From a bacterium (GTDB taxonomy: Bacteria > Sumerlaeota > Sumerlaeia > SLMS01 > JAHLLQ01): a stretch of DNA of 64,000 nucleotides. The stretch spans positions 1 through 64,000 of the forward strand of contig JAHLLQ010000003.1 in assembly GCA_020444065.1 (NCBI GenBank), given 5' to 3'. The notes below the pieces were generated by a model. The model had not been told where the DNA came from. It was given only the letters and a program-made list of their open reading frames with translations, and made no database searches. Shown here in pieces: positions 1 to 64,000 of this stretch. Positions within the stretch are counted from its first letter, which is position 1. Each line of letters starts with the position of its first letter. The position numbers and the translations under genes were made by a program.

Positions 1-1038
1 AGCGCTCTCCACCGGCGCAAGCACTTCCAAGCGTGTGCCTCACAGGACGGTTACGTATTGCTGAACGCCGGAGGTCCGAAGTTGGAGTTGACGCCGGACA
101 CCATGAACTTCGGCGACGTGGAATTGGGGAGTGGTCCCGCCACTGTCTTTGCAATCCTTACCAGCACAGGATACATGGATCTGGAAACGAGCACGACACT
201 GGTTGATGATGGCAGCGGCACCTTTTCGATCGCATCCCTGCCCGCAACACCGCTCGCAAACAGCACGAGCACAACGCTTGAAATCGACTTCGAGCCTGCT
301 GGCCTTGGACTTGTCACCGGGTCGATCACCATGGAGACAAACACGACGAGCGGTACGCTGACGATTGCACTGAGCGGCACTGGGGTGGATACGACACCTC
401 CCACCTCTTCTGCAGATGCATTGTCGGGTCCAATCAACACCGCTGTCTTCGACATTGCCTGGTCGGGCAGTGATACGATCGGCGGTTCGGGGCTCGCCGA
501 TGTCGAGTTGTTCTATCAGCGCGACGGAAGCGGGTACGTGAGTTACGGAACTGTCGTCGGTTCGCCGGTCAGCTTTGACACGGCTGGAACGGGCGGCGAT
601 GGAACGTACGAGTTCTATACCATCGCGACGGACAACGCGACGAATGTTGAAGCAGCTCCGGTCTCGGCCGATGCAAGCATCGTTGTGGATACACAAGCTC
701 CCAGCAGCCAGGTGACGGCGCCGAGCGGTTCGCTTGTTCAGCCTTCGGCGGTGTTCGATGTCGAGTGGACCGGAGACGATGGAACGGGCACAGGCATCGA
801 TCATGTCGAGTTGTTCTATCAGAAAGACGGCGCGCGCGCGTTTGTGAGCTACGGCACGTTTGCATCGTCGCCGATCAGCTTCGACACGACCGGCACCGGC
901 GGCAGCGGAACGTACGAATTCTACGTCGTCGGCACCGACATCGCCGGCAACACCGAATCCGCCCCGGCCACCGCCGACGTCACGGTGAACTTCAACGACG
1001 TGACCGGCGTTGCAGAGTGGCAAATTCTGAATCACTGA
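1..1038 (+). CDS. Exported multi-domain surface protein, 5'-truncated (choice-of-anchor D plus two Ig-like repeats)
   Basis: The reading frame is open from the first base, so the true start lies upstream and this is the C-terminal part. The visible protein opens with a choice-of-anchor D (ASH-like) module, with PDTMNFGDVELGSG as the typical first strand. Two tandem modules of about 95 residues follow, at about bases 391-680 and 691-985. Both contain the pattern DVELFYQ..G..YVSYGT, then SFDT.GTGG.GTYEFY, so they are recent duplicates. The last residues are GVAEWQILNH, almost identical to the end of the gene at 2087-3052. No catalytic motif is seen. A structural or adhesive role outside the cell is inferred from the modules only. 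Confidence 0.8.
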   Translation, partial: SALHRRKHFQACASQDGYVLLNAGGPKLELTPDTMNFGDVELGSGPATVFAILTSTGYMDLETSTTLVDDGSGTFSIASLPATPLANSTSTTLEIDFEPAGLGLVTGSITMETNTTSGTLTIALSGTGVDTTPPTSSADALSGPINTAVFDIAWSGSDTIGGSGLADVELFYQRDGSGYVSYGTVVGSPVSFDTAGTGGDGTYEFYTIATDNATNVEAAPVSADASIVVDTQAPSSQVTAPSGSLVQPSAVFDVEWTGDDGTGTGIDHVELFYQKDGARAFVSYGTFASSPISFDTTGTGGSGTYEFYVVGTDIAGNTESAPATADVTVNFNDVTGVAEWQILNH

Positions 1039-1054
1039 GTCATCCACCAGCTCT

Positions 1055-1098
1055 TGCAGGCGGCAGCGGGGAGATAAGCTTTCCGCTGTTGCCTGCAG
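1055..1098 (+). terminator. Long hairpin after the first gene
   Basis: An imperfect inverted repeat pairs GCAGGCGGCAGCGG with CCGCTGTTGCCTGC, 12 of 14 bases plus two wobble pairs. It lies 17 bases after the stop codon. No U-tract follows, so it may be an mRNA-stabilising hairpin rather than an intrinsic terminator. Confidence 0.45.
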
Positions 1099-1174
1099 GG
1101 CATTCACGTGCCGCCCGCGCCTTTGGTTCGGGGAACCATCGACATCGTATGAATCTCAATGGAGGGTTCTATCA

Positions 1175-2035
1175 ATGCGAGTTGTGTTGAAGAAGAATCG
1201 ACTGATTTGCGCAGTGCTCTTGGCGGTGTTGTGCGCCGGCTTCTCCGTGCTTTCGGCGCGCGCCTACTGCCAGTCTGCCGTAACGACGGCCTTTACGTAT
1301 CAGGGGACGCTGAAGGATGCCGGTGCGCCGGCTGATGGTTCTTACGATTTCTCATTCGCTCTGTATGACGACGCCACTGCGGGGGCGCAGATCGGATCGA
1401 CGCTGAACGAAACCGGCGTTGCCGTGGTGGATGGGCTCTTCGCGGTCTCGCTCGACTTTGGCGCCGGGGCATTCGATGGCGACGCGCGCTGGCTGGAGAT
1501 TAGCGTCGGCCCGAACGGCGGATCGCTGACTTTGCTCTCGCCGCGGCGCGAGATTCACCCCGCGCCCCAGGCGCGCTTCTCGGTGGAGGCGGACTACGCG
1601 ACGACATCCACGTACGCAATGACGGCCGGCGATGCTGATACGCTCGATGGGCTGGATTCGACGGACCTGCAGGAGCCGCATGTGTCGTTTGCAGCACATC
1701 TGGGCGCCGACTGGTTTGCAGGGGCCAGTCAGACGGTCGTCTTTGACGTCGAGGAGCATGATCATGGTGGAAACTACAATCACCTCACAGGTGAGTTCAC
1801 TGCCCCTACTGATGGGGTTTACTTGTTCTCGCTGAGCGCTTACAATATGAATGGGGCCGGATTCTTGCAGGTCAATGGAACAGATTGGACGCTTCTGGCC
1901 TTCGGCGATAGCGTAGGAGGAGGAAGTCGGCTTCTCAATCTCGCCGCGGGGGATGTTGTCAGCATTCGGAACAGCAATGTACTCCCTGGAACCTCATTCA
2001 ACTACACATCCTTCTCCGGCGTGCAGCTCTACTAA
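1175..2035 (+). CDS. Exported protein with tail-fibre-like N-terminal domain and C-terminal C1q-like domain
   Basis: ATG start preceded by GGAGGG. Residues 1-33 form a signal peptide with hydrophobic core AVLLAVLCAGFSVL. Residues 38-150 are a domain opening FTYQGTLKDAG and passing through VVDGLFAVSLDFG; the same domain opens the protein at 16025-18103. The stretch ADTLDGLDSTDL at about 154-165 resembles linker motifs of phage tail-fibre-like proteins. Residues 169-286 match the C1q/TNF-like fold, with the pattern VFD, YN..TGEFTAPTDGVYLFSLS and a final GVQLY strand. The predicted role is a trimeric secreted adhesin or binding protein. The C1q call rests on pattern recognition without a profile search. 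Confidence 0.75.
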   Translation: MRVVLKKNRLICAVLLAVLCAGFSVLSARAYCQSAVTTAFTYQGTLKDAGAPADGSYDFSFALYDDATAGAQIGSTLNETGVAVVDGLFAVSLDFGAGAFDGDARWLEISVGPNGGSLTLLSPRREIHPAPQARFSVEADYATTSTYAMTAGDADTLDGLDSTDLQEPHVSFAAHLGADWFAGASQTVVFDVEEHDHGGNYNHLTGEFTAPTDGVYLFSLSAYNMNGAGFLQVNGTDWTLLAFGDSVGGGSRLLNLAAGDVVSIRNSNVLPGTSFNYTSFSGVQLY

Positions 2036-2086
2036 TCATCACGAATCGCCTCGCATCATCTCCTCATTTCTGTGAAGGAGGCTCTC

Positions 2087-3052
2087 ATGCCTTTGATAAG
2101 ATATCGAGCGATGATCACGGCCTCCGTGATGATCCTCTTATGCACGATCTCCTTCGGCCAGTCCGGAGGACAGTTTGAAATCGCCCGCTCCGCAGACCAA
2201 AGCGGCGGGGTTCTTGCCGGTGGGGTTTATGAAGTCAACGATGCGATCGGCCAGCCCGATGCTTCGACTTCGAGCGCCGGATCGTTTGAGATAGCCGGCG
2301 GCTATCTGACCACCCTCGATACGACTCCGCCCGATTCCGCCGCGACCGTGGTGGATGCAACGCAGGTCGGTGGCGACATCACCGGCACGTACGGAGCAAC
2401 TGACAGCGGCAGCGGTGTGGCCGCGGTAGCGCTCCATGTCAAGGAGCCCGGAGGAGCGTGGACGATTGCGGGCAGCGTGTCCGGCGGCGTCTGGGCGTAT
2501 ACTCCGACGGCCGGCGATGGGGCCTACGCCTTCGCGACAGTTGCGACGGACAATCTGAATAACGCCGAGGCCGCGCCGTCCGGGAGCGATTCCGGTGACG
2601 TGACCGTTCTGTACAACGAAGTGGCCGACAGCACGTATGAAATCGCGACGGTTGCCGACGGTGCGTTCCTGTTCCCGATGACCGATGCCTTGGACGTGAC
2701 GATCACGTTCAGCGGCGGTGCGTCCGGCGGGCCGATCGTCGTCAGCCGCACGACCGGCGATGTGACCGACGGCGGCTACAACGCGGCGGCGCTGATCGAT
2801 GAGATGCTCTCGATCACCGGCTCGTTCAGCGGATCGGCAACGATCACGTGGACGTTCGATCCGGCCAGCGACAACACGCTCAGCGGCGCGCTCGACACGG
2901 TCTTCCAGTTCGAGGGCGGCGTGCCGATCAACCAGTACAGCGTCACGCCCAGCGGCGAGACATTGACCATCGGTCCGCTGACAAGCTTCAGCGACTGGTA
3001 CGCGGGTAGCAACAATGCCGGCGTTGCGGAATGGCAAGTGCTGAATCACTGA
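2087..3052 (+). CDS. Exported protein with GG-motif N-terminal module and C-terminal Trp motif
   Basis: The ATG at 2087 is chosen over an upstream GTG because GAAGGAGG lies just before it. A signal peptide (MITASVMILLCTISFG) is followed by a module of about 45 residues, FEIARSADQSGG..AGGVYEV..AIGQPDA...GSFEIAGGYL. This is a common exported-protein motif, and its sibling is the small gene at 15670-15963. One Ig-like module follows (TTPPDSAATVVDA ... YAFATVATDNLNN), then a region (NEVADSTYEIATV ... TSFSDWYAG) resembling putative surface-domain C-termini. The end is GVAEWQVLNH. It probably shares a transcript with the C1q-like gene 51 bases upstream, since the perfect terminator comes after this gene. 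Confidence 0.78.
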   Translation: MPLIRYRAMITASVMILLCTISFGQSGGQFEIARSADQSGGVLAGGVYEVNDAIGQPDASTSSAGSFEIAGGYLTTLDTTPPDSAATVVDATQVGGDITGTYGATDSGSGVAAVALHVKEPGGAWTIAGSVSGGVWAYTPTAGDGAYAFATVATDNLNNAEAAPSGSDSGDVTVLYNEVADSTYEIATVADGAFLFPMTDALDVTITFSGGASGGPIVVSRTTGDVTDGGYNAAALIDEMLSITGSFSGSATITWTFDPASDNTLSGALDTVFQFEGGVPINQYSVTPSGETLTIGPLTSFSDWYAGSNNAGVAEWQVLNH

Positions 3053-3076
3053 GTTTGCACCAAACTCCTGACGCCG

Positions 3077-3110
3077 AAGCCCCTCCCAGCAGTGGGAGGG
3101 GCTTTGGTTT
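3077..3110 (+). terminator. Rho-independent terminator
   Basis: Perfect 12-bp stem, AAGCCCCTCCCA paired with TGGGAGGGGCTT, with a GCAG loop and a T-rich tail (TGGTTTT). It begins 25 bases after the preceding stop codon. Confidence 0.88.
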
Positions 3111-3267
3111 TGGGTGTGTAGACTGTGCCCCCCTCTCTTTATCGCTGCTAATGGAATTGACAACTCGGGGCAGTTCTGGCCAGATTCAGGTTACCTGAAC
3201 ATAACCTATCGGTTTTTCGATTCCGGCGGTTTTGCGTGTCCACTTTTCTGAGGGAGAGGGCAGGATC

Positions 3268-4785
3268 ATGTCGCTATTTGCTCTTATCCGAAGGATGACG
3301 ATATCCAATGGGCGGTTTGCCTGGCGGGCGGCTCTGGCGTTGATTGCTGTGGCGGCTTTTGTGCCGTCGGCGTCGGCCGCGACGAGGTTGGAGGCTCCGG
3401 AGGAGAATTTCTTCTCGTCCGGTGGCGTCGATTGGTTGGGGCTGGAGTATCTGCTGCACGTTCCGGACAAGGGGAACATCTGGCTGGCGATTCCGAAGAA
3501 TCACGACCTGGAGACGGGGCCGCTCGCTGTGCGGCTGGTTCTGGACCCTGTCGGCGTGGAGATGGGGGTCTCTGGATCGGAGCGTCCGTCGATCACGGCT
3601 CTGCAGGCACAGATGGATGAGCTGTGGCACAATCCGCGGATCGCGAATCGTCCGGCGCAGCCGTACCTGGGCGAGATCCGTCTCCATGCGGGGCCGAATA
3701 TCCCGCAGGGGTGGTTTCGGTGCGATGGAAGATATCTGGCCATTTCCTACAACACAGATCTCTTCGAGGTGATCGGGAATACCTATGGTGGCGATGGGCG
3801 AACGACGTTCGCCCTGCCGGATCTGAGGGGGCGTGTGGCGGTGGGTGTCGGCGCAGGACCTGGGCTGAGCAATCGGAAGCTGGGCGAGGAGTTCGGCGCT
3901 GAGTCGGTGATCCTGGATGTGACGCAATTGCCGGCGCACGATCACACGTTGAGGGCGACGAATTCCTCCGCCACGCAGACGCAGCCGGCGGGCAATGTGC
4001 TGGCGACGGCTTCGACGCCCCAGTATCTCAATGCCTCCACGTCTGTCGTGATGGGGACTGATTCTATTGGTGTCACTGGCAGCAACGCCCCCCACGCCAA
4101 CGTGCAGCCCTCGACGACGTTGAGCTACATCATTGCCTATCATTCTAACGATGCGCGCTCTATTGTTCCGAACGCCTCCAAGTGGCCTGTCTCGCCGGAA
4201 CTGGCATCGCCGCGCTGGCCGATCGCGGACATCGGGACGGGTTCGGCGGTGATCGTCGACAACGCGCGCGATTATCCCTGGAACGGGCGCCTGGAGATTT
4301 TCACTTCCGGTGGCGTCGATTACACGGGTCTCGAAATCGTTGAACACGAAGATGGGGTTGGGACGATCTGGTATGCGATTCCCGCGGATCAGGATCTGGC
4401 GGCCGGCCCGGTCGAGCCCATGTTTGTCCTCAATCCCGGCGCCGGTGATGCAACCCCGCCGGCGGATGGGCGAGTAACGATTACTCTCGAGGGATTTGGG
4501 ACGCGGCTATTCGCCATTTCTCAAGTCATGCTCGATTTCCGTCTGGGTGGATGGGGACAAGGCGTGGAATTCAATTATGATCTTGAACCTCGCGCGACGC
4601 GTCTCGACCAACACAGCGGCTTACAGTTCACGTCCGGTGGGGTCGATTACCTTGCTATCGAGATGCTGCAGCACGAGGATGGCATCGGCACCATCTGGTT
4701 CGCGATTCCAAAGAACCATGATCTCGAAGCCGGACCGGTGGAGGGGTACATCGTTCTCGCGCCGGATCGCGTAAATCCAGTTTAA
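3268..4785 (+). CDS. Exported tail-collar-domain protein flanked by three SGGVD repeats
   Basis: Start at ATG 3268; ATG 3295 is also possible. Signal peptide to about residue 38 (LALIAVAAFVPSASA). A repeat of about 50 residues, pattern FxSGGVD..GLE...H..G.IW.AIPKNHDLE.GP....VL.P, occurs at about 48-97, 341-393 and 450-505. Between the first two copies, at about 132-300, lies a phage tail collar (MdpB-like) domain. It shows YLGEIRLHAG, GW..CDGR, TYGGDGRTTFALPDLRGR, LPAHDHTL and HANVQPSTTLSYIIAYH. The three short proteins at 32183-33768 carry the same collar domain without a signal peptide. No other phage structural gene is nearby, so this is read as a secreted surface protein. Confidence 0.82.
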   Translation: MSLFALIRRMTISNGRFAWRAALALIAVAAFVPSASAATRLEAPEENFFSSGGVDWLGLEYLLHVPDKGNIWLAIPKNHDLETGPLAVRLVLDPVGVEMGVSGSERPSITALQAQMDELWHNPRIANRPAQPYLGEIRLHAGPNIPQGWFRCDGRYLAISYNTDLFEVIGNTYGGDGRTTFALPDLRGRVAVGVGAGPGLSNRKLGEEFGAESVILDVTQLPAHDHTLRATNSSATQTQPAGNVLATASTPQYLNASTSVVMGTDSIGVTGSNAPHANVQPSTTLSYIIAYHSNDARSIVPNASKWPVSPELASPRWPIADIGTGSAVIVDNARDYPWNGRLEIFTSGGVDYTGLEIVEHEDGVGTIWYAIPADQDLAAGPVEPMFVLNPGAGDATPPADGRVTITLEGFGTRLFAISQVMLDFRLGGWGQGVEFNYDLEPRATRLDQHSGLQFTSGGVDYLAIEMLQHEDGIGTIWFAIPKNHDLEAGPVEGYIVLAPDRVNPV

Positions 4786-4805
4786 GGGAAGTGGGGGGAC
4801 ACCCA

Positions 4806-6836
4806 GTGATTACCTCACGACCTTTCCGGATCCTCTCTTGCGGAACGGCGATGCTGTTCCTCCTGGCGATGAATTGCGTCTTTGCCCAGGCGGTGACGAG
4901 CACGTACACGAGCCGGGCGGATTTTCTTGCAGAGATTCCGTACGACACGGCGGAAGTCGATTTCGAGTTTATCTCTGCCGGATCGACCTTCCCCTCTAAT
5001 GTCTCGATCGGTACTGTGTTCTTTTCGCACAACGCTGGCGGATTGGATTTTCAGGTCAGCGATGCCTACGACCAGACGACACCCGACGGCGCAAACGCGT
5101 TGGGGCTCAGCACGGAGGATGAGTTGTTCTGGTCGGGCGACGAGGTTGTGATGACGACTGGCTATCCGGTCGCGGCCTTTGGCATCAGTATCATTGCCAG
5201 TCCCGGCGATGTGCAGCCGGGCGATTTGACGTTGTTTGTCGAGCCGGATGTCTTCATTGCGAACAGCGCAACTCCCGACGCGTTTCTTCCCGACGGCGGC
5301 GAGGTGTATTTCTTCGGCCTGATCATCCATGGTGCGACGGAACTGGATCGTTTCTCTACGGCGATTCTCTCGACCGACGATCCCGAGGGGCTCGGGTACT
5401 TTGTCTTCAGTATCGATGATGTGATCCACGAAGCAGACCCCGCCATTCTTATCAACAACTGCGGCCTTGTGGCAGGGCAGAGCATTCGCCTGGTCAGCGA
5501 CAATCCGAGCGGTGCCATCGGCCTGCCCGCCGGAACGTGCGGCTATGTCGCTTGCACCAACGTGAGTGCTGAACCTGGAGTGCTCGTTTCCTTCGAGAAC
5601 TGGCAGCATGGCATCGATGCGATGGTGGATTGCACGGGACCGATTGCGTTTCCGCCCAGATCGCTTTGGTGGGTGAGTTGTTCGGATGTTGTTGCCGACG
5701 TATCATGTCCCGGCCCGCCGCCGGTTCGTTCTTACGATGATTTTGACGATTTCTTCGCCGACCACGGGGCCGGCTCCTCCAGCATCGACTTCGAATCCGC
5801 CGTCGCGGGGTCGACGTATCCGCCACCGGTCACCTTGGGTGGCGTGACGTTGTCGCATTCTGCTGCAGGGGCGGACTTCCTCGTGACCGACGATTTCTCG
5901 CAAACGACGGCGGGAGGAAGCAACTCGGCTGGACTCGATACGGCGGACCGCGCCTTTCTTTCGGGTGATAGTGTGACCATCGACTTCTGCATCCCGGTAA
6001 GGTCTTTTGGCCTGTTTGTGATTGGCAGTCCCGGGGACGTGCAAGCGGGCGACTTCACATTGACCGTTGGCCCAGGGACCTCCGTCAGCAACGGTGCAAC
6101 ACCCAGCGCGATTCTGCCCGACGGCGGTGAGGCGTACTTCCTCGGCCTGGGCGTTGAATCGTCGATCCCCAGCGTTCTCTCTGCGACCTTGATCAGCAAT
6201 GACACCGCGGGGCAGGGCTTCTACGTTTTCAACATTGACGATCTGATTTTCCCGACGATCGAAAACAATCCGCCAACGAATATCTTCTTGAGCAATAACA
6301 CGATCGAGGAGAATAAGCGGAATCTCTGGAATGTTGGGTGGTTTAGTGTCTTGGATGATGATCCGGTCGATTCGCACGTGCTGGAGTTGATCGATGTCGA
6401 TCCATCGCCGAGCAGCTTCTCGTTCCTGCTGACGGGAAATCTGCTTCGTACGACGAGGACCCTGGATTACGAAGACATTCCGAGCTATAAGCTATTGATT
6501 CGCTGCACCGATAACTGCGGCGCTGCGATCCAGAAGGTCTTCACGATCGAGGTTATCGATCTGCCGCCTTGTACTGTGCCCGGCGCGCGTGTCGAGACCA
6601 TTGCGCCCGATCCTTCCGGCGCATCCGCTTTGCCGATTGGCAGTGCCGGCACGGTGATCTGCACGCATCCTACTGACGAGACAGTGCTACTCATCTCGTT
6701 CGATGGATGGGACCTCGGCACGAACGACACCGGCGATTGCGACGGCACACCGTTAGGTTTCGCCGCTGACTCGCTGTGGTGGGTGGAGTGCAGCGAAGTC
6801 CAAGTTACCGACCAGGATCACTGGCTGACGTTCTGA
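4806..6836 (+). CDS. Exported duplicated beta-rich protein with Cys-containing modules and a cadherin-like module
   Basis: GTG 4806 is preferred over GTG 4791 because the G-rich stretch GGGGGGA sits seven bases before it. It follows the previous gene by 20 bases, probably on one transcript. A signal peptide (AMLFLLAMNCVFAQA) precedes two copies of a beta-rich module of about 180 residues. Shared landmarks are AGSTFP/AGSTYP, SPGDVQ.GD.TL.V, LPDGGE.YF.GL and GYFVFSIDD / GFYVFNIDD. Each copy is followed by a module with conserved Cys and Trp residues (CGYVACTNVS..LWWVSCSDV and GTVICTHPT..LWWVECSEV). A cadherin-like domain (NIFLSNNTIEENK ... LDYEDIPSYKL) lies between. The end is DQDHWLTF. Function unknown. 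Confidence 0.75.
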   Translation: MITSRPFRILSCGTAMLFLLAMNCVFAQAVTSTYTSRADFLAEIPYDTAEVDFEFISAGSTFPSNVSIGTVFFSHNAGGLDFQVSDAYDQTTPDGANALGLSTEDELFWSGDEVVMTTGYPVAAFGISIIASPGDVQPGDLTLFVEPDVFIANSATPDAFLPDGGEVYFFGLIIHGATELDRFSTAILSTDDPEGLGYFVFSIDDVIHEADPAILINNCGLVAGQSIRLVSDNPSGAIGLPAGTCGYVACTNVSAEPGVLVSFENWQHGIDAMVDCTGPIAFPPRSLWWVSCSDVVADVSCPGPPPVRSYDDFDDFFADHGAGSSSIDFESAVAGSTYPPPVTLGGVTLSHSAAGADFLVTDDFSQTTAGGSNSAGLDTADRAFLSGDSVTIDFCIPVRSFGLFVIGSPGDVQAGDFTLTVGPGTSVSNGATPSAILPDGGEAYFLGLGVESSIPSVLSATLISNDTAGQGFYVFNIDDLIFPTIENNPPTNIFLSNNTIEENKRNLWNVGWFSVLDDDPVDSHVLELIDVDPSPSSFSFLLTGNLLRTTRTLDYEDIPSYKLLIRCTDNCGAAIQKVFTIEVIDLPPCTVPGARVETIAPDPSGASALPIGSAGTVICTHPTDETVLLISFDGWDLGTNDTGDCDGTPLGFAADSLWWVECSEVQVTDQDHWLTF

Positions 6837-6860
6837 GCGTTGTGTGTATTGCGTTCTACC

Positions 6861-9800
6861 TCACGGATTCCGCGTCTTCACAATGTCCGCGACGTCGAGG
6901 ACGCCGTCGCCGTTGATGTCGTTGCCCGCGAGTTCGTTTTCTCCCATCAACAGGCTGGCGGCGATGGATTCCTGCGCGGGGCGCTGGAGGACTTCGGCGC
7001 TCAGTGAGATGGAGAATTCGGGCCGGTTGTAGTCGTTGGTCGAGAATGTGAGATCACCAGACAACGTGGCGGCGTTTTGCGTTTCGAGTTGGAAGCGAAG
7101 AGTCTGGGAATGGCTCGGCGCGATCGGATCGACGGGCAACTGCGTGAGTGTGAATCCGCTGGGGACGGAGGCGTTGGAGATGACGAGAGGCGCGTCGCCG
7201 GTGTTCTCGATCAGCAGTTCTGCCTCGACGGGAGTTGCGCCAACGAAGTGACTGCCAAGATCGACCAAGGAGACGCCGCTTTCGAGGGCGTTGCCCTGGT
7301 ATCTCGCAGCTATCTCGGCATCGAGGACTTGTGCGGTGAAGGTGAGTTCGAATGGCGAGTCGTTCACATCGTTGCTGGTGATCTGAAGTGTGCCTTCAAA
7401 GGTGCCAGGGAGCGACGTAGCGAGATCCACGGTGAAGCTCTCGGACTCGCCGGTGGGGATCGTCATTGGGGTCAGAGAGATTGTGTAGCTGTTGGTGATA
7501 TCGGCGGTGGCGATGATGAGATCGCTATTGCCGATGCTCTCGATAAGAAGCGTCGCGGAGAGCGGCGTGCCCAGATAGTTTGCCTGGCCGAGATCAATCG
7601 GACCCGCGTCGTTGGCGAGGGGAGTTCCGCCCTGGCTGACCTGTATTGCGGGCGCCGTGATTGTCGCGGTGACGGTGAATGTGAATGTGCTCTCGTCGAA
7701 ATCGTTCGAGTGAATTTCCACTGTGCCGGAGAAGTCTCCCGCGGTGGTTGTTGGTAGCGCAACTGTGAGCGTCGCAGAGCTGCCTGCCGTGACGGCACTG
7801 GGGGCGCCTTCGATCAGGAAGCCACCCGTTGCCGTGACGTCTGCGATCTGAAGGTCGGCCGCGCCGACGTTTCGGATTGCGAATTCACTGCGCAGCGATT
7901 CTGCGCCTGCATCCGTTGAGCCAAGATCGAATGGACCCGATCCGCTTGCGATGGGTGTCACGCCATTCAGGACGGTGATCTCGGGAGTTAGGACGGGGAT
8001 CGGTGAGGGCTCCAGGAAGTCGGTCGGATCTTCGTTGTCGATGTATCGGGCTCGCACATTGTCGGTCTGGTTCAGTTCCAGGATTCCATTGCCCGGCACT
8101 GCCGTTCCGAACTGCATCGGCAGCCCGGTGGAATTGATGAATGTGCCGGTTTTGGTGCCGGTTTCGTTGACGACGATGATTTCCTGATCGGCGGAGTTGC
8201 TTGTGCTGATTGTAACGGTGCTTGTATCGCGGAGGGATCCGCTCGTGTTTTCATCGCTGTCGATCAGCTTCACAAAGACATCAGAGCCTAAAGCGATTTC
8301 CGAGATGAGATTGCCGTTGGCGTCCGACAATCCAAGCCCGATGGCCGGGACGCGCATGACTCCCGATCCTTCCTCAATCAGAGAGCCGTAGTTGTTGAAG
8401 CCATTCGGATTTCCGAGGCTAACTTGCGTGCCATCGGAGATCTTGAAAGCCGAGCCCGACGCGATGAAGCTGGTGGAAGTCGGACCTCCGGTCGCGGAGC
8501 CTTCCACGAGCGTGACTCGAACGGACTCTCTGAACTCCATATAGCCGGCAAAGGTGAATGTGCCTTTCGCGTCGATGCTCGAATTGTTGGTGGAGGAGAA
8601 TTCGAGAGTTGAGAAATCTACGGGTTGCGGACCAAAATCGCAGACGGCATCGCGTGTGACAATCTGGGCTAAGTTCTTCATTACGAACGTCCCCGTTGTG
8701 ACCTGCAAATCACCGCGGACAGTCCACCACCCGGTGTCGTCGATGAATGCGCCGCCATTCTGCGTGAAATTGCCTCGGACTTCTGGTCGGAGGAATTTCT
8801 CCGGGAGGATGGAGCCGGTGTAGTCTGCATCGATTGTGAAATTGTTGAAGACTGGCGAACCGTTCAGCACGCAATCCTTGGAGCTGGTCGCATTGAAGAT
8901 GACGTCGTCCGTTGCGCCCGGCACGCCATCGGGATCCCAGTTCGCGGCTTCGTCCCAGTTCTCCGTCGCACCGCCGCCATCCCACACAAGGGGCGGCACG
9001 ATGATGCTTTCGTCGAGTGTGTCGGAAGGATCTTCGTTGTCCTGGTAGTGCACGGTGAGTTCTTCGTCGCCGGATTTCTGAAGGATGCCGTCTCCAGGCA
9101 CTGCCGCACCGGTTGCGGTCATCAGCGGCGTTGCGTTTCGGAAAAAACTCGAACGCACATCGGTTTCATTCAGAACAAGGACTTCCTCGTCGCCGGTGGT
9201 GGCGCTGCGGACGGTGACCTCGGTCGTTTCGGCCACAGCGCCATTCGTGTTTTCATCGAAGTCATCGAGAGTGATGTAGACTTCGCCTCCATCGGGAACA
9301 GATCGCACGGCATTGCCGTCGGCGTCAGTGAAGCCAAGGCTCTTGGCGGGATGCAGCATGACACCGGGGGGATTCTCAATGACAGTTCCATAGTTTCGGA
9401 ACTCGCGAATATCGGACAAATCGACTTGGGCCGACGGCTCGATAGTCACCGTGTTGCCGTTGATGATGGTGAAGTCGGAGCGGCCGCCAATAAAGTCGAG
9501 GCTTCCATCGAAGAGATGAATGTCAGCCGATGTTCCGGATGCGACGAAGGAACCATAGACGTTATCGAGGACAAGATTGCCGCGGATATTGACAGTGACG
9601 GGAGTTCTGCTGAAAACGCTGAAGCCCGAAATGTTGAGGCCGGATGGGCGAACGTCAAACTCCTGGATTCCAGCGCCCTGGATAGTGAAAGCGCCTGGCG
9701 TTGCGGTGCCGCCGGAGAATCGGAAATCGCCGTAGAGTTCCTGGCCGACAGTGCCCCATTCGATTGCTCCGCCGGACTGCTGGAAGTCGCCATAGATCTG

Positions 9801-11078
9801 GGCGGCCGCACGATCAAAGACAATCGTTCCGATATAGGTCGAATCGACCGTCATGTTGTTCATCGGGAAGTAGCCGAAATCGAGGAGCACGTCTTTGTTG
9901 CTGGTTGCGTTGAAGACGACGCTGTCGAATCGGGTTGGAACGGAGTCGGTGCTCCAGTTCTCGGGTTCGTTCCAGGAATCGGTGGCTCCGCCGCCGTCCC
10001 AAACGAAGTCGGAGACCTGAAGAGGGCGAGAGATCGTGTCGTTCGGATCTTCTGCGTCGGTGTAAACGGCGAGCAGATCTTCGTTCGTCGCAAACTGCAG
10101 AATGCCGTCGCCCGGGTTCGCTGCCTGATCGCTGGTCAGCAGCGGCGTGCTGTTTCGGAAGAGTCCCACCGTCATATCGACTTCCTGCAGTGTGAGAACT
10201 TCGGTGTCGCCAGTGGTTGGGCTGGAGACCGTGACCTCGACGGTGTCGATCGCTTCAGAGTCGAGGTTCTCTTCGAGGTCGATCACCGTGACGAAGATGT
10301 CGCCGCCGGGCGGCAGCGAGGAGACGGCGATTCCTTGCGAATCGGTGAAGCTCATCGCCTGCGCATCGAAGAGCAGAGTGCCAGTGCCTTCTTCGATTCG
10401 CTTGCCCTGGTAGGTCGAGAACTCAAGCGCCTGGCGGGCGTCGATGATGACGCCGTCCTCCAGGATGATGGTCGCCTTCTGGTGCAGGTAGGACGACCCC
10501 GCGCCAAGGACGACGCTCGATCCCGTCTTGAATCGGAATGTTGTCGTGCGCGCAAACGCGGAGAGATTGAATGAAGAATCGACCGACAAGTTGACGTCGA
10601 AGTCGACGTTGATATTATCCCACGTCGACATGTCGAAGATCGGAGTGACGAGCGGATTGGCGACGCTCTGGATGACGCTCGAGCGCTGCTGGCGCATCAG
10701 AATGCGGCCAATATCGGCCGTGCCGCCGGTGTGGATGAAACTTCCTCGAAAGAGGGCTGCGCCGCTCGTTTCGAATGTTCCCGATCGGAGAATGAAATCT
10801 TCCTGGATCGTGATCTCCGGCTGGCAGGAAAACGTCCCCGTATAGCCCGTATCCAGCGTGAGGGAATTCACGAGAATGTTGGCGCCGGCCAGGTGGCAAT
10901 CTTCGACGGAGGTTCCGTTGAAGACCACGTCGTCGAGCTCGCTGGGGATGCGATTGAGGTCCCAGTTGTCGGGGTTGTTGAAGAGGCCGTCGCCGCCGGT
11001 GTCGCTCCAGGTGATCGTCTCCGCAGAGACCGCAACGGGCAGAGCAAGCATCAGAAGACAAGCAACGAAGAACCGCAT
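6861..11078 (-). CDS. Very large exported protein: beta-strand modules, three ASH-like domains and half dockerin
   Basis: 1405 residues with a clear signal peptide (MRFFVACLLMLALPVAVSA). Three long modules begin with W.GGGAT..W.E..NW..D..P...D.VVFN.TS (the first as WSDTGGDGLFNNPDNW). They contain parallel-beta-type stretches and end with lines such as GDGILQ and EDP.DT. Three choice-of-anchor D/ASH-like domains follow, each with F.SNDFDES or TSNDVNDSP landmarks. The C-terminus is NDINGDGVLDVADIVKTRNP, a single dockerin-type calcium loop plus helix. Dockerins bind cohesins, or in other bacteria serve as sorting tails; no cohesin is in the window. It is convergent with the gene to its left. The stop-free frame on the opposite strand is a by-product. 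Confidence 0.82.
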   Translation of the reverse strand: MRFFVACLLMLALPVAVSAETITWSDTGGDGLFNNPDNWDLNRIPSELDDVVFNGTSVEDCHLAGANILVNSLTLDTGYTGTFSCQPEITIQEDFILRSGTFETSGAALFRGSFIHTGGTADIGRILMRQQRSSVIQSVANPLVTPIFDMSTWDNINVDFDVNLSVDSSFNLSAFARTTTFRFKTGSSVVLGAGSSYLHQKATIILEDGVIIDARQALEFSTYQGKRIEEGTGTLLFDAQAMSFTDSQGIAVSSLPPGGDIFVTVIDLEENLDSEAIDTVEVTVSSPTTGDTEVLTLQEVDMTVGLFRNSTPLLTSDQAANPGDGILQFATNEDLLAVYTDAEDPNDTISRPLQVSDFVWDGGGATDSWNEPENWSTDSVPTRFDSVVFNATSNKDVLLDFGYFPMNNMTVDSTYIGTIVFDRAAAQIYGDFQQSGGAIEWGTVGQELYGDFRFSGGTATPGAFTIQGAGIQEFDVRPSGLNISGFSVFSRTPVTVNIRGNLVLDNVYGSFVASGTSADIHLFDGSLDFIGGRSDFTIINGNTVTIEPSAQVDLSDIREFRNYGTVIENPPGVMLHPAKSLGFTDADGNAVRSVPDGGEVYITLDDFDENTNGAVAETTEVTVRSATTGDEEVLVLNETDVRSSFFRNATPLMTATGAAVPGDGILQKSGDEELTVHYQDNEDPSDTLDESIIVPPLVWDGGGATENWDEAANWDPDGVPGATDDVIFNATSSKDCVLNGSPVFNNFTIDADYTGSILPEKFLRPEVRGNFTQNGGAFIDDTGWWTVRGDLQVTTGTFVMKNLAQIVTRDAVCDFGPQPVDFSTLEFSSTNNSSIDAKGTFTFAGYMEFRESVRVTLVEGSATGGPTSTSFIASGSAFKISDGTQVSLGNPNGFNNYGSLIEEGSGVMRVPAIGLGLSDANGNLISEIALGSDVFVKLIDSDENTSGSLRDTSTVTISTSNSADQEIIVVNETGTKTGTFINSTGLPMQFGTAVPGNGILELNQTDNVRARYIDNEDPTDFLEPSPIPVLTPEITVLNGVTPIASGSGPFDLGSTDAGAESLRSEFAIRNVGAADLQIADVTATGGFLIEGAPSAVTAGSSATLTVALPTTTAGDFSGTVEIHSNDFDESTFTFTVTATITAPAIQVSQGGTPLANDAGPIDLGQANYLGTPLSATLLIESIGNSDLIIATADITNSYTISLTPMTIPTGESESFTVDLATSLPGTFEGTLQITSNDVNDSPFELTFTAQVLDAEIAARYQGNALESGVSLVDLGSHFVGATPVEAELLIENTGDAPLVISNASVPSGFTLTQLPVDPIAPSHSQTLRFQLETQNAATLSGDLTFSTNDYNRPEFSISLSAEVLQRPAQESIAASLLMGENELAGNDINGDGVLDVADIVKTRNP

Positions 11079-11327
11079 GGTAACCCCAATCCGCCCGCTG
11101 TGGGCGCCTTCACTGGATTTGACTTCGTCCCAAAATCGCCGCCCGGGGCGGAGTCCCTCGACGGCCCACGCGCCAAATGCTCCGCCCGGGTGACGAAAAC
11201 GGCGGAACTGGTGCGGTGAGCTGAGATTAGGGCAGATAGCAGTATTCAGGCCCCGAGAGGGGGAGCGGCGGAAACGTGTCTGGCTGAAACAAGGGCTGTT
11301 GTCCCTCGAGCAGGGCGATGGAGCAGG
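11079..11327. other. Intergenic region between two leftward genes
   Basis: 249 bases separating the 1405-residue surface gene from the radical SAM gene, both on the minus strand. It should hold the promoter of the surface gene. GC-rich self-complementary patches (GCCCGGGGCGGAG near 11140 and CTCCGCCCGGGTG near 11179) could pair with each other. No small gene was recognised. Confidence 0.4.
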
Positions 11328-13334
11328 TTAGTGGCGCAGGCCCCGCAGGAACAAGCGAGTGAATCGCAATGTGTAGACGGCTTCGGACAAGGCGAAGGGC
11401 ACCATCTTCAGATGCCACCACACTCCGATCGGAGTGAGGAGCTTCCATTTTCGGCTGCCATAGCGTTTCCAGAATTCGTTTAGCCACACGCGCCGCATCG
11501 GCAGTTGAAATGTGCGCTGGATCCAATCACCAACACCATGCACACGCCCCGTCAGATCCTGCATGTGCCTGCTGACGCGACCGGCCATTCCGTCGCTTCG
11601 GGTACGAAATTCCGTCTCCAGAATCACGTTCTGGAAGATGTAGTACTCTCGCAGGAAGAGGCCGAGATATCGCATGTGACGCCACACTTCGCTCAGGACA
11701 TGCGACAGGATAGAGGCTCGGGAGTAATCAGGCCGTCTCTCCTTGAATGGGCGGTGTCTGTAGAGTCCTGCGGTCATGGGATGCGATCGCTCAACGAGAT
11801 ATGCCCACCGGTACCAAAGGAATCCTTTGATCAGGCGCCAACGAGCTGAGGAGTCTTTATGGGCAATGAGTGTGCTGACCATATTGTCCATGCTGTAGAA
11901 TTGACGGACGGCCTGATTGTAGGCATGCATCCACTCCTGCTCGCTCATATGTTCATGTTCATAACTCACGATCGTTGAGTCGTAGTTATTGAGGTCCGGA
12001 CTCATGGATTGTCCCGCCATAAGGGCTTCGACCCAATCCTGACTACCCGGCAGCAGTGCCTTTATAAAGAAGGACGCTCGCGACATACCAGCCCTCAACA
12101 GCAGGCTCACGTCAGCTCGGATGCTCTCTGGAGTGTCGTGTTCGAAGCCAATCATGTATCCACCCTCGGGGGCGATACCGTGGCGGTGGCAATCGTTGAA
12201 GAAGGCGGGCAATTGCTCGACAGAATTCTGTTTCTTGTTCGCTAGGAGGATGTTCTTGCTGTTCATGCTTTCGATTCCACAGAAGAGTCCCTTTCCGCCG
12301 GCAGCCGCATATGCCTCAAGGAATCCCTCATTTGGGCCCGAGTTGCAGAGAACGTCGGCCTCAGCCCAGATATCGAATCTGCAGCCTTGATCCTGGAGCC
12401 CCTTCAGGCCAGACAGCAATTCACGCCAGTGAGGATTGCGGGCGAGATTGTCGGAAGCGAATAAGACGGTGATGCCTTTACCATAAGCTATGCACTGCTT
12501 GCGAACCCACTCCACCAGTGCTTGCGGATCTCGGCTTCGTACTTTGCGCCCGTGGGCCTGTATGGCTGCACAGAATCTGCATTTGAATGGGCAGCCACGC
12601 TCGGTGTCCACGGCTGCCACAGGCGAGGCAAAAGCTTGGAGATACCGTGTATCGTATATGCATCCGGGATCATTGATTTCCAGGGCCAATCCCGCTTCGT
12701 AGTAGTTCTTCTCGCGCCCTTTCACCAGATCTTCCAGAACATGGGCCCATGCATGGTTAGCATCTGCATCCCCGTGGAACACAACGACGCCTTGTGTTTC
12801 CAGGAGGCGTTGTATCTCTGCCGGCATCGTGTGCGGGCTTGGAACACCCGGGCGTAGTGGATCAATGGTGCTGATGCCCTTGAGGGAGGCGTTAATACTT
12901 GCCGTGATGTGTGGGCCTCCCCATACAACACGGGCGTCGTGTGACAAGGCGCCACGACAAAGGTCCAGTGCGCGCGGAAACTGATTGCTCTGGACACCGA
13001 CGAGACCAACGACGAGCAGTGTGTTTTCTCGAGGGAATTTCTTCAGCAAGCGGCGAAAGGCCCGCTGTTGTGCCCGAATGCTGTCCTCGAAGATATGAAC
13101 CTCGGTTTCTATGCCGGCGAAGCTCGGGAGATTCAGAGCCTCGTTTGTCAGGCTTTGCAGCACACGGAGCGTGTTGCAGGGAATCACACCACGGGCGTAC
13201 GTTTGAACATATGAGCTGCCGCCGGACCGGTCGGCGTGGTCGTAGTTGGAGGGATGAACGAGAGCAATAACCAGGCGCCGAGGTTCGGAGTAGTGGTTTG
13301 TCGGATTTGGCCTGTACTGGGCAGTCGATTTCAT
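11328..13334 (-). CDS. B12-binding-type radical SAM protein
   Basis: 668 residues. The cluster motif CPFKCRFC gives Cys248, Cys252 and Cys255 (CxxxCxxC), the [4Fe-4S] ligands of radical SAM enzymes. The N-terminal part (LVIALVHPSNYD; VVWGGPHITA at about 136-145) resembles the cobalamin-binding Rossmann domain of B12-dependent family members. The FCGIESMNSKNILLANKK and GYMIGFEHDTPESI stretches are typical of the barrel. About 200 C-terminal residues are basic and aromatic. It may be a methyltransferase or another B12-radical enzyme acting on a lipid or natural-product substrate; the substrate cannot be read from sequence. It is followed leftward by the large surface gene and preceded by a DUF2294 gene. 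Confidence 0.88.
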   Translation of the reverse strand: MKSTAQYRPNPTNHYSEPRRLVIALVHPSNYDHADRSGGSSYVQTYARGVIPCNTLRVLQSLTNEALNLPSFAGIETEVHIFEDSIRAQQRAFRRLLKKFPRENTLLVVGLVGVQSNQFPRALDLCRGALSHDARVVWGGPHITASINASLKGISTIDPLRPGVPSPHTMPAEIQRLLETQGVVVFHGDADANHAWAHVLEDLVKGREKNYYEAGLALEINDPGCIYDTRYLQAFASPVAAVDTERGCPFKCRFCAAIQAHGRKVRSRDPQALVEWVRKQCIAYGKGITVLFASDNLARNPHWRELLSGLKGLQDQGCRFDIWAEADVLCNSGPNEGFLEAYAAAGGKGLFCGIESMNSKNILLANKKQNSVEQLPAFFNDCHRHGIAPEGGYMIGFEHDTPESIRADVSLLLRAGMSRASFFIKALLPGSQDWVEALMAGQSMSPDLNNYDSTIVSYEHEHMSEQEWMHAYNQAVRQFYSMDNMVSTLIAHKDSSARWRLIKGFLWYRWAYLVERSHPMTAGLYRHRPFKERRPDYSRASILSHVLSEVWRHMRYLGLFLREYYIFQNVILETEFRTRSDGMAGRVSRHMQDLTGRVHGVGDWIQRTFQLPMRRVWLNEFWKRYGSRKWKLLTPIGVWWHLKMVPFALSEAVYTLRFTRLFLRGLRH

Positions 13335-13452
13335 GGGAGTTCATCCTTTCCATTTGGCGAATTTGCAGTTCGTCTCCGAGCACTTGCTCTTCTGAACGAT
13401 TGCTCGGTGGGTACTCGGCAAGCGGGGTTACTTCTATCTCGAGTCTGCGGGT

Positions 13453-13857
13453 TCAGTGTTGCTCCTTCCATGTCTCCTCAGAGACATCCTCGGCGAGGAG
13501 GAACACCTGGATCATCGTGCCATTGGCGAAGGCATGAACGACCGAGCCTGTGTTCAGATCGACTTCAGCGGCTGCTTCCGTCACGTCGACGCCTGTGATA
13601 TGTTTGATTTCCAGGCGCATTGCCTCCGAGGAGTTGGCGAAGAGTTGGCGGTGGAACTCTTGAAGTTGCACCGCTCCGGCAGGGCTTGCCGCCATCGCGC
13701 ATTCTGCAGGACTGAGGGCACCATGCATCGTGATCACCAGAGTGTTGCCAGTCAGAACCACCGTGACTGTCCGCGGTTCATGGCCAGTTCTCTGTCGCTG
13801 GAGAGCGATGGCAGCCTGGGCTACTTGTTGGGCAATGGTCTGTTCGCTTCTGCACAT
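13453..13857 (-). CDS. DUF2294/MpsC-like small protein
   Basis: The start at MCRSEQ is chosen because family proteins begin just before this helix and AGAGG lies upstream; upstream in-frame codons run into a terminator. About 134 residues with the DUF2294 plan: an N-terminal helix with IALQRQRTGHEPRTV, a strand pair VVLTGNTLVITMHGALSPAE, a helix, then ITGVDVTEAAAEVDLNTGSVVHAF. Family members include the MpsC component linked to Na+-dependent membrane potential in Firmicutes; that role is not assumed here. A paralogue is transcribed divergently at 14213. An intrinsic terminator in its leader suggests attenuation or separation from upstream transcription. Confidence 0.7.
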   Translation of the reverse strand: MCRSEQTIAQQVAQAAIALQRQRTGHEPRTVTVVLTGNTLVITMHGALSPAECAMAASPAGAVQLQEFHRQLFANSSEAMRLEIKHITGVDVTEAAAEVDLNTGSVVHAFANGTMIQVFLLAEDVSEETWKEQH

Positions 13858-13902
13858 GAGGCATACCTCTGAGTGCTGCCGTCTTTCGAGATCCGGCGGG
13901 GC

Positions 13903-13946
13903 AAAAAAAAGGACGCAGTTCCACACCGTTGTGTGGGGACCGCGTC
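13903..13946 (-). terminator. Intrinsic terminator in the leader of the DUF2294 gene
   Basis: Read on the minus strand: GACGCGGTCCCCACAC, an AACG loop, GTGTGGAACTGCGTC, then C and eight T residues. It lies 46 bases before the start codon of the gene it precedes, with no obvious gene upstream, so it may be a conditional (attenuator-type) terminator. Confidence 0.75.
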
Positions 13947-14212
13947 GGGTTACTCTTAGAACGTGCTTCCTGGCCTCAGCCAAGCCGCCTTTTCTCTAGT
14001 CATCCAACCGCTGCAGGGCCAATTGCTGTTGCCCTTTGTACGTCAGACTATGGTAAAGATGGCCTCATACAACTCAGAATGCAAGGACAATTGGGCCTAT
14101 CGTAAAGGTGGTGGCCGAACTCGACAGTCACTGGAGGCGGTCTTGTTTTCCGCGTCGGAAATCTGCCTTGGCGAAGGCCCATGCCCGTACTCTGAACTGC
14201 AAGGAAGCGGAG

Positions 14213-14602
14213 ATGAATATGAAAACTCTGGGCGAAATCGAAGCAGCGATCTGCGAAGGCATCATCCACTTCGAGCGGGAACATATGGGGCGCGGTCCTC
14301 AGTTGATTCGCGCTCACCTGCTGGACGACTTCCTCGTTGTGCGCCTCCAGGGAGTTCTCACCGCAGCCGAGCAGCATCTGGTCAGGACTCTTCCGGCCGA
14401 AAAGGGCAGAGATCTGCTCAAGCAAGTCCGCACCCAGTTGGTCGAAACAGCCCGCCCGCTCCTCGAGGCCATGATCGAGGAGATCTCCGGCTCAAAAGTG
14501 ATCAGCCTCCATCACGATATTAGCACGGCCACGGGTGAAGAGGTGTTGGTGTTTACCTTGTCCTCCTCGCCATTGTTGCGCGCCTCGACTCGGAATAGGT
14601 GA
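14213..14602 (+). CDS. DUF2294/MpsC-like small protein (divergent paralogue)
   Basis: Start at ATG 14213 with AAGGA seven bases before it. About 129 residues: the N-terminal helix AICEGIIHFEREHMGRGPQLIRAHLLDD is very close to the DUF2294 signature (helix, GRGP, then a strand). VVRLQGVLTAAEQHLV, a basic helix, and ISGSKVISLHHDISTATGEEVLVFTL follow, the last being the family's C-terminal strand pair. It is divergent from the paralogue at 13453-13857 with about 355 bases between the two starts, so the two may share a regulatory region. No membrane segment is seen. Confidence 0.78.
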   Translation: MNMKTLGEIEAAICEGIIHFEREHMGRGPQLIRAHLLDDFLVVRLQGVLTAAEQHLVRTLPAEKGRDLLKQVRTQLVETARPLLEAMIEEISGSKVISLHHDISTATGEEVLVFTLSSSPLLRASTRNR

Positions 14603-14732
14603 GACAATCGAGTCCTCCCCTGAGCACTGCTGGCTTGCCCCGCTCGGCGGGCTCCGATCTGTGGGATCCTGCATTCTTGAATCGCATCGGAAATTCGTTT
14701 GCGCCTGGCTGATCGTCGGCGTGTGTAACACA

Positions 14733-15134
14733 CTATGTTCTTGCAGGGAAGACTCGAGCCGTATACCCCTCGAGAGCTTTGGACAGTGTCTCTTTGGGAT
14801 CCATGCTCTCGAACCTGGAATCCAAGATGACTCTGTCGACCTTGCCATTCGGGTCAGTCTCTTCGACCATCAGGTCCTTACCTGCGAAGATCCGATCGAC
14901 TCTCTGGGCGATGGCTTCTGCCATCGGCAGGCCTGACAGCTCTTCTTCGATATCGCCGTGCGTGTGCCATGCGTAGCCCACCAGCCCAATCATGGTGTCG
15001 TCCGGTGGAGCGTCGCCAATCAACAGCTCTCCGAAATTCGAGGGCAGAATTACAATCAACTGCCCGTTCTCAATTCGGTGAGGATAGCCTCTCTGCTGGA
15101 TGAAGGGCAGGACTGCGGCTGCGATCTTGTCCAT
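14733..15134 (-). CDS. Unknown small soluble protein
   Basis: The start at MDKIAAAVLPF is chosen because GGAGAG lies just upstream; an alternative ATG at 15155 adds seven residues. About 133 residues, acidic, without signal or membrane segment. It opens with a helix and QQRGYPHRIENGQLIVILP, then an acidic part (HGDIEEELSGLPMAEAIAQRV) and a C-terminal EGYTARVFPART. I do not recognise the family. It faces the DUF2294 gene across 130 bases and may belong to that neighbourhood functionally. Confidence 0.6.
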   Translation of the reverse strand: MDKIAAAVLPFIQQRGYPHRIENGQLIVILPSNFGELLIGDAPPDDTMIGLVGYAWHTHGDIEEELSGLPMAEAIAQRVDRIFAGKDLMVEETDPNGKVDRVILDSRFESMDPKETLSKALEGYTARVFPART

Positions 15135-15155
15135 GATTCTCTCCGCGGCGTTCAT

Positions 15156-15669
15156 CCCGTAAGGCAGGGCTGACCGTATTGGGGAGACTCAACCAGGTCA
15201 ACGCTCACTTAGCCCGACTCTATCATCGGGAAGACAATTGCGTATGAGGCGATCCCGCACTCAAGCAACCGATTCATCTCCTGCAAATCGGAGGCAATCC
15301 CTGCTGCCTCTGCATTATGTGCTTGACTTCCGCAAGGCGATCCCGCCCTGTGATCTATGGGCATATTGTTAGATGCTTGATGGATAATGGGCTTTTGGCG
15401 CCACTCGAAGAGTAGAAGTCAGGCCTTGCGGGAAGCTGTTCGGTCCGGGACAGCGCGGGAAGTGATTGCTGGTTGATCCGAGGGGTTTGGAAATCGCCAC
15501 GCACCGCTCGGCGATACCCGGTTCTTCTGCCGGGGCTGGGAGGAATTTCGTTTCGCATCGACCTCCAATTTCGTGTGGCCGTTTCGGTGTCAGTTCACCG
15601 ACGGACCCCGAGGGATTTTGCATCTTCCGGGTGCCCCATGCGCCATTTGTCGAGGAGGGGAACATCGAA
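15156..15669. other. Long intergenic region without a recognised gene
   Basis: 514 bases between the divergent genes at 14733 and 15670. It must hold the promoters of both. Two short related stretches containing GGCGATCCCGC occur near 15247 and 15338. A possible upstream in-frame extension of the next gene (from 15466) lacks a ribosome site and does not look like protein. Nothing else was seen. Confidence 0.4.
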
Positions 15670-15963
15670 ATGAAGCCTTTGAGAAAGAGAGCATTCGCTG
15701 CGCTGATTGCGGCGTTCCTGGTTCTTTTGGGGGCGCTGGCTATTGCGAGGGGCGGTGCCGAGTTTGAGATCTCGCGGTACGCCTATGGTGCGGGAGGTGG
15801 AATTGCCTCCACCGGTGATGGTTATGAAGTGAGCGGTATGGCGTGTCAGGCCGGCGCAAGCGGCACGTCGTCCGCCGATGGCCTCGATGTGGCGGGCGGC
15901 TTTTGGATCCCGGCTTCAGATGGCGGCACGGCGGGTCCTTACGAGATCTGGACGATCCGGTAG
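15670..15963 (+). CDS. Minimal exported GG-motif protein with C-terminal Trp motif
   Basis: 97 residues; ATG preceded by GAGGAGGGG. It consists of a signal peptide (FAALIAAFLVLLGALAIARG), one module FEISRYAYGAGGGIAS..GYEVSGMACQAGA....DGLDVAGGFW, and the tail GPYEIWTIR. The module is the same as the N-terminal one at 2087-3052 (FEIAR ... GGYL). Because almost nothing else is present, this protein isolates the C-terminal Trp motif well. It lies 61 bases before a gene whose N-terminal domain matches that at 1175-2035. So the two-gene arrangement at 1.2-3.1 kb is repeated here in reversed order. Confidence 0.75.
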   Translation: MKPLRKRAFAALIAAFLVLLGALAIARGGAEFEISRYAYGAGGGIASTGDGYEVSGMACQAGASGTSSADGLDVAGGFWIPASDGGTAGPYEIWTIR

Positions 15964-16024
15964 CCGCTTTCCCCTCAATTTCGAACCGTGCTTTGGATGT
16001 TTCTCAGAAAGGTAAGAGCTTCTC

Positions 16025-18103
16025 ATGTCATCTTCCCCGTTCCGCGCGATGCTTCGATTCAGAATCTCACTGCTGGTCCTCGCGTTTGTTGCAGCGCAGA
16101 CACTCTGGGCAGCAGACCCTCCTGCGCCGTTTGTTTATCAGGGGCATTTGAAGGAGAAGGGTGTCGCCGCCAACGGCACGTACGATCTGGCCTTTGTCGC
16201 GTATGATGCCATCACCGATGGAGCCCGCATCAGCGAATTCTCCTACGCGGACGACACACCGGTCGTTGATGGCGTCTTCTCGGTGCAGATCGATTTTTGC
16301 TCCGGTGTGCTCTACGGAGGCGACATGTACGTCGAAATCATGGTGCGTCCCGGCGCGACTGATAACTCGAATCATGATGTGTCGACGTACGTGATTCTGT
16401 CGCCGCGCCAGCCATTTCTGCCGAGCCACACGAGCTACGTTGCACGCGATGCGCTGAAACTGGAGGGGCTGAATTCTGCTGCCCTTCGGAATGCCAGCAA
16501 CATCAATGCGGGGACGCTGAACACGGCGCGATACTCTTCGTATACGGATCTGACCGACGAGGGGAAAGTCGGTTCGGGTGCCGATCAGGTTGCAGCGGGG
16601 GAGCACACGCACACGACTCTGGAGATCACCGACCTGGCACCGATCTCGACGACTCCGGCTGCAAACACGATTCCCATGGCAGACGCGACTGGGAAGCTTG
16701 CATCGGACTGGCTGCCCTACAGCCCCAGCTCGGGGCCAAGCACGATGGTTCGGATGTATCAGAACAACTCCGGCGGCGCTCTGGTGGCCGGCACTCCCGT
16801 GGTTTTTGCCGCGGATTCATTGTGGGAAGCTTCCTTCCAGGCGCCCGTTGTCGGAACGACGGACTTTGGTCCTTCGGATGAATTCGAACTTGTTCCTGTG
16901 GATGAATCGCGAGCGCTCTTCTTCTACCGAGACACCGGAGATTCGAATCGCGGCAAGGTGTGTGTCGTGACGGTCGATGGGAGCAGCGTGATCTTCGGCA
17001 CTCCGGTGACCTTCTCGACAAATGCGGTCGAACAGATTCACGCGGGCGCGGCGGTCTGGAATTCGAGCTACTGTCTCTGCCCAATTGCGTACAAGGACGT
17101 TGTCGCATCCGGCGCCCTGTTTACGCTGGCGGTGAGGATGCTTAGTTCCGGCGAGCTTTCGATAGGTCCTGCTTCAATGGTCTCTTCGGAGGATGTCTCC
17201 GCTTTCGATCTGGTGAGCCGAAGATTCCCCATCCATTTGATTGCCTTTGCCGATCCTGCGGATTCAGGCAAGGGCAAGCTCGTCTCCTGCACGATCAACA
17301 TCTCGACGATGACAATTACACAAAACGCGGGAATCGACTTCTGCTCGTCCGCGACCGACTTCGTCGCCCTGGCCGCCGCATCGGCTTCCCAGATGCTCAT
17401 TCTCTTCAACGATTCAAGCGACGGCGGAAAGGGGCGCTTTGCGTCTCTCGATGTTGTCAGAAATGATATATCAACACTCTCGCTGGGATCAGAGTCCCCT
17501 GTTTATGCGCCCGTGGGGCAGGCTGATATGTTTGAGTTTGATTCTGGTCATTTCATCGCCGGCTGGTCTCCTCGGGGCGGCATCTCCGATTACGTCGATC
17601 ATATTGCCCATCTTGGGGATCGTTTGAACTTCTTCAACTACGGAACCCACGTGGGTCTTGGCGCGTATGCGCCCATTTCGAGTGGGAAGTTCATTCGTGC
17701 CTATGCGCGATCGACTTCAGGGATGGAAGTAACCTGCTGCCTGACCGACGGTGCGGACGTCGTTCTCGACGCGCCGATGGTTAATTATTTCGCGACGGTC
17801 ACCGATAGCGATCTCGATGTCGGCGTGCTGGGTGCAAGCACGGTGTTGCTCGTCCACGCTGTCGCGGGAATGGCGAAATTCACTCTAGGGCAAATTGGGC
17901 AACCGATCGGGATTGTCAATACGACTATTCTGAATGGGGCGAGTGGCGAAGTCATTGTGAGTGGAGTCGCCTCCAATCAATCCGGCCTCGTGCCTGGGGC
18001 AACCTACTACCTGACGAAGTACGGTGACCTCAGTCGGACGTCAGGGTGGGCGAAACTCGGGCGAGCCATGTCGGCGACGGATCTGCTGCTCGATATTGAG
18101 TAG
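16025..18103 (+). CDS. Exported tail-fibre-like protein
   Basis: 692 residues, with an AAAGG ribosome site. Signal peptide LLVLAFVAAQTLWAA. The N-terminal domain FVYQGHLKEKGVAANGTYDL ... VVDGVFSVQIDF matches that of the protein at 1175-2035. A central region of regular strands follows, with many GKGKLVSC/GKGRFASL-type repeats (about 45-60 residues each), suggesting a propeller or solenoid. The C-terminus SGLVPGATYYLTKYGDLS ... WAKLGRAMSATDLLLDIE is a motif often found at the end of phage tail-fibre-like and bacterial fibre proteins. There is no C-terminal Trp motif. Its role is probably surface binding; the ligand is unknown. Confidence 0.75.
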   Translation: MSSSPFRAMLRFRISLLVLAFVAAQTLWAADPPAPFVYQGHLKEKGVAANGTYDLAFVAYDAITDGARISEFSYADDTPVVDGVFSVQIDFCSGVLYGGDMYVEIMVRPGATDNSNHDVSTYVILSPRQPFLPSHTSYVARDALKLEGLNSAALRNASNINAGTLNTARYSSYTDLTDEGKVGSGADQVAAGEHTHTTLEITDLAPISTTPAANTIPMADATGKLASDWLPYSPSSGPSTMVRMYQNNSGGALVAGTPVVFAADSLWEASFQAPVVGTTDFGPSDEFELVPVDESRALFFYRDTGDSNRGKVCVVTVDGSSVIFGTPVTFSTNAVEQIHAGAAVWNSSYCLCPIAYKDVVASGALFTLAVRMLSSGELSIGPASMVSSEDVSAFDLVSRRFPIHLIAFADPADSGKGKLVSCTINISTMTITQNAGIDFCSSATDFVALAAASASQMLILFNDSSDGGKGRFASLDVVRNDISTLSLGSESPVYAPVGQADMFEFDSGHFIAGWSPRGGISDYVDHIAHLGDRLNFFNYGTHVGLGAYAPISSGKFIRAYARSTSGMEVTCCLTDGADVVLDAPMVNYFATVTDSDLDVGVLGASTVLLVHAVAGMAKFTLGQIGQPIGIVNTTILNGASGEVIVSGVASNQSGLVPGATYYLTKYGDLSRTSGWAKLGRAMSATDLLLDIE

Positions 18104-18301
18104 GCTGAAGTCGCTTCCGAGAATCAGTTCTTCCTCAGCGGGCCGGTGTTGGCGAATGATGCCAGCAAAAGCACCAGCCCGCATTCCAATTCACTGGGGC
18201 CGTTCTGACTGCGGCCGAATCTTACTTGGCGCGAGGGGAGCCTTGTGGCGTAGTTGCTTCGTTGGTGATTGCAAAGCACCCGCGAAAGAGGAATCGCAGC
18301 C

Positions 18302-19294
18302 ATGAGTGAGAAAATCCGATGGGGGATTGTTGGGACGGGGGGGATCGCGCAGGCGTTTGCTGCGGGGCTCTCGGTTCTTGAAGACGCCGAGTTGGTGGGC
18401 GTTGCTTCCCGGACGATGGAGTCGGCGAATCGGTTTGGCGAGAAGTTCAATGTTCCGAACCGCCATGTTGGCACGGAGGCGCTGGCTGCAGATCCCGACG
18501 TCGATGTCGTCTACATCGGAACACCTCACTCGATGCACAAGAGCGACACGTTGACGTGCCTCAATGGGGGGAAGGCGGTCCTTTGCGAGAAGCCGTTTGC
18601 AATGAATGTTGCCGAGGCCGAGGAGATGATCGAGTCGGCGAAGTCGAAGGGCCTCTTTCTGATGGAGGCCATGTGGATGTACTTCTTTCCGATGATGCGA
18701 CGTGTTCGCGAGATCATTGCGTCCGGCACGATCGGCGAGGTGCTGCAGGTTCAATCGAACTTCTGCTTTCGCGCGGAACGGAATCCGGAGGGTAGGTTGT
18801 TCTCGCCTGCGCTCGGCGGGGGAGCGCTGCTAGATCTTGGAATCTACAACGTGGCGTTGGGCCGGATGGTTTTCGATCGCGATCCGGAGAGCATCGTCAG
18901 CGCCGCGCACATCGGTCCGACCGGAGTCGACGAGCACTCATCGATCATCATGACGTACGATAACGGCGGGATGGCGACGGGGACTCAATCGATCAGCATC
19001 ACCGCCGACGCAGGCGCGTCCATCTATGGCACAAAGGGCAGTATCAAGATCCTGCCCGGATTCTGGAACCCAGACAGAATCTTTGTGAACGTGAATGGCC
19101 GAAGCGAAGAGGAGCTCGTTTGCGAACGCACCGGAAACGGCTATAACTACGAAGCGGAGGAAGTCATGCAATGCCTCAGCCGCGGCGCCGTTCAGAGCGA
19201 AGTGATTTCGTGGGAGCTGACGCTGGCGAACATGCGGATCCTCGATGAATGCCGTCGCCAATGGGGCATGACGTATCCGATGGAAGAGGCGTGA
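18302..19294 (+). CDS. Gfo/Idh/MocA-family NAD(P)-dependent oxidoreductase
   Basis: 330 residues; ATG 18302 follows AGAGGA. The N-terminal Rossmann domain shows WGIVGTGGIAQAFAAGL (GxGxxA-type nucleotide loop), and EKPFAMN carries the family's conserved Glu-Lys-Pro. The second half has MWMYFFPMMRRVREIIASGTIGEV, then GGGALLDLGIYNV, typical of the dihydrodiol or xylose dehydrogenase branch. It probably oxidises or epimerises a sugar. The adjacent convergent GH17 glucanase gene fits a role in carbohydrate use, but no direct link is shown. Confidence 0.92.
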   Translation: MSEKIRWGIVGTGGIAQAFAAGLSVLEDAELVGVASRTMESANRFGEKFNVPNRHVGTEALAADPDVDVVYIGTPHSMHKSDTLTCLNGGKAVLCEKPFAMNVAEAEEMIESAKSKGLFLMEAMWMYFFPMMRRVREIIASGTIGEVLQVQSNFCFRAERNPEGRLFSPALGGGALLDLGIYNVALGRMVFDRDPESIVSAAHIGPTGVDEHSSIIMTYDNGGMATGTQSISITADAGASIYGTKGSIKILPGFWNPDRIFVNVNGRSEEELVCERTGNGYNYEAEEVMQCLSRGAVQSEVISWELTLANMRILDECRRQWGMTYPMEEA

Positions 19295-19321
19295 GGCTTT
19301 GCGAGGTGCCGCTCGCAGGTT

Positions 19322-21151
19322 TCACGGCTCTCGCGAGTAGGTGATGTTCCGAACGGCGAAGGTGCCGTGGGAGTTTTCTTTTTCGCCCATGAAGGCGATT
19401 GCGCTGGTGATGTCTTTCAGGTTCGCGCCGTCGTTTAATTCAGCGATTGGCAGCGTGTAGGCCTTCCACTCGTTTGTGAGTGCATACTCTCCCTCCGGTT
19501 GGAAGCGCACGAAGTTGTTTACCTGCGTTCCGGCTCCGTAGTTGCCCGTTTGGAATCCGAGGTTGAAACTCAGGCCGGGATTGCCCTTGATTTCAAAATG
19601 CAGGGCGCCGTCGGCAAAGGCCGAAAGATCCTCGCCCGCGCCGCCGCTGAGTTCGAGCGCGCATCCCCACCAGTCGCCGGACCCGGGTGTGACTTCGATT
19701 GTGTGTTCCTCAGTCTTCTTGATCTCGCAAGTTCCTTCCCACGCATTGATGCGCAGCCTCGCGCTCGGATACGTCGAGCCCGTTGCCGGATCGGCAGTCA
19801 GACTTTGATGATAGACGATGTACTGGGATTCGGTGACGGGTTCGCCGGGCTGGCGGTTATTGTTCACTGAACCGATCACGGGAACATCTGAATCGTCGGG
19901 AGACGGCGGCGCGAGAACCTGCTTGAGGAGAATCTCTTCGGAACCGCCGTGGGTTTTCGTGATCGGGTGACCGCCGCGCGTCAGTCCGGCGAAGGCTCCC
20001 TCGTCGACAAGGTGCCAAAGGGCGTACTTGGCTTGTCCGCGAAGGTTGATCAGACCGAAGTGGTTCTCCGAACCGGCCGCGTTGCCGGCATCCTTCCACT
20101 GCTCGTCGAAGAACTCGAAGTAGAAGCAGGAAATGCCCTCTGCGTTTGTCCACTCGCGAAGGTGATCGTAGTAGAGTTTCTGCTTATACTCGTCCGCGGC
20201 GTGAGAGCCTTTCGGTCCGTAGAGGTGGGCATCGGTTGTGCCCCAGCCGGTTTCGCCGATGTGGATGGGTTTCCCCGGCGCGATGCTGTGAACATACGCG
20301 GCGGTGGCGGCGTACTGTGACTTCGCGTAGTCAATCGCTCGGGCCATCGCGGCATCGACTTGTTCGATCGCGGGCAGAGACTTCTCATCCTCCGGCGTCA
20401 TCCAGAAGTCCGAGTTATAGTGCGTATCGTGGAAGGGGTACGTGTGCATCGAGACGTAGTCGACGGCCTTGATGAGGGCGACGAGATCGGGCTTGTGGTA
20501 TTCGTCTCCGTCCCCGCCCCAGGATGCGAAGTTGTCGGAACTAGTGATCCAGATGTCCGCGGGGATCTCGCCCTTCTTCTTCAGATCCTGGAGGTAGTTC
20601 ACCCACTTCAGCACGATGCCGGGTTCCACGAAGTACGAGGATGCCCAGTGTACCATCGATTCGTTACCGACGGCGATGACTTTGACGATGTCCGGATAGC
20701 GATTGGCGAGATCGACCGCCGCATCGATTTCCTCGCGATTGCCCTCCTCGTTGCCGACTGTGTGATCGATACCATCCAGCCAGGCGTCTTTGCATTCAAT
20801 CCAGGCTCCGAGCATTACGTACATCTCAAGTTTCGGATCGGCCTGTTTGAGTTGGTGAATGGCCTCCAACAGGTTCGCGGACTGGCCGTAGTGCTGCGTA
20901 TTGTAGGTTCGGACGATCCGAATCCCCGCCGCGTGCATGATCTTCACGTCTTCCTTCAGTTCCTCGACGGTCGGCACCTGGTCGCGCGTCTTGTGACGGT
21001 ATCCACCAAAGGAAGCGGCCAGATACTGGGGATTCCCGAGGATTTGCTCGGGCGAGGGACTGGTTGCAGGCGCGCTCGGCTCGGCTGGGAGCTGCCCCGA
21101 GAACAGCCCGGCAAGGATTGTCGTGAGGATCGCGGCAAGAAGCTTCTTCAT
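19322..21151 (-). CDS. Secreted GH17-type beta-1,3-glucanase with C-terminal binding domain
   Basis: The start at MKKLLAAIL is chosen because it opens a good signal peptide; MVP at 21160 is also possible. Residues 35-330 form a GH17 TIM barrel: IRIVRTYNTQHYGQ, VIAVGNES with Glu164 as likely acid/base, SMHTYPF, and HIGETGWGT with Glu300 as likely nucleophile. About 200 C-terminal residues (SGDWWGCALELSGG, ALHFEIKGN, GLSFNLGFQTGNYG, FVRFQPEGEY, YTLPIAEL) look like a jelly-roll carbohydrate-binding module. It would cleave beta-1,3-glucans such as laminarin outside the cytoplasm. A palindromic operator candidate lies 106 bases upstream of the start. Confidence 0.88.
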   Translation of the reverse strand: MKKLLAAILTTILAGLFSGQLPAEPSAPATSPSPEQILGNPQYLAASFGGYRHKTRDQVPTVEELKEDVKIMHAAGIRIVRTYNTQHYGQSANLLEAIHQLKQADPKLEMYVMLGAWIECKDAWLDGIDHTVGNEEGNREEIDAAVDLANRYPDIVKVIAVGNESMVHWASSYFVEPGIVLKWVNYLQDLKKKGEIPADIWITSSDNFASWGGDGDEYHKPDLVALIKAVDYVSMHTYPFHDTHYNSDFWMTPEDEKSLPAIEQVDAAMARAIDYAKSQYAATAAYVHSIAPGKPIHIGETGWGTTDAHLYGPKGSHAADEYKQKLYYDHLREWTNAEGISCFYFEFFDEQWKDAGNAAGSENHFGLINLRGQAKYALWHLVDEGAFAGLTRGGHPITKTHGGSEEILLKQVLAPPSPDDSDVPVIGSVNNNRQPGEPVTESQYIVYHQSLTADPATGSTYPSARLRINAWEGTCEIKKTEEHTIEVTPGSGDWWGCALELSGGAGEDLSAFADGALHFEIKGNPGLSFNLGFQTGNYGAGTQVNNFVRFQPEGEYALTNEWKAYTLPIAELNDGANLKDITSAIAFMGEKENSHGTFAVRNITYSREP

Positions 21152-21256
21152 TGGAACCATCCAGAAAACGCAAGGGCGCGTGTGGAGTCTTTGCCCGATG
21201 GAAGGGGCAAGTGGCGGGTAGGATAGGAGGCGCGGCCGGGTAGCGCAAGGACAAAA

Positions 21257-21268
21257 GTTATCGATAAC
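21257..21268. promoter_or_regulatory. Palindromic operator candidate upstream of the GH17 gene
   Basis: Perfect 12-bp palindrome GTTATCGATAAC with partly symmetric A/T flanks, 106 bases before the GH17 start. Its form and size match LacI/GntR-type sugar-response operators. No regulator gene is nearby; the assignment rests on motif likeness. Confidence 0.5.
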
Positions 21269-21530
21269 GTTTGGTGGGGTGGCGGCGGTGAGTCTCTGGA
21301 CAGGCGACAGGTGGGTACCACGGCCCGCGGATTTTGCCTTCCCGGACATGCATGTGGGGGAGTGATCGGGTAAGAACTGGCAACCATCCGTGATTCGGGC
21401 GAATTAAGCCACACCTGATCAAGTCTCGTCTTGTCCCGAAGACACTCAGGGGCGACCATATGGCGCGGCCGGCAAAAGGGCCTGGAAGAGGGAACGGAAG
21501 AGCCTGTCGGCAAATTGGAGCTGATGTCCA

Positions 21531-24500
21531 ATGGGTAGATTGTTCTGTCCGCGAATTGCGAAGTCCATCTGGCTGGCGACGGCCATGATCAGCATTCTTT
21601 TGTCATGTGAGACGGGCTGGGCGAGCGAGGTGCTTGGCCAAACCACTTTGGGGACCAATGTCTATCCGCAAATCGGATACGAACGTCTGGGCCATACGGG
21701 AATGTACTATTTGAATTGCCCGACGGGGTCCGCCATGGACGAGGCCAATGATGCAGTTTATGTGGTCAGCAGTCTCGGTCAAATCTATCAGATCTGTCTG
21801 GGTGCGGGGGACGAGGATCCTGTCACCTCGTCGATCCTGACGCTCAGGCCTGATGAACGCATGCTTCGCGGCGGGGCAGTCGATTCGACTCGCGGTTATG
21901 GTTACTTCACGGCGAATACTGACTTTGGGAAGATCATCAAATTCGATTTGGGTACCCCGACGACGGTACCATCAAGAATTGGTTCTGTGCAACTTCCCTC
22001 CGACTTCGGCGGGGTGTATGATGTCGTCATCGATAGGGCGAACAACTACGGCTACTTCGTTACCAATAGCGCTCCCTGCAGGATACTCAAGTTCGATTTG
22101 GGCGAAGGCCCGGAACTGCCAGTCCTGGTAGGATCGATCACGCTGTTGAGCGGTGAGGACAGTGTCGATACGATTCAATTCGATCCGGTTCGGAACCATC
22201 TGTACTTGGCCGAATACGGAATGCATCGCATCATCAAGCTCGACGCCGGAACGGGCGACGCTGCGCCGAGTCGTCTGGGATATGTCTCGGTGGGGCACGA
22301 CTACTTCACGAATTCTTTCCGGGATGATGCCAATGGCTTTGTATACTTCATCGGCAGTGATGGGAAGGCCTATACAGTTACAATGGATGAGAGCGATAAC
22401 CCGACATGCAATTACGTGGAAGATTTATCGGACGACTTTGTTCGCGTGGTATGCTACGACAGGCTGAATAACCAGGTCTTTACACTGGATGCCTCCTCAA
22501 GTTCTGTGCTGAGAAAATTCCAACTGATGCCGGACGGACGTTCGGCCACGTTGATTGGCACGGATGCGCTGTTGTCGGATGATGAGACGCCTGTGGTCGC
22601 TGCATTCAACAGCAACACCGGTCGCGGGTTTTTTTTGTCCTACGAAACATATCCCGAAACCCCAAATCGAATGATCAAGTTTGCGGCGGACAGTCCGGCA
22701 GATCCACCCACACGAATCGGCCACATGGACCTGACTCCCCCAGAATCGTTTACGCTCAGCGGCGCATTCGATATGGAGGCCGGATACGGGTATATGTCCA
22801 CGAACGAATCAAAGGTGCCAGGCAAGGTCGTGAAGGTGCGTTTGAACACTGGCGTGGACGATCTGCCGGTTCGCATCGGTTCGCTAACCACCCGGGGAGA
22901 TGCCACTTCCGACATTGCTATCGATACGAGCCGCGGCATTGGTTGGGTGGGAGTTTCGGGAGAAGTGTGGCCACCATCCTTTCCGTCTTCGCTGGTGAAA
23001 TTCGATCCCGGTACGGGAGATGCGCCGCCATCCCCAATTGCCTCCTACGATCTACCATCGGTCGGTCCCTACATGAGTACGGTTCTTTATGAATTCTCGA
23101 ACAATATTGCGTACGTTGTCAGGGGCGGTGGGATCTGGAAGATCAATTTGGACACGGGAGCGCAAGTCGGAGAGGTCTTTGGCACAAGTTCCGGCTCCCT
23201 GGACCATTGTGCGCTCGATCCCGTTAACAATATCGGTTACTTCCTGGGGAAGCCCTTTCATCTGGAACTCGTGAAGGTGGATCTTGGCGGTCCCACGGAG
23301 ACACCGACGGAGATTGGTAAGGTAACTGTCACGGTGCCGATCACCGAGTATACCGGTTACTATTCCGGCCACTCGATCGGCTTGGACCTGGCCGAAGGCT
23401 ATGCAATTCTTGGTCTCGCGTTGGCTAACGACTTCCAACTGGCGAAAGTTGAACTGCGTGGACCAAATGATGCACCCATCCTGCTTGAGACCCTCAATCT
23501 GGGACCCGCCGAGTTCAGCGTCCTCAGCATGCATCTTGATCCCATCACCGATGAGGCCCTGCTTATGACGAATCAGGGACTCGTGAAGGTAGAAACGGGT
23601 GGCCTGAGCGGATCGATGTCGCGCGCGGCAGTTGATTACCTCGATTCCTCGGATCTCAGTCCGCAGACGATGGGGGTGGACGATTCGGGGTATCTATATC
23701 TCCTCGGCGGCGCTCTGCCATCGCTTGTGGTTAAGATGAAACCAGGCAGTTTCCAGGCAAGTGGGAGAGCCTGGTTCCAGAGATTGGACCCGGTGGTTCC
23801 TAATATGAATCCGACCGAGTTTCGCTTCTACCCCCATATTGCCGACGGTAACATCCGTATGGCACTCTATGATGATCTCAGTTACGAGCAGGCCCTCGTG
23901 TGGGAGTCTCCCTCCATTCCCATTACCAGTGCCGGCTCGGAAATGGTCATTCCAGTCAGTTCCGGAACGCCAAGTTCGCTGACGCTGAACGATGGAGATT
24001 ACTGGTTGGGATTCCAGATTGATTCGCCCCTGGCCGTTCCTTCGCTGACCGAGATCACTACAGTCGAGAAGGTCGCTGATGGGGCTGTCTTCTACATGGA
24101 CTATGGTCCGTTTCCCAATTGGCTGAAGATGGATCAGGCTGTTCACTACACGCTGTTTCAGTGGACAGCCTCGATGGTTTGTGATTCACCTCCGCTGCTG
24201 ACAGACCTGGTATGCGAGGATGCCGATGGTGTCAACTCGCCCACGGTTGGTTACACGAACAGCACGACGATTGCGCTGCTTCCGGCTGCAACCGGAGATC
24301 CTGTCGCGACTCAGTTGCAGATCAGCGAGGAGTCCAGTTTCACGCCGTACGTGACAGAGATCTATGGATCGCCGGTGCTCTATACATTGAGTAGTCCGAC
24401 GCAAGGGAAGCACACGATTCGCGCACGCGCTGCCAATTCTGTTGATGTTGGGAATATCCTGCAAACCAGTATCGTTCTCGACTCGATCGTTCCCACCGCT

Positions 24501-24818
24501 GTCATTTCATCTACTTCAGTGTCGAATGGGGGATTGGCCGAAGAAGGTTCTCAGGCCTTCCAGGTGACGTTCACGGAGAGCAACTCGATGACGACTTTTT
24601 TCCCGACGAATCCCGCGCACCTGTCGGTCAGCAACGCGACGATCAGTAATCCCATTCAAAACGACAAGACATGGGATTTCACGGTCACGCCCACGGGTTC
24701 GGGATCGGTGACGCTGCAAGTGCGGGCCGGTGCTGTGATCGATGCGGCCGGCAATGCTTCGACGGCCAGTTCAGTCTTCTCGTACTCGGTCAATCCTGCA
24801 TTCTGGGTAGTGCATTGA
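21531..24818 (+). CDS. Exported beta-propeller protein with Ig-like C-terminus and Trp motif
   Basis: 1095 residues; signal peptide ATAMISILLSCETGWA. The first 700 residues are about a dozen YVTN/NHL-like blades with the pattern I.KFDLG....P.RIG....L, then D...GYGYF.T or NNYGYFVTN. These resemble repeats seen in other secreted propellers. A jelly-roll-like region follows (DGNIRMALYDDLSYEQALVWES ... DGDYWLGFQI), then an Ig-like region (AVISSTSVSNGG ... VTLQVRAGAVIDAAGNAS). The end is NPAFWVVH. Probably a surface binding protein. A run of eight T residues near 22629 lies in frame, with no sign of a frameshift around it. Confidence 0.82.
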   Translation: MGRLFCPRIAKSIWLATAMISILLSCETGWASEVLGQTTLGTNVYPQIGYERLGHTGMYYLNCPTGSAMDEANDAVYVVSSLGQIYQICLGAGDEDPVTSSILTLRPDERMLRGGAVDSTRGYGYFTANTDFGKIIKFDLGTPTTVPSRIGSVQLPSDFGGVYDVVIDRANNYGYFVTNSAPCRILKFDLGEGPELPVLVGSITLLSGEDSVDTIQFDPVRNHLYLAEYGMHRIIKLDAGTGDAAPSRLGYVSVGHDYFTNSFRDDANGFVYFIGSDGKAYTVTMDESDNPTCNYVEDLSDDFVRVVCYDRLNNQVFTLDASSSSVLRKFQLMPDGRSATLIGTDALLSDDETPVVAAFNSNTGRGFFLSYETYPETPNRMIKFAADSPADPPTRIGHMDLTPPESFTLSGAFDMEAGYGYMSTNESKVPGKVVKVRLNTGVDDLPVRIGSLTTRGDATSDIAIDTSRGIGWVGVSGEVWPPSFPSSLVKFDPGTGDAPPSPIASYDLPSVGPYMSTVLYEFSNNIAYVVRGGGIWKINLDTGAQVGEVFGTSSGSLDHCALDPVNNIGYFLGKPFHLELVKVDLGGPTETPTEIGKVTVTVPITEYTGYYSGHSIGLDLAEGYAILGLALANDFQLAKVELRGPNDAPILLETLNLGPAEFSVLSMHLDPITDEALLMTNQGLVKVETGGLSGSMSRAAVDYLDSSDLSPQTMGVDDSGYLYLLGGALPSLVVKMKPGSFQASGRAWFQRLDPVVPNMNPTEFRFYPHIADGNIRMALYDDLSYEQALVWESPSIPITSAGSEMVIPVSSGTPSSLTLNDGDYWLGFQIDSPLAVPSLTEITTVEKVADGAVFYMDYGPFPNWLKMDQAVHYTLFQWTASMVCDSPPLLTDLVCEDADGVNSPTVGYTNSTTIALLPAATGDPVATQLQISEESSFTPYVTEIYGSPVLYTLSSPTQGKHTIRARAANSVDVGNILQTSIVLDSIVPTAVISSTSVSNGGLAEEGSQAFQVTFTESNSMTTFFPTNPAHLSVSNATISNPIQNDKTWDFTVTPTGSGSVTLQVRAGAVIDAAGNASTASSVFSYSVNPAFWVVH

Positions 24819-24860
24819 ATCGGAGTGGCCGATGGCGTCCGCTTTGACAAGGATGATATC

Positions 24861-25325
24861 ATGACTAAGAAATACGCCGAACTTTCGGTATGCTCTGATG
24901 CCGATGATTCCGATCCTGAGTATGTTACCCGCCTACTGGGATTGACGCCAACCCTATCGTGGAAGAAGGGAACCGAATATCAACGGAAGTGCTACGATGC
25001 TGACTCGAAGACATGGGGCACAACGCCGGAAGTGCATAGTAGAACCGTTTGGCGCTACTCCACAGAGTTTAACGTGCCGACGCAGAAAATGGATGACCAT
25101 ATCGAATTCTTGCTCGATGCGCTTACTTTGAGGAGGGCGCAGATTGAAGCGCTCCTCAATGAGAAGGAGCGATATTGGGTGAGTGTCGGGCTGTGGCGGG
25201 AGAATCGATGCGGACATGATAGCGTTGCGCTCAGTCGGGAATGGCTGCGAGAGTTTGCGGGTCTATGCCACGACCTTTGGGTCACATACATTCACCTCGA
25301 AGACGAAGAGGGCGGGGAGGAGTGA
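24861..25325 (+). CDS. DUF4279-like protein
   Basis: 154 residues; the ATG follows AAGGA, which fixes the start downstream of an alternative codon at 24825. Landmarks AELSVCSDADDSDPEYVTRLLGLTPTLSWKKG and VWRYSTEFN fit DUF4279, small cytoplasmic proteins often found in variable or toxin/immunity-like regions. The C-terminus is acidic (EDEEGGEE). Function unknown. Confidence 0.68.
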   Translation: MTKKYAELSVCSDADDSDPEYVTRLLGLTPTLSWKKGTEYQRKCYDADSKTWGTTPEVHSRTVWRYSTEFNVPTQKMDDHIEFLLDALTLRRAQIEALLNEKERYWVSVGLWRENRCGHDSVALSREWLREFAGLCHDLWVTYIHLEDEEGGEE

Positions 25326-25405
25326 GCGGGCGACGTTGCCCTTTCCAATATGACGACTGGGCACCCGTAGGTGTTCGGATTTGTGCGAGAGAATGGGAGG
25401 AGATG

Positions 25406-25849
25406 ATGGGGACTGTTCGTCGTTCTGCAGTTCTCTGTGTGTTGATGGGCATGCCTTGGCTTGTGGGATGTATGCCGGTTCAAATCCTGGGTGCAAGGGC
25501 TTCAGAGGAGTATGGTCCCGTGGCTGAGTTCAAGATAGCGCACAGCAGATGGCTATCTGACGAGGGCATTAATCGGCACGTGGTCTACTTGCGCGGTGGT
25601 CGGCTCTATTTGGGCCCCGATCTCGTGAAAGAATTCTGGCTCTCGGAACCCCTCGAGGTGAAGATGGGGGATGGCATCAGAATCCCACTGCTTGTGGACA
25701 AGCCGCCGATCGTCTGGGAAGAAAGCAACGGGGGGATCTCGGCGGATGATTGCGATTGTCGGTTTATCATCTCCATTTCGAAATTCGCTGATTCCGAGAT
25801 CAAGTGGCAGGGAACAACTCGATTCTGTATGGGTGACCTTGCCAACTAG
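25406..25849 (+). CDS. Putative lipoprotein of unknown function
   Basis: GGGAGG precedes two adjacent ATG codons; the second (25406) has better spacing. The N-terminus MGTVRRSAVLCVLMGMPWLVGC ends in a lipobox (LVGC), so it is likely an outer- or inner-membrane lipoprotein of about 125 mature residues. The rest (VVYLRGGRLYLGPDLVKEFWLSEPLEV) is beta-rich with a pair of Cys (DDCDCRF). I do not recognise the family. It follows the DUF4279 gene, and a palindromic repeat follows it immediately. Confidence 0.6.
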   Translation: MGTVRRSAVLCVLMGMPWLVGCMPVQILGARASEEYGPVAEFKIAHSRWLSDEGINRHVVYLRGGRLYLGPDLVKEFWLSEPLEVKMGDGIRIPLLVDKPPIVWEESNGGISADDCDCRFIISISKFADSEIKWQGTTRFCMGDLAN

Positions 25850-25851
25850 TT

Positions 25852-25912
25852 CGGGGGGCACGAAGCGTGGCTTCGTGCAAACAAGGCGGCAGCATGGCTG
25901 CCGCACTCCAAG
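25852..25912. repeat. REP-like double-stem element, copy 1
   Basis: Two adjacent perfect hairpins: GCACGAAGC/GCTTCGTGC around GTG, and GCGGCAGC/GCTGCCGC around ATG, separated by AAACAAG. A close copy lies at 27074-27132. On the minus strand it would read LECGSHAAALFARS, a spurious peptide of the kind such intergenic repeats produce. Extragenic, directly after a stop codon. Confidence 0.8.
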
Positions 25913-26027
25913 TGGCTTGCTGCTTCATTGTATTTGCTCTTGCCATGGGGGCCACGGGAGAGGTTTTTTAAGCCAGTGGAATTCCGGTGGGGGATTCCGC
26001 GAGATGGAGATTTCGAGGAGGGAAGAG

Positions 26028-26999
26028 GTGACTTTCTCACTTCACTCGGTATTGGCGAGTTTCATTCTGGTCTTCCTTCTATTTGTTCCGGTGAGAGGCA
26101 GTGCTTTCGGGCCGCTTGTCGCTTATGATGCGGATGCAATTTCAAGCATGTCTCTGACATCGGACCAAGTGGACCTTTTTACCCGCTTCACGCTCTATGT
26201 CGCAAATCCTGCTTCATGCGAGATTCTGAGTAAAGATCAGCGAGTTGCGAATGCGAAGGCGTTTGATGCGTGCCTTGATCTTCTGGCTGCGTCGGCAACA
26301 AATGAGCAGTTGAGTATCGCTGCTTCCCTGGAGACGAAGAGTTGGATGGCAAAGGTGCTCTTGATGGCAAGCGATCGCGCAGTCCGCAAGGATCATTATG
26401 ACCAAGTGATACACTATTTCGAACTCGACTATGGTACAGGATCCGATCGAGAGTATCCATCGTCATATCTATACGATCTTCCGAGAACAGAGGAATGGCG
26501 ATTACCGTCTGAGTATGGCCTTCTGCGTCCCTGGGATTATGGTGAAACGCGCAGGAAAGCACATGACTATTATAGGGTAAGGCGCGACGACATTGAAGCT
26601 CATGTCTGGACTGAGGATTGGGATCCTCGTGCGCTGCAGACTTTGACGCTGTACTTCTTTGCATTATCCCAACAACTCGACGAGTGGATGGCGGATGGGC
26701 GGTGTCGTGATCATCTTCGGGCCAATCGCAAGGCAACATTCCTTCTCATATCAGAGTTTGCGACTCAGGAAGGCCTGAATGTTCAGGCGGCCTTCTCCAC
26801 ATGGAGCCTTCATCCCGAGGAGACTGGCATAGATGTCGAGTGCTCATCATTGTTCGGGACATTGGATACGGATCGAACTGAATGGGACATGCTCTATGAA
26901 CAGGGACGTTCGATCGTCCGAAGTGAGTATCAACTCGGATTCACCGACATGAAGATGATTTACATCCAGGCGAAGTGGAACAGGGACCGCTACGAGTAA
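26028..26999 (+). CDS. Exported protein of unknown function
   Basis: GTG 26028 is chosen because GAGGAGGGA lies just upstream; ATG 26004 is a weaker alternative. A signal peptide or membrane anchor (LHSVLASFILVFLLFVPVRG) is followed by about 290 residues. The mature part is helical and acidic or aromatic (DQVDLFTRFTLYVANPASCEIL ... HYDQVIHYFELDYG ... LTLYFFALSQQLDEWM). No known motif was recognised. It lies with a lipoprotein and a DUF4279 gene between two REP-like elements, in a stretch that looks less conserved than its surroundings. Confidence 0.6.
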   Translation: MTFSLHSVLASFILVFLLFVPVRGSAFGPLVAYDADAISSMSLTSDQVDLFTRFTLYVANPASCEILSKDQRVANAKAFDACLDLLAASATNEQLSIAASLETKSWMAKVLLMASDRAVRKDHYDQVIHYFELDYGTGSDREYPSSYLYDLPRTEEWRLPSEYGLLRPWDYGETRRKAHDYYRVRRDDIEAHVWTEDWDPRALQTLTLYFFALSQQLDEWMADGRCRDHLRANRKATFLLISEFATQEGLNVQAAFSTWSLHPEETGIDVECSSLFGTLDTDRTEWDMLYEQGRSIVRSEYQLGFTDMKMIYIQAKWNRDRYE

Positions 27000-27388
27000 A
27001 CGCCCTCAATGAGACCAAAGCCCTCTGGGGTGGATCCAGTGGTTTGAGTGATTTTGTGCAGCGACTGCGACGCGGGGTGCGCGAAGCCTGGCTTCGCGCA
27101 AACAAGGCGGCAGCATGGCTGCCGCACTCCAAGATAATCCCTTCTCTACTCGTGTGCATCATTGCTGGGGCTGTGAGAGCAATTGGTGCACTTCCTGCCG
27201 GGAATGGCTATTGCTGCGCAGCCTATACTTAACTGCTGGCTGAGTGCGTTCGGACATGGACGGCGTCGATTGCGGAGGCTTTAGTTGGTCTCTCGCGAAA
27301 ACGCTTGCCATAATGTTCTGCTCAGCGTCAGTCTCCGTTGAATGAGAAATGCCCTATAAGGTACTTCGCTAAGGAGTCGTCTCCTATC
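27000..27388. other. Intergenic region holding a REP-like element
   Basis: 389 bases. It contains the second REP-like element (27074-27132) and the promoter region of the 1582-residue gene that follows. No RNA gene or small protein was recognised. Confidence 0.4.
27074..27132. repeat. REP-like double-stem element, copy 2
   Basis: Stem 1 is TGCGCGAAGC/GCTTCGCGCA around CTG, 10 perfect pairs; stem 2 is GCGGCAGC/GCTGCCGC around ATG, identical to copy 1. Where the copies differ in stem 1, both arms change together, so the hairpin is kept. Confidence 0.8.
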
Positions 27389-30300
27389 ATGATCGACCTC
27401 CGCAACGCGGTGGCTTCGGCGCCGTATGCTGTCCCGCGTTCCCTCTGCGCACTGATTCTGTCGGCCGGGATATTGATTCCGGGGAGTTTATCCGCTCAGG
27501 CTCCAGACGTTTCGTTGGATGACTCACTGGCTGTCGATGTTGATCATGACGGCCGCGTCGATGCCGGCGATACGATTGAGTATCAGCTTGAAGTGAATAA
27601 CTCGACCGCGACGGATGGGGACGGAGTCCACATCGAGGTGCCGCTGGATCCGAATCTGGCGCTCGATCCCGGCTCGTTGGCGTCGACTCCGCTGGCCAGG
27701 AAGGATTTTGTGGGGACGGACGAAGACACGCCGATCGGTCCGGGGGGCAATCTGCTTGCGAATGACTTCGATCTGCCCTCTTCTGTCAGCCTGCAAGTCG
27801 TTCCGGCTTCGGGCTCGAGCACCGCTGGGGGGCTTTACGAGGTCTTTGCGGACGGGACGTTCTCGTATTCTCCGAACAACATGTTCGAGTCCCTGGGGGA
27901 CGGAGACTCCGGGTCGGATGAATTTCCATACAGCATTGTAGACACGGACGTGCAGGGCGATTCGAGCATCGTGTCTGTGACGATTTCCGGCGTGAACGAT
28001 GCGCCGACAGCTATTGACGATCTGTATACCGTGGCCGAGGGAGGGACACTGGCGATTGGCGTTGGAAGCAGTATCCTTCTGAACGACTCGGACCTTGAGT
28101 CTGATCCGCTGACTGCGCAATTGAATGCCGGGCCGACTCGTGCGACCAGTTTCACGCTGGCTCTCGATGGGTCCTTCTACTACGAGCACGATGGTTCTGA
28201 AACTTCTAAAGGAAGCTTCAGCTATTTCGCGAACGATGGGACCGTAAACAGTCCCTCTGAGGGCACTGTCACTATCCAGATCACGCCGGTGAATGATTCA
28301 CCGGTGATCACCGGGCAGACGACCACTCCGATCGAGTTCGACGAAGATACCGATTACCAGGTGAAGTTCGCCGATCTGATGGTAACCGATCCCGACAGCG
28401 CCTACCCGACCGTTTTCACCGATCTGACAATCGGCCCCGGTTCCAATTACACGGTGACGGGCGCGAACAATGATACCATCCATCCGGATGCGAATTACTT
28501 CGGGTCTTTGACCGTGCCTGTCACGGTCAGCGATGACGGTCCGGCGGTCAGCAATTCGTACAACCTTTCTGTGAATGTGCTCTCCGTGAACGATCCGCCG
28601 ACGGCGACGGCCAAGAGCATTTCTGCTTTCGGCAATACGGAGCATGTCAGCGGACCTTCCCGGAGCACGGTGAAGGTCGGCAATGCCGCGACGACTGGGT
28701 CGCTGACGTTGTTGGCGGGCTCCGGCGATGGCGGCGACGGTCCGGGGCCGATGAGCGCGGTTCCCCGGACGAACGCCGCCACGACGGCCGGCGGTTCCGT
28801 GACGATTCTGGCGGATGGCAGTTTCTCTTACAGTCCGCCAGCGGGCGCGACGGGTGCTGCTGCGGATTCGTTTACCTATCAGGTGACGGATGACGGCGGG
28901 ACGACGATGAGTTCAGCCGCCACGGTGACTGTCGACCTTTCGCAGATGGTGTGGTATGTGGATTCCGCGGCTGGAGCGGGCGGCACCGGGACATCGACGG
29001 ATCCTTTCCAGGATCTTCCGTCTGCCGAGGCGGCCAGTTCTGCGGGAGAGACGATCTCGCTGGCGGGCGGTGGCGCGGCTTATGCCGATGGCATCGCTCT
29101 GAAGAGCAACCAGCGACTAATCGGCGGAGCTGCGGACCTGGTTGTCGGCGGCGTTGAATTGCTCGCCGGCGGAACACGCCCCGTGATTACGTTCCCGTCC
29201 GGGCCGATTGTCATCACGTTGGCGGCAGGTACCGACGTCCGTGGGCTTGGGCTGCAGGACTGCGATGGAAACGGTCTCTTTGCCGACAGCATCGGAGGCG
29301 GTGCAAGCATCGCCGATGTGTCGATTGTAAACCAGGTTGCGAACGCCGTTCACCTGGCGAATAACCCGGGACAGAATTTCACTCTGCAGCAATTCGAAGT
29401 CGCGGGAGTTGCCGGCGCGGGCTTGTTCCTGTCCGATACGGGCACTGTTTCCGTGACTGGTCCCGATAACTCGATCCAGGCCTCCGGCGGCCAGGCGGTC
29501 GTTGCTGTGGATACGGCACTCGCCATGACGTTCGATTCTCTTGAAACAGCAAACGGGATTGGTACCGGGATTTTGCTGCACAACGTTACGGGCCAGTTCG
29601 ATGTCGTGAACGGAATCGCCATCACCGATTCGACGGCCCGGGGCGTGGATATCAATGGCGCGAGTACCTTCTCCTCTACAATCGGATCGTTTACCTGCAA
29701 CCAGACGGGTGGCGCGTCCGACATGATTGTGCTCAACAATCTTTCCGGTTCCTTCCAGGTGACTGGTTCCACCACCATGACGGATCGCACAGAACGCGGC
29801 ATCCAGATTACGAACTGCCCATCGGGCACGATCACTTTCGCAGACGTCACGATGCCAGGCGTGTCCTCCGGAGGTGGTGGCATTCTCATCACTAATACGG
29901 CGGCCAATGTATCCTTTGGCCCCACGACAATTCCTTACACGACCAGCACGGCTCTGGATCTGAACAATGCCACCGGAACGGTCTCTCTTGCCAGTTTCTC
30001 GGCGGGATCAACCAGTGTTGGGGGCCGTGGAATTTCCGCAACCGGCACTCTTGGTAATCTGATTGTCTCGGGCGGCCTGATTCAGAATGCATCCGCCGAC
30101 TCTGTCGGATTTGAAAACGGAAGCGGCAATGCGACCATTAATTGCGATCTTATCCAGACCGGCATTCAATCTTCTGTCGAAGTTTCAAACTGGACCAGTG
30201 GGACGCTCGACTTCGGAGGTGCCATCTCGGACAGTGGAGCGGGGATCTTGCTCAGCAGTCTCTCGAGTGCGAACGTGAACTTCACGGGTAATCTCTCTCT

Positions 30301-32137
30301 TGCCGTCACAGGAAGCTCCACCGGCTTCTTTGCCCAGTCCGGCGGGATTGTCTCGGTATCGGGTGCGAACAATACGGTTTCGAGCGCGAGTGGGACTGCC
30401 GTCACGCTCGATGGTGTCAATATCGGCCTTGGCGGCTTCACGTTCCATGGTGTGACGACCACAAACGCCACGGGCATCAAGCTCACGAACTCCCTGGGGG
30501 CGAAGTCCTTCTCCAACTTGAATATCCAAACCACGACGGGGCCTGGAATCGATGTGAGCAACGGCGGCGAGGTGACTGTCACCGGCACTTCCAACCGAAT
30601 TGCCGCGACGGGTCAGCCTGCAGTTTCGATTGCGAATTCGACGATTGGTACGTCAGGAATTACGCTTCTCAGCGCCCAATCGACGAATTCTTCCACCAAT
30701 GGAATCTCTTTGAATGCGACCTCTGGCGGCACCTTCACCGTTACAGGCGATGGCAGCCAGACGCAGAACGGTTCCGGCGGGGGAGTGACGTCTTCTGTTT
30801 CCGATGGCATTCTCCTTTCGAGTGTCGGGAACACCGTTATTCTGTCTTCTATGAATCTCCAGAACTGTGGGGGCGATGCCATCAAGAGCACCACTTCCAG
30901 TTCCTTCGAGTTGCGCGGCGTCAGTGTCACCAACCCGGTCGGCCATGGGTGGGAAGCGACGGATCAGTACGGCAATTCCGTCGTTTCAAACTCTCTGTTC
31001 ACGGGACTCAACACGGCATCGACCTCTGCGATTCGGTTGAGGAACACGAACATCAACGGAAATCTGACTCTGAACAGTTCTTCCTTCACCAATCAGGGTG
31101 CAGGCAATTCGGCGACATACGTGACCGTTCAGTCATTCGGGTCCTCAAGCATCATTTTCGGTGTTGAGAACAACTGCCAGTTCACTGGTTTGCGTGGAGA
31201 CGCCATCTTGAGTGCTGCGGGCGAGGCACCCGGCTCGACAGGCACGGTCACCACCAGCATTCAGGATTCGGATTTCCTGAGTGCGGCTGCGAACGGTTCG
31301 GGGGGTGTTGCCGTAACGGTGGCCCAACCGGGCGCGACGCAGAACTTCACGATCTCGGGGAATACTTTTCAGGATCTTGCGACTGCGCTCGCAGCCCCCG
31401 CGGGGATCATCACGGCCAATTGCGCGGGCGGTGGTGGCGCTTTGTCAGGGACGATCTCTGGCAACACGATTGACCTGAACAGCGGAACCAGGCGTGGAAT
31501 TCAAGTTGTTGGCCAGACAACCAACACAGTCAGTCCTGTGGGGACGGTGAGCGTTACAATCGATAACAACGACATCGATCGTATCCCGGGGAATTTCGCC
31601 ATTCTGATCGACTTGGACGATGGCGTTGGCCCCTCCATGTCGGGACCGGGGCCAAGGATTTCCAACAACCGGATCGGCCAGAAGGTCGGCTCCGAGGGAC
31701 AGGTTGGCGATATATTTGATGGAGCGGTCCTTGTGCGTCTTCGCGGAGTGCCTTCTCTTAGTGCAACCGCGACGATCGAGAATAACAACATCCGGGCAAC
31801 GACCAACGGCGGCGGACGCATTCTCTATATAGACGTTCGGGATTCTCGCTCTGCCGCTGTGGATGTACTCGGCAACACGATTCGCAATGACGACCCGATC
31901 GCTTTCGATCCTGAGTTCTATGCCGTGTCTCGAGCGGGTACTCCTTCCCTTTGTTTGAACCTGGACAACAATACCGCGACGGATAGCTCGGGAACTCCGG
32001 GAACCGGTGAGCTTGAACTTGTGGAGAGCGCAGGAACCTTCACCGCTGAGGACCTGGCGAACATTGCAGCTAACAACACTGGGACGGTTACTGTGGGCGG
32101 TGGCATCGTCGATTCCGGAGGAAGCTGCATTCCGTAA
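27389..32137 (+). CDS. Very large exported protein: cadherin-like/Ig repeats and parallel beta-helix
   Basis: 1582 residues from ATG 27389; AAGGAG lies about 12 bases upstream. Signal peptide ALILSAGILIPGSLSA. Next come an EF-hand-like DVDHDGRVDAGD and three or four cadherin/tandem-95-like modules ending in VNDAPTA, VNDSPV and VNDPPTA. From about residue 520 (WYVDSAAGAGGTGTSTDPFQDL) a right-handed parallel beta-helix of the Pmp/pectate-lyase type runs to the end. It carries regular N-I and SGNT turns (SGNTFQDL, SGNTIDL, IDNNDID, ISNNRIG, IENNNIR, LGNTIRN). There is no C-terminal Trp motif and no catalytic motif. Adhesive or polysaccharide-binding role inferred. Confidence 0.82.
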   Translation: MIDLRNAVASAPYAVPRSLCALILSAGILIPGSLSAQAPDVSLDDSLAVDVDHDGRVDAGDTIEYQLEVNNSTATDGDGVHIEVPLDPNLALDPGSLASTPLARKDFVGTDEDTPIGPGGNLLANDFDLPSSVSLQVVPASGSSTAGGLYEVFADGTFSYSPNNMFESLGDGDSGSDEFPYSIVDTDVQGDSSIVSVTISGVNDAPTAIDDLYTVAEGGTLAIGVGSSILLNDSDLESDPLTAQLNAGPTRATSFTLALDGSFYYEHDGSETSKGSFSYFANDGTVNSPSEGTVTIQITPVNDSPVITGQTTTPIEFDEDTDYQVKFADLMVTDPDSAYPTVFTDLTIGPGSNYTVTGANNDTIHPDANYFGSLTVPVTVSDDGPAVSNSYNLSVNVLSVNDPPTATAKSISAFGNTEHVSGPSRSTVKVGNAATTGSLTLLAGSGDGGDGPGPMSAVPRTNAATTAGGSVTILADGSFSYSPPAGATGAAADSFTYQVTDDGGTTMSSAATVTVDLSQMVWYVDSAAGAGGTGTSTDPFQDLPSAEAASSAGETISLAGGGAAYADGIALKSNQRLIGGAADLVVGGVELLAGGTRPVITFPSGPIVITLAAGTDVRGLGLQDCDGNGLFADSIGGGASIADVSIVNQVANAVHLANNPGQNFTLQQFEVAGVAGAGLFLSDTGTVSVTGPDNSIQASGGQAVVAVDTALAMTFDSLETANGIGTGILLHNVTGQFDVVNGIAITDSTARGVDINGASTFSSTIGSFTCNQTGGASDMIVLNNLSGSFQVTGSTTMTDRTERGIQITNCPSGTITFADVTMPGVSSGGGGILITNTAANVSFGPTTIPYTTSTALDLNNATGTVSLASFSAGSTSVGGRGISATGTLGNLIVSGGLIQNASADSVGFENGSGNATINCDLIQTGIQSSVEVSNWTSGTLDFGGAISDSGAGILLSSLSSANVNFTGNLSLAVTGSSTGFFAQSGGIVSVSGANNTVSSASGTAVTLDGVNIGLGGFTFHGVTTTNATGIKLTNSLGAKSFSNLNIQTTTGPGIDVSNGGEVTVTGTSNRIAATGQPAVSIANSTIGTSGITLLSAQSTNSSTNGISLNATSGGTFTVTGDGSQTQNGSGGGVTSSVSDGILLSSVGNTVILSSMNLQNCGGDAIKSTTSSSFELRGVSVTNPVGHGWEATDQYGNSVVSNSLFTGLNTASTSAIRLRNTNINGNLTLNSSSFTNQGAGNSATYVTVQSFGSSSIIFGVENNCQFTGLRGDAILSAAGEAPGSTGTVTTSIQDSDFLSAAANGSGGVAVTVAQPGATQNFTISGNTFQDLATALAAPAGIITANCAGGGGALSGTISGNTIDLNSGTRRGIQVVGQTTNTVSPVGTVSVTIDNNDIDRIPGNFAILIDLDDGVGPSMSGPGPRISNNRIGQKVGSEGQVGDIFDGAVLVRLRGVPSLSATATIENNNIRATTNGGGRILYIDVRDSRSAAVDVLGNTIRNDDPIAFDPEFYAVSRAGTPSLCLNLDNNTATDSSGTPGTGELELVESAGTFTAEDLANIAANNTGTVTVGGGIVDSGGSCIP

Positions 32138-32182
32138 TGCAGTCGTTGGGCAACAACACGAAACTCTGAGAGAGTGAATACT

Positions 32183-32683
32183 ATGTCGGAACCATTTCTC
32201 GCTGAAATCAAATTGGTCGGCTTCAACTTCCCCCCCCGCGGTTGGGCGACGTGCGATGGTCAGATTCTGCCCATCAATCAGAACCAGTCTCTCTACTCGC
32301 TGCTAGGGACGACATACGGAGGCGACGGGCGCACGTCGTTTGGCCTCCCAGATCTGCGGGGCAGGACTCCGGTCCATGTTGGGAACGGGCATAATCTGGG
32401 AAGCAAGAGTGGTGAGGAGACACACACGCTCTCTGCCAGCGAAATGCCGCAGCATAGCCACGCGCTGAATGCGGTTTCCGAACAGGGGACGCAGACTGCA
32501 GCTCTGAATAACAACCTCGCCGAGAGCAGCCTCCCGATCTATGGGACCATGTCGAATTCAGCTTCCATGGGTAGCGGAACCGTTGCGAACGCCGGGGGAG
32601 GCCAAGCGCACAACAACATGCAGCCTTATCTGGCGTTGAATTTTTGTATCGCCTTGCAGGGGCTCTTCCCATCTCGGAACTGA
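32183..32683 (+). CDS. Tail-collar (MdpB-like) protein 1
   Basis: 166 residues; ATG 32183 chosen (GTG 32174 possible). Full phage tail collar fold without a signal peptide: MSEPFLAEIKLVGFNF, GWATCDGQ.LPI, TTYGGDGRTSFGLPDLRGR, MPQHSHAL and HNNMQPYLALNFCIALQG.FPSR. It is first of three tandem paralogues. The family is called microcystin-dependent protein (MdpB-like) in some bacteria and often occurs in triplets, as here. The role is unknown; a self-assembling surface or phage-tail-derived structure is a common view. Confidence 0.9.
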   Translation: MSEPFLAEIKLVGFNFPPRGWATCDGQILPINQNQSLYSLLGTTYGGDGRTSFGLPDLRGRTPVHVGNGHNLGSKSGEETHTLSASEMPQHSHALNAVSEQGTQTAALNNNLAESSLPIYGTMSNSASMGSGTVANAGGGQAHNNMQPYLALNFCIALQGLFPSRN

Positions 32684-32718
32684 GGCGCTGACAATGAAAA
32701 GCAGGAAAGGAACGAACA

Positions 32719-33234
32719 ATGAGTGAACCTTTCATCGGCGAAATCCGTATGTTTGCCGGGAACTTCGCGCCGCGAAGTTGGGCCTTCTGTGACGGCCAAT
32801 TGCTGGCTGTTTCGCAGAACGACGCGCTCTTCAGCTTGTTTGGGACGATCTATGGCGGCGACGGAAGGACGACGTTTGGACTTCCCGACCTGCGCGGGCG
32901 CGTTCCGATACATGCCGGGACAGGCCCCGGTTTATCGCCTCGGAATATTGGGAGCAAAGGTGGCCAGGAGAAGGTCACCCTGACGGTGAATCAGCTTCCT
33001 TCGCATGGCCATTCGCTGCAGGCAACCAGTGAAGCATCAACCCAGCGCCAACCGGCGGGCCAGGCAGTGGCCAGTGCGACAGGACAGGTTTACAACGAGC
33101 TGTTGGATCCGCACACCATGAACAGCGCCTCCATTGCAAATGCTGGCGGCAGCCAGACTCATACGAACCTGATGCCGTGCCTTTGTGTGAACTTCATCGT
33201 TGCCCTCGCTGGTATTTACCCAAGCCGCACCTAA
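32719..33234 (+). CDS. Tail-collar (MdpB-like) protein 2
   Basis: 171 residues; start fixed by AGGAAAGGA upstream. Same landmarks as its neighbours: GEIRMFAGNFAPRSWAFCDGQ, IYGGDGRTTFGLPDLRGR, GSKGGQEKVTLTVNQLPSHGHS and NLMPCLCVNFIVALAGIYPSR. 35 bases separate it from the first copy. It lies closer to the third copy than to the first. Confidence 0.92.
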   Translation: MSEPFIGEIRMFAGNFAPRSWAFCDGQLLAVSQNDALFSLFGTIYGGDGRTTFGLPDLRGRVPIHAGTGPGLSPRNIGSKGGQEKVTLTVNQLPSHGHSLQATSEASTQRQPAGQAVASATGQVYNELLDPHTMNSASIANAGGSQTHTNLMPCLCVNFIVALAGIYPSRT

Positions 33235-33255
33235 AGTTTCCACGGAGCAAAACTT

Positions 33256-33768
33256 ATGACTGAACCATTCATTGCAGAAATCCGGATCTTTGCCGGGAAC
33301 TTCGCACCCCGCAGTTGGGCATTCTGCGACGGCCAATTGCTGCCAATCTCTCAGAATACTGCGCTCTTTTCTCTGGTGGGAACGACCTATGGCGGAGACG
33401 GTCGCACAACGGTTGGACTACCGGATCTTCAAGGTCGCGCTCCCATGCATCCCGGGCGAGGCCCCGGGCTGACCGAGCGGCGATTGGGAGAGAAGACCGG
33501 CGTTGAGACCGTGACTTTGAGCGATGCGCAGATGCCCTCACACAATCACAGTCTGGTGGGCACACGCGAGCTTGGAGAAGATCTGAATCCGGCGGGCAAT
33601 TACTTCGCCCGTGGCACCGCGATGTATGAGGCGACCGGCACGACGGTGGACATGAATGCCCAGAGCCTGCCGTCCAACGGGGGCAGCCAGGCGCACAACA
33701 ATCTGCAGCCCTATCTTGCAATCAATTTCATCATTGCGCTCCAGGGTCTTTATCCTTCGCGCGGCTGA
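33256..33768 (+). CDS. Tail-collar (MdpB-like) protein 3
   Basis: 170 residues, 21 bases after the second copy. Landmarks AEIRIFAGNFAPRSWAFCDGQ, TTYGGDGRTTVGLPDLQGR, LSDAQMPSHNHS and NNLQPYLAINFIIALQGLYPSR. The three paralogues, the Tat-signal protein and the GNAT gene that follow probably form one operon (gaps of 21-36 bases, then a 4-base overlap). Confidence 0.92.
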   Translation: MTEPFIAEIRIFAGNFAPRSWAFCDGQLLPISQNTALFSLVGTTYGGDGRTTVGLPDLQGRAPMHPGRGPGLTERRLGEKTGVETVTLSDAQMPSHNHSLVGTRELGEDLNPAGNYFARGTAMYEATGTTVDMNAQSLPSNGGSQAHNNLQPYLAINFIIALQGLYPSRG

Positions 33769-33794
33769 CGATTCACAAGGAAGGAAGTACAAAC

Positions 33795-34460
33795 ATGTCA
33801 GGTCTTCTTGGCCAGTTTAATCGTCGCCAGTTTCTCACGCTCCTCTCCGCAGGGACTTGTTCCTGTGTACTCGGTGCACCCTCGCTGGATTTCGGTGGTG
33901 GCAATTCGGACGATTCGCTGTCCGGCGTCAGTGTCGCCTTCTGGAACGGTGGCTTCGTTCCTTCCCGTCGGTTATTTTCCGGCGACGTCAGCTTGTCCCG
34001 TGGAGCGCGGATTGCTTTGCATGCTCTGATTCCAGACGGCAACAGCAAGCTGGAGAAGCTCGACGTGACAGTGTGTTTCGAGCCATTCCACAGCGCGGAG
34101 TTTACGGCGATCGCATTCGACAGGGACAATAACTCGCAAGTGCTCGCGACGCGCGACTTCGCCGTGCCGATCGATCCGAAACACGGTCTTCGGCTGCAGC
34201 TACGCTGGGTCGATTCGAAGGGTTCCCATGCCGAACTCCTGCGCTTCGTTCCTGGCCGAGAAGTGGGGGCGCTGAAACTGCGCAAGGGCACGACGGCAAT
34301 CGCCCCGGCGGCCGGCTCCTCGCTGCCCGATCTTCGTTGGGCCGAGTATCAGCAGGGCGATCCCGAGTTGGGAACATCCGATGAGCTGCTCGATGTCGCT
34401 TCGCCGGAAGGTAAGTCTTTCAAGCACGCCGCGATTTTGCTGGAGGTGATGGACGGTTGA
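33795..34460 (+). CDS. Tat-signal protein of the tail-collar locus, unknown function
   Basis: 221 residues. The N-terminus NRRQFLTLLSAGTCSC has the twin-arginine pattern (RRxFL) and a hydrophobic core, so it is probably exported folded. The first 150 mature residues include VFW/VAFWNGGFVP and beta-rich stretches (KLDVTVCFEPFHSAEFTAIAFDRD). I do not recognise a catalytic motif. Tail-collar triplets in other genomes are often followed by such an unannotated exported protein. Its stop overlaps the next gene's TTG start, implying coupled translation. Confidence 0.68.
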   Translation: MSGLLGQFNRRQFLTLLSAGTCSCVLGAPSLDFGGGNSDDSLSGVSVAFWNGGFVPSRRLFSGDVSLSRGARIALHALIPDGNSKLEKLDVTVCFEPFHSAEFTAIAFDRDNNSQVLATRDFAVPIDPKHGLRLQLRWVDSKGSHAELLRFVPGREVGALKLRKGTTAIAPAAGSSLPDLRWAEYQQGDPELGTSDELLDVASPEGKSFKHAAILLEVMDG

Positions 34461-34966
34461 ACCGCGAATCGTCGATATGTCCGAGAGTAGAGGATCTTGT
34501 CCTGCGGCCGGAACGGGAAACCGACGTTCCGTTCCTGCAGGAGCTCTACGCGTCGACGCGTGCGGATGAACTGGCCCAAGTGGATTGGCCGGAGGAACAA
34601 AAGAGCGATTTTCTGCTCCAGCAGTTTCAGGCGCAGAGAGAGCACTACTTGAAGGCGTACAGCGATGACGAGTTTTCGATTATTGAATTCAACGGAAAGC
34701 CTGTCGGGCGGCTCTATCTCGGCCGGTGGCCATCCGAGGTTCGCGTCATTGACATCGCCCTGCTTCCGTCTTTCCGAGGAATGGGTCTTGGGGGCGGGTT
34801 GATGGGGAACATACTGAGTGAAGCTCGCGATGCTGGGAAGCCCGTTCGCATTCACGTCGAGAAATTTAACCCCGCGCTGCATCTCTATGAGCGACTGGGA
34901 TTTCAGGTACTGGAAGACAAAGGCGTCTATCTGTTGATGGAGTGGTCTGCCGATGCGGTCAGTTGA
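34457..34966 (+). CDS. GNAT-family N-acetyltransferase
   Basis: 169 residues. The TTG at 34457 is used: AGGTGAT sits just upstream and TTGA overlaps the previous stop. Landmarks fit GNAT: an N-terminal LVLRPERETDVPFLQELYA, then VIDIALLPSFRGMGLGGGLMGNIL, which contains the acetyl-CoA loop R-G-M-G-L-G-G-G (Q/RxxGxG/A type), and NPALHLYERLGF. It would transfer an acetyl group, possibly to the N-terminus or a side chain of a protein in the same locus; that is an inference from context. It converges, with an 8-base overlap, on the DUF6916 gene. Confidence 0.88.
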   Translation: MNRESSICPRVEDLVLRPERETDVPFLQELYASTRADELAQVDWPEEQKSDFLLQQFQAQREHYLKAYSDDEFSIIEFNGKPVGRLYLGRWPSEVRVIDIALLPSFRGMGLGGGLMGNILSEARDAGKPVRIHVEKFNPALHLYERLGFQVLEDKGVYLLMEWSADAVS

Positions 34967-35255
34967 ACACGATTTCGTAGCGCGTTCCGTCGCTGTCGTT
35001 TCCAATCGGAACGATAAACAGCTCGAGTTCGCCCAGCTTCTCGTGCCGCAGCGTGTAGATTCCCTGCGGGAGGATCGGTTCCCGCGGGCCGCTGATGATC
35101 ACCGAGAAAGGGCGCCTTTTGCCCTCGGCAGGTTCCCGGCCCAGAACATCCACGCTCTTCAACTGGACGGGGAGCGCAAGTTCCGCGGAAACCTGGATTT
35201 CAAGCGCCTCGCCCACGTGGGGCAGGAAGTCATCGAGCGTCATCGATTCGAGCAT
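34959..35255 (-). CDS. DUF6916-like small protein
   Basis: 98 residues. MLESMTLDDFLPHVGEALEI, VLGREPAEGKRRPFSVIISGPREPILPQGIYTL and GELELFIVPIGNDSDGTRYEIVFN match DUF6916, a small beta-rich family regularly found with tail-collar genes. AGAGG precedes the start by nine bases. It is convergent with the GNAT gene; this gene set recurs as a locus, though here DUF6916 is on the opposite strand. Confidence 0.78.
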   Translation of the reverse strand: MLESMTLDDFLPHVGEALEIQVSAELALPVQLKSVDVLGREPAEGKRRPFSVIISGPREPILPQGIYTLRHEKLGELELFIVPIGNDSDGTRYEIVFN

Positions 35256-35437
35256 GTCAGCGACCTCTGCGGAGGTGAAGTTTGTTGAAACTAGAGAATG
35301 GGGCCCTCGGGCTCAAGGAAGAAGCAGGCACGACAGTGCTCAATCGCCAACAAATCGCCACTCGTCAGAGAGAGATCATGCGAAGCATCGAACGGAAGCG
35401 GACATCGCGAATACTCGCCGGAAGGTGGTTCTTCAGA

Positions 35438-38173
35438 ATGAACCGACATAGTTGGGTAGGCCTCGTGCTGCTCTTGCTGCTGGCAGGTTCTGCCGGAGCT
35501 CAAGATACCGTCAGCATTGACGTCGGCAATCTCCCCGCCGGCAAGTCTGTAACCATTACTATGCGAGCCGACGTGGCCGATCCGATTCCCGTCGGGACGA
35601 CGACGCTGTCGACCCAGGCAACCGTCTCGGGGTCGAACTTCGGCGATGTCCTCTCCGATGATCCCTCGACCGGAGCGGCGAATGATCCGACGGTCACAGG
35701 CATCTCTGTTCCGCCCGTGGCGAACTGCGTTTCCCTGCTGGAGCTGGCAGCCGACGGCTCTTGCGAGGCTAATCCCACGGCCTCTCAGGCAGACAATGGA
35801 TCTTACGATCCGGATGGCGGCATCGTTACTCTTCAGTTGGATCCTGCACCGCCTTATTCCCTGGGCGATACTTTGGTGGACTTGATTGTCACAGACGACG
35901 AGAACGATCAGTCATCCTGCACGCTCACGGTGCGTGTGGCCGATGTGACGTCTCCCACTCTGACTTGTTCCTCCAACATCACCGTGCCAGCCGATCCCGC
36001 CACGTGTACAGCATTCGTAACCGTGCCGGCTCCATCAACTTCCGATAATTGCGGCGGTCTTGTCGTCACGAACGATTACACCGGAACGGCGGATGCCAGC
36101 GACGTCTATCCGGCCGGGACAACGACGGTGACTTACACCGCCACCGATGGTGCGGGGAACAAGACCACCTGCAGCTTCGACGTGATCGTGGTTTGCGACG
36201 TGGCTGCCACGATCAATCCGCCGACGGCGAGTTCCTTCACCGGTGCCGATCACGTTGTGACTGTCAACGTCCTGGTGAATTCCGCACCGACTTCAGATGT
36301 GGCCGTTCTGGTCGAGGTCACCTCCGGCCCGAGCACCGGCCTTTCGGTGCCACTCGTCACGAACCAGGATGGTGCGACGTCGTTCACCTACACCAGCAAT
36401 ACGCCGGGAACGGATCAGTTGCAGGCCTCCGGTAGTATCGGTAGCGTTCCCTTCTCGGCGACTGCATCCAAGGAATGGGTCGCGGCTCCGACGCCGACGC
36501 CGACACCATCTCCCACGCCGACAGATACTCCGACGGCGACACCCACGGATACGCCGAGCCCAACGCCTTCGGATACGCCGACGGCGACTCCGACCGACAC
36601 CCCGACAGCCACGCCTACTCCGACCGATACGCCGACGACCCCGACGGCTACGCCAACCGACACGCCGACGGCGACGCCAACGGATACTCCAAGTCCAACG
36701 CCGTCTGACACACCGTCTCCGACGCCTTCGGATACTCCGTCCCCGACTCCGTCTGATACTCCGACGGCGACGCCGACGGATACCCCGACAACACCGACGG
36801 CTACGCCAACGCCTACGGATACGCCGACGACTCCGACACCGACGGCCACGCCAACCGATACGCCGACAACGGGGACTGTTACCCCGACGGTTACGCCGAC
36901 TGCCACGCCGACGGACACGCCTACGACGGCCACAGCAACCCCGACCGATACTCCGACGTTTACGCCGACGATGACGGCCACGCCGCCTCCTATGGATACG
37001 CCGACGACGAGTCCGACTCCGACAGCCACGCCGACTCCGACGGACACTCCAACCCCCACGGATACTCCGACGCCGACGCCTACGGCGACGCCGGTGGAGT
37101 ACACGTTCGTGCCTGGCACGGAAGGGTGGACGGATCACAGCTTCATGAGCTTCACGCCACCTGTGTTCGGCAATACGCCGGGTACGCCGGGTACGCTGGA
37201 TATGACGGCGACGACGAACACGCAACAGGTGGGTATCTGGGAATCGCCTGCGTTCGAGTTGGTGCCGAGTGGCGGTACGCCTTCGCGGCCTGACGTGGTG
37301 GCCCTGATGGTTCAGGGGACGCCGAACGGTTCGCAGGTGTACGCCGCGACCTATCGCGTGATGACGGACGAGACGGACCTGACGCTTGTGCCGCAGATCC
37401 GCGTTCGTACGACGGCGGAGAACAGCCAGCAGGCTGAGGTGCTCTCGATCGAGTCGCACGCCGATGGCGCTTTCTCGCCGACGCCCGCGGGCAACGACTA
37501 CACGTTGATGTTCCGTCCGCCGGCAACGAGCCCGATCTTCCGGTTCGAGTTCGACTTGTTGAACTTCTATCCGCAGGATTCGGCTTCGGCGACGGTGATG
37601 CTGGATAACGTGATCGTGGTGCCGGTCGACAGCAGCTTCATGACCGGTGCGACATCCGAGATGGTCTACGACTTCGTCGGCGACCAGGACGGATGGGATC
37701 ACTATACGTTCAACGGTCTGTTCGACGAGCCGACGTTCGCGTACGATTCGGCGAACTCTCGCCTGGGCATCACGGTGGAGAACACGCCGGGCTTCCAGTT
37801 CGGCTTCTGGGGCTCGACGATCGATCCTGCGAACAACGTGGATATCGTTGCCGGCCGCCTATACTGGGCCGAGTACAGCATTGGTACGAACATCGTGACG
37901 GCGGACGAAGTGCCTGAGTTCCGTCTGCGTCTGAACGAGTCGCTGTTCCGTGTGAGCCAGTACACGAACGTTGCTTCGACGGGCTCTGCGCTGAACGTTC
38001 CGACGCCGGGTTCGCCGATGGACTACGTGGTGTTCTTCCCGCCGAACATGGGCGTGGGCCGCGACCTTCTGTGCTCGTTCGACCTGCTTGCGGATCCGTC
38101 GATCCAGACGCTGGACATCGGCGGTTCGATCTACGTCGAACGTGTCGAGGTCTTCTCTGCACCGGCTCCGTAA
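35438..38173 (+). CDS. Exported HYR-domain protein with long Thr-Pro linker and two C-terminal beta modules
   Basis: The start at MNRHSWVGL is chosen because it opens the signal peptide ([13 protein letters not shown]) after GAAGGTGG; an upstream in-frame ATG gives a long basic leader. Residues to about 340 include an HYR-like module ([22 protein letters not shown] ... [16 protein letters not shown]) and Ig-like strands. A 200-residue Thr-Pro-Ser linker (T-P-T-P/D pattern) follows. Two similar C-terminal beta-sandwich modules of about 170 residues then begin [21 protein letters not shown] and [22 protein letters not shown]. The end lacks the Trp motif. A hairpin terminator follows. Likely surface or envelope protein. 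Confidence 0.8.
36486..37093 (+). repeat. Thr-Pro-rich coding repeat (linker)
   Basis: About 200 codons of the pattern T-P-T-D-T-P-T-A / S-P, encoded mainly by a CCGACG/ACGCC-type 6-12 base repeat. The two opposite-strand frames read as Val-Gly or Arg repeats and are not genes. Such linkers are common between anchoring and binding domains in candidate-phylum surface proteins. Confidence 0.9.
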
Positions 38174-38204
38174 CGGACCGACAAACCCTCAATCACAACG
38201 CCAT

Positions 38205-38230
38205 GGGGCGGCTCCAATCGGAGCCGCCCC
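38205..38230 (+). terminator. Hairpin after the HYR gene
   Basis: Perfect 11-bp stem GGGGCGGCTCC/GGAGCCGCCCC with an AATC loop, 31 bases after the stop codon; no T-run follows. Confidence 0.7.
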
Positions 38231-38293
38231 GTTGCTGCAGGGCATTGAGTGCGTTTCTGAGGAGAACTGCGGGGGAAGAAGTGGTGGCCAACG

Positions 38294-38690
38294 CGTACTC
38301 GAACTCGTACTCAGCGAAGCGGTACTCGTACTCGATTTTGAGGCTTGGGATTTCGAGTGCGAGTACGTGTACGAGTAGGAGTACGAGGGGAGATGCTCTC
38401 GCGCAGAGGGGCAAAGACGCAGAGGAAGCGAGTATGAGGTGGCTTGGCCACTTGGCCGCCGGAGCCTCAGGCGAAGGCGGGTCCCTGGCTAAGAGTAGGC
38501 CTGTCGACTGAGGAAAGGATGGGGGATGCGATATTGGGAACCTTGCGGGGAGTTCTGAGGCCTCTGAGGCTTGGGCAAGATGCCCAAGTCACCTCGAGGG
38601 GAGAGGCGATCGCGTACTCGATCTCGCACTTAGCGGAGCGGCATTCGTACTCGGCTTTGGTCGATTTTGATGAAGAGCACGAGCACGAAT
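38294..38690. repeat. Hairpin cassette L beside the reverse transcriptase gene
   Basis: Ordered motifs: (A1, 38294-38385) a long hairpin with outer arms CGTACTCGAACTCGTAC and GTACGAGTAGGAGTACG, an 11-base bulge, inner arms and a 17-base loop; (M, 38401-38427) a CGCAGAGGGGCAAAGACGCAGAGG motif split as GCGCAGAGGGGC and AAAGACGCAGAGG; (T, 38433-38450) TATGAGGTGGCTTGGCCA; (G, 38568-38589) an 8-bp hairpin CTTGGGCA/TGCCCAAG; (B1, from 38614) a second hairpin, related to A1 on the left but shortened on the right. The RT stop codon comes six bases after B1. The same order recurs at 40322-40626. Confidence 0.82.
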
Positions 38691-38695
38691 AGCGT

Positions 38696-40018
38696 TCATT
38701 CCGGAGGGGGAGCGGCTGGGAGATCGGGGGGAGGTGGCGCGGGGGGCGCGCCGATGAGTTGCCGCCATTGCGAGCGGAGTTTTGCGCCTTTGCCGGGGTG
38801 GAAGCGTTCGACCCAGGCGATGCGACCGCCGAGGTGGTCGGCGAAGTTTTGGATTCGATCGCGATTCTGACTTTCCAATGATCCGGCTTTGGACGCGTTG
38901 TGGAGGATGGCGCAGAGGCGATCGATCTCCGCGCGCCCGACGGACAGGCGGTCGTTGACGTTCAGGCCAACGAGGTTCTGCTGGCGGCCGCGGCGCATGA
39001 ATCGGCGTTTGGCCTTCTTGGGATGGAAGCGTTCGCTTTTCAGGATTGTCTCTACCAACGGAACGAAGCGGTTCAGTCCGCGTTTGAAGTCTTCGCCGCC
39101 GGAGAACGCGAGGTCGTCGGCGTAGCGCGTGTAGGTTGCGCCGAATTTCTTTGCGAGTCCCGCCAGCCGGCAATCGAGTCGATAGCAGAGGGCGTTTGCG
39201 AGTGCCGGCGATGTGGGAGCGCCTTGCGGGAGGACACGTGCAAGGGACGCGAGAGACGCCGTTGTGCAGAGGAGCGACAGGATGCGGGCGACGCTGTGCG
39301 GATAGCCGAGCCACATGAAGAACGAGCAGACGCGGCGATATCGAATGCTCGGGAAGAAGTCGGCGATGTCGTGCGCGACGATGATGGGCTTTCCGATGTG
39401 CGGGCGCGCGTGATCGGTGGCGTCGCGCCCGCGGACGAAGCCTTTCGCGGCTTCGTGGACGGGGACCTTGTCGAGGATCTCGTGGAGGATGCGGCGCTGG
39501 GCGGCTTTGAGGCGAGGCTTCGGGATGAAAAGGAAGCGTTGCCCGCCACCGCGTTTTGGGATCGTGCGCATGGTGTAGTTGCGCAGTTTGCCCGGGCCGT
39601 TGCGGAGGCCCTGCATGCGGCCGGTATCGCAAAGGTGAACGAGTTCGCGGAAGTCGCGCAGCTGAAGGAACGCGACAATATCGTCGGGTTTCTCGAGCAC
39701 GGGCAGGCGAAGGGAGCGTTGGCGGTCGATGCTCTGCGGATGCAGTTGGCGCATCTTATCGTCGCGCTCGCGGTAGGACGATGTCGGTGAGTTGCCGAGG
39801 ACGATCGGTGCACGGGATCCAAGGATCTTGCCTCTGCTCCGGCCGCCGACTGAAACACGAAGGCCATCCGTGCCAAGTTCGAGGCGTGCTCCGCCCGGGC
39901 CTCCGCGTCGGGCCTGATTCACAATGTTCACAACGATGATTAGGACGACTACGATCGCAAAGACAGCGACCAGGAGTCCGATGATCGCAACGGCGCCGAT
40001 TTGCAGGGCGGGCATCAT
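38696..40018 (-). CDS. Membrane-anchored retron-like reverse transcriptase
   Basis: 440 residues from the MM pair at 40018/40015; an upstream in-frame ATG at 40087 lies inside a hairpin. Residues 8-33 are one strong membrane helix, then a glycine-rich and charged segment to about 95. RT landmarks: RFLFIPKPRLKAAQRRILHEIL, the catalytic Asp217 in AHDIADFFPSI, LPQGAPTSP at 263-271 (RT motif with QG), and YTRYADD with Asp301 and Asp302. LVGLNVN at 349-355, ILHN and GRIAWVERFHPGKGAKLRSQW follow; the latter part resembles retron thumb regions. HARPH at 203-207 replaces the retron NAxxH, and LVG replaces VTG. No maturase or endonuclease domain. The tail is Pro-rich. An N-terminal membrane helix is unusual for a reverse transcriptase. 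Confidence 0.92.
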   Translation of the reverse strand: MMPALQIGAVAIIGLLVAVFAIVVVLIIVVNIVNQARRGGPGGARLELGTDGLRVSVGGRSRGKILGSRAPIVLGNSPTSSYRERDDKMRQLHPQSIDRQRSLRLPVLEKPDDIVAFLQLRDFRELVHLCDTGRMQGLRNGPGKLRNYTMRTIPKRGGGQRFLFIPKPRLKAAQRRILHEILDKVPVHEAAKGFVRGRDATDHARPHIGKPIIVAHDIADFFPSIRYRRVCSFFMWLGYPHSVARILSLLCTTASLASLARVLPQGAPTSPALANALCYRLDCRLAGLAKKFGATYTRYADDLAFSGGEDFKRGLNRFVPLVETILKSERFHPKKAKRRFMRRGRQQNLVGLNVNDRLSVGRAEIDRLCAILHNASKAGSLESQNRDRIQNFADHLGGRIAWVERFHPGKGAKLRSQWRQLIGAPPAPPPPDLPAAPPPE

Positions 40019-40076
40019 GGGGGCGGGTGTCCTGGGAAGAGCGGCACGGCGGCCTGGCTTGCAACGCCCGCTGTGA

Positions 40077-40113
40077 GGAATCCACATCCGGGCTCGCCCC
40101 TGATGTGGATTCC
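40077..40113. repeat. Perfect inverted repeat in the RT leader
   Basis: 12-bp perfect stem GGAATCCACATC/GATGTGGATTCC, loop of 13 bases, 59 bases upstream of the RT start. A smaller palindrome, TCGGGGT-A-ACCCCGA, follows at 40146-40160. Candidate structured leader or non-coding RNA for the RT. Confidence 0.6.
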
Positions 40114-40280
40114 TTATTCGTGAGATGCCGGAAGTGGAGCTCGCTCGGGGTAACCCCGAACAGTCGCGAGTTTCCTCGTGACCTCCAAGCCAGACTGCCG
40201 TGCCTTGTTTCTCTCGTGTTCAGTTGGGGGCAGGAGAGGGAAAGGGGCAATGGAATTCGGTGGAGAGGAGAGAGCAGATC

Positions 40281-40626
40281 GCGCAGAGGGGCAAAGACGC
40301 AGAGGAAGGGAGGGCGCAATCCGTACTCGAACTCGTACTCAGCGGAGCGGAACTCGTACTCGGTTTTGAGCTTTGGGATTTCGAGTGTGAGTACGTGTAC
40401 GAGTAGGAGTACGAGGTGGAGAGGGGTTCGCGCTGAGGCGCAAAGACGCAGAGGAAAAACCTATGAGGTGGCTTGGCCATCTCTGGCCGATAGCTGGTCG
40501 ATCGCCTGAGCCACAGGGGCTTGGGCAAGATGGCCAAGTTACCCCAGAATACACTCGTGGTGATGCGTATGCGACACTCGCACTCGGTTTTGGTCGATTT
40601 CGATTACGATGACGAGCACGAGCACG
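40281..40626. repeat. Hairpin cassette R beside the reverse transcriptase gene
   Basis: Begins with an extra copy of motif M (40281-40307), then hairpin A2 (40322-40413, outer arms identical to A1), M again (40431-40456), T (40462-40479), G (40518-40539, one mismatch in its stem) and B2 (40565-40626). The order A-M-T-G-B is the same as in cassette L. The spacing from T to G is about 80 bases shorter. The substitutions in A2 leave pairs or wobble pairs, apart from one new mismatch. Confidence 0.82.
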
Positions 40627-40634
40627 GGGAAACT

Positions 40635-42521
40635 CTACATAAAAGTGCGGCGGCAGTAGATGAGCCATTCGAGGAGGAGGATGAGGAGGCCGGCGAGGAC
40701 GAACCAGTGCCAGATTTCCTGGTTGGTTTTGACGACGTCTTCGGTGCCGACGATTTTCTGGCCGCCGATTTCGAGTTCGGGGACGGGGGCGATGCGGGAT
40801 TCTTTCTCAGAGGCCAGGTTGACGGGCAGGAGTTGAGTGCTGCCGACGTCGAAGGCAACCTGGTACACGCCGGTGCGAGCGGTCTCGGAAAGGTAGGCGG
40901 TGCTGGCGCCTTCGAAGGAGAATTCGATCTGTTCGTCGTCGGGCGTGGTGACGACGGCTTCGGTAGCATCCAGTTCCGGGAAGATCGGAATGGTTTCGCC
41001 GGAGACGTAGGAGGCTTTGACTTTGCCGCGGCCGGAGCGGGCGAAGTACTCGATCATGTTGGAGATGAAAATCGGGTAGGAGACGTCGAGCGGCCACATG
41101 GATTGCAGAACGTCGAAGCCGACAACGAGGATGTTGCGCGTTTCCGTTTCGTAAAGCGTAATGAGATCCGATTCGAGTCCTTGCAGAATCATCACGGAGG
41201 ACTTCGGCGCGTTGTAGTTGATGGACTCGGCGATCCGGAGGCCTTCGAAGTTAACGAAGCGCGTCAGCGGATGGACGCGGCTCCAGTCGATGACGGTGGG
41301 GCGTTCGATCGTGGGGTTCTGTTCGTTGCGCGTGAAGTCGCCGCCGGGCGGCAGTGCGTGGAAGAAGACGAAGTTGCCGGGCGGAATTTCGCCAACGGTC
41401 GAGCCGTCGAAGATGACGAGGTCGTACTCGTCGGTTGTGCGATAATCGGTCGGAGGAACACGGCTGAGGTGAACGCGCGGGTCGATCATCAAGACGCGTT
41501 CGAGGAAGCGATTTCCTTTTGAAACGAGGAGCACCGAGATGTCCGTCGAGGGCGCGATCTGCACGCGCGCAACATCGTCGAGCGGGAAGTTGTCTTTTGA
41601 ATCAAGCGTCAGCGTGGCAAGGCCGGTGAGCTCTTCGCCGAGCGTGAAGACAACGCCGCCGGTCGAGTTCGGGGCGATGCGTGTGCCTTTCAGATCGAGG
41701 ATTTCGCCGTTCATTTCGAGTTCAACGAAGGCGTCCTTCTCTTCTTCGCTGGCGTTTGTGATCGAGCAGAAAATCTGATACTCGAACGTGTTTGTGAATG
41801 TCTCGCGCACATCGACGGCGGTGATACCGAGGTTGTTGCTGGTGTGGCCGATGGAGACGAACTCGACGTTCGGAATATCGGCGAGTGCAACGGTGTCCTC
41901 GATGGCGCCGTCGCTAAGGACGACGGTCTTCGTGTCTTCGCGCGGAATGCGAACACGTTCATCGGTCATCGTTGTGGTGAGTCCTTGCAGGATCATGCCG
42001 GCTTCTGAAAGGGAGGTAGAGACTTCGCGCGGTTTGATAGAATTGATGGCAGCGCGGATGGCGGTGCGATCGCTCGTCAGTGTTTGCAGAATGCGTGTCT
42101 GATCGCTGAAGGCGACGACGATGCATTCGTCGCGCGCGGAGAGCGTGTCGACGGCTTCGAGGGCGGCTTCTTTCGCCAGGTCGAGGCGCGTCTTGCCGGC
42201 ATCTTCTTGTGTCTGCATCGATGCTGAGTTGTCGATCAGCAGAATGAGCGTGGTTCCGCTGAGGTTCGCGAGTTTCATCACCGGCCGGGCGAATGCGAAG
42301 ATCAGCAGGAGAAGTATCAGCAACTGTAGCCAAAGCAGCAGGTTGTTGCGCAGTTTCTGAAATGGCGCGTTCGCGATGAGATCCTGAACCGATCGTCTCC
42401 ACAGCAGAGTGGACGGCATGACGACGCGTTTGCGCTTGAGCTTGAGGAGGTACATCACCACCACGAGCGGCAACAGCGCGAAGAGCGGGCCCCACAGCCA
42501 TGGAGTCGTCAGGAAGTTCAA
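40635..42521 (-). CDS. Membrane VWA-domain protein (BatA-like)
   Basis: 628 residues from TTG 42521, whose TTGA overlaps the stop of the previous gene; A-GGGGGT lies upstream. Two N-terminal membrane helices (FALLPLVVVMYLLKL and LLLWLQLLILLLLIFAFA) lead to a VWA domain with the MIDAS motif DNSAS (97-101). A beta-rich stretch follows, then a glutamine-amidotransferase-like segment without obvious catalytic Cys (DEYDLVIFDGSTVGEIPPGNFVFFHALP), and a C-terminal membrane helix (WHWFVLAGLLILLLEWLIYC). Aerotolerance/Bat-type proteins are built this way. It is the last gene of the MoxR operon and probably binds the DUF58 and MoxR partners at the membrane. Confidence 0.85.
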   Translation of the reverse strand: MNFLTTPWLWGPLFALLPLVVVMYLLKLKRKRVVMPSTLLWRRSVQDLIANAPFQKLRNNLLLWLQLLILLLLIFAFARPVMKLANLSGTTLILLIDNSASMQTQEDAGKTRLDLAKEAALEAVDTLSARDECIVVAFSDQTRILQTLTSDRTAIRAAINSIKPREVSTSLSEAGMILQGLTTTMTDERVRIPREDTKTVVLSDGAIEDTVALADIPNVEFVSIGHTSNNLGITAVDVRETFTNTFEYQIFCSITNASEEEKDAFVELEMNGEILDLKGTRIAPNSTGGVVFTLGEELTGLATLTLDSKDNFPLDDVARVQIAPSTDISVLLVSKGNRFLERVLMIDPRVHLSRVPPTDYRTTDEYDLVIFDGSTVGEIPPGNFVFFHALPPGGDFTRNEQNPTIERPTVIDWSRVHPLTRFVNFEGLRIAESINYNAPKSSVMILQGLESDLITLYETETRNILVVGFDVLQSMWPLDVSYPIFISNMIEYFARSGRGKVKASYVSGETIPIFPELDATEAVVTTPDDEQIEFSFEGASTAYLSETARTGVYQVAFDVGSTQLLPVNLASEKESRIAPVPELEIGGQKIVGTEDVVKTNQEIWHWFVLAGLLILLLEWLIYCRRTFM

Positions 42522-43411
42522 CGCAGCAACCCCCTTTGGCGAAGGTGGGCGAGCAACATCACGTCGATCGGCGTGTCGGTTGTGGTGGCGAGATAGGTCA
42601 TGCCGCGCGAGGTGCACCAGTCGCGCAGCCCGCCGCAGAAGTTTTCGACGGTGGCGCGGTATTGCTTCAGGAGCGCTTCGCTGGCGGTGACTTCCTGGCG
42701 TTCGCCGGTTTCGGCATCGACGAGTTCCAGGTGGCCGACAACTGTGGGTTCGCGTTCCTCGGGGCTGAGAACCTGGATGCAATAAACGTCGTAGTTGCGC
42801 ATGAAGAAGTGCTTGAGCGCTTCGTCGTAGCCGCGTTCATCGAGGAAATCTGAAATGAGAACGACGATGCCTTGCTGGCGATTTTGAAGGACGAAGTCGC
42901 GGCAGGATTCGATGAGATTTGTGCGCGTGCCCTGCTCCAGATCGATCAGGTAGTTCATGAGCTTGGCGAGTTGCGCTTTGCCGCGCGTGGGACGGAAGCG
43001 CGAAGAGACGCGTTCGTCAAAGGTCGACACGCCGACTTTGTCCTGATTGTGGAGCGCAATGTATCCGAGCGCCGCGGCCAGTTTGCGGGCGTATTCGAAT
43101 TTCGTGGGATCGCCAAAGTTCATCGACGCGGAGGTGTCGACGAGAACGTAGAAGGCAAGGTCTTCTTCTTCGAGGAAGAGCTTGATGTAGAGGCGCTCGA
43201 GGCGTCCGTAGACGTTCCAGTCGAGGAAGCGCGTGTCGTCGCCGGGGACGTACTCGCGGTAATCGGCGAACTCAACGGACTGGCCTTTCTTGCGGGAACG
43301 GCGCTCGCCCTTCTGCCGGCCGCGGAAGACCTTGTGCGTGAGCACTTGCAACTGATCGAGTCGGGCGATCAGCTCGGGCTCCAGCAGAGTTTTCATGTCG
43401 GGCGTTGCCAT
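42518..43411 (-). CDS. DUF58/VWA-like protein of the MoxR operon
   Basis: 297 residues. DUF58 signature: SVEFADYREYVPGDDTRFLDWNVYGR, then DTSASM (92-97), the MIDAS-like strand, and IVVLISDFLDERGYDEALKHF. Members regularly sit beside MoxR ATPases, and may be substrates or adaptors for them. The start is ATG 43411; only weak purine-rich sequence precedes it. It overlaps the next gene by 4 bases. Confidence 0.93.
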   Translation of the reverse strand: MATPDMKTLLEPELIARLDQLQVLTHKVFRGRQKGERRSRKKGQSVEFADYREYVPGDDTRFLDWNVYGRLERLYIKLFLEEEDLAFYVLVDTSASMNFGDPTKFEYARKLAAALGYIALHNQDKVGVSTFDERVSSRFRPTRGKAQLAKLMNYLIDLEQGTRTNLIESCRDFVLQNRQQGIVVLISDFLDERGYDEALKHFFMRNYDVYCIQVLSPEEREPTVVGHLELVDAETGERQEVTASEALLKQYRATVENFCGGLRDWCTSRGMTYLATTTDTPIDVMLLAHLRQRGLLR

Positions 43412-43459
43412 GTTGCGTTCTCTTTCTTGCTCTAATGCCTGCGCACCCAGGGGGCAGGG

Positions 43460-44464
43460 TTATGCGTTCACTCCTGCTTCGCGGGCAACCTGCTGGATGA
43501 GGTCGTCGATGATCATGTCGGTGGTGATGCCCTCGGCTTCGCCTTCGAAGTTGAGGATAAGGCGGTGGCGGAGGGCGTTGTGTGCGACGGCGGCGATGTC
43601 GGCAAAGGCGACGTTGTAGCGCTCGGCGCGGAGCGCCTTGATTTTGCCGGCGAGCACGAGTGTCTGTGCACCGCGGGGAGAGCTGCCGTAGCGAACGTAG
43701 CGCTTTGCCATCGGCGTGGCGTATTCGCTTTCGGGATGCGTGGCGAGGACGAGGCGCACGGCGTAGTCCTGGACATGCGGCGCGATCACGGTCGAGCGCA
43801 CGAAGTTGATCCAATGCAGGATGCGGTCGCGCTCCATGCGCTTTTCAATCTGGGGCGTATGGGCGGTGGTCGTGCGGTTCAGGATTTCGCTGAGTTCCTC
43901 GCGATTGGGGAACTGGACCATGACTTTGAACTGGAAGCGATCGAGCTGGGCTTCGGGCAGCGGGTAGGTACCTTCCATTTCCAACGGGTTCTGGGTGGCC
44001 ATGACGAAGAAGGGCTTGTCGAGAATGTAGGGCTTGCCGGAGACGGTGATCGTCTTCTCCTGCATGGCTTCGAGCATGGCCGATTGCGTCTTTGGCGTGG
44101 CGCGGTTGATTTCGTCGGCCAGCACCAGGTTGGAGAAGAGCGGGCCGTGCTCGAAGACGAACTCGCGTTTTCCGGTGGTGTGGTCTTCCTGGACCATGTT
44201 CGTTCCGATGATGTCCGCCGGCATCAGGTCGGGCGTGAACTGGATGCGGGAGAAGGGGAGGTCGAGGACTTCGCCGAGCGTTCGGACAAGCATCGTCTTG
44301 CCGAGGCCGGGGACGCCTTCAAGGAGTACGTGTCCTCCCGCGAAGAGGCACATCAGAACCCCTTCGACGACGGATTCCATTCCGACGATCATCTTCTTCG
44401 TTTCGTTGAAGACCGCATCGAAGTCTTGGCGGAATGCTTTGGCTTGTTGTTCCATGTCGGTCAT
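43460..44464 (-). CDS. MoxR-type AAA+ ATPase
   Basis: 334 residues. Walker A GVPGLGKT (50-57), Walker B LVLADEINRA (about 113-122), sensor-type ATQNPLEMEGTYPLPEAQLDRF, and the MoxR insert region PADIIGTNM. MoxR ATPases act as chaperones for metal insertion or complex assembly, usually with VWA-domain partners. The following genes are the DUF58 and VWA partners, 48 bases apart and then overlapping. Confidence 0.95.
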   Translation of the reverse strand: MTDMEQQAKAFRQDFDAVFNETKKMIVGMESVVEGVLMCLFAGGHVLLEGVPGLGKTMLVRTLGEVLDLPFSRIQFTPDLMPADIIGTNMVQEDHTTGKREFVFEHGPLFSNLVLADEINRATPKTQSAMLEAMQEKTITVSGKPYILDKPFFVMATQNPLEMEGTYPLPEAQLDRFQFKVMVQFPNREELSEILNRTTTAHTPQIEKRMERDRILHWINFVRSTVIAPHVQDYAVRLVLATHPESEYATPMAKRYVRYGSSPRGAQTLVLAGKIKALRAERYNVAFADIAAVAHNALRHRLILNFEGEAEGITTDMIIDDLIQQVAREAGVNA

Positions 44465-44494
44465 GGTCGTGTCTCTCCGCGTTTGGAATCTTGC

Positions 44495-47449
44495 TTACTT
44501 CATTTTCTTCCGGGCACGCTTCTTTGCTTCCAGAAGGCTGCCCATGCCTGTTTGTCCACTCTCGCCGCGCCCTTCGGTGGGCGAGACGGTTTGTTTGCTG
44601 CGATGACGAACGGGACCCTTGGGGGCCTGCTCGTCGGGATTTGCGAAAACGGAACCGTCGGACTGTTCCGTATCGCCGAGTCGTTCGCGGAACTTCTTCC
44701 GCGCTTCCTGTTCTTCGCGTTCGCGTTCCTTGTCGGCGGTGGCGCGCCGTTTGGCCGCCATCAAGTTGTCCATGGCCGCGTCGCGTTCTTCAATACGCTT
44801 CGGGCTACGGAACGTGATGATGCGGAAGGTATTGACGGCGTATCGCTGCGCGCCTGCCCAGAGTTCCGCGAAGTCGAGATACACGCGACGCAGGAAAATA
44901 TCGAGGGGCAGAAGCAGCAGGCCGGCAAACAGTAGCCACGGCCAGATGGGTTGAGGGCGCGCGGCGCTGACGAGCGTTGTGTGATCGAACGGGTTGTACT
45001 GCGCGTCCATCTCGCGACCGCCGGACTCTTTGGCGATCTTTTCGAGGAAGGTGTCGTTCGTTTGCGTGGCCTGGTACTCGGGCGAGTAGGACAGCGCGAC
45101 GCCGCTGGTGATCAGCTCGGGCGACTCTTCTTCGCCGGTCACCATTGAAACCATGTAGGTGCCGACCTGGTTGGCTTCGAACTCGCCTTCGTAGCGGCCG
45201 GGTGCGACCTGGCGAATCTGCGCTTTGTGCGGTTCGAGATCGGGGCCGATGACGGTGGTGTTGAATTCGAGGAAATTGCGGAAGCCGCCATCGAGTTCCA
45301 GCGCGTCGATGGTGATCTTGCCGCGGCCGCCTTGGAGCTCGGTGTTGACCTGGAAGTTGGAACTGCTGGTCTCGCGCAGTGAGAAACGCACGACCTGGCT
45401 CCAGAACTTGCTGTAACCATCCCAACTGACCCACTGCGCGGCCCAACGGCTCTTGGCATCGCTGGTGAAGGCAACGGTTTTTCCGAGGCCATAGCGCCAG
45501 TGCGCAAGGAGTGGGTCGTCTTTGTCGGTGCGCAGCGCGTAAGTGGCGAGATCTTTGTCGGACGTGACGACGTAGCCGTTCAGGGCGGGAAGTTGCGGAA
45601 TGCCTTCGAGGATTTCGGAGGGGACGTCGTATTTCGGGGCGAAGGTTTCTTCGAAGATCAACGAACGCCGAACGATGGACGCTTCCTTGACGAAGATGCG
45701 CGGGAGTTCGCGTGCTGTCTTCGGGTAGTAGAAGTTGCCGGCGCCCCAGTAGGACATGTTCTTGAGCGTCTCGACGGTCTGGCCGGCGTGGGGTGCGATG
45801 GCGACGGCGGAGACGGTGATGCCTTCGTCGCGGATCTTGTTTACGAGCGGCTTCTGCGGCGGCGCGGGATCGCCGTCGGAGATGACGACGATGTGCTTCG
45901 CCTGTGTCTTGACGTCTTTGAGTTCTTCGTATGCGAGCTCGAGTGTCGGGTCGAAGGTGGGCATGTCCATCGGCGAGACGTTGTTGATCATGGCGCGCAT
46001 GCGGCGCTTGTCGCCGGCTTGCTGGAGCCCGGGATCCCACAGCCAGAACTCGCCCCAACCGCCCATGCCGCCGCCGATTCCGACGCCGGGCTTCTGGCCA
46101 TAATACAGGAGGCCGAAGTAATCCTGGGCGGAGAGCACATCGAGTGCAGCGATGGAGATCTCGCGCGCCCACGCGTTACCGGATGGAATCTCGCAGGTGT
46201 GCAGCACGATGACGAGGGCGCCGTTGGGGAGGACCTTCTTCTGCTTCACGTCCATCGAGACGGGCAGTGCGCGTTCGATGGGAGTGTCCTGGTACCCGCC
46301 GGCTCCAAAGGAGTTTTCTCCGCCGATCATGACGAGGCCGACGCCGAGATCCTGGACGGCGCGTTCGATCATCTTCATCTGGTCGCGCGTCATGCTCGAG
46401 GCGTGGACGTCAGACAGAATGATGGAGTCGTAGCCTTGTAACTCGCCGAGCGTGCGCGGGATTTCCGTTTCGGAGACGTAATCGACGACGATGTTTTCGA
46501 GACGAAGTGCAGCCGCGAGGTAGTTGGTCGAGGTGTGATCGCCTTCGACGTAGAGCACGCGCGGTTCGGCTTTCAGATAGGTGAAGGCTTCCGCGCGGTT
46601 GTTCTGCGGGCGGGCATCGCCGGCGGCTTCGAAGGTGGCGCTGTACTGGTGGAAGCCACCTTCCTCCAGGCGTCGCGGCAGCGTGAGCGGCGTATTGCGT
46701 CCGCCGGAGACTTCGACCTTCTGGTCGACGATGAGCTTACCGTCTTCGTACAGGCGTAAACGGCCCTCGGTGTCTTCTTTCGAGGAGAGGAAGACTTTGA
46801 CGTCGAAGGGCGAGTCCTTGGCGGTTTGCTGCGGGACGATGATCTTGTCAATCTGGACGTCCTGTTCCTGGGAGTAGTTGAGCGGAACGATGTCGACGGG
46901 GACGTTGTTGTTTCGAGCGAGGCGCGCGATCTCAAGAGCGCTGCCGCTGTTTTCATTGCCGTCGGAGAGCAGCACCATGCGGCGCAGACGGTTGTTCGGG
47001 AAGGCGGCGAGCGCGAGGCGCATGGCCTTCGCGATGTCGGTGCGTTCGCCTTCGATCGCGGAGTTGATCTGGCCTTCGAACTCGAAGGTCTTAACGGCGG
47101 TGGACTCGAGAGATGGCTGGTCGCCGAAGACGATCAGACCGGCTTCGTCGTTGGCGGGTTTTTCCTTGGAGAATTCGGAGATGACCTGTGTGGCGCGCTC
47201 GCGCAGGTTCACCGGGATCGAGTCGGATTGATCGAGCAGGAAGTAGACGGTGAGGTCTTTGCTCTGGCGCACGAATTCCATCTTCGCCAGCGCGAGAATG
47301 AACAGAAGAATGATCAGCGTACGCAGGATGATGATCAGCCAGCGCCGGCCGGTTTCGACCGTGCGCAACCGGCGGGCGGCAAGCCAGAAGAGCGGGAGGA
47401 TCAGCAGCAGCCACAGGTAGATGGGCTCGGCGGCGTGGAAGGCGGTCAC
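44495..47449 (-). CDS. Large membrane VWA protein with glutamine-amidotransferase-like segment
   Basis: 984 residues; start GTG 47449, overlapping the previous stop (GTGA), with GGGAGGCG upstream. Two N-terminal helices (LWLLLILPLFWLAARR and LIIILRTLIILLFILALA) precede a VWA domain with DQSDS (73-77). A beta-sandwich region follows, then a class-I amidotransferase-like segment (YDSIILSDVHASSMTRDQM, MIGGENSFGAGGYQDT), a second VWA-like domain (GALVIVLHTCEIPSG ... HIVVISDGDP), a further beta domain, and a helix (WPWLLFAGLLLLPLDIFLRRV). The cytoplasmic tail is charged. Such proteins join MoxR/DUF58 systems in many Gram-negative genomes. Confidence 0.87.
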   Translation of the reverse strand: MTAFHAAEPIYLWLLLILPLFWLAARRLRTVETGRRWLIIILRTLIILLFILALAKMEFVRQSKDLTVYFLLDQSDSIPVNLRERATQVISEFSKEKPANDEAGLIVFGDQPSLESTAVKTFEFEGQINSAIEGERTDIAKAMRLALAAFPNNRLRRMVLLSDGNENSGSALEIARLARNNNVPVDIVPLNYSQEQDVQIDKIIVPQQTAKDSPFDVKVFLSSKEDTEGRLRLYEDGKLIVDQKVEVSGGRNTPLTLPRRLEEGGFHQYSATFEAAGDARPQNNRAEAFTYLKAEPRVLYVEGDHTSTNYLAAALRLENIVVDYVSETEIPRTLGELQGYDSIILSDVHASSMTRDQMKMIERAVQDLGVGLVMIGGENSFGAGGYQDTPIERALPVSMDVKQKKVLPNGALVIVLHTCEIPSGNAWAREISIAALDVLSAQDYFGLLYYGQKPGVGIGGGMGGWGEFWLWDPGLQQAGDKRRMRAMINNVSPMDMPTFDPTLELAYEELKDVKTQAKHIVVISDGDPAPPQKPLVNKIRDEGITVSAVAIAPHAGQTVETLKNMSYWGAGNFYYPKTARELPRIFVKEASIVRRSLIFEETFAPKYDVPSEILEGIPQLPALNGYVVTSDKDLATYALRTDKDDPLLAHWRYGLGKTVAFTSDAKSRWAAQWVSWDGYSKFWSQVVRFSLRETSSSNFQVNTELQGGRGKITIDALELDGGFRNFLEFNTTVIGPDLEPHKAQIRQVAPGRYEGEFEANQVGTYMVSMVTGEEESPELITSGVALSYSPEYQATQTNDTFLEKIAKESGGREMDAQYNPFDHTTLVSAARPQPIWPWLLFAGLLLLPLDIFLRRVYLDFAELWAGAQRYAVNTFRIITFRSPKRIEERDAAMDNLMAAKRRATADKEREREEQEARKKFRERLGDTEQSDGSVFANPDEQAPKGPVRHRSKQTVSPTEGRGESGQTGMGSLLEAKKRARKKMK

Positions 47450-48420
47450 GATTCGCCTCCCGCGCGGAAGTGTCCGGCGGCCCGGTCGACCATCTGCACG
47501 CGGCCGTTTTTCGTGTCGGCAATGGCGAGTTCACCCTCGGGGCCTGCTGCGACACCCCAGGGGGTGAAGAGCTGGCCGGGGCGATAGCCGGGGCCGCCCC
47601 AGATGCCGAGGAACTTTCCACCGGCGGTGAAGTGACTGATGCGGCTGTTGCCGTACTCGCACAGGTAAACGGTGCCGTCGTCGGCGATTGTGAGGTCGTA
47701 GGGATACTTCAGTTGACCGGGTTCCTCGCCGGCTTCGCCCCAGACATCGAGGCGGTTGCCGTCGCGATCGAAGATGCGAACACAGTTGTTGCCGGCGTCG
47801 GCGACGAACAGGCGGCCGTCCTTGTCGATGGCGACGGCCATGGGGCGCTGCAGGTCGCTGAACTCGGTTTCCTTCGAGCCCCACTCTTTGATGAACTCGC
47901 CCTCGCGCGTGTACTGCATGACGCGGCTGCGCTGGCCGTACTCGGTGATCCAGACGGTCTTGCCGTCGGGATCGGGGCAGACGTCGGTGGGGAAGATCAT
48001 CTGGCCGGGCTCGATGCCTTCCTCGCCCCAGGAGGAGAGAAGGTTGCCCTCCAGATCGTAGTGGAGAATGCGCTGGTAGTGCGTGTCGGCGATCCAGACG
48101 GACTTGTTGTCCAGGTCGAGGGTCATGCCGGTAGGCGTTCCGTTTTCCCATGCGGGAAGCCACCACTTGCGGAGGAACTTGCCGGAGGTGGCGTCGAAGA
48201 CCTGGATGCGGCCGGTGCGATCGATGACGATGAGTTCCTGGTCGGGCGTGATGGCGACGGCGCGGGGGTTGGAGAACTGGCCGGGCTGGCGGCCGAAGTC
48301 GCCGACGATGCGGGCGCCGTCGGCGGGGGCGTCACCGGCCTGGCTGGTGCTCGCCCAAAAATAAAGGACGGCCAGGATCGCCGCTAGAACGATCCCGGCT
48401 CGCCAACCGATCGTCTTCAA
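47446..48420 (-). CDS. Membrane-anchored NHL-repeat propeller protein
   Basis: 324 residues. A TTG start is inferred at 48420 because no ATG gives a better signal anchor (GIVLAAILAVLYFWAST). Six NHL blades (GDFGRQPGQFSNPRAVAI, FPTDVCPDPDGKTVWITEYG, QRPMAVAIDKDGRLFVADAGNN, KYPYDLTIADDGTVYLCEYGN, FTPWGVAAGPEGELAIADTKN and one weaker) make up the outside part. It probably presents a binding propeller on the membrane or periplasm side, for the operon's complex. An NHL protein in a MoxR operon is not the usual Bat arrangement. Confidence 0.82.
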   Translation of the reverse strand: MKTIGWRAGIVLAAILAVLYFWASTSQAGDAPADGARIVGDFGRQPGQFSNPRAVAITPDQELIVIDRTGRIQVFDATSGKFLRKWWLPAWENGTPTGMTLDLDNKSVWIADTHYQRILHYDLEGNLLSSWGEEGIEPGQMIFPTDVCPDPDGKTVWITEYGQRSRVMQYTREGEFIKEWGSKETEFSDLQRPMAVAIDKDGRLFVADAGNNCVRIFDRDGNRLDVWGEAGEEPGQLKYPYDLTIADDGTVYLCEYGNSRISHFTAGGKFLGIWGGPGYRPGQLFTPWGVAAGPEGELAIADTKNGRVQMVDRAAGHFRAGGES

Positions 48421-48450
48421 ACCCGCTCGACTCAGCAGTCACTCCCCCCG

Positions 48451-50373
48451 TCAGTCGGAGCTTTGTTTCTCCGGGTTGATCGACTCGAAGTAATCCCGAA
48501 CCGAGTTGCGATATCCCACCGGTATTTCGCTGCGCTTCATCGTATCGGCGGCTTTCTGCCGCTGCGTTTCGTAAACTTCCGTGTAGGTAACCTTGGACTC
48601 GCCCTTGGGAGCCGGGGCGTCAATTTCGATGACGGCCAGGATCTCGCCGTCGTTCTTGGCTCCTCGGACCATCTCGTCCTGGAACTGGACGTTGACGAGG
48701 CCGGCGTCGGGGGGCTGGCCGCCACGGCCCTGGCCGGCGGAGCCGCTACCGAGAGACTGGCTCTGGTTGAAGCCCTCCTGCCAGTTCCCCTGTCCGTTTT
48801 GGCCTTGTCCTTGACCCTGTCCCGGCTGCTGGCCTTGGCCCTGACCCGGTTGCTGGCCGGCCTGCTGCTGGCCTTGTTGTCCGCCCTGCTGGCCCTGACC
48901 CTGTCCTTGCTGTTGGCCCTGCTGACCCTGCTGACCTTGCTGACCTTGTTGTCCCTGTTGCTGCTGGGCGTTGCCTTGCTGCTGGGATTGTTGGCCCTGC
49001 TGGCCCTGTTGGTTGAGCATCGAGGAGCGGCACTGGCCCATCTGCTGGCTGAGCTTATCGAGCTGGGCCATCTGGTTCATGAGCTGCTGCTGGTTGGCCA
49101 TCTGCTGAGAGGCCTGCTGCATCTGCTGTTGGGCCTGGGCCATGGCATCGCCGGAGGATTGAGGGTTCTGCTGGCCCTGCTGACCCTGTTGCTGCTGCGG
49201 GTTGCCGCCGCTTTGATTTTGAGACTGTTGCTGGCTGCCTTGGCCGGATTGCTGGCCCTGTTGGTTCTGCGCGGACTGCTGCTGGTTCTGCTGCTGTCCC
49301 TGCTGACCGCCTTGCTGCTGGTCCTGTTGCCCGTTTTGTTGCTGTTGCATGGCATTGGAGGCGTTTCGCGCAGCCTGGGCGGCCTGCTGCAACGCCTCGG
49401 ACATTTGCTGGTTTTCCCTGACCTCGTCGGCGAGGCGTTCGAGTTCGTCGGCGGTCTGCTCCATGTCCTCGGCGGACATGCCCTCGGCCATTTGCTGGGC
49501 GAGTTGCTGCATTTCCTGGGCGGCCTTGTCGAAGTCCTGATTCTTCATGGCCTGCTGGATCTCGCGGGTCTTGTCCGCGCGGGCCAGGCCCTTGATCTGG
49601 CGGAAGGGCTCGTTCTTGCGATCGAGGCTCTTTTGCTTCAGCTTGAGCTCGTCTTCCATCTTGGACATTTCGGCGATGGCAGCTTTCTTGTCCTTGGCGC
49701 CGAGGAAGACATCCTGCGACAAGCGTTCTAGCTTGTCGGCGAATTCCTGGGCTTCTTCCAGTTCCTCGTCCTCGGCGGCCTTTTTGATGTCTCGGGCCAG
49801 CTCCTGGATGCGACGAGCCTCGACTTTGCGCTCGAGTTCTTCGCGAGCGGCCGTCTTCTGGGGGGGCTCGGGCTGCTGGGGTTCGGTGGCGAACAGGTCC
49901 ATCTGGGGCATGGCGAGGTAGAGCACCGCGAACGCGACGGTCGGCCACACGAGGTGGAGGAGACGGCGAGGGACCTTGTACCGGAAATCTTTGTGCGGAT
50001 TGATGGCTTGGGCGTGGCGGGCAGCGTCGTCCTGAAGGGCCTTGATGGCGCCTTCCGGGTCCGGCGAATTGCGCAAAGCAAGAGCGCTTGACAGGCGCTC
50101 GCGGAGGGCAAGCTTGTCGTCGGCCGCGGTGGCGGCCTGGAGCAGGGACATGCGCTTGGCGAACGTCCAGACGATTGCGGCAAGAAGGGCCGCGCCGAGG
50201 ACGCCGGCCGAGATGATCAGCGGATCCCAGGGGATGACCGTGATACGGGAGATGAGCAGGACGATGACGGCGCCGATCAGGCCGAAGAGGACGGTCCGAA
50301 TGACGGTGTCGAAGAAGAAGAAGATCATCAGGCGGCGACGAATCGCCCGGATTTTGCGCTCCAGTTCTGCCAT
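48451..50373 (-). CDS. DUF4175-like membrane protein with long Gln-rich region
   Basis: 640 residues. Membrane helices at about 27-43 and 51-72 (IRTVLFGLIGAVIVLLIS, IISAGVLGAALLAAIVWTF) and near 135-155 (LVWPTVAFAVLYLA) are followed by coiled-coil-like charged segments (EELERKVEARRIQELARDIKK; KKAAIAEMSKMEDELKLKQKSLDRK). A Gln/Gly-rich low-complexity region runs to about residue 535. A C-terminal domain (VQFQDEMVRGAKNDGEILAVIEIDAP) follows. It is the first gene of the operon. The Q-rich region explains the Leu-rich frame on the opposite strand. DUF4175-type proteins occur beside MoxR systems; function unknown. Confidence 0.8.
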   Translation of the reverse strand: MAELERKIRAIRRRLMIFFFFDTVIRTVLFGLIGAVIVLLISRITVIPWDPLIISAGVLGAALLAAIVWTFAKRMSLLQAATAADDKLALRERLSSALALRNSPDPEGAIKALQDDAARHAQAINPHKDFRYKVPRRLLHLVWPTVAFAVLYLAMPQMDLFATEPQQPEPPQKTAAREELERKVEARRIQELARDIKKAAEDEELEEAQEFADKLERLSQDVFLGAKDKKAAIAEMSKMEDELKLKQKSLDRKNEPFRQIKGLARADKTREIQQAMKNQDFDKAAQEMQQLAQQMAEGMSAEDMEQTADELERLADEVRENQQMSEALQQAAQAARNASNAMQQQQNGQQDQQQGGQQGQQQNQQQSAQNQQGQQSGQGSQQQSQNQSGGNPQQQQGQQGQQNPQSSGDAMAQAQQQMQQASQQMANQQQLMNQMAQLDKLSQQMGQCRSSMLNQQGQQGQQSQQQGNAQQQQGQQGQQGQQGQQGQQQGQGQGQQGGQQGQQQAGQQPGQGQGQQPGQGQGQGQNGQGNWQEGFNQSQSLGSGSAGQGRGGQPPDAGLVNVQFQDEMVRGAKNDGEILAVIEIDAPAPKGESKVTYTEVYETQRQKAADTMKRSEIPVGYRNSVRDYFESINPEKQSSD

Positions 50374-50524
50374 CGTTCGACACCTCTCTGGGAATTATGG
50401 TTCCCGTGGGGAGAAAACCTTCATTTCCTCCCCTTTGACAGTAGCAAAACCGGAAAGGTTCGCAAGGGGAGAAGAACAAATGACCGAAGGAGTCTGAGCG
50501 TTGTGAAAAGGCTGGTTGGGGTTC

Positions 50525-51166
50525 CTATTCATCCAGATTCATCTGATCGATGAAGGCGTCCGCTTCGGCGATGGAGGATTCCATCTCGCTGATCAGCGAG
50601 GCGATGTCGGATTCGAGGGCGTCGACTTGGCCTTCGAGGGACGCGATGGCGTTTGCGTTGAGGTTGTGCTTCAGGAAGAGGACGTGGTCCTGGAAGGCGC
50701 TGAGGACGGGGTCCATTTTGGACTCGGCGCGGCGCATGGCGAAGATCAGGTCGTCGTAGCGTTTCTGGGTTTCGTAAAGGCGCTGTTCGCTGATGCGGCG
50801 GAAGCGGTCGTTGCTGTAGTCGTCGAGTTCATCTTCCCATTCGGCGAAGAGGTCCTCGGCGACGCTTTCGATGGAGTCGATTCGATCACCGACGGCGTCG
50901 GCGCGGTCCTTACAGCGCTCGTAGTCGCGGCTGAGCTTGTTGTAATTGGATTCGAGCTCTCCGCCCTGGAAATCGACCAGGGCGCTGAAGCGTTCGAGTG
51001 CGCTCTGGAACTCTTCCTTGGCTTCCTGCTGCTCTTCGCGGGCGTCCTTGACGCGGTCGACGAGGATGTCGCGCTTCTCTGAGCCGAAGGTTTCCATCAC
51101 ATTGTAGTAAATCGACGAGCATGACGACAGCATGGTGACGGTCAGAAGCAGGAATAGCGTGCGCAT
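50525..51166 (-). CDS. DUF2959-family lipoprotein
   Basis: 213 residues; the N-terminus MRTLFLLLTVTMLSSCSS has a lipobox (LSSC). Long coiled-coil helices follow (VDRVKDAREEQQEAKEEFQSALERF; LYETQKRYDDLIFAMRRAESKMDPVLSAFQDHVLFLKHNLN), matching DUF2959. It is separated from the Gln-rich gene by about 150 bases and may be transcribed separately. Role in the envelope unknown. Confidence 0.88.
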   Translation of the reverse strand: MRTLFLLLTVTMLSSCSSIYYNVMETFGSEKRDILVDRVKDAREEQQEAKEEFQSALERFSALVDFQGGELESNYNKLSRDYERCKDRADAVGDRIDSIESVAEDLFAEWEDELDDYSNDRFRRISEQRLYETQKRYDDLIFAMRRAESKMDPVLSAFQDHVLFLKHNLNANAIASLEGQVDALESDIASLISEMESSIAEADAFIDQMNLDE

Positions 51167-51577
51167 TGGCGGAGACTCCCCTTAATCAATGGTTGGCAGG
51201 CCGGATGCTGACCCAAGGTGGGCGGCAAAGGCAAACAGCAATGTTGGGCAACGGGCGGGATATATGCCCGCCCAGCATATATGGGACTTCCGTCAGGGCG
51301 GGAAGTATAGGTCGGCGGTTGCGACCGGAACGGGACGACTACGGGCAAGTGTTTGTCACAGAATGCACATTCGTCACGCAGGCAAATCAAGCATCTATCC
51401 ATCAGAATCGAGGAATATTGAGAACAATGCGATGTGGTTTGTTGTGTCCTAAAACGGGTTGACCGGCCGAAGTGTTGAAGGTCTCCTCGATTTCTTGCAC
51501 TTCTGTGAGAAGGAGCTTTTCTGCGAAAGACTTCGCAGCGGTGCATCTTACTCCAGCATCCTGTTTGGGAGGACACT
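51167..51577. other. Intergenic region
   Basis: 411 bases between divergent genes at 51166 and 51578. A small hairpin GGGCGGG/CCCGCCC around ATATATG (51253-51273) is the only structured stretch noticed. The region must hold the promoters of both flanking genes. No RNA gene or small protein was recognised. Confidence 0.4.
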
Positions 51578-54500
51578 ATGCTGCTGCGTCCCCGTTTTTT
51601 GTTAACGCTTTCCGCTTCACTTCTTCTTTCGACATCTCTGGTTCCCGCGCAGCCGCGACAGAGTCCGGCGCCGTGGAAGTATCTGGACACGGCTCTGGCG
51701 AAGGATGAACTGGCCAATGCGCTGAAGATGGATTCGGATTTGAAGGCGCTCGTCGCAGGCGAGGTGATGGCTGCGCGTGGCGAAGCGCCGGCGGCGAACG
51801 AGCCGGGTTCGATTGCTTACCATGCACGCTCGTTCCAGGTCGCGCACGAGCATCCAATCGTTGACATCACGATGCGAGGCGATGGCGAAGATGCGATTGA
51901 AGAGCTCAAGGCCTTGCCGGGCGTGACGATCAATGGCGTGGCACACGCGCCGACATATACGGTGATCTCCGCCGTGATTCCGGTCGGTCAATTGATGAGC
52001 GCCGCGGCGAATCCTGCGTTTTGCGGTTTGTCTTCTGTTGCTGCCCGCACGATGGGCGAGGACGCAGCGAAGATGACGTTTGTTGCGCGTGGCGAGGGCG
52101 TCGCGAGCAATCAGGCGGAGACGGCGCTGGATGTCGATGACATGCGGCGGTACTTTCCGACGATCGATGGGACCGGGATCAGAATCGGTGTGATGTCGAA
52201 TTCAGCGAACAATCGAGATGGAGTCGCCGGCGACGGTGGGCTGATTGGAATTGCGGAATCGCAGAACACAGGCGACTTGCCTTTGGGTGCTCGGATTCTG
52301 TTCCTTGGAGATCCAAGCGGCACGGGCTATTCGGACGAAGGCCGCGGCATGATGGAGTTGGTCTACGATCTGTTGCCGGGTGTCACACAGATTGGGTTCA
52401 AGACAGCATCTGGTGGGCAGGGAGCGTTTGCGGCGAACATTACAGATCTCGCCAACAATGGGATGAACGTCATCGTCGACGATGTCAGTTACAATGGGGA
52501 ACCCGTATTCCAGGACGGCGTGATTGCGATCGCGATCAACAACTTCGTCGCAAACGGCGGGATGCATTTCACATCGGCCGGAAATGGTGGTCCTCAGAAG
52601 GCGTACCTTTCCGAACTGATCGACACGGACAACAATGGCTATCATGAGTTCGATGTCGGCGACGAGTCGCTAAATGTCACTGTCAGCGCCAACAAGGTGT
52701 TTGCAAGTGAGTTGTGGTGGGCGCAGCCGTGGGGCGCTGCGACAACCGACATGGAAATCGAGCTGTGGAACGAGACGGACACGACGTTGCTGGCCAGCAG
52801 TGCCGATGCAAACATCGGTGGGAATCCTTACGACCTGATTGCGTACGATAACACCGGCGGGGCGGAGTTCGATGCGCATCTGAAAATCCATCAGCTTGGC
52901 GGAAGCAGCGAGCGCCCGATATTCAAGATCCTCGTTCCGAAACTGCTGGAGCACTTGGAGAAGGAAACGGGATCGCTGGTGCAACACGGACATGGTCCGA
53001 ATGGAATTTCTGTCGGGTCGTCCTATTATTGGGATCCGACGTACGCGCACAATGGCAGCAGTCGAGGGCCGTCGGTTCACTTCTTTGATCCTGCCGGCAG
53101 TCCATATGCGAATCCCATCGATTATGAGAAGCCAGAGTTCATAGCGGTCGATGGTGTGGATACGACCTTCTTTGGTTCGCCGGACACCGACGGTACGGGG
53201 TATCCGAATTTCTTTGGAACATCGGCGGCAGCACCGAACGCGGCGGCGGTGGCGTGTTTGCTTCTTCAGGCATCGGGTGGACCGGGCAGTTTGAGTCGCT
53301 ACGATGCTGTTCAACAACTGCAGGCGTCGGCGATCGATCTTCACGACGTGGGATACGATGTCGATTCCGGATACGGACGGCTGGATGCACTGACGATGCT
53401 GACGACGATGCAGCAGCCCGAAACGAATTCGACCCAGTACATTACGAATCCTTTCGGCGACGTGCGTGTGAAGGCGTACTTCCCGAATGACAGCACGCCG
53501 ATGGGCTTCATGTGGAATTGCACTGCGCTTGGAGAGATGACTGTGGTCGCGGACAATCTGGCTGGGTCGGAGGCAGACGTCTACACGGTGGTCTACGATC
53601 ATGACGGGAGCGATGTCCTTGGCGTAGACCGGGATGAGACTGGGATGACCGTCAACGGACTGGCGGCGGAACCGTACTGGGCAACGGTGTATAGCGATGC
53701 GCCATTCAGCACAACCAACCAGGCCTGTCAATTCCGAGTTGCAGGGCCGGCGCCGACGGTCAGCGAGCGCACGCTGGATGGCGATGGTTTGGATTCCGTT
53801 TCGTCGAATCTCATTAAGTCGTCGCACGTGAAGTACTATCACTATGTTCCGGACTTGGGGGTTGATGCGAGCGTTGAGATCACGGTGACGCCGACGGGCT
53901 TCGATTCGCTCATTGCGGTCTTTCGGGGAGACGGAGAACTGCTCGCACAAAGTGGAGGCGGAAACGGCGTCGGCGTGGCCGATACGTTGAGCTTGCCAAA
54001 TCTTCCGGGAGACACAGGTTTCTATCTCGCCGTCGCCTCTCATCGTTTCGACGGGTACGGCGCGTTTTCGCTGTCGGTGGATTTCGATGGGGTCGATGGA
54101 CAGCCTGGAACCATTTGGGATGAATATCCAGCGGCGATTGATCGAATTGCGCGTTTCAACCCCGTGACGGGCGTGGCGGAATTCTCGATCGATAATTTGC
54201 TCGAGGGTTCGGCGCACTACACGATGGTTGAGCCCGCGTTGAATACGCATTTCAACAGCTACACTACGGGATACTACACCGACAAGATCACCGCGGGGGC
54301 ATACTTCGCCAGCAACGGTCGGCGAATGACCGTTGGCGGTCCGGGGACGCAGGTTATCATCTTCCGAAACGATGATGACTCGAGGAAGCTCTATCGACTC
54401 TATGCCAGCGATGATAACGACGGTGCTCTTGGCGTGGACATCGAGACGGAGTTGACGATCGATCCGCCCGCGAACGACGCGATCAATCCCGGATCCTCGA

Positions 54501-56059
54501 CGAACCCGCCGTGGTATACGCAGACCGCGATCAGTATTCCGCTGCTTTCGCTTGGGAGTACTAAGTACTACAAACTGACCGCACCGGTGGATGCGTTGGG
54601 GTTACTTGAAATCGATTTGGATCCGTCGAGCGAATTCGATGCGGCGATGGATCTGTTCGACGCCGCGGGCAACCTGGTTGCTTCCTCCGATGAACCGGGG
54701 ATCAACGCCGACGAGTACATTCGATACGAATCCGTCGCGGCTGGCACGAATTACTACCTGCGTCTGAAGGGCAGTGCGGATACGAACGTCTCCTTCGACG
54801 ACTACGATCAGACCGGCAGTTGCAGTTTCACGGCCCGATTCCACATTCCGGGTGGAGCGACTCTGACGCCGACGGCATCGCCCACGCCGAGCCCAAGCCC
54901 GACGCCGAGTCTGACGCCATCGCCAAGTCCGACTCCGTCTCCATCGCCAACGCCTGCGATGGATTGCAAGGACCTTGGTGTTGTCGACGATCCAAGCCTG
55001 GAGGCATCCGCCCCGAATCCGTATTGGACGGAATTACCGGATGCTGCGACCGGTCCATTGTGCGAGGGGTCTTGTTCTTCCGGTACTCCGTTCGATGGTT
55101 CGCAGTATGCATTGTTTGGCGTTGGCGGCGTGGAGGGTTCGATCGAGCAGGCCGTGACGATTCCCGTGAGCGCGACGCGCCTGACGTACTGGGTTGCGGT
55201 CACGCCGGCGCTTTCCGGGCCATCTTACAATGAGCTTCAGGTTCTGCTGGACGGGAAGCAGATCGACTCGGTGCCGGGCCTGAACAACATGAGCTACACA
55301 GAGCGGACGGTTGATATTGTTGGCGTGGCGGACGGACTCGAGCACACGCTGACGTTTGCGAATACGGTCGCAACGCATACGGCGAAGTTCACGGTGGATC
55401 TGATTCAGATTCAGGACTGCATCATCACGCCGACGCCGTCGCCAACTCCCTCGCCAACGCCAACGCCGACGCCGGATTGTTCGGCATCGAAGGCACTGCT
55501 GGATGGAGGATTCGAGGAGGCGACGTCGCCGTGGTCGGAGACGTTGTCGGCGAATGCGATCTCGGCGTTCTGTCCGGACTCAGACTGCCGAGGTGGCCCG
55601 GGCGCGTATGCAGGGTCGGGGTATCTCTGGCTGGGCCGGCACAGTGGTTCGGGCATCCTGGAGTCAGTGCTGATCGAGCAGGATGTTCGCATTCCGACGA
55701 ACGCGACGACGCTGGCGTTCTACATGACGGCGGACATTCCGGACGACGACGGCACGGGGAATTCGCTGGCGTTCGCAATCGACAACACAACGCTGACGGA
55801 CGGCTTGTTCTCGCAGGCGTCCTTCCGCCTGGATCGTCCGTACACGTATTACGAACTGGATTGTTCTGCCTACGCAGATGGCGGGATTCACACGATTCAG
55901 ATCGTGGGCAACGCGAAGCCGGAGTCGACGACGAGTAATGTGCTGTTCGGCGTGGATGCGATGGAGTTGATCGTCTGCACGACTCCGACGCCGACACCGT
56001 CCCCGACTCCATCGCCAGCCCCGACCGAAGGTCCGGGAGAAATCTGGCTGGTGCAGTAG
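51578..56059 (+). CDS. Exported atypical subtilisin-like protein with PPC modules and C-terminal Trp motif
   Basis: 1493 residues; GGAGG spaced five bases before ATG. Signal peptide to about 24. Residues about 195-600 follow an S8-like fold: GTGIRIGVMSNS, then SDEGRGMMELVYDLLPG (Glu254 in place of the usual His), VIVDDVSYNGEPVFQDG, FTSAGNGG (oxyanion Asn336) and FFGTSAAAPNAAAVA (Ser549). The Asp position in GVMSNS is Asn208, so activity is uncertain. Two pre-peptidase C-terminal modules follow (VKYYHYVPDLGVDASVEIT; TKYYKLTAPVDALGLLEIDL). Thr-Pro-Ser linkers separate two jelly-roll modules (MDCKDLGVV; DCSASKALLDGGFEE). The end is GEIWLVQ. Confidence 0.82.
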   Translation: MLLRPRFLLTLSASLLLSTSLVPAQPRQSPAPWKYLDTALAKDELANALKMDSDLKALVAGEVMAARGEAPAANEPGSIAYHARSFQVAHEHPIVDITMRGDGEDAIEELKALPGVTINGVAHAPTYTVISAVIPVGQLMSAAANPAFCGLSSVAARTMGEDAAKMTFVARGEGVASNQAETALDVDDMRRYFPTIDGTGIRIGVMSNSANNRDGVAGDGGLIGIAESQNTGDLPLGARILFLGDPSGTGYSDEGRGMMELVYDLLPGVTQIGFKTASGGQGAFAANITDLANNGMNVIVDDVSYNGEPVFQDGVIAIAINNFVANGGMHFTSAGNGGPQKAYLSELIDTDNNGYHEFDVGDESLNVTVSANKVFASELWWAQPWGAATTDMEIELWNETDTTLLASSADANIGGNPYDLIAYDNTGGAEFDAHLKIHQLGGSSERPIFKILVPKLLEHLEKETGSLVQHGHGPNGISVGSSYYWDPTYAHNGSSRGPSVHFFDPAGSPYANPIDYEKPEFIAVDGVDTTFFGSPDTDGTGYPNFFGTSAAAPNAAAVACLLLQASGGPGSLSRYDAVQQLQASAIDLHDVGYDVDSGYGRLDALTMLTTMQQPETNSTQYITNPFGDVRVKAYFPNDSTPMGFMWNCTALGEMTVVADNLAGSEADVYTVVYDHDGSDVLGVDRDETGMTVNGLAAEPYWATVYSDAPFSTTNQACQFRVAGPAPTVSERTLDGDGLDSVSSNLIKSSHVKYYHYVPDLGVDASVEITVTPTGFDSLIAVFRGDGELLAQSGGGNGVGVADTLSLPNLPGDTGFYLAVASHRFDGYGAFSLSVDFDGVDGQPGTIWDEYPAAIDRIARFNPVTGVAEFSIDNLLEGSAHYTMVEPALNTHFNSYTTGYYTDKITAGAYFASNGRRMTVGGPGTQVIIFRNDDDSRKLYRLYASDDNDGALGVDIETELTIDPPANDAINPGSSTNPPWYTQTAISIPLLSLGSTKYYKLTAPVDALGLLEIDLDPSSEFDAAMDLFDAAGNLVASSDEPGINADEYIRYESVAAGTNYYLRLKGSADTNVSFDDYDQTGSCSFTARFHIPGGATLTPTASPTPSPSPTPSLTPSPSPTPSPSPTPAMDCKDLGVVDDPSLEASAPNPYWTELPDAATGPLCEGSCSSGTPFDGSQYALFGVGGVEGSIEQAVTIPVSATRLTYWVAVTPALSGPSYNELQVLLDGKQIDSVPGLNNMSYTERTVDIVGVADGLEHTLTFANTVATHTAKFTVDLIQIQDCIITPTPSPTPSPTPTPTPDCSASKALLDGGFEEATSPWSETLSANAISAFCPDSDCRGGPGAYAGSGYLWLGRHSGSGILESVLIEQDVRIPTNATTLAFYMTADIPDDDGTGNSLAFAIDNTTLTDGLFSQASFRLDRPYTYYELDCSAYADGGIHTIQIVGNAKPESTTSNVLFGVDAMELIVCTTPTPTPSPTPSPAPTEGPGEIWLVQ

Positions 56060-56214
56060 CCGAAGTTGGGGGCTGAAGGGCTGCCTTCTTCTTTCTGGCG
56101 CAGAGATTCTCCAGCGACTCTCCCCTTGCATTGGAACACAGACAGGTATAGATGTCTACTGGAGTCGATTCGGGGGAGACTCCATTCGATCGCCGAGTCC
56201 AGGGGAGAACGGCC

Positions 56215-59200
56215 ATGCATTTTTCTATTATTCGTCATTTCGATTCGCGCAGTTTCGGGAGACATGGCAGAGCCTTGCGCCTGCCGTGTCTTGTTATTCT
56301 GATATCCATCGTGGCAACGGCGGGATTTGCTCACACTCTGAGTGGAATCGTCTATGGTGGTCCGAGCCCGATGGAGAATGCCACGGTTTCGCTGCTCGAT
56401 CCGAGCACGATGGATACCTTGGATTCGACCACGACCAATGCGTCGGGCTTTTACGCATTGTCCGTGGGGGACGGGACGTACAATCTGCGGGTTTCGCCAC
56501 CCACAGGGAGCGGGTACTTCGAATCGGACGTGAATGACATCGTCGTCGATGGAGCGGACGTGACGCAGAATGTCGTGTTGTTGGCGGAGGCAGGCGTCTT
56601 GTGTGGGACGGTTTTCGCAGCGGATGGTGTGACCTCGGTTTCTGCGATCGAGGTGGCTGCCAGCGGCGGCGGCTTGTCTTCGCAGGTGAAGACCGTAAGC
56701 GATGCGAATGGCTACTACGAACTGCACGTTCCTCCTGGTGTGTACAGTTTGCACATTTCAGGTTCTCAGAATTCCGATCCGCCGCCCAATATTGAGACGT
56801 GCGATTCCTTCACGATATTTGACATTATCTACCACATTAATGTCTCCGGAAATGTGAATCAGGATATCGTGCTTCTTCCCTTTATCAAAATCTCTGGACA
56901 TGTCTATGGGAACGGAGAGCCGATGGCGGGGGCTTCGATCTATAAGCTGGGGATGGCCGAGGATGGGATCGCCCTTGCGTATGCGGACGATTGGGTCGAT
57001 ACGGATGAGAATGGCGCCTATGAGGTCCGGACATTTCCCGGCGAGGAGAGGTTCGATATTACTCCGCCCGAGGGTTCAGGTTACGAACCGAAGACTTTCG
57101 GTTACTGGACCTACACGGAGGATTCGATCCAGGATTTCCATTTTGAGCGCCCATTGACTCTCAGTGGCCATGTCTACGCTGCCGATGGGATTACGCCGGC
57201 GGCTTACATCGAGGTTTCGGCGAATGGGACAGGGGGCGTTAACGTTCGTGAATACGCGGACGCTGAAGGGTACTACGAATTGGAAGTTCCTTCCGGGACT
57301 TACACGCTGTCCCTGACGGGCAGCACTCATTCTTCCCCGCCCATCGGAATAGAATCTCCCGATCTTTTTGGGATTTCAGGCGTGGTCTCGAATCTTGCCG
57401 TCTTTGAGGATACGATTCAAGACATGACGCTGCCGCCTTTCTATCGAGTGACCGGGCAGGTGCGTGGCAACGGTGTGCCGCTAGAGGGAGTCGAACTCTG
57501 GTTTATTGGCGACGACTACATGCACGATTACGTCACGGGGACGGACAATCTCAGGACAAGCGATTCGAACGGCGAATTCGAGTTCCTGACGTTCTGGGGT
57601 GTCTTCACCGCCGATGTGACGCCTCCTCCGGATTCCGGTTTCCTTGACCAGCGGTTCCGAAGGATCGATGTCACCGGGGATATGACCTACAATATCGATC
57701 TGGAGCGCCCAGTGTCTCTGAGCGGCACCGTGCGGGCGCACGATGGGACGACGCTGGTTTCTGGAATAGAGGTCTACGCTGGAGGCGATACGTCGGTGAC
57801 TGGAGCATCCGGCCAATATGAACTGGAAGTCCTGCCGGGCGAGTACTGGCTAGCAGTGCAGGGCGGCGAATTCATCTCTCGTCCGCTCAACATCGATTGT
57901 CCGAAGTTATTTGCCCTCTTGGATGCTGTTCCGAAGATTACGGTGAATCTGGAGACGGTTCAAGATGTCATTTTGCCGGAGTTCATTCATGTGACGGGGA
58001 ACACGACAGATAATAACGGCGTTCCCGTTCCCGGTACGGATCTGGAGCTGGTTCTCTCGGGCGACCCCTGCGAGGACTGGTCCACATCGGACGGCAATGG
58101 CGCCTATTCAATGACGGTACTCCCAGGGGAGTATCGGCAAGAGATCGATCCACCGCTCAATAGCGGGTTCTACTCGATTCGAATGTACAATGTGGATATT
58201 CCCGGGCCTTTGCAGCAGAACATTGTGCTGAGTCACGAGGACACCCATGCGCCGCTGGTGATTGCCGGTCCGTATGTGAACAGCATTACGGGTACAACCG
58301 CGACTGTGGAGTGGCAGACGAATGAACCGGCCTCGACCAAGGCGCTTTTTGGGACTAGCAGCCCTCCATCGCTAGTGGCGGAAGTGCCAGGAATTCGTTC
58401 CCAGCATTCTGTTCTGTTGAGCGGGCTGGCGCCTGGCGAGACTTATTTCGTTCGCGCGTCGGCGACGGACTCTTCTTCGAATGGACCGACGCTGAGTCCT
58501 GTCACGTCTTTCAGAACGCAGTCCGTGTCGGACACACAGCCGCCCGTAATTCTTGGGGGGCCCGTTGTGGTTTCCATCGAACATGATTCCGCAATCGTGG
58601 AATGGACGACAAATGAACCCGCGGATAGTTCAGTGGCTTTCAGTGCGATGAGATCGAGCGAAACGCTGGTCACCGATTCGGCGCTTGTTCGCGATCACCG
58701 GATCGCTTTGTCGGGGCTTGCCGCAGAGACTTCATACAGCGCCTTCGTCTCTTCGACAGACGGATCGGGAAATGGCCCGGTGGTGAGTCCGTCGATCACT
58801 TTCCGCACGCTCCATGCGCCGGATACTACGCCTCCGGTGATTACATCGGGGCCGATGGCAATCGATGTAACGGACAGTGAAGCGACGATTGTGTGGACCA
58901 CGAATGAACCCGCGACCAGCGGGGTTTCGTACAACGATGGGACTGTGTTCGGCGTTCACTCGGATACGGCATTGGTGACAGCCCACAGCGTGCAATTGGT
59001 GGACCTCGACGCGGCGACGATCTACTACTTCACCGTATCGACGAAGGATGCTTCCGGAAATGGTCCGACACTGAGCGAAACGTTGGACTTCACGACATCG
59101 GCCAGCCCGGACACGGAGGCTCCGGTGACGATCGAGGGGCCATTGGTGAAGAACGTCACTCATCAATCGGCCGTGATCTGGTGGCGGACGAATGAGCCTG

Positions 59201-60324
59201 CGACTAGTGTGGTCGAGTATGGCACCTCGACAACGTTGGGATTGCAGGAAGCCCAGGCTACTCTGAATCGCATCCACAATATCCCCGTGGTCGGGTTGGA
59301 AGCGGACACACTGTACTACTTCCGAGTGGCGTCTGTCGATGGTAGCGGGAACGAGTCTTCCGCGAGTTCGATCTTGTCGTTCCACACGGACGCGTTGCCG
59401 GATACGACCGCGCCGGTGTTCCTGACGGAGCCCTACGTGATCGATGTGACAAATGAGTCGGCTGTGTTGTACTGGGAGACGGATGAACCTGCAGATTCCG
59501 TAGTGGAGTATGGCGCCTCTCTGCCGTACGCGTCACGGTCATCGAACAGCGACAAGGTGCGTGAGCATTGGATGACGCTGGTGGGATTGTCCGAGAGCGA
59601 GGAGTACGGTTTCCGCGTCAGCTCGATGGATATCAGCGGGAATGTGGCGATTTACGAAAGCCCCGTTCCAGGGGGCTCGCGTGCTGCCGGGTTTGTCACC
59701 AGCTCAACGCCGGATGTCGTGGCACCGACGTTGATCAACGGTCCCTCTGTAGTCGCAAAGACCGACACGTCAGCAACGATCTGGTGGAAAACATCGGAAC
59801 TTGCAGACACGAGGCTTTGGCACGGGACTCAGGGGGCAGACCCTGCACTGTTTGAAGGAGATATCGCCCATCGAATCGAGCACACTGTCACGCTGACAAA
59901 CCTGGAACCGGCAACGGACTATTGCTTCAGGGCCGGTTCGGCGGATGTCAGTGGCAACGGGCCGACCATGAGTTCGATCATCAACTTCTCGACAGATGCG
60001 GACCCGGATACAATTCCTCCTGCGATTATCGATGGGCCGATTGCAGACGGAATCACTTTGTCTGCGGCAACGATTTCCTGGGAGACGGATGAGTTCGCGG
60101 GTAGTCGGGTCCTCTTCGGCACGGATGAAGCAGACCTGAAGCGGGAAGCGAACAAAGACGGGATGCGCAACTCGCACTCTGTTACTCTGACCGGGTTGGA
60201 ACCAGGGACGGAGTACTTCTACTCGGTGGTTTCGGAAGATCTGTCTGGGAATTCTGCGCCCAGCCCGACGAAGTCTTTCCGGACGACTCTGATTCCGCGC
60301 CCGGATATATGGATACTGCGATAG
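56215..60324 (+). CDS. Exported repeat protein: seven regulatory-like modules and seven FN3 modules, Trp motif end
   Basis: 1369 residues from ATG 56215 (GGGGAGA upstream); signal peptide LVILISIVATAGFA. Residues to about 675 carry seven carboxypeptidase-regulatory-like modules alternating between two types. Type A has SGxVYGNGxPxxG and a PP..SG hairpin; type B has AxDGxTxxxxIEVxAxG and a S.PP.NI/PLNI...FxI stretch. Seven FN3-like modules follow, marked P-P/A-P-V-I...G-P, A-T-V-E-W/I-V-W-T-T-N-E-P and D.SGN.....V.SF.T. The last residues are RPDIWILR. Likely extracellular scaffold or polymer-binding protein. Confidence 0.85.
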   Translation: MHFSIIRHFDSRSFGRHGRALRLPCLVILISIVATAGFAHTLSGIVYGGPSPMENATVSLLDPSTMDTLDSTTTNASGFYALSVGDGTYNLRVSPPTGSGYFESDVNDIVVDGADVTQNVVLLAEAGVLCGTVFAADGVTSVSAIEVAASGGGLSSQVKTVSDANGYYELHVPPGVYSLHISGSQNSDPPPNIETCDSFTIFDIIYHINVSGNVNQDIVLLPFIKISGHVYGNGEPMAGASIYKLGMAEDGIALAYADDWVDTDENGAYEVRTFPGEERFDITPPEGSGYEPKTFGYWTYTEDSIQDFHFERPLTLSGHVYAADGITPAAYIEVSANGTGGVNVREYADAEGYYELEVPSGTYTLSLTGSTHSSPPIGIESPDLFGISGVVSNLAVFEDTIQDMTLPPFYRVTGQVRGNGVPLEGVELWFIGDDYMHDYVTGTDNLRTSDSNGEFEFLTFWGVFTADVTPPPDSGFLDQRFRRIDVTGDMTYNIDLERPVSLSGTVRAHDGTTLVSGIEVYAGGDTSVTGASGQYELEVLPGEYWLAVQGGEFISRPLNIDCPKLFALLDAVPKITVNLETVQDVILPEFIHVTGNTTDNNGVPVPGTDLELVLSGDPCEDWSTSDGNGAYSMTVLPGEYRQEIDPPLNSGFYSIRMYNVDIPGPLQQNIVLSHEDTHAPLVIAGPYVNSITGTTATVEWQTNEPASTKALFGTSSPPSLVAEVPGIRSQHSVLLSGLAPGETYFVRASATDSSSNGPTLSPVTSFRTQSVSDTQPPVILGGPVVVSIEHDSAIVEWTTNEPADSSVAFSAMRSSETLVTDSALVRDHRIALSGLAAETSYSAFVSSTDGSGNGPVVSPSITFRTLHAPDTTPPVITSGPMAIDVTDSEATIVWTTNEPATSGVSYNDGTVFGVHSDTALVTAHSVQLVDLDAATIYYFTVSTKDASGNGPTLSETLDFTTSASPDTEAPVTIEGPLVKNVTHQSAVIWWRTNEPATSVVEYGTSTTLGLQEAQATLNRIHNIPVVGLEADTLYYFRVASVDGSGNESSASSILSFHTDALPDTTAPVFLTEPYVIDVTNESAVLYWETDEPADSVVEYGASLPYASRSSNSDKVREHWMTLVGLSESEEYGFRVSSMDISGNVAIYESPVPGGSRAAGFVTSSTPDVVAPTLINGPSVVAKTDTSATIWWKTSELADTRLWHGTQGADPALFEGDIAHRIEHTVTLTNLEPATDYCFRAGSADVSGNGPTMSSIINFSTDADPDTIPPAIIDGPIADGITLSAATISWETDEFAGSRVLFGTDEADLKREANKDGMRNSHSVTLTGLEPGTEYFYSVVSEDLSGNSAPSPTKSFRTTLIPRPDIWILR

Positions 60325-60325
60325 G

Positions 60326-60344
60326 GGGAAGGCATGTGCCTCCC
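60326..60344. terminator. Small hairpin between convergent genes
   Basis: GGG, bulged A, then AGGC paired with GCCT and CCC around ATGT, in the 22-base gap between a rightward and a leftward gene. Could serve both strands; weak T-run. Confidence 0.4.
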
Positions 60345-60346
60345 AC

Positions 60347-60787
60347 CTACTCGCAGTAGACGCGGACGGTGCTGCCTTTTTCATCGTCGATGTCGACGGT
60401 GAGTTCGCCGAGGTGCTCGAGGAGTTCTTCGAGATCGTCGGCGGACATGGCGGAGAGGTCGGCTTCGATGCCTTTGCCTTCGAGGGCGGCTTCGACTTTG
60501 GCGGCGGCGTGGTCGGGCATCAGGCCTTTGAACTTCATGCCGGCGCGAACCAGGCCGAGCGGGACGCGCACGTTGACGCGTTCGTTCTTCTCGCCGCCCT
60601 TGTCTTCGATGCGAACGCAGAGATACTTCGGGCGCTTCTTCGCGACGACGGCGGTTGCGGCGGGTGGAGCGGTTTTCGGCTGTTCGGCCGGGCCGGTTTC
60701 GATGGCGGCCAGGAGGCGCTCGGCCTCGTCCGCAGTGATCTTTCCTTCGCTGAGCATTTCCAGAATCTGACGGCGTTCGTTACTCAT
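60347..60787 (-). CDS. SHOCT-like domain protein
   Basis: 146 residues; the start at MSNERRQIL follows CAGGAG. An N-terminal helix pair, RRQILEMLSEGKITADEAERLLAAIE, is the SHOCT-like motif. An Ala-Pro linker follows, then a beta-rich domain (YLCVRIEDKGGEKNERVNVRVPLGLVRAGMKF ... VDIDDEKGSTVRVYC) resembling YvlB/DUF4097-type neighbours. It ends a three-gene operon with a small membrane protein and a DUF2089 protein. Probably envelope-stress or regulatory function; inferred from the neighbours. Confidence 0.82.
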   Translation of the reverse strand: MSNERRQILEMLSEGKITADEAERLLAAIETGPAEQPKTAPPAATAVVAKKRPKYLCVRIEDKGGEKNERVNVRVPLGLVRAGMKFKGLMPDHAAAKVEAALEGKGIEADLSAMSADDLEELLEHLGELTVDIDDEKGSTVRVYCE

Positions 60788-60827
60788 TGTTCGAATCTCC
60801 TGTTCGTAGCTTTCAATCTTTCGGGTC

Positions 60828-61133
60828 TCAATCGATGGCGAAGGCGAATCCTTCTTTGCCATCGTGGATTTCAGCGCGGGTGCCTCTTGCGGCGGCGGCG
60901 AGTTGCCAGAGTTGCGGGCCGATGGTGATGACTTTGCGGGCCGACTCGCGGCCGGCGGGCAGGCAGATCAGCGCGATCAGCAGCACCAGCGGGACGAGCG
61001 CGAGGGCGAGCAGCAGGGCCGGGAGCCAGATGAGGATGAGCGGGAGCCAGCATCCGAGTTGGCGACGACCGGGGCGCTTCATGCGTACCCGCAGCAATTG
61101 GGGCGGGGCCCAACGTTCGACGGCGTTGTTCAT
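60828..61133 (-). CDS. Small membrane protein of the DUF2089 operon
   Basis: 101 residues; AGGAGGA precedes the ATG, whose ATGA overlaps the stop of the DUF2089 gene. A basic N-terminus, one long hydrophobic stretch (LPLILIWLPALLLALALVPLVLLIALI, probably two close membrane passes) and a short C-terminal domain. It has no known family motif that I recognise. Probably an effector or sensor partner of the SHOCT-like protein. Confidence 0.75.
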   Translation of the reverse strand: MNNAVERWAPPQLLRVRMKRPGRRQLGCWLPLILIWLPALLLALALVPLVLLIALICLPAGRESARKVITIGPQLWQLAAAARGTRAEIHDGKEGFAFAID

Positions 61134-61552
61134 GACCGCATCCTCCTGAGAGCTTCGTCGACATCGATCTTGCCGGAACGCAGGGCTTCGAGAGCGGCCG
61201 AGGCGTCGGCGTGGGTCGGTGTTGGTTCTTCTTCGGGGTCGGGGGCGAAATCGTGATCGACTTCGACGAACTCGAACTTCTCGCCGAGGCGGTTCAGGCG
61301 GTTCTTCACGGTGGGGTAGCTGACGCCGAGGATCTGCTCCATGCGCTTGATGGAGCCGTGGCTGCGGACGAAGGCGATGATGAAGAACTGCTCTTCCATG
61401 GAGAGCTGGGCGAGGGCGGGGAGTTCGAAGGAGCCCTCGATGGCGACGCCGTTTTCCTTGAGGCGAACGCGCTCGACGGCGACTTCGCGGCCGCCAGTGA
61501 GGCGGGTGAGCTCGTTCCATTCGAGGGTGGGGTTGTTGTTCTGGCGTTCCAT
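61130..61552 (-). CDS. DUF2089 family putative transcription regulator
   Basis: The start at MERQNNNP is preferred (GAGG upstream); an ATG seven codons earlier is possible. The DUF2089 helix-turn-helix part reads LTGGREVAVERVRLKENGVAIEGSFELPALAQLSMEEQFFIIAFVRSHG, then SIKRMEQILGVSYPTVKNRLNRL with the recognition helix. A short acidic linker and a C-terminal helical SHOCT-like segment (SAALEALRSGKIDVDEALRRMR) follow. Members are thought to control downstream DUF4097/SHOCT genes; here those genes follow directly. Confidence 0.87.
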   Translation of the reverse strand: MERQNNNPTLEWNELTRLTGGREVAVERVRLKENGVAIEGSFELPALAQLSMEEQFFIIAFVRSHGSIKRMEQILGVSYPTVKNRLNRLGEKFEFVEVDHDFAPDPEEEPTPTHADASAALEALRSGKIDVDEALRRMRS

Positions 61553-62202
61553 GGCGAGTTGCCTCGTTTTCATTTTCTGAAGGGAGTGGAGCGGAATAGG
61601 TTCTGTATGTCAACACGGAAATTGAAAAAATTGATTTTTTGGTTCAATAAACTTGATTTTGTTGATCCGGGTGGGCGTGTGCGTCCGGTCTGGGGCTGCG
61701 CGGCGGCGCCTAAGTCCTTAGAATACAACGTGATACGGAAATTCTGGGCGGAGTGCGACTTCTCGACAAAGATTTGGGGGTGTCGATTGGCCTCGTTCGT
61801 TGAGGAGATGTTCTCTCCGATTTTCGCGCCGAGGACTGGCCATGGGTTTCTTGTTTGGATTGTTTGTGTTGATTTGTTTCTTGGCGACGAAGCGGAGTGC
61901 GTGGTGCTTGCCCGGGCTGAGGCGATTCGCGAGTGATCTCTTCCATTCAGTGGCGTTGCAATTGTGCGAGTGTGCTTCGTGTGTGCATCGGTGGTGCATG
62001 CTGCGGAGTTGTGTTTTCTCGTTGTTCCCTGTTTAGAACCTCTCGGCACAGGAAGAGCTATTGAAGTCGGTGCGTTGCGAATTCGCAACAAGTCGCATTC
62101 TGTTAATTCATCAATTCGGAGGGGGTCTCTCACAGCCTTGCTATCTTCTGGAGTTCGAAGGTTGACTTCAAGTGCGTCCGTTCGGGCGCCAAGGGGGCGC
62201 GA
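61553..62202. other. Long intergenic region, AT-rich at its left
   Basis: 650 bases between divergent genes at 61552 and 62203. An AT-rich part near 61610-61670 holds several TTGATTTT-type words, possibly the regulatory region of the leftward DUF2089 operon. Frames with hydrophobic or Cys-rich translations (61800-62036) lack ribosome sites and are not called. Nothing else was recognised. Confidence 0.4.
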
Positions 62203-63711
62203 GTGCAATTGCACCGGTCGATTCCGAAGAAGCTGTGTGAGGCACCTGTTCTTGATTCGTCCGTTCCACGAATGACACCGAGGCAGCGGACGGCGCTGCT
62301 GATCAATCCCTTCTATCCAAAGGACCCCCACGCTTCGTTCGGGAAGCATGTGCTGACGCCGACGCTGACGCTGACGTCGATTGCCGCGGCAACGCCGGAC
62401 GATTGGCATGTGGAGTATTGGGACGAGAACCTTCTGCAGGGTCCTCCCCCTTCTGAGCCGTTTCCGCAGGTCGTTGGCATCACGGTGCATCTGACGTTTG
62501 CGCGCCGGGCGTATGAGTTGGCCGACTGGTATCGTCGGCGCGGGGCGATTGTGGTGCTTGGCGGCTTGCATGTGATGTCCGCACCGGAGGAAGTCCGTCC
62601 CCATGCGGACATTCTGGCGTTTGGCGAGGGCGTGAAGATCTGGCCGGAGATTCTGCGCGATGTGCAGGCGGGGACGCAGAAGGCGGAGTATGTTGGCGCA
62701 TTCGACTCATCGTTTGAATTGGAACCGGCGCCGCGGCATTCGCTGGCGGGATCGCGGGATTTCCTGACGCGTGCCAGCGTGATTGCGACGCGCGGTTGCC
62801 ACAGCCGTTGCGGGTTCTGCTATTTGTCCACGCGCGGGCTGCGGATGCCGTACCAGGTTCGACCTCCGCGCGACGTTGCCCGAGAGATTGCAGAGACGGG
62901 CGAACCGTACGCGGTCTTCATCGACAATAACCTCGGGTCGCGGCCGGAGTACCTGCGCGAGTTGTGTCGAGAGCTGGAGACATTGCGGATTATCTGGAGC
63001 GCCGCGGTCAGTATCGATACGGCGAACGATCCGAGCGTTGTTGCCGCGATGGCGGCCTCGGGCTGCACGGGCGTGTTCGTCGGTTTCGAGACGTTGGACG
63101 ATTCAAATCTTCGCGACGCCAGGAAGAAGACTCCGCCCACGCAGGATTTTGCGCGGCGCGTTCGGATCTTTCACGATCATGGCATTCAAGTGAATGGCAG
63201 CTTTGTGTTTGGCTTCGATCATGATGGGCCGGATGTGTTCGAGCGAACGGTTGCGTGGATCGAGGAGAACCGGCTCGAGTGCGCGACGTATCACATTCTG
63301 ACACCTTACCCGGGGACGCCGCTGTTTCGAGAGATGGAACGCGCGGGGCGTTTGCTTCACAAGGATTGGGGGCGCTACGATACGTCGCACGCGGTGTTTC
63401 GCCCGGCGCGGATGTCGCCGGAGGAGTTGGAGGAAGGCTACTCGTGGGCGTACCGCCGAACGTTTTCGTGGGATTCGATCTGGGCGCGGCGGCCGGAGCG
63501 ATGGAGCTCGGTGCCGGGTTATCTGGGGATGAGTGCGCTCTATAAGAAGTCGAACTGGTTGTGGCCGTGGTTGATTCAATGGAGATTGACGCATGCCGCG
63601 TGGCGGCCATTGGTGAATGCGTCGCGCTGGGTGAATGTGCTGGGGAGGGGCGCGCGGATGGAGCGGGCGGCGGCGTTGATGAATCGAGGAGACGCGAGGC
63701 GATATGGGTGA
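62203..63711 (+). CDS. B12-binding radical SAM protein
   Basis: 502 residues. GTG 62203 has AAGGGGG upstream; ATG 62272 (MTPRQRTALLINPF) is an alternative. The N-terminal cobalamin-type domain shows VVLGGLHVMSAPEEVRPHADILAFGEGV. The radical SAM cluster CHSRCGFC gives Cys199, Cys203 and Cys206. Later landmarks ATRGC, FIDNNLGS, GVFVGFETLDDSNL, GSFVFGFDHDGPDVFE and YHILTPYPGTPLF are typical of this class. The substrate is unknown. It overlaps the next gene by eight bases, so the two are probably co-translated. Confidence 0.92.
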   Translation: MQLHRSIPKKLCEAPVLDSSVPRMTPRQRTALLINPFYPKDPHASFGKHVLTPTLTLTSIAAATPDDWHVEYWDENLLQGPPPSEPFPQVVGITVHLTFARRAYELADWYRRRGAIVVLGGLHVMSAPEEVRPHADILAFGEGVKIWPEILRDVQAGTQKAEYVGAFDSSFELEPAPRHSLAGSRDFLTRASVIATRGCHSRCGFCYLSTRGLRMPYQVRPPRDVAREIAETGEPYAVFIDNNLGSRPEYLRELCRELETLRIIWSAAVSIDTANDPSVVAAMAASGCTGVFVGFETLDDSNLRDARKKTPPTQDFARRVRIFHDHGIQVNGSFVFGFDHDGPDVFERTVAWIEENRLECATYHILTPYPGTPLFREMERAGRLLHKDWGRYDTSHAVFRPARMSPEELEEGYSWAYRRTFSWDSIWARRPERWSSVPGYLGMSALYKKSNWLWPWLIQWRLTHAAWRPLVNASRWVNVLGRGARMERAAALMNRGDARRYG

Positions 63712-64000
63712 AAGCCCGGAGTTGCTGAATCCTGAAGAGCAGGCTACAATTGAAGAGCGGATTCGATGGTGCGACTCCGCGCCACCGGGACATCTGCGCC
63801 TGGAAGTTTCAGCAGGGATGATACTCGGCGGGATTCTCGGGTTGGTCGCCGTCGGGGTTCCCGTGAGCTTCAATAGCGAGAATGCTTCCGCGAGTGCGTT
63901 GATTCTCATGTTTATTGGAGGCTTGGTGATCGGGGGCGTTTGGGCTTACCGGTATGTACAGAGCATCTGGCGGGATGCTCACAGCCGCGATCGTGCGCTC
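63704..64000 (+). CDS. Small membrane protein, 3'-truncated by the window end
   Basis: ATG 63704 with CGAGG upstream; 99 codons before the window ends. A soluble N-terminus (LLNPEEQATIEERIRWC) is followed by two membrane helices (AGMILGGILGLVAVGVPV and ALILMFIGGLVIGGVWAYRYV). It overlaps the radical SAM gene and probably acts with it. Family not recognised. Confidence 0.7.
   Translation, partial: MGESPELLNPEEQATIEERIRWCDSAPPGHLRLEVSAGMILGGILGLVAVGVPVSFNSENASASALILMFIGGLVIGGVWAYRYVQSIWRDAHSRDRAL

Follow-up and report, generated by a model that had tools for sequence, protein, structure and literature searches.

Retrons are usually described as the association of a reverse transcriptase (RT) and a non-coding RNA (ncRNA) with a toxic effector, the latter being either separate or fused. 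In retron Ec86 (Eco1), the ncRNA follows the order a1-msr-msd-a2, the RT is not known to carry a membrane helix and the effector is a separate one. Retron ncRNAs are defined by the a1/a2 repeats and by priming from an adjacent guanosine (PMC8989520). A link to the membrane has been described for retron Eco6 (Ec48), of which an accessory protein carries two transmembrane (TM) helices (PMC8989520). Our own literature search, carried out on titles and abstracts, retrieved no paper recognisable as describing membrane-anchored or planctomycete retrons.

Here, we report on a retron found in a bacterial DNA stretch of 64,000 nucleotides, to which we refer as the window. Its ncRNA has the same order as that of Ec86, and both this locus and Eco6 would be linked to the membrane (by prediction for the window), except that the membrane part belongs to a separate accessory protein in Eco6 and to the RT itself in the window. 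We consider it likely that the window locus is a retron with an RT tethered at the membrane by its N-terminal helix, i.e., a single-protein system of which the output may act there. The corresponding features are collected in Table 1.

Table 1. Features of the retron locus and of its flanking repeats (positions in the window).
Feature	Positions	Strand	Basis
Retron reverse transcriptase CDS	38696-40018	minus	440 aa; ATG 40018; retron by profile, sequence and fold
N-terminal TM helix of RT, residues 5-37	39908-40006	minus	Kyte-Doolittle 3.65; AF2 helix
Probably flexible linker, residues about 38-81	39776-39907	minus	pLDDT <50 over much of it
RVT_1 catalytic core with Asp217, Asp301, Asp302	38960-39562	minus	Pfam match; invariant in family alignment
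Retron ncRNA (a1-msr-msd-a2)	40043-40204	minus	fold; covariance model R1 match 40038-40210, E 1.4e-6
a1 arm of inverted repeat	40186-40204	minus	fold
msr hairpin 1	40162-40183	minus	fold; counterparts in G001, G002, G009
msr hairpin 2, GTTCGGGG-TTA-CCCCGAGC	40143-40161	minus	fold; most conserved element
msd hairpin, presumed msDNA template	40076-40114	minus	16/17 arm positions complementary; msd position in relatives
a2 arm of inverted repeat	40043-40061	minus	fold
Left repeat cassette; dispersed repeat outside retron	38289-38690		cassette comparison, genome search
Right repeat cassette; dispersed repeat outside retron	40281-40626		cassette comparison, genome search

The Reverse Transcriptase and Its Class

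The open frame of the RT extends from 40087 to 38696 (minus strand), with Met1 placed at 40018 and another ATG at 40015; residues are numbered from Met1, which is a predicted start codon. It is the only such RT in the whole 5.2-Mb genome, and a Pfam search of the protein returned no domain apart from RVT_1. The catalytic residues Asp217, Asp301 and Asp302, reported as intact in a first-pass annotation of this DNA, are indeed unchanged across the 49-51 homologues of our family alignment. Re-reading the sequence also gives the two retron motifs as annotated, HARPH and LVG, whereas homologues across the family mostly read TNAxPH and VTG as their consensus, and close relatives have HAGPH, HAAVH or NASVH for the former and LTG or VTG for the latter. 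Against the consensus, HARPH and LVG read as single substitutions in the window protein, and since two family motifs are affected, activity is not assured.

The top-ranked specific profile, PDB-sequence and fold matches of the window RT are all retron RTs, in agreement with the retron-like nature first proposed for it. For the window RT as well as for its planctomycete-type relatives, the best PADLOC profiles are RT_other and RT_outgroup (PDLC02949, PDLC03740), with 367 and 348 bits for the window RT (vs. 316 bits for RT_XIII) and matches starting at profile position 135 of 481 for RT_other and 67 of 407 for RT_outgroup. Both the profile match and the AF2 model indicate that the N-terminal domain of these profiles is missing from the window RT: members fitting the profiles have an N-terminal domain of ~100 aa, in place of which RTs of the window clade carry a membrane segment plus linker. 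Profiles for group II introns, Abi and DRT systems remained below their curated cut-offs (TIGR04416: 45 bits for a cut-off of 300; Drt2: 30 for 390; Drt3a: 21 for 200). Likewise, a fold search with the AF2 model (mean pLDDT 87) returned retron RTs first, with the RTs of group II introns, DRT and DGR ranking lower; the best match was Ec86 (7v9x; E 2e-23; TM-score 0.82 by target), which has the RT fold in common with the window protein at 26% identity. Within PADLOC, the window locus falls among the RT_other/RT_outgroup retrons and does not constitute a novel type of RT system, the clade names used here resting on the PADLOC models.

Retron type XIII, of which the profile (RT_XIII) comes third for the window RT, forms a tree clade of its own (100/97) and differs in its N-terminal region. 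Two type XIII-like RTs have peculiar C-termini: the one on a plasmid of Methylobacterium bullatum (L044, ~7200-7287, plus strand) ends in predicted TM helices, perhaps a separate membrane route, and the one from Polyangia (L033, ending near 6074, plus strand) has a polybasic and aromatic tail, PPKKKKKKWKLW, that could bind membranes. The viral contigs searched yielded no relative, and all the relatives found in the phages and plasmids searched lie below 60% identity.

A Canonical Retron RNA Upstream of the Reverse Transcriptase

The first-pass annotation, made without database searches, knew of no described RT system with this combination of features. It had overlooked a retron ncRNA that sits between the right cassette and the start of the RT, on the same strand as the latter. 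With a canonical retron RNA at 40204-40043 (minus strand), the locus is a retron rather than a novel system lacking a recognised template. The same layout precedes the RT in three relatives (G001, G002 and G009), albeit with different stem sequences, and the same architecture is found upstream of the RT in most planctomycete-type relatives and of RTs belonging to other groups. In the window and in its relatives, Gs stand directly behind a1 as candidate priming bases.

An Rfam search over this region of the window gave no match. We trained a covariance model (R1) on 23 planctomycete-type upstream RNAs, all from outside the window's phylum. In this model, 27 of the 33 pairs are changed on both sides, and pairing holds in 92.1% of cells (vs. 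74.6% after shuffling and 38-45% after sliding). When searched against the window, R1 returned a single match (40210-40038, minus strand; E 1.4e-6), which is also the sole significant one in the whole genome, even though its score of 29.5 bits is modest compared to the roughly 70-159 bits of most planctomycete-type members. Within the RT_other/RT_outgroup group, the model further matches loci of Burkholderia (L042) and Rhizobacter (L032); it recovers the ncRNA of G002 as well, while the match in G001 is confined to the hairpin-2 core and the ncRNA of G009 was not found by the R1 search.

Predicted Membrane Segments at the N-Terminus of Related Reverse Transcriptases

The single strong N-terminal membrane helix seen at first pass is borne out by hydrophobicity (Kyte-Doolittle mean of 3.65 in a 19-residue window) and by the AF2 model, in which one helix is followed by a low-confidence linker and then by the RT domain. 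In the RTs with a TM helix, the window one included, basic residues come right behind the helix, which would place the RT domain in the cytoplasm by the positive-inside rule.

Almost every member of one large clade has, at the RT start behind a2, an amphipathic helix that is short and hydrophobic (consensus MGLFD[FW]L.RLFG). With the RT start set as the first ATG after a2, a strict version of the motif occurs in 32 of the 41 clade RTs, in none of the 17 RTs whose N-terminal domain is a different one and in none of 201 neighbouring ORFs, these counts being descriptive rather than a test, as the motif was defined after viewing the sequences. The nine clade RTs without the strict motif have variants of it or carry it at a later ATG. 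The hydrophobicity comparison made alongside these counts is independent of the motif, although the clade assignment rests partly on reading N-termini. A joint cut on hydrophobicity and moment, for which four N-termini were re-set to a later ATG, is passed by 32/41 clade RTs vs. 0/17 and 2/201 for the two other sets. It is probable that the amphipathic helix binds the membrane, but it could engage in a protein-protein contact instead.

The TM helix of the window RT is shared by some of its relatives: it replaces the amphipathic helix in G002, G009, L079 and L137, while the RT of G001 has an amphipathic start and no TM helix. With five TM sequences counted in the tree, the window RT among them and L137 labelled by hand, four changes are required to explain the TM state (bootstrap range 4-4), and three are imposed by starred branches. 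The closest relatives of the window RT are G001 (amphipathic) and G002 (TM), in a trio with 100/100 support. The trio groups with RTs having the other N-terminal domain, with modest support (96/83) in a tree of uneven deep support, which leaves more than one ancestral state plausible at this point. A TM helix that repeatedly (~4 times) replaces an amphipathic one points to selection for membrane attachment. From these sequences, we infer that membrane attachment of the RT is maintained by selection and that its physical form is interchangeable.

Two further groups of N-termini were noted. The shorter retron RTs of a second clade (L058, L061 and L106-L111), which occurs in 7 of the 68 genomes from a different class and in G019, also start with MGLFKKLF-like helices leading almost straight onto the RT, and several members of this clade are accompanied by another ncRNA hairpin (e.g., GGCGTTTCGCC). 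Moreover, genome G174 encodes a second, distant retron RT (L073) with two hydrophobic N-terminal segments.

Proposed Mechanism and Genomic Context

In the neighbourhood of the RT at related loci, we found no recurrent dedicated effector or accessory gene, nor any fused effector domain, and the window neighbours (a HYR-domain protein and a BatA/VWA protein) belong to families without a known retron link. As no separate effector gene was found, our working mechanism is that of a single-protein retron. With priming from the msr part, the RT would reverse-transcribe the msd part of the ncRNA to yield msDNA, while the N-terminal helix and the probably flexible linker would hold it at the cytoplasmic side of the membrane. 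The complex of RT, ncRNA and msDNA would thereby be located at the membrane, where the output may act, for instance as a sensor of envelope stress or of phage DNA entering the cell. That the output acts there is a guess, drawn from the tether. As far as sequence goes, a sensor, a membrane-active toxin and a resident role would look alike.

Several other observations concern the neighbourhoods. In planctomycete-type loci, a multi-TM core protein without Pfam match often follows the RT (L114-L126); considered as a candidate effector, the multi-TM gene downstream of the RT was rejected, being a core gene of one family, f150, that often lies far from the RT. In ten of these loci (L114-L126), an M50 site-2-type peptidase gene stands divergent beside the retron. 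An example of such a locus with both neighbours is L123 (5272-5977, minus strand, and 7979-8753, plus strand). Elsewhere in the window (32174-33768, plus strand), three tandem paralogues of ~170 aa resemble, by eye, phage tail-collar or microcystin-dependent-protein-like proteins.

Instead of defence, the retron might serve a resident, housekeeping function at the membrane. In favour of this stands its distribution in f150, where the RT occurs in 90 of roughly 100 sampled genomes (a hand count over an estimated denominator), the ncRNA is recovered by R1 in 114 of 170 and synteny with core genes recurs. PF07596 reaches about 50-100 copies per f150 genome vs. none in 14 control genomes, an abundance that presumably ties f150 to planctomycetes; the data point to Planctomycetia, and Pirellulaceae is our guess. 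In the window's phylum, however, the RT is patchy (6 of 40 genomes, including the window's own), and the genomic location of the window retron differs from those in G001 and G002, so we regard a housekeeping role as rather improbable.

The N-terminal segment might otherwise be the toxic effector itself, held inactive by the RT-ncRNA-msDNA complex until triggered and then damaging or depolarising the membrane. Such a role would fit the lack of a separate effector gene in our searches and the position of short hydrophobic amphipathic helices at the extreme N-terminus, and an accessory protein with two TM helices is known for Eco6 (PMC8989520). Yet, the interchange of TM and amphipathic helices fits a tether at least equally well, and near-universality in f150 is unlike most toxic defence genes, which makes a toxic segment unlikely.

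At face value, the helix could also be a mis-called start or a chance hydrophobic stretch in front of an ordinary, cytoplasmic retron RT, since a later start codon would delete it. This is highly improbable: the helix comes directly after the ncRNA, independent relatives carry TM or amphipathic segments at the same place and AF2 models a confident helix.

Flanking Repeat Cassettes

The retron is flanked by two cassettes with the same motif order, of which the likeness, pointed out in the first-pass annotation, is real: they are 92% identical across their 100-nt A part, and the remaining parts are alike in order and sequence, far above chance. The RT stop does fall six bases from the left cassette. 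However, a DNA search of the 5.2-Mb genome with the right cassette returned 56 matches over several contigs, some of them in tandem arrays, for one RT. Among the 40 relatives examined, no cassette was found in the RT-bearing G001, G002 and G009, while many short matches occur in G012 and G031, neither of which is matched by the RT model; some are likewise present in G019, the RT of which is more distant.

The idea that the cassettes are RNA templates or the ends of an RT-carrying mobile element, which their flanking position and common motif order had inspired, is hardly credible in view of these 56 matches for one RT, of their distribution among relatives and of a proper retron ncRNA located elsewhere and recovered by R1. 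Given their scatter across the genome and their absence from the closest RT-bearing relatives, the cassettes are dispersed repeats that flank the RT by happenstance. The link between RT and cassettes was to be attributed to chance if homologues lacked the helix and if cassettes occurred throughout the genome without any RT; the latter is what we observed, whereas homologues do keep a TM or amphipathic helix.

Regarding the repeats themselves, cassette pieces concentrate on four contigs of the window genome G000 (C3, C4, C7 and C10), mostly in plus orientation, a strand bias that may follow replication direction. Tandem arrays have units of about 165 bp (L010) and 320 bp (L003).

Significance for Planctomycete Retrons

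The retron itself is of a known kind; its unusual part would be the membrane tether on the RT, a novelty that is uncertain with respect to other work. Beyond the window, the comparison delineates a large clade that combines an RT and a conserved ncRNA, for which no effector gene was found, with a membrane-targeting N-terminal segment in two switched forms. A wider proposal, which we advance only tentatively and consider somewhat doubtful, is that of a widespread clade of single-protein retrons working at the membrane, in which the RT's amphipathic or TM helix replaces the effector, be it as a tether bringing msDNA sensing to the site where phages enter or as a membrane-damaging output, and which would be near-core and vertically inherited in one planctomycete family. 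For further exploration, R1 provides a usable covariance model for an ncRNA that went unrecognised in the Rfam search of the region. Our results lead to a concrete prediction, namely that of membrane-bound retron complexes, and cultured planctomycetes would be the place to learn what an effector-less retron does.
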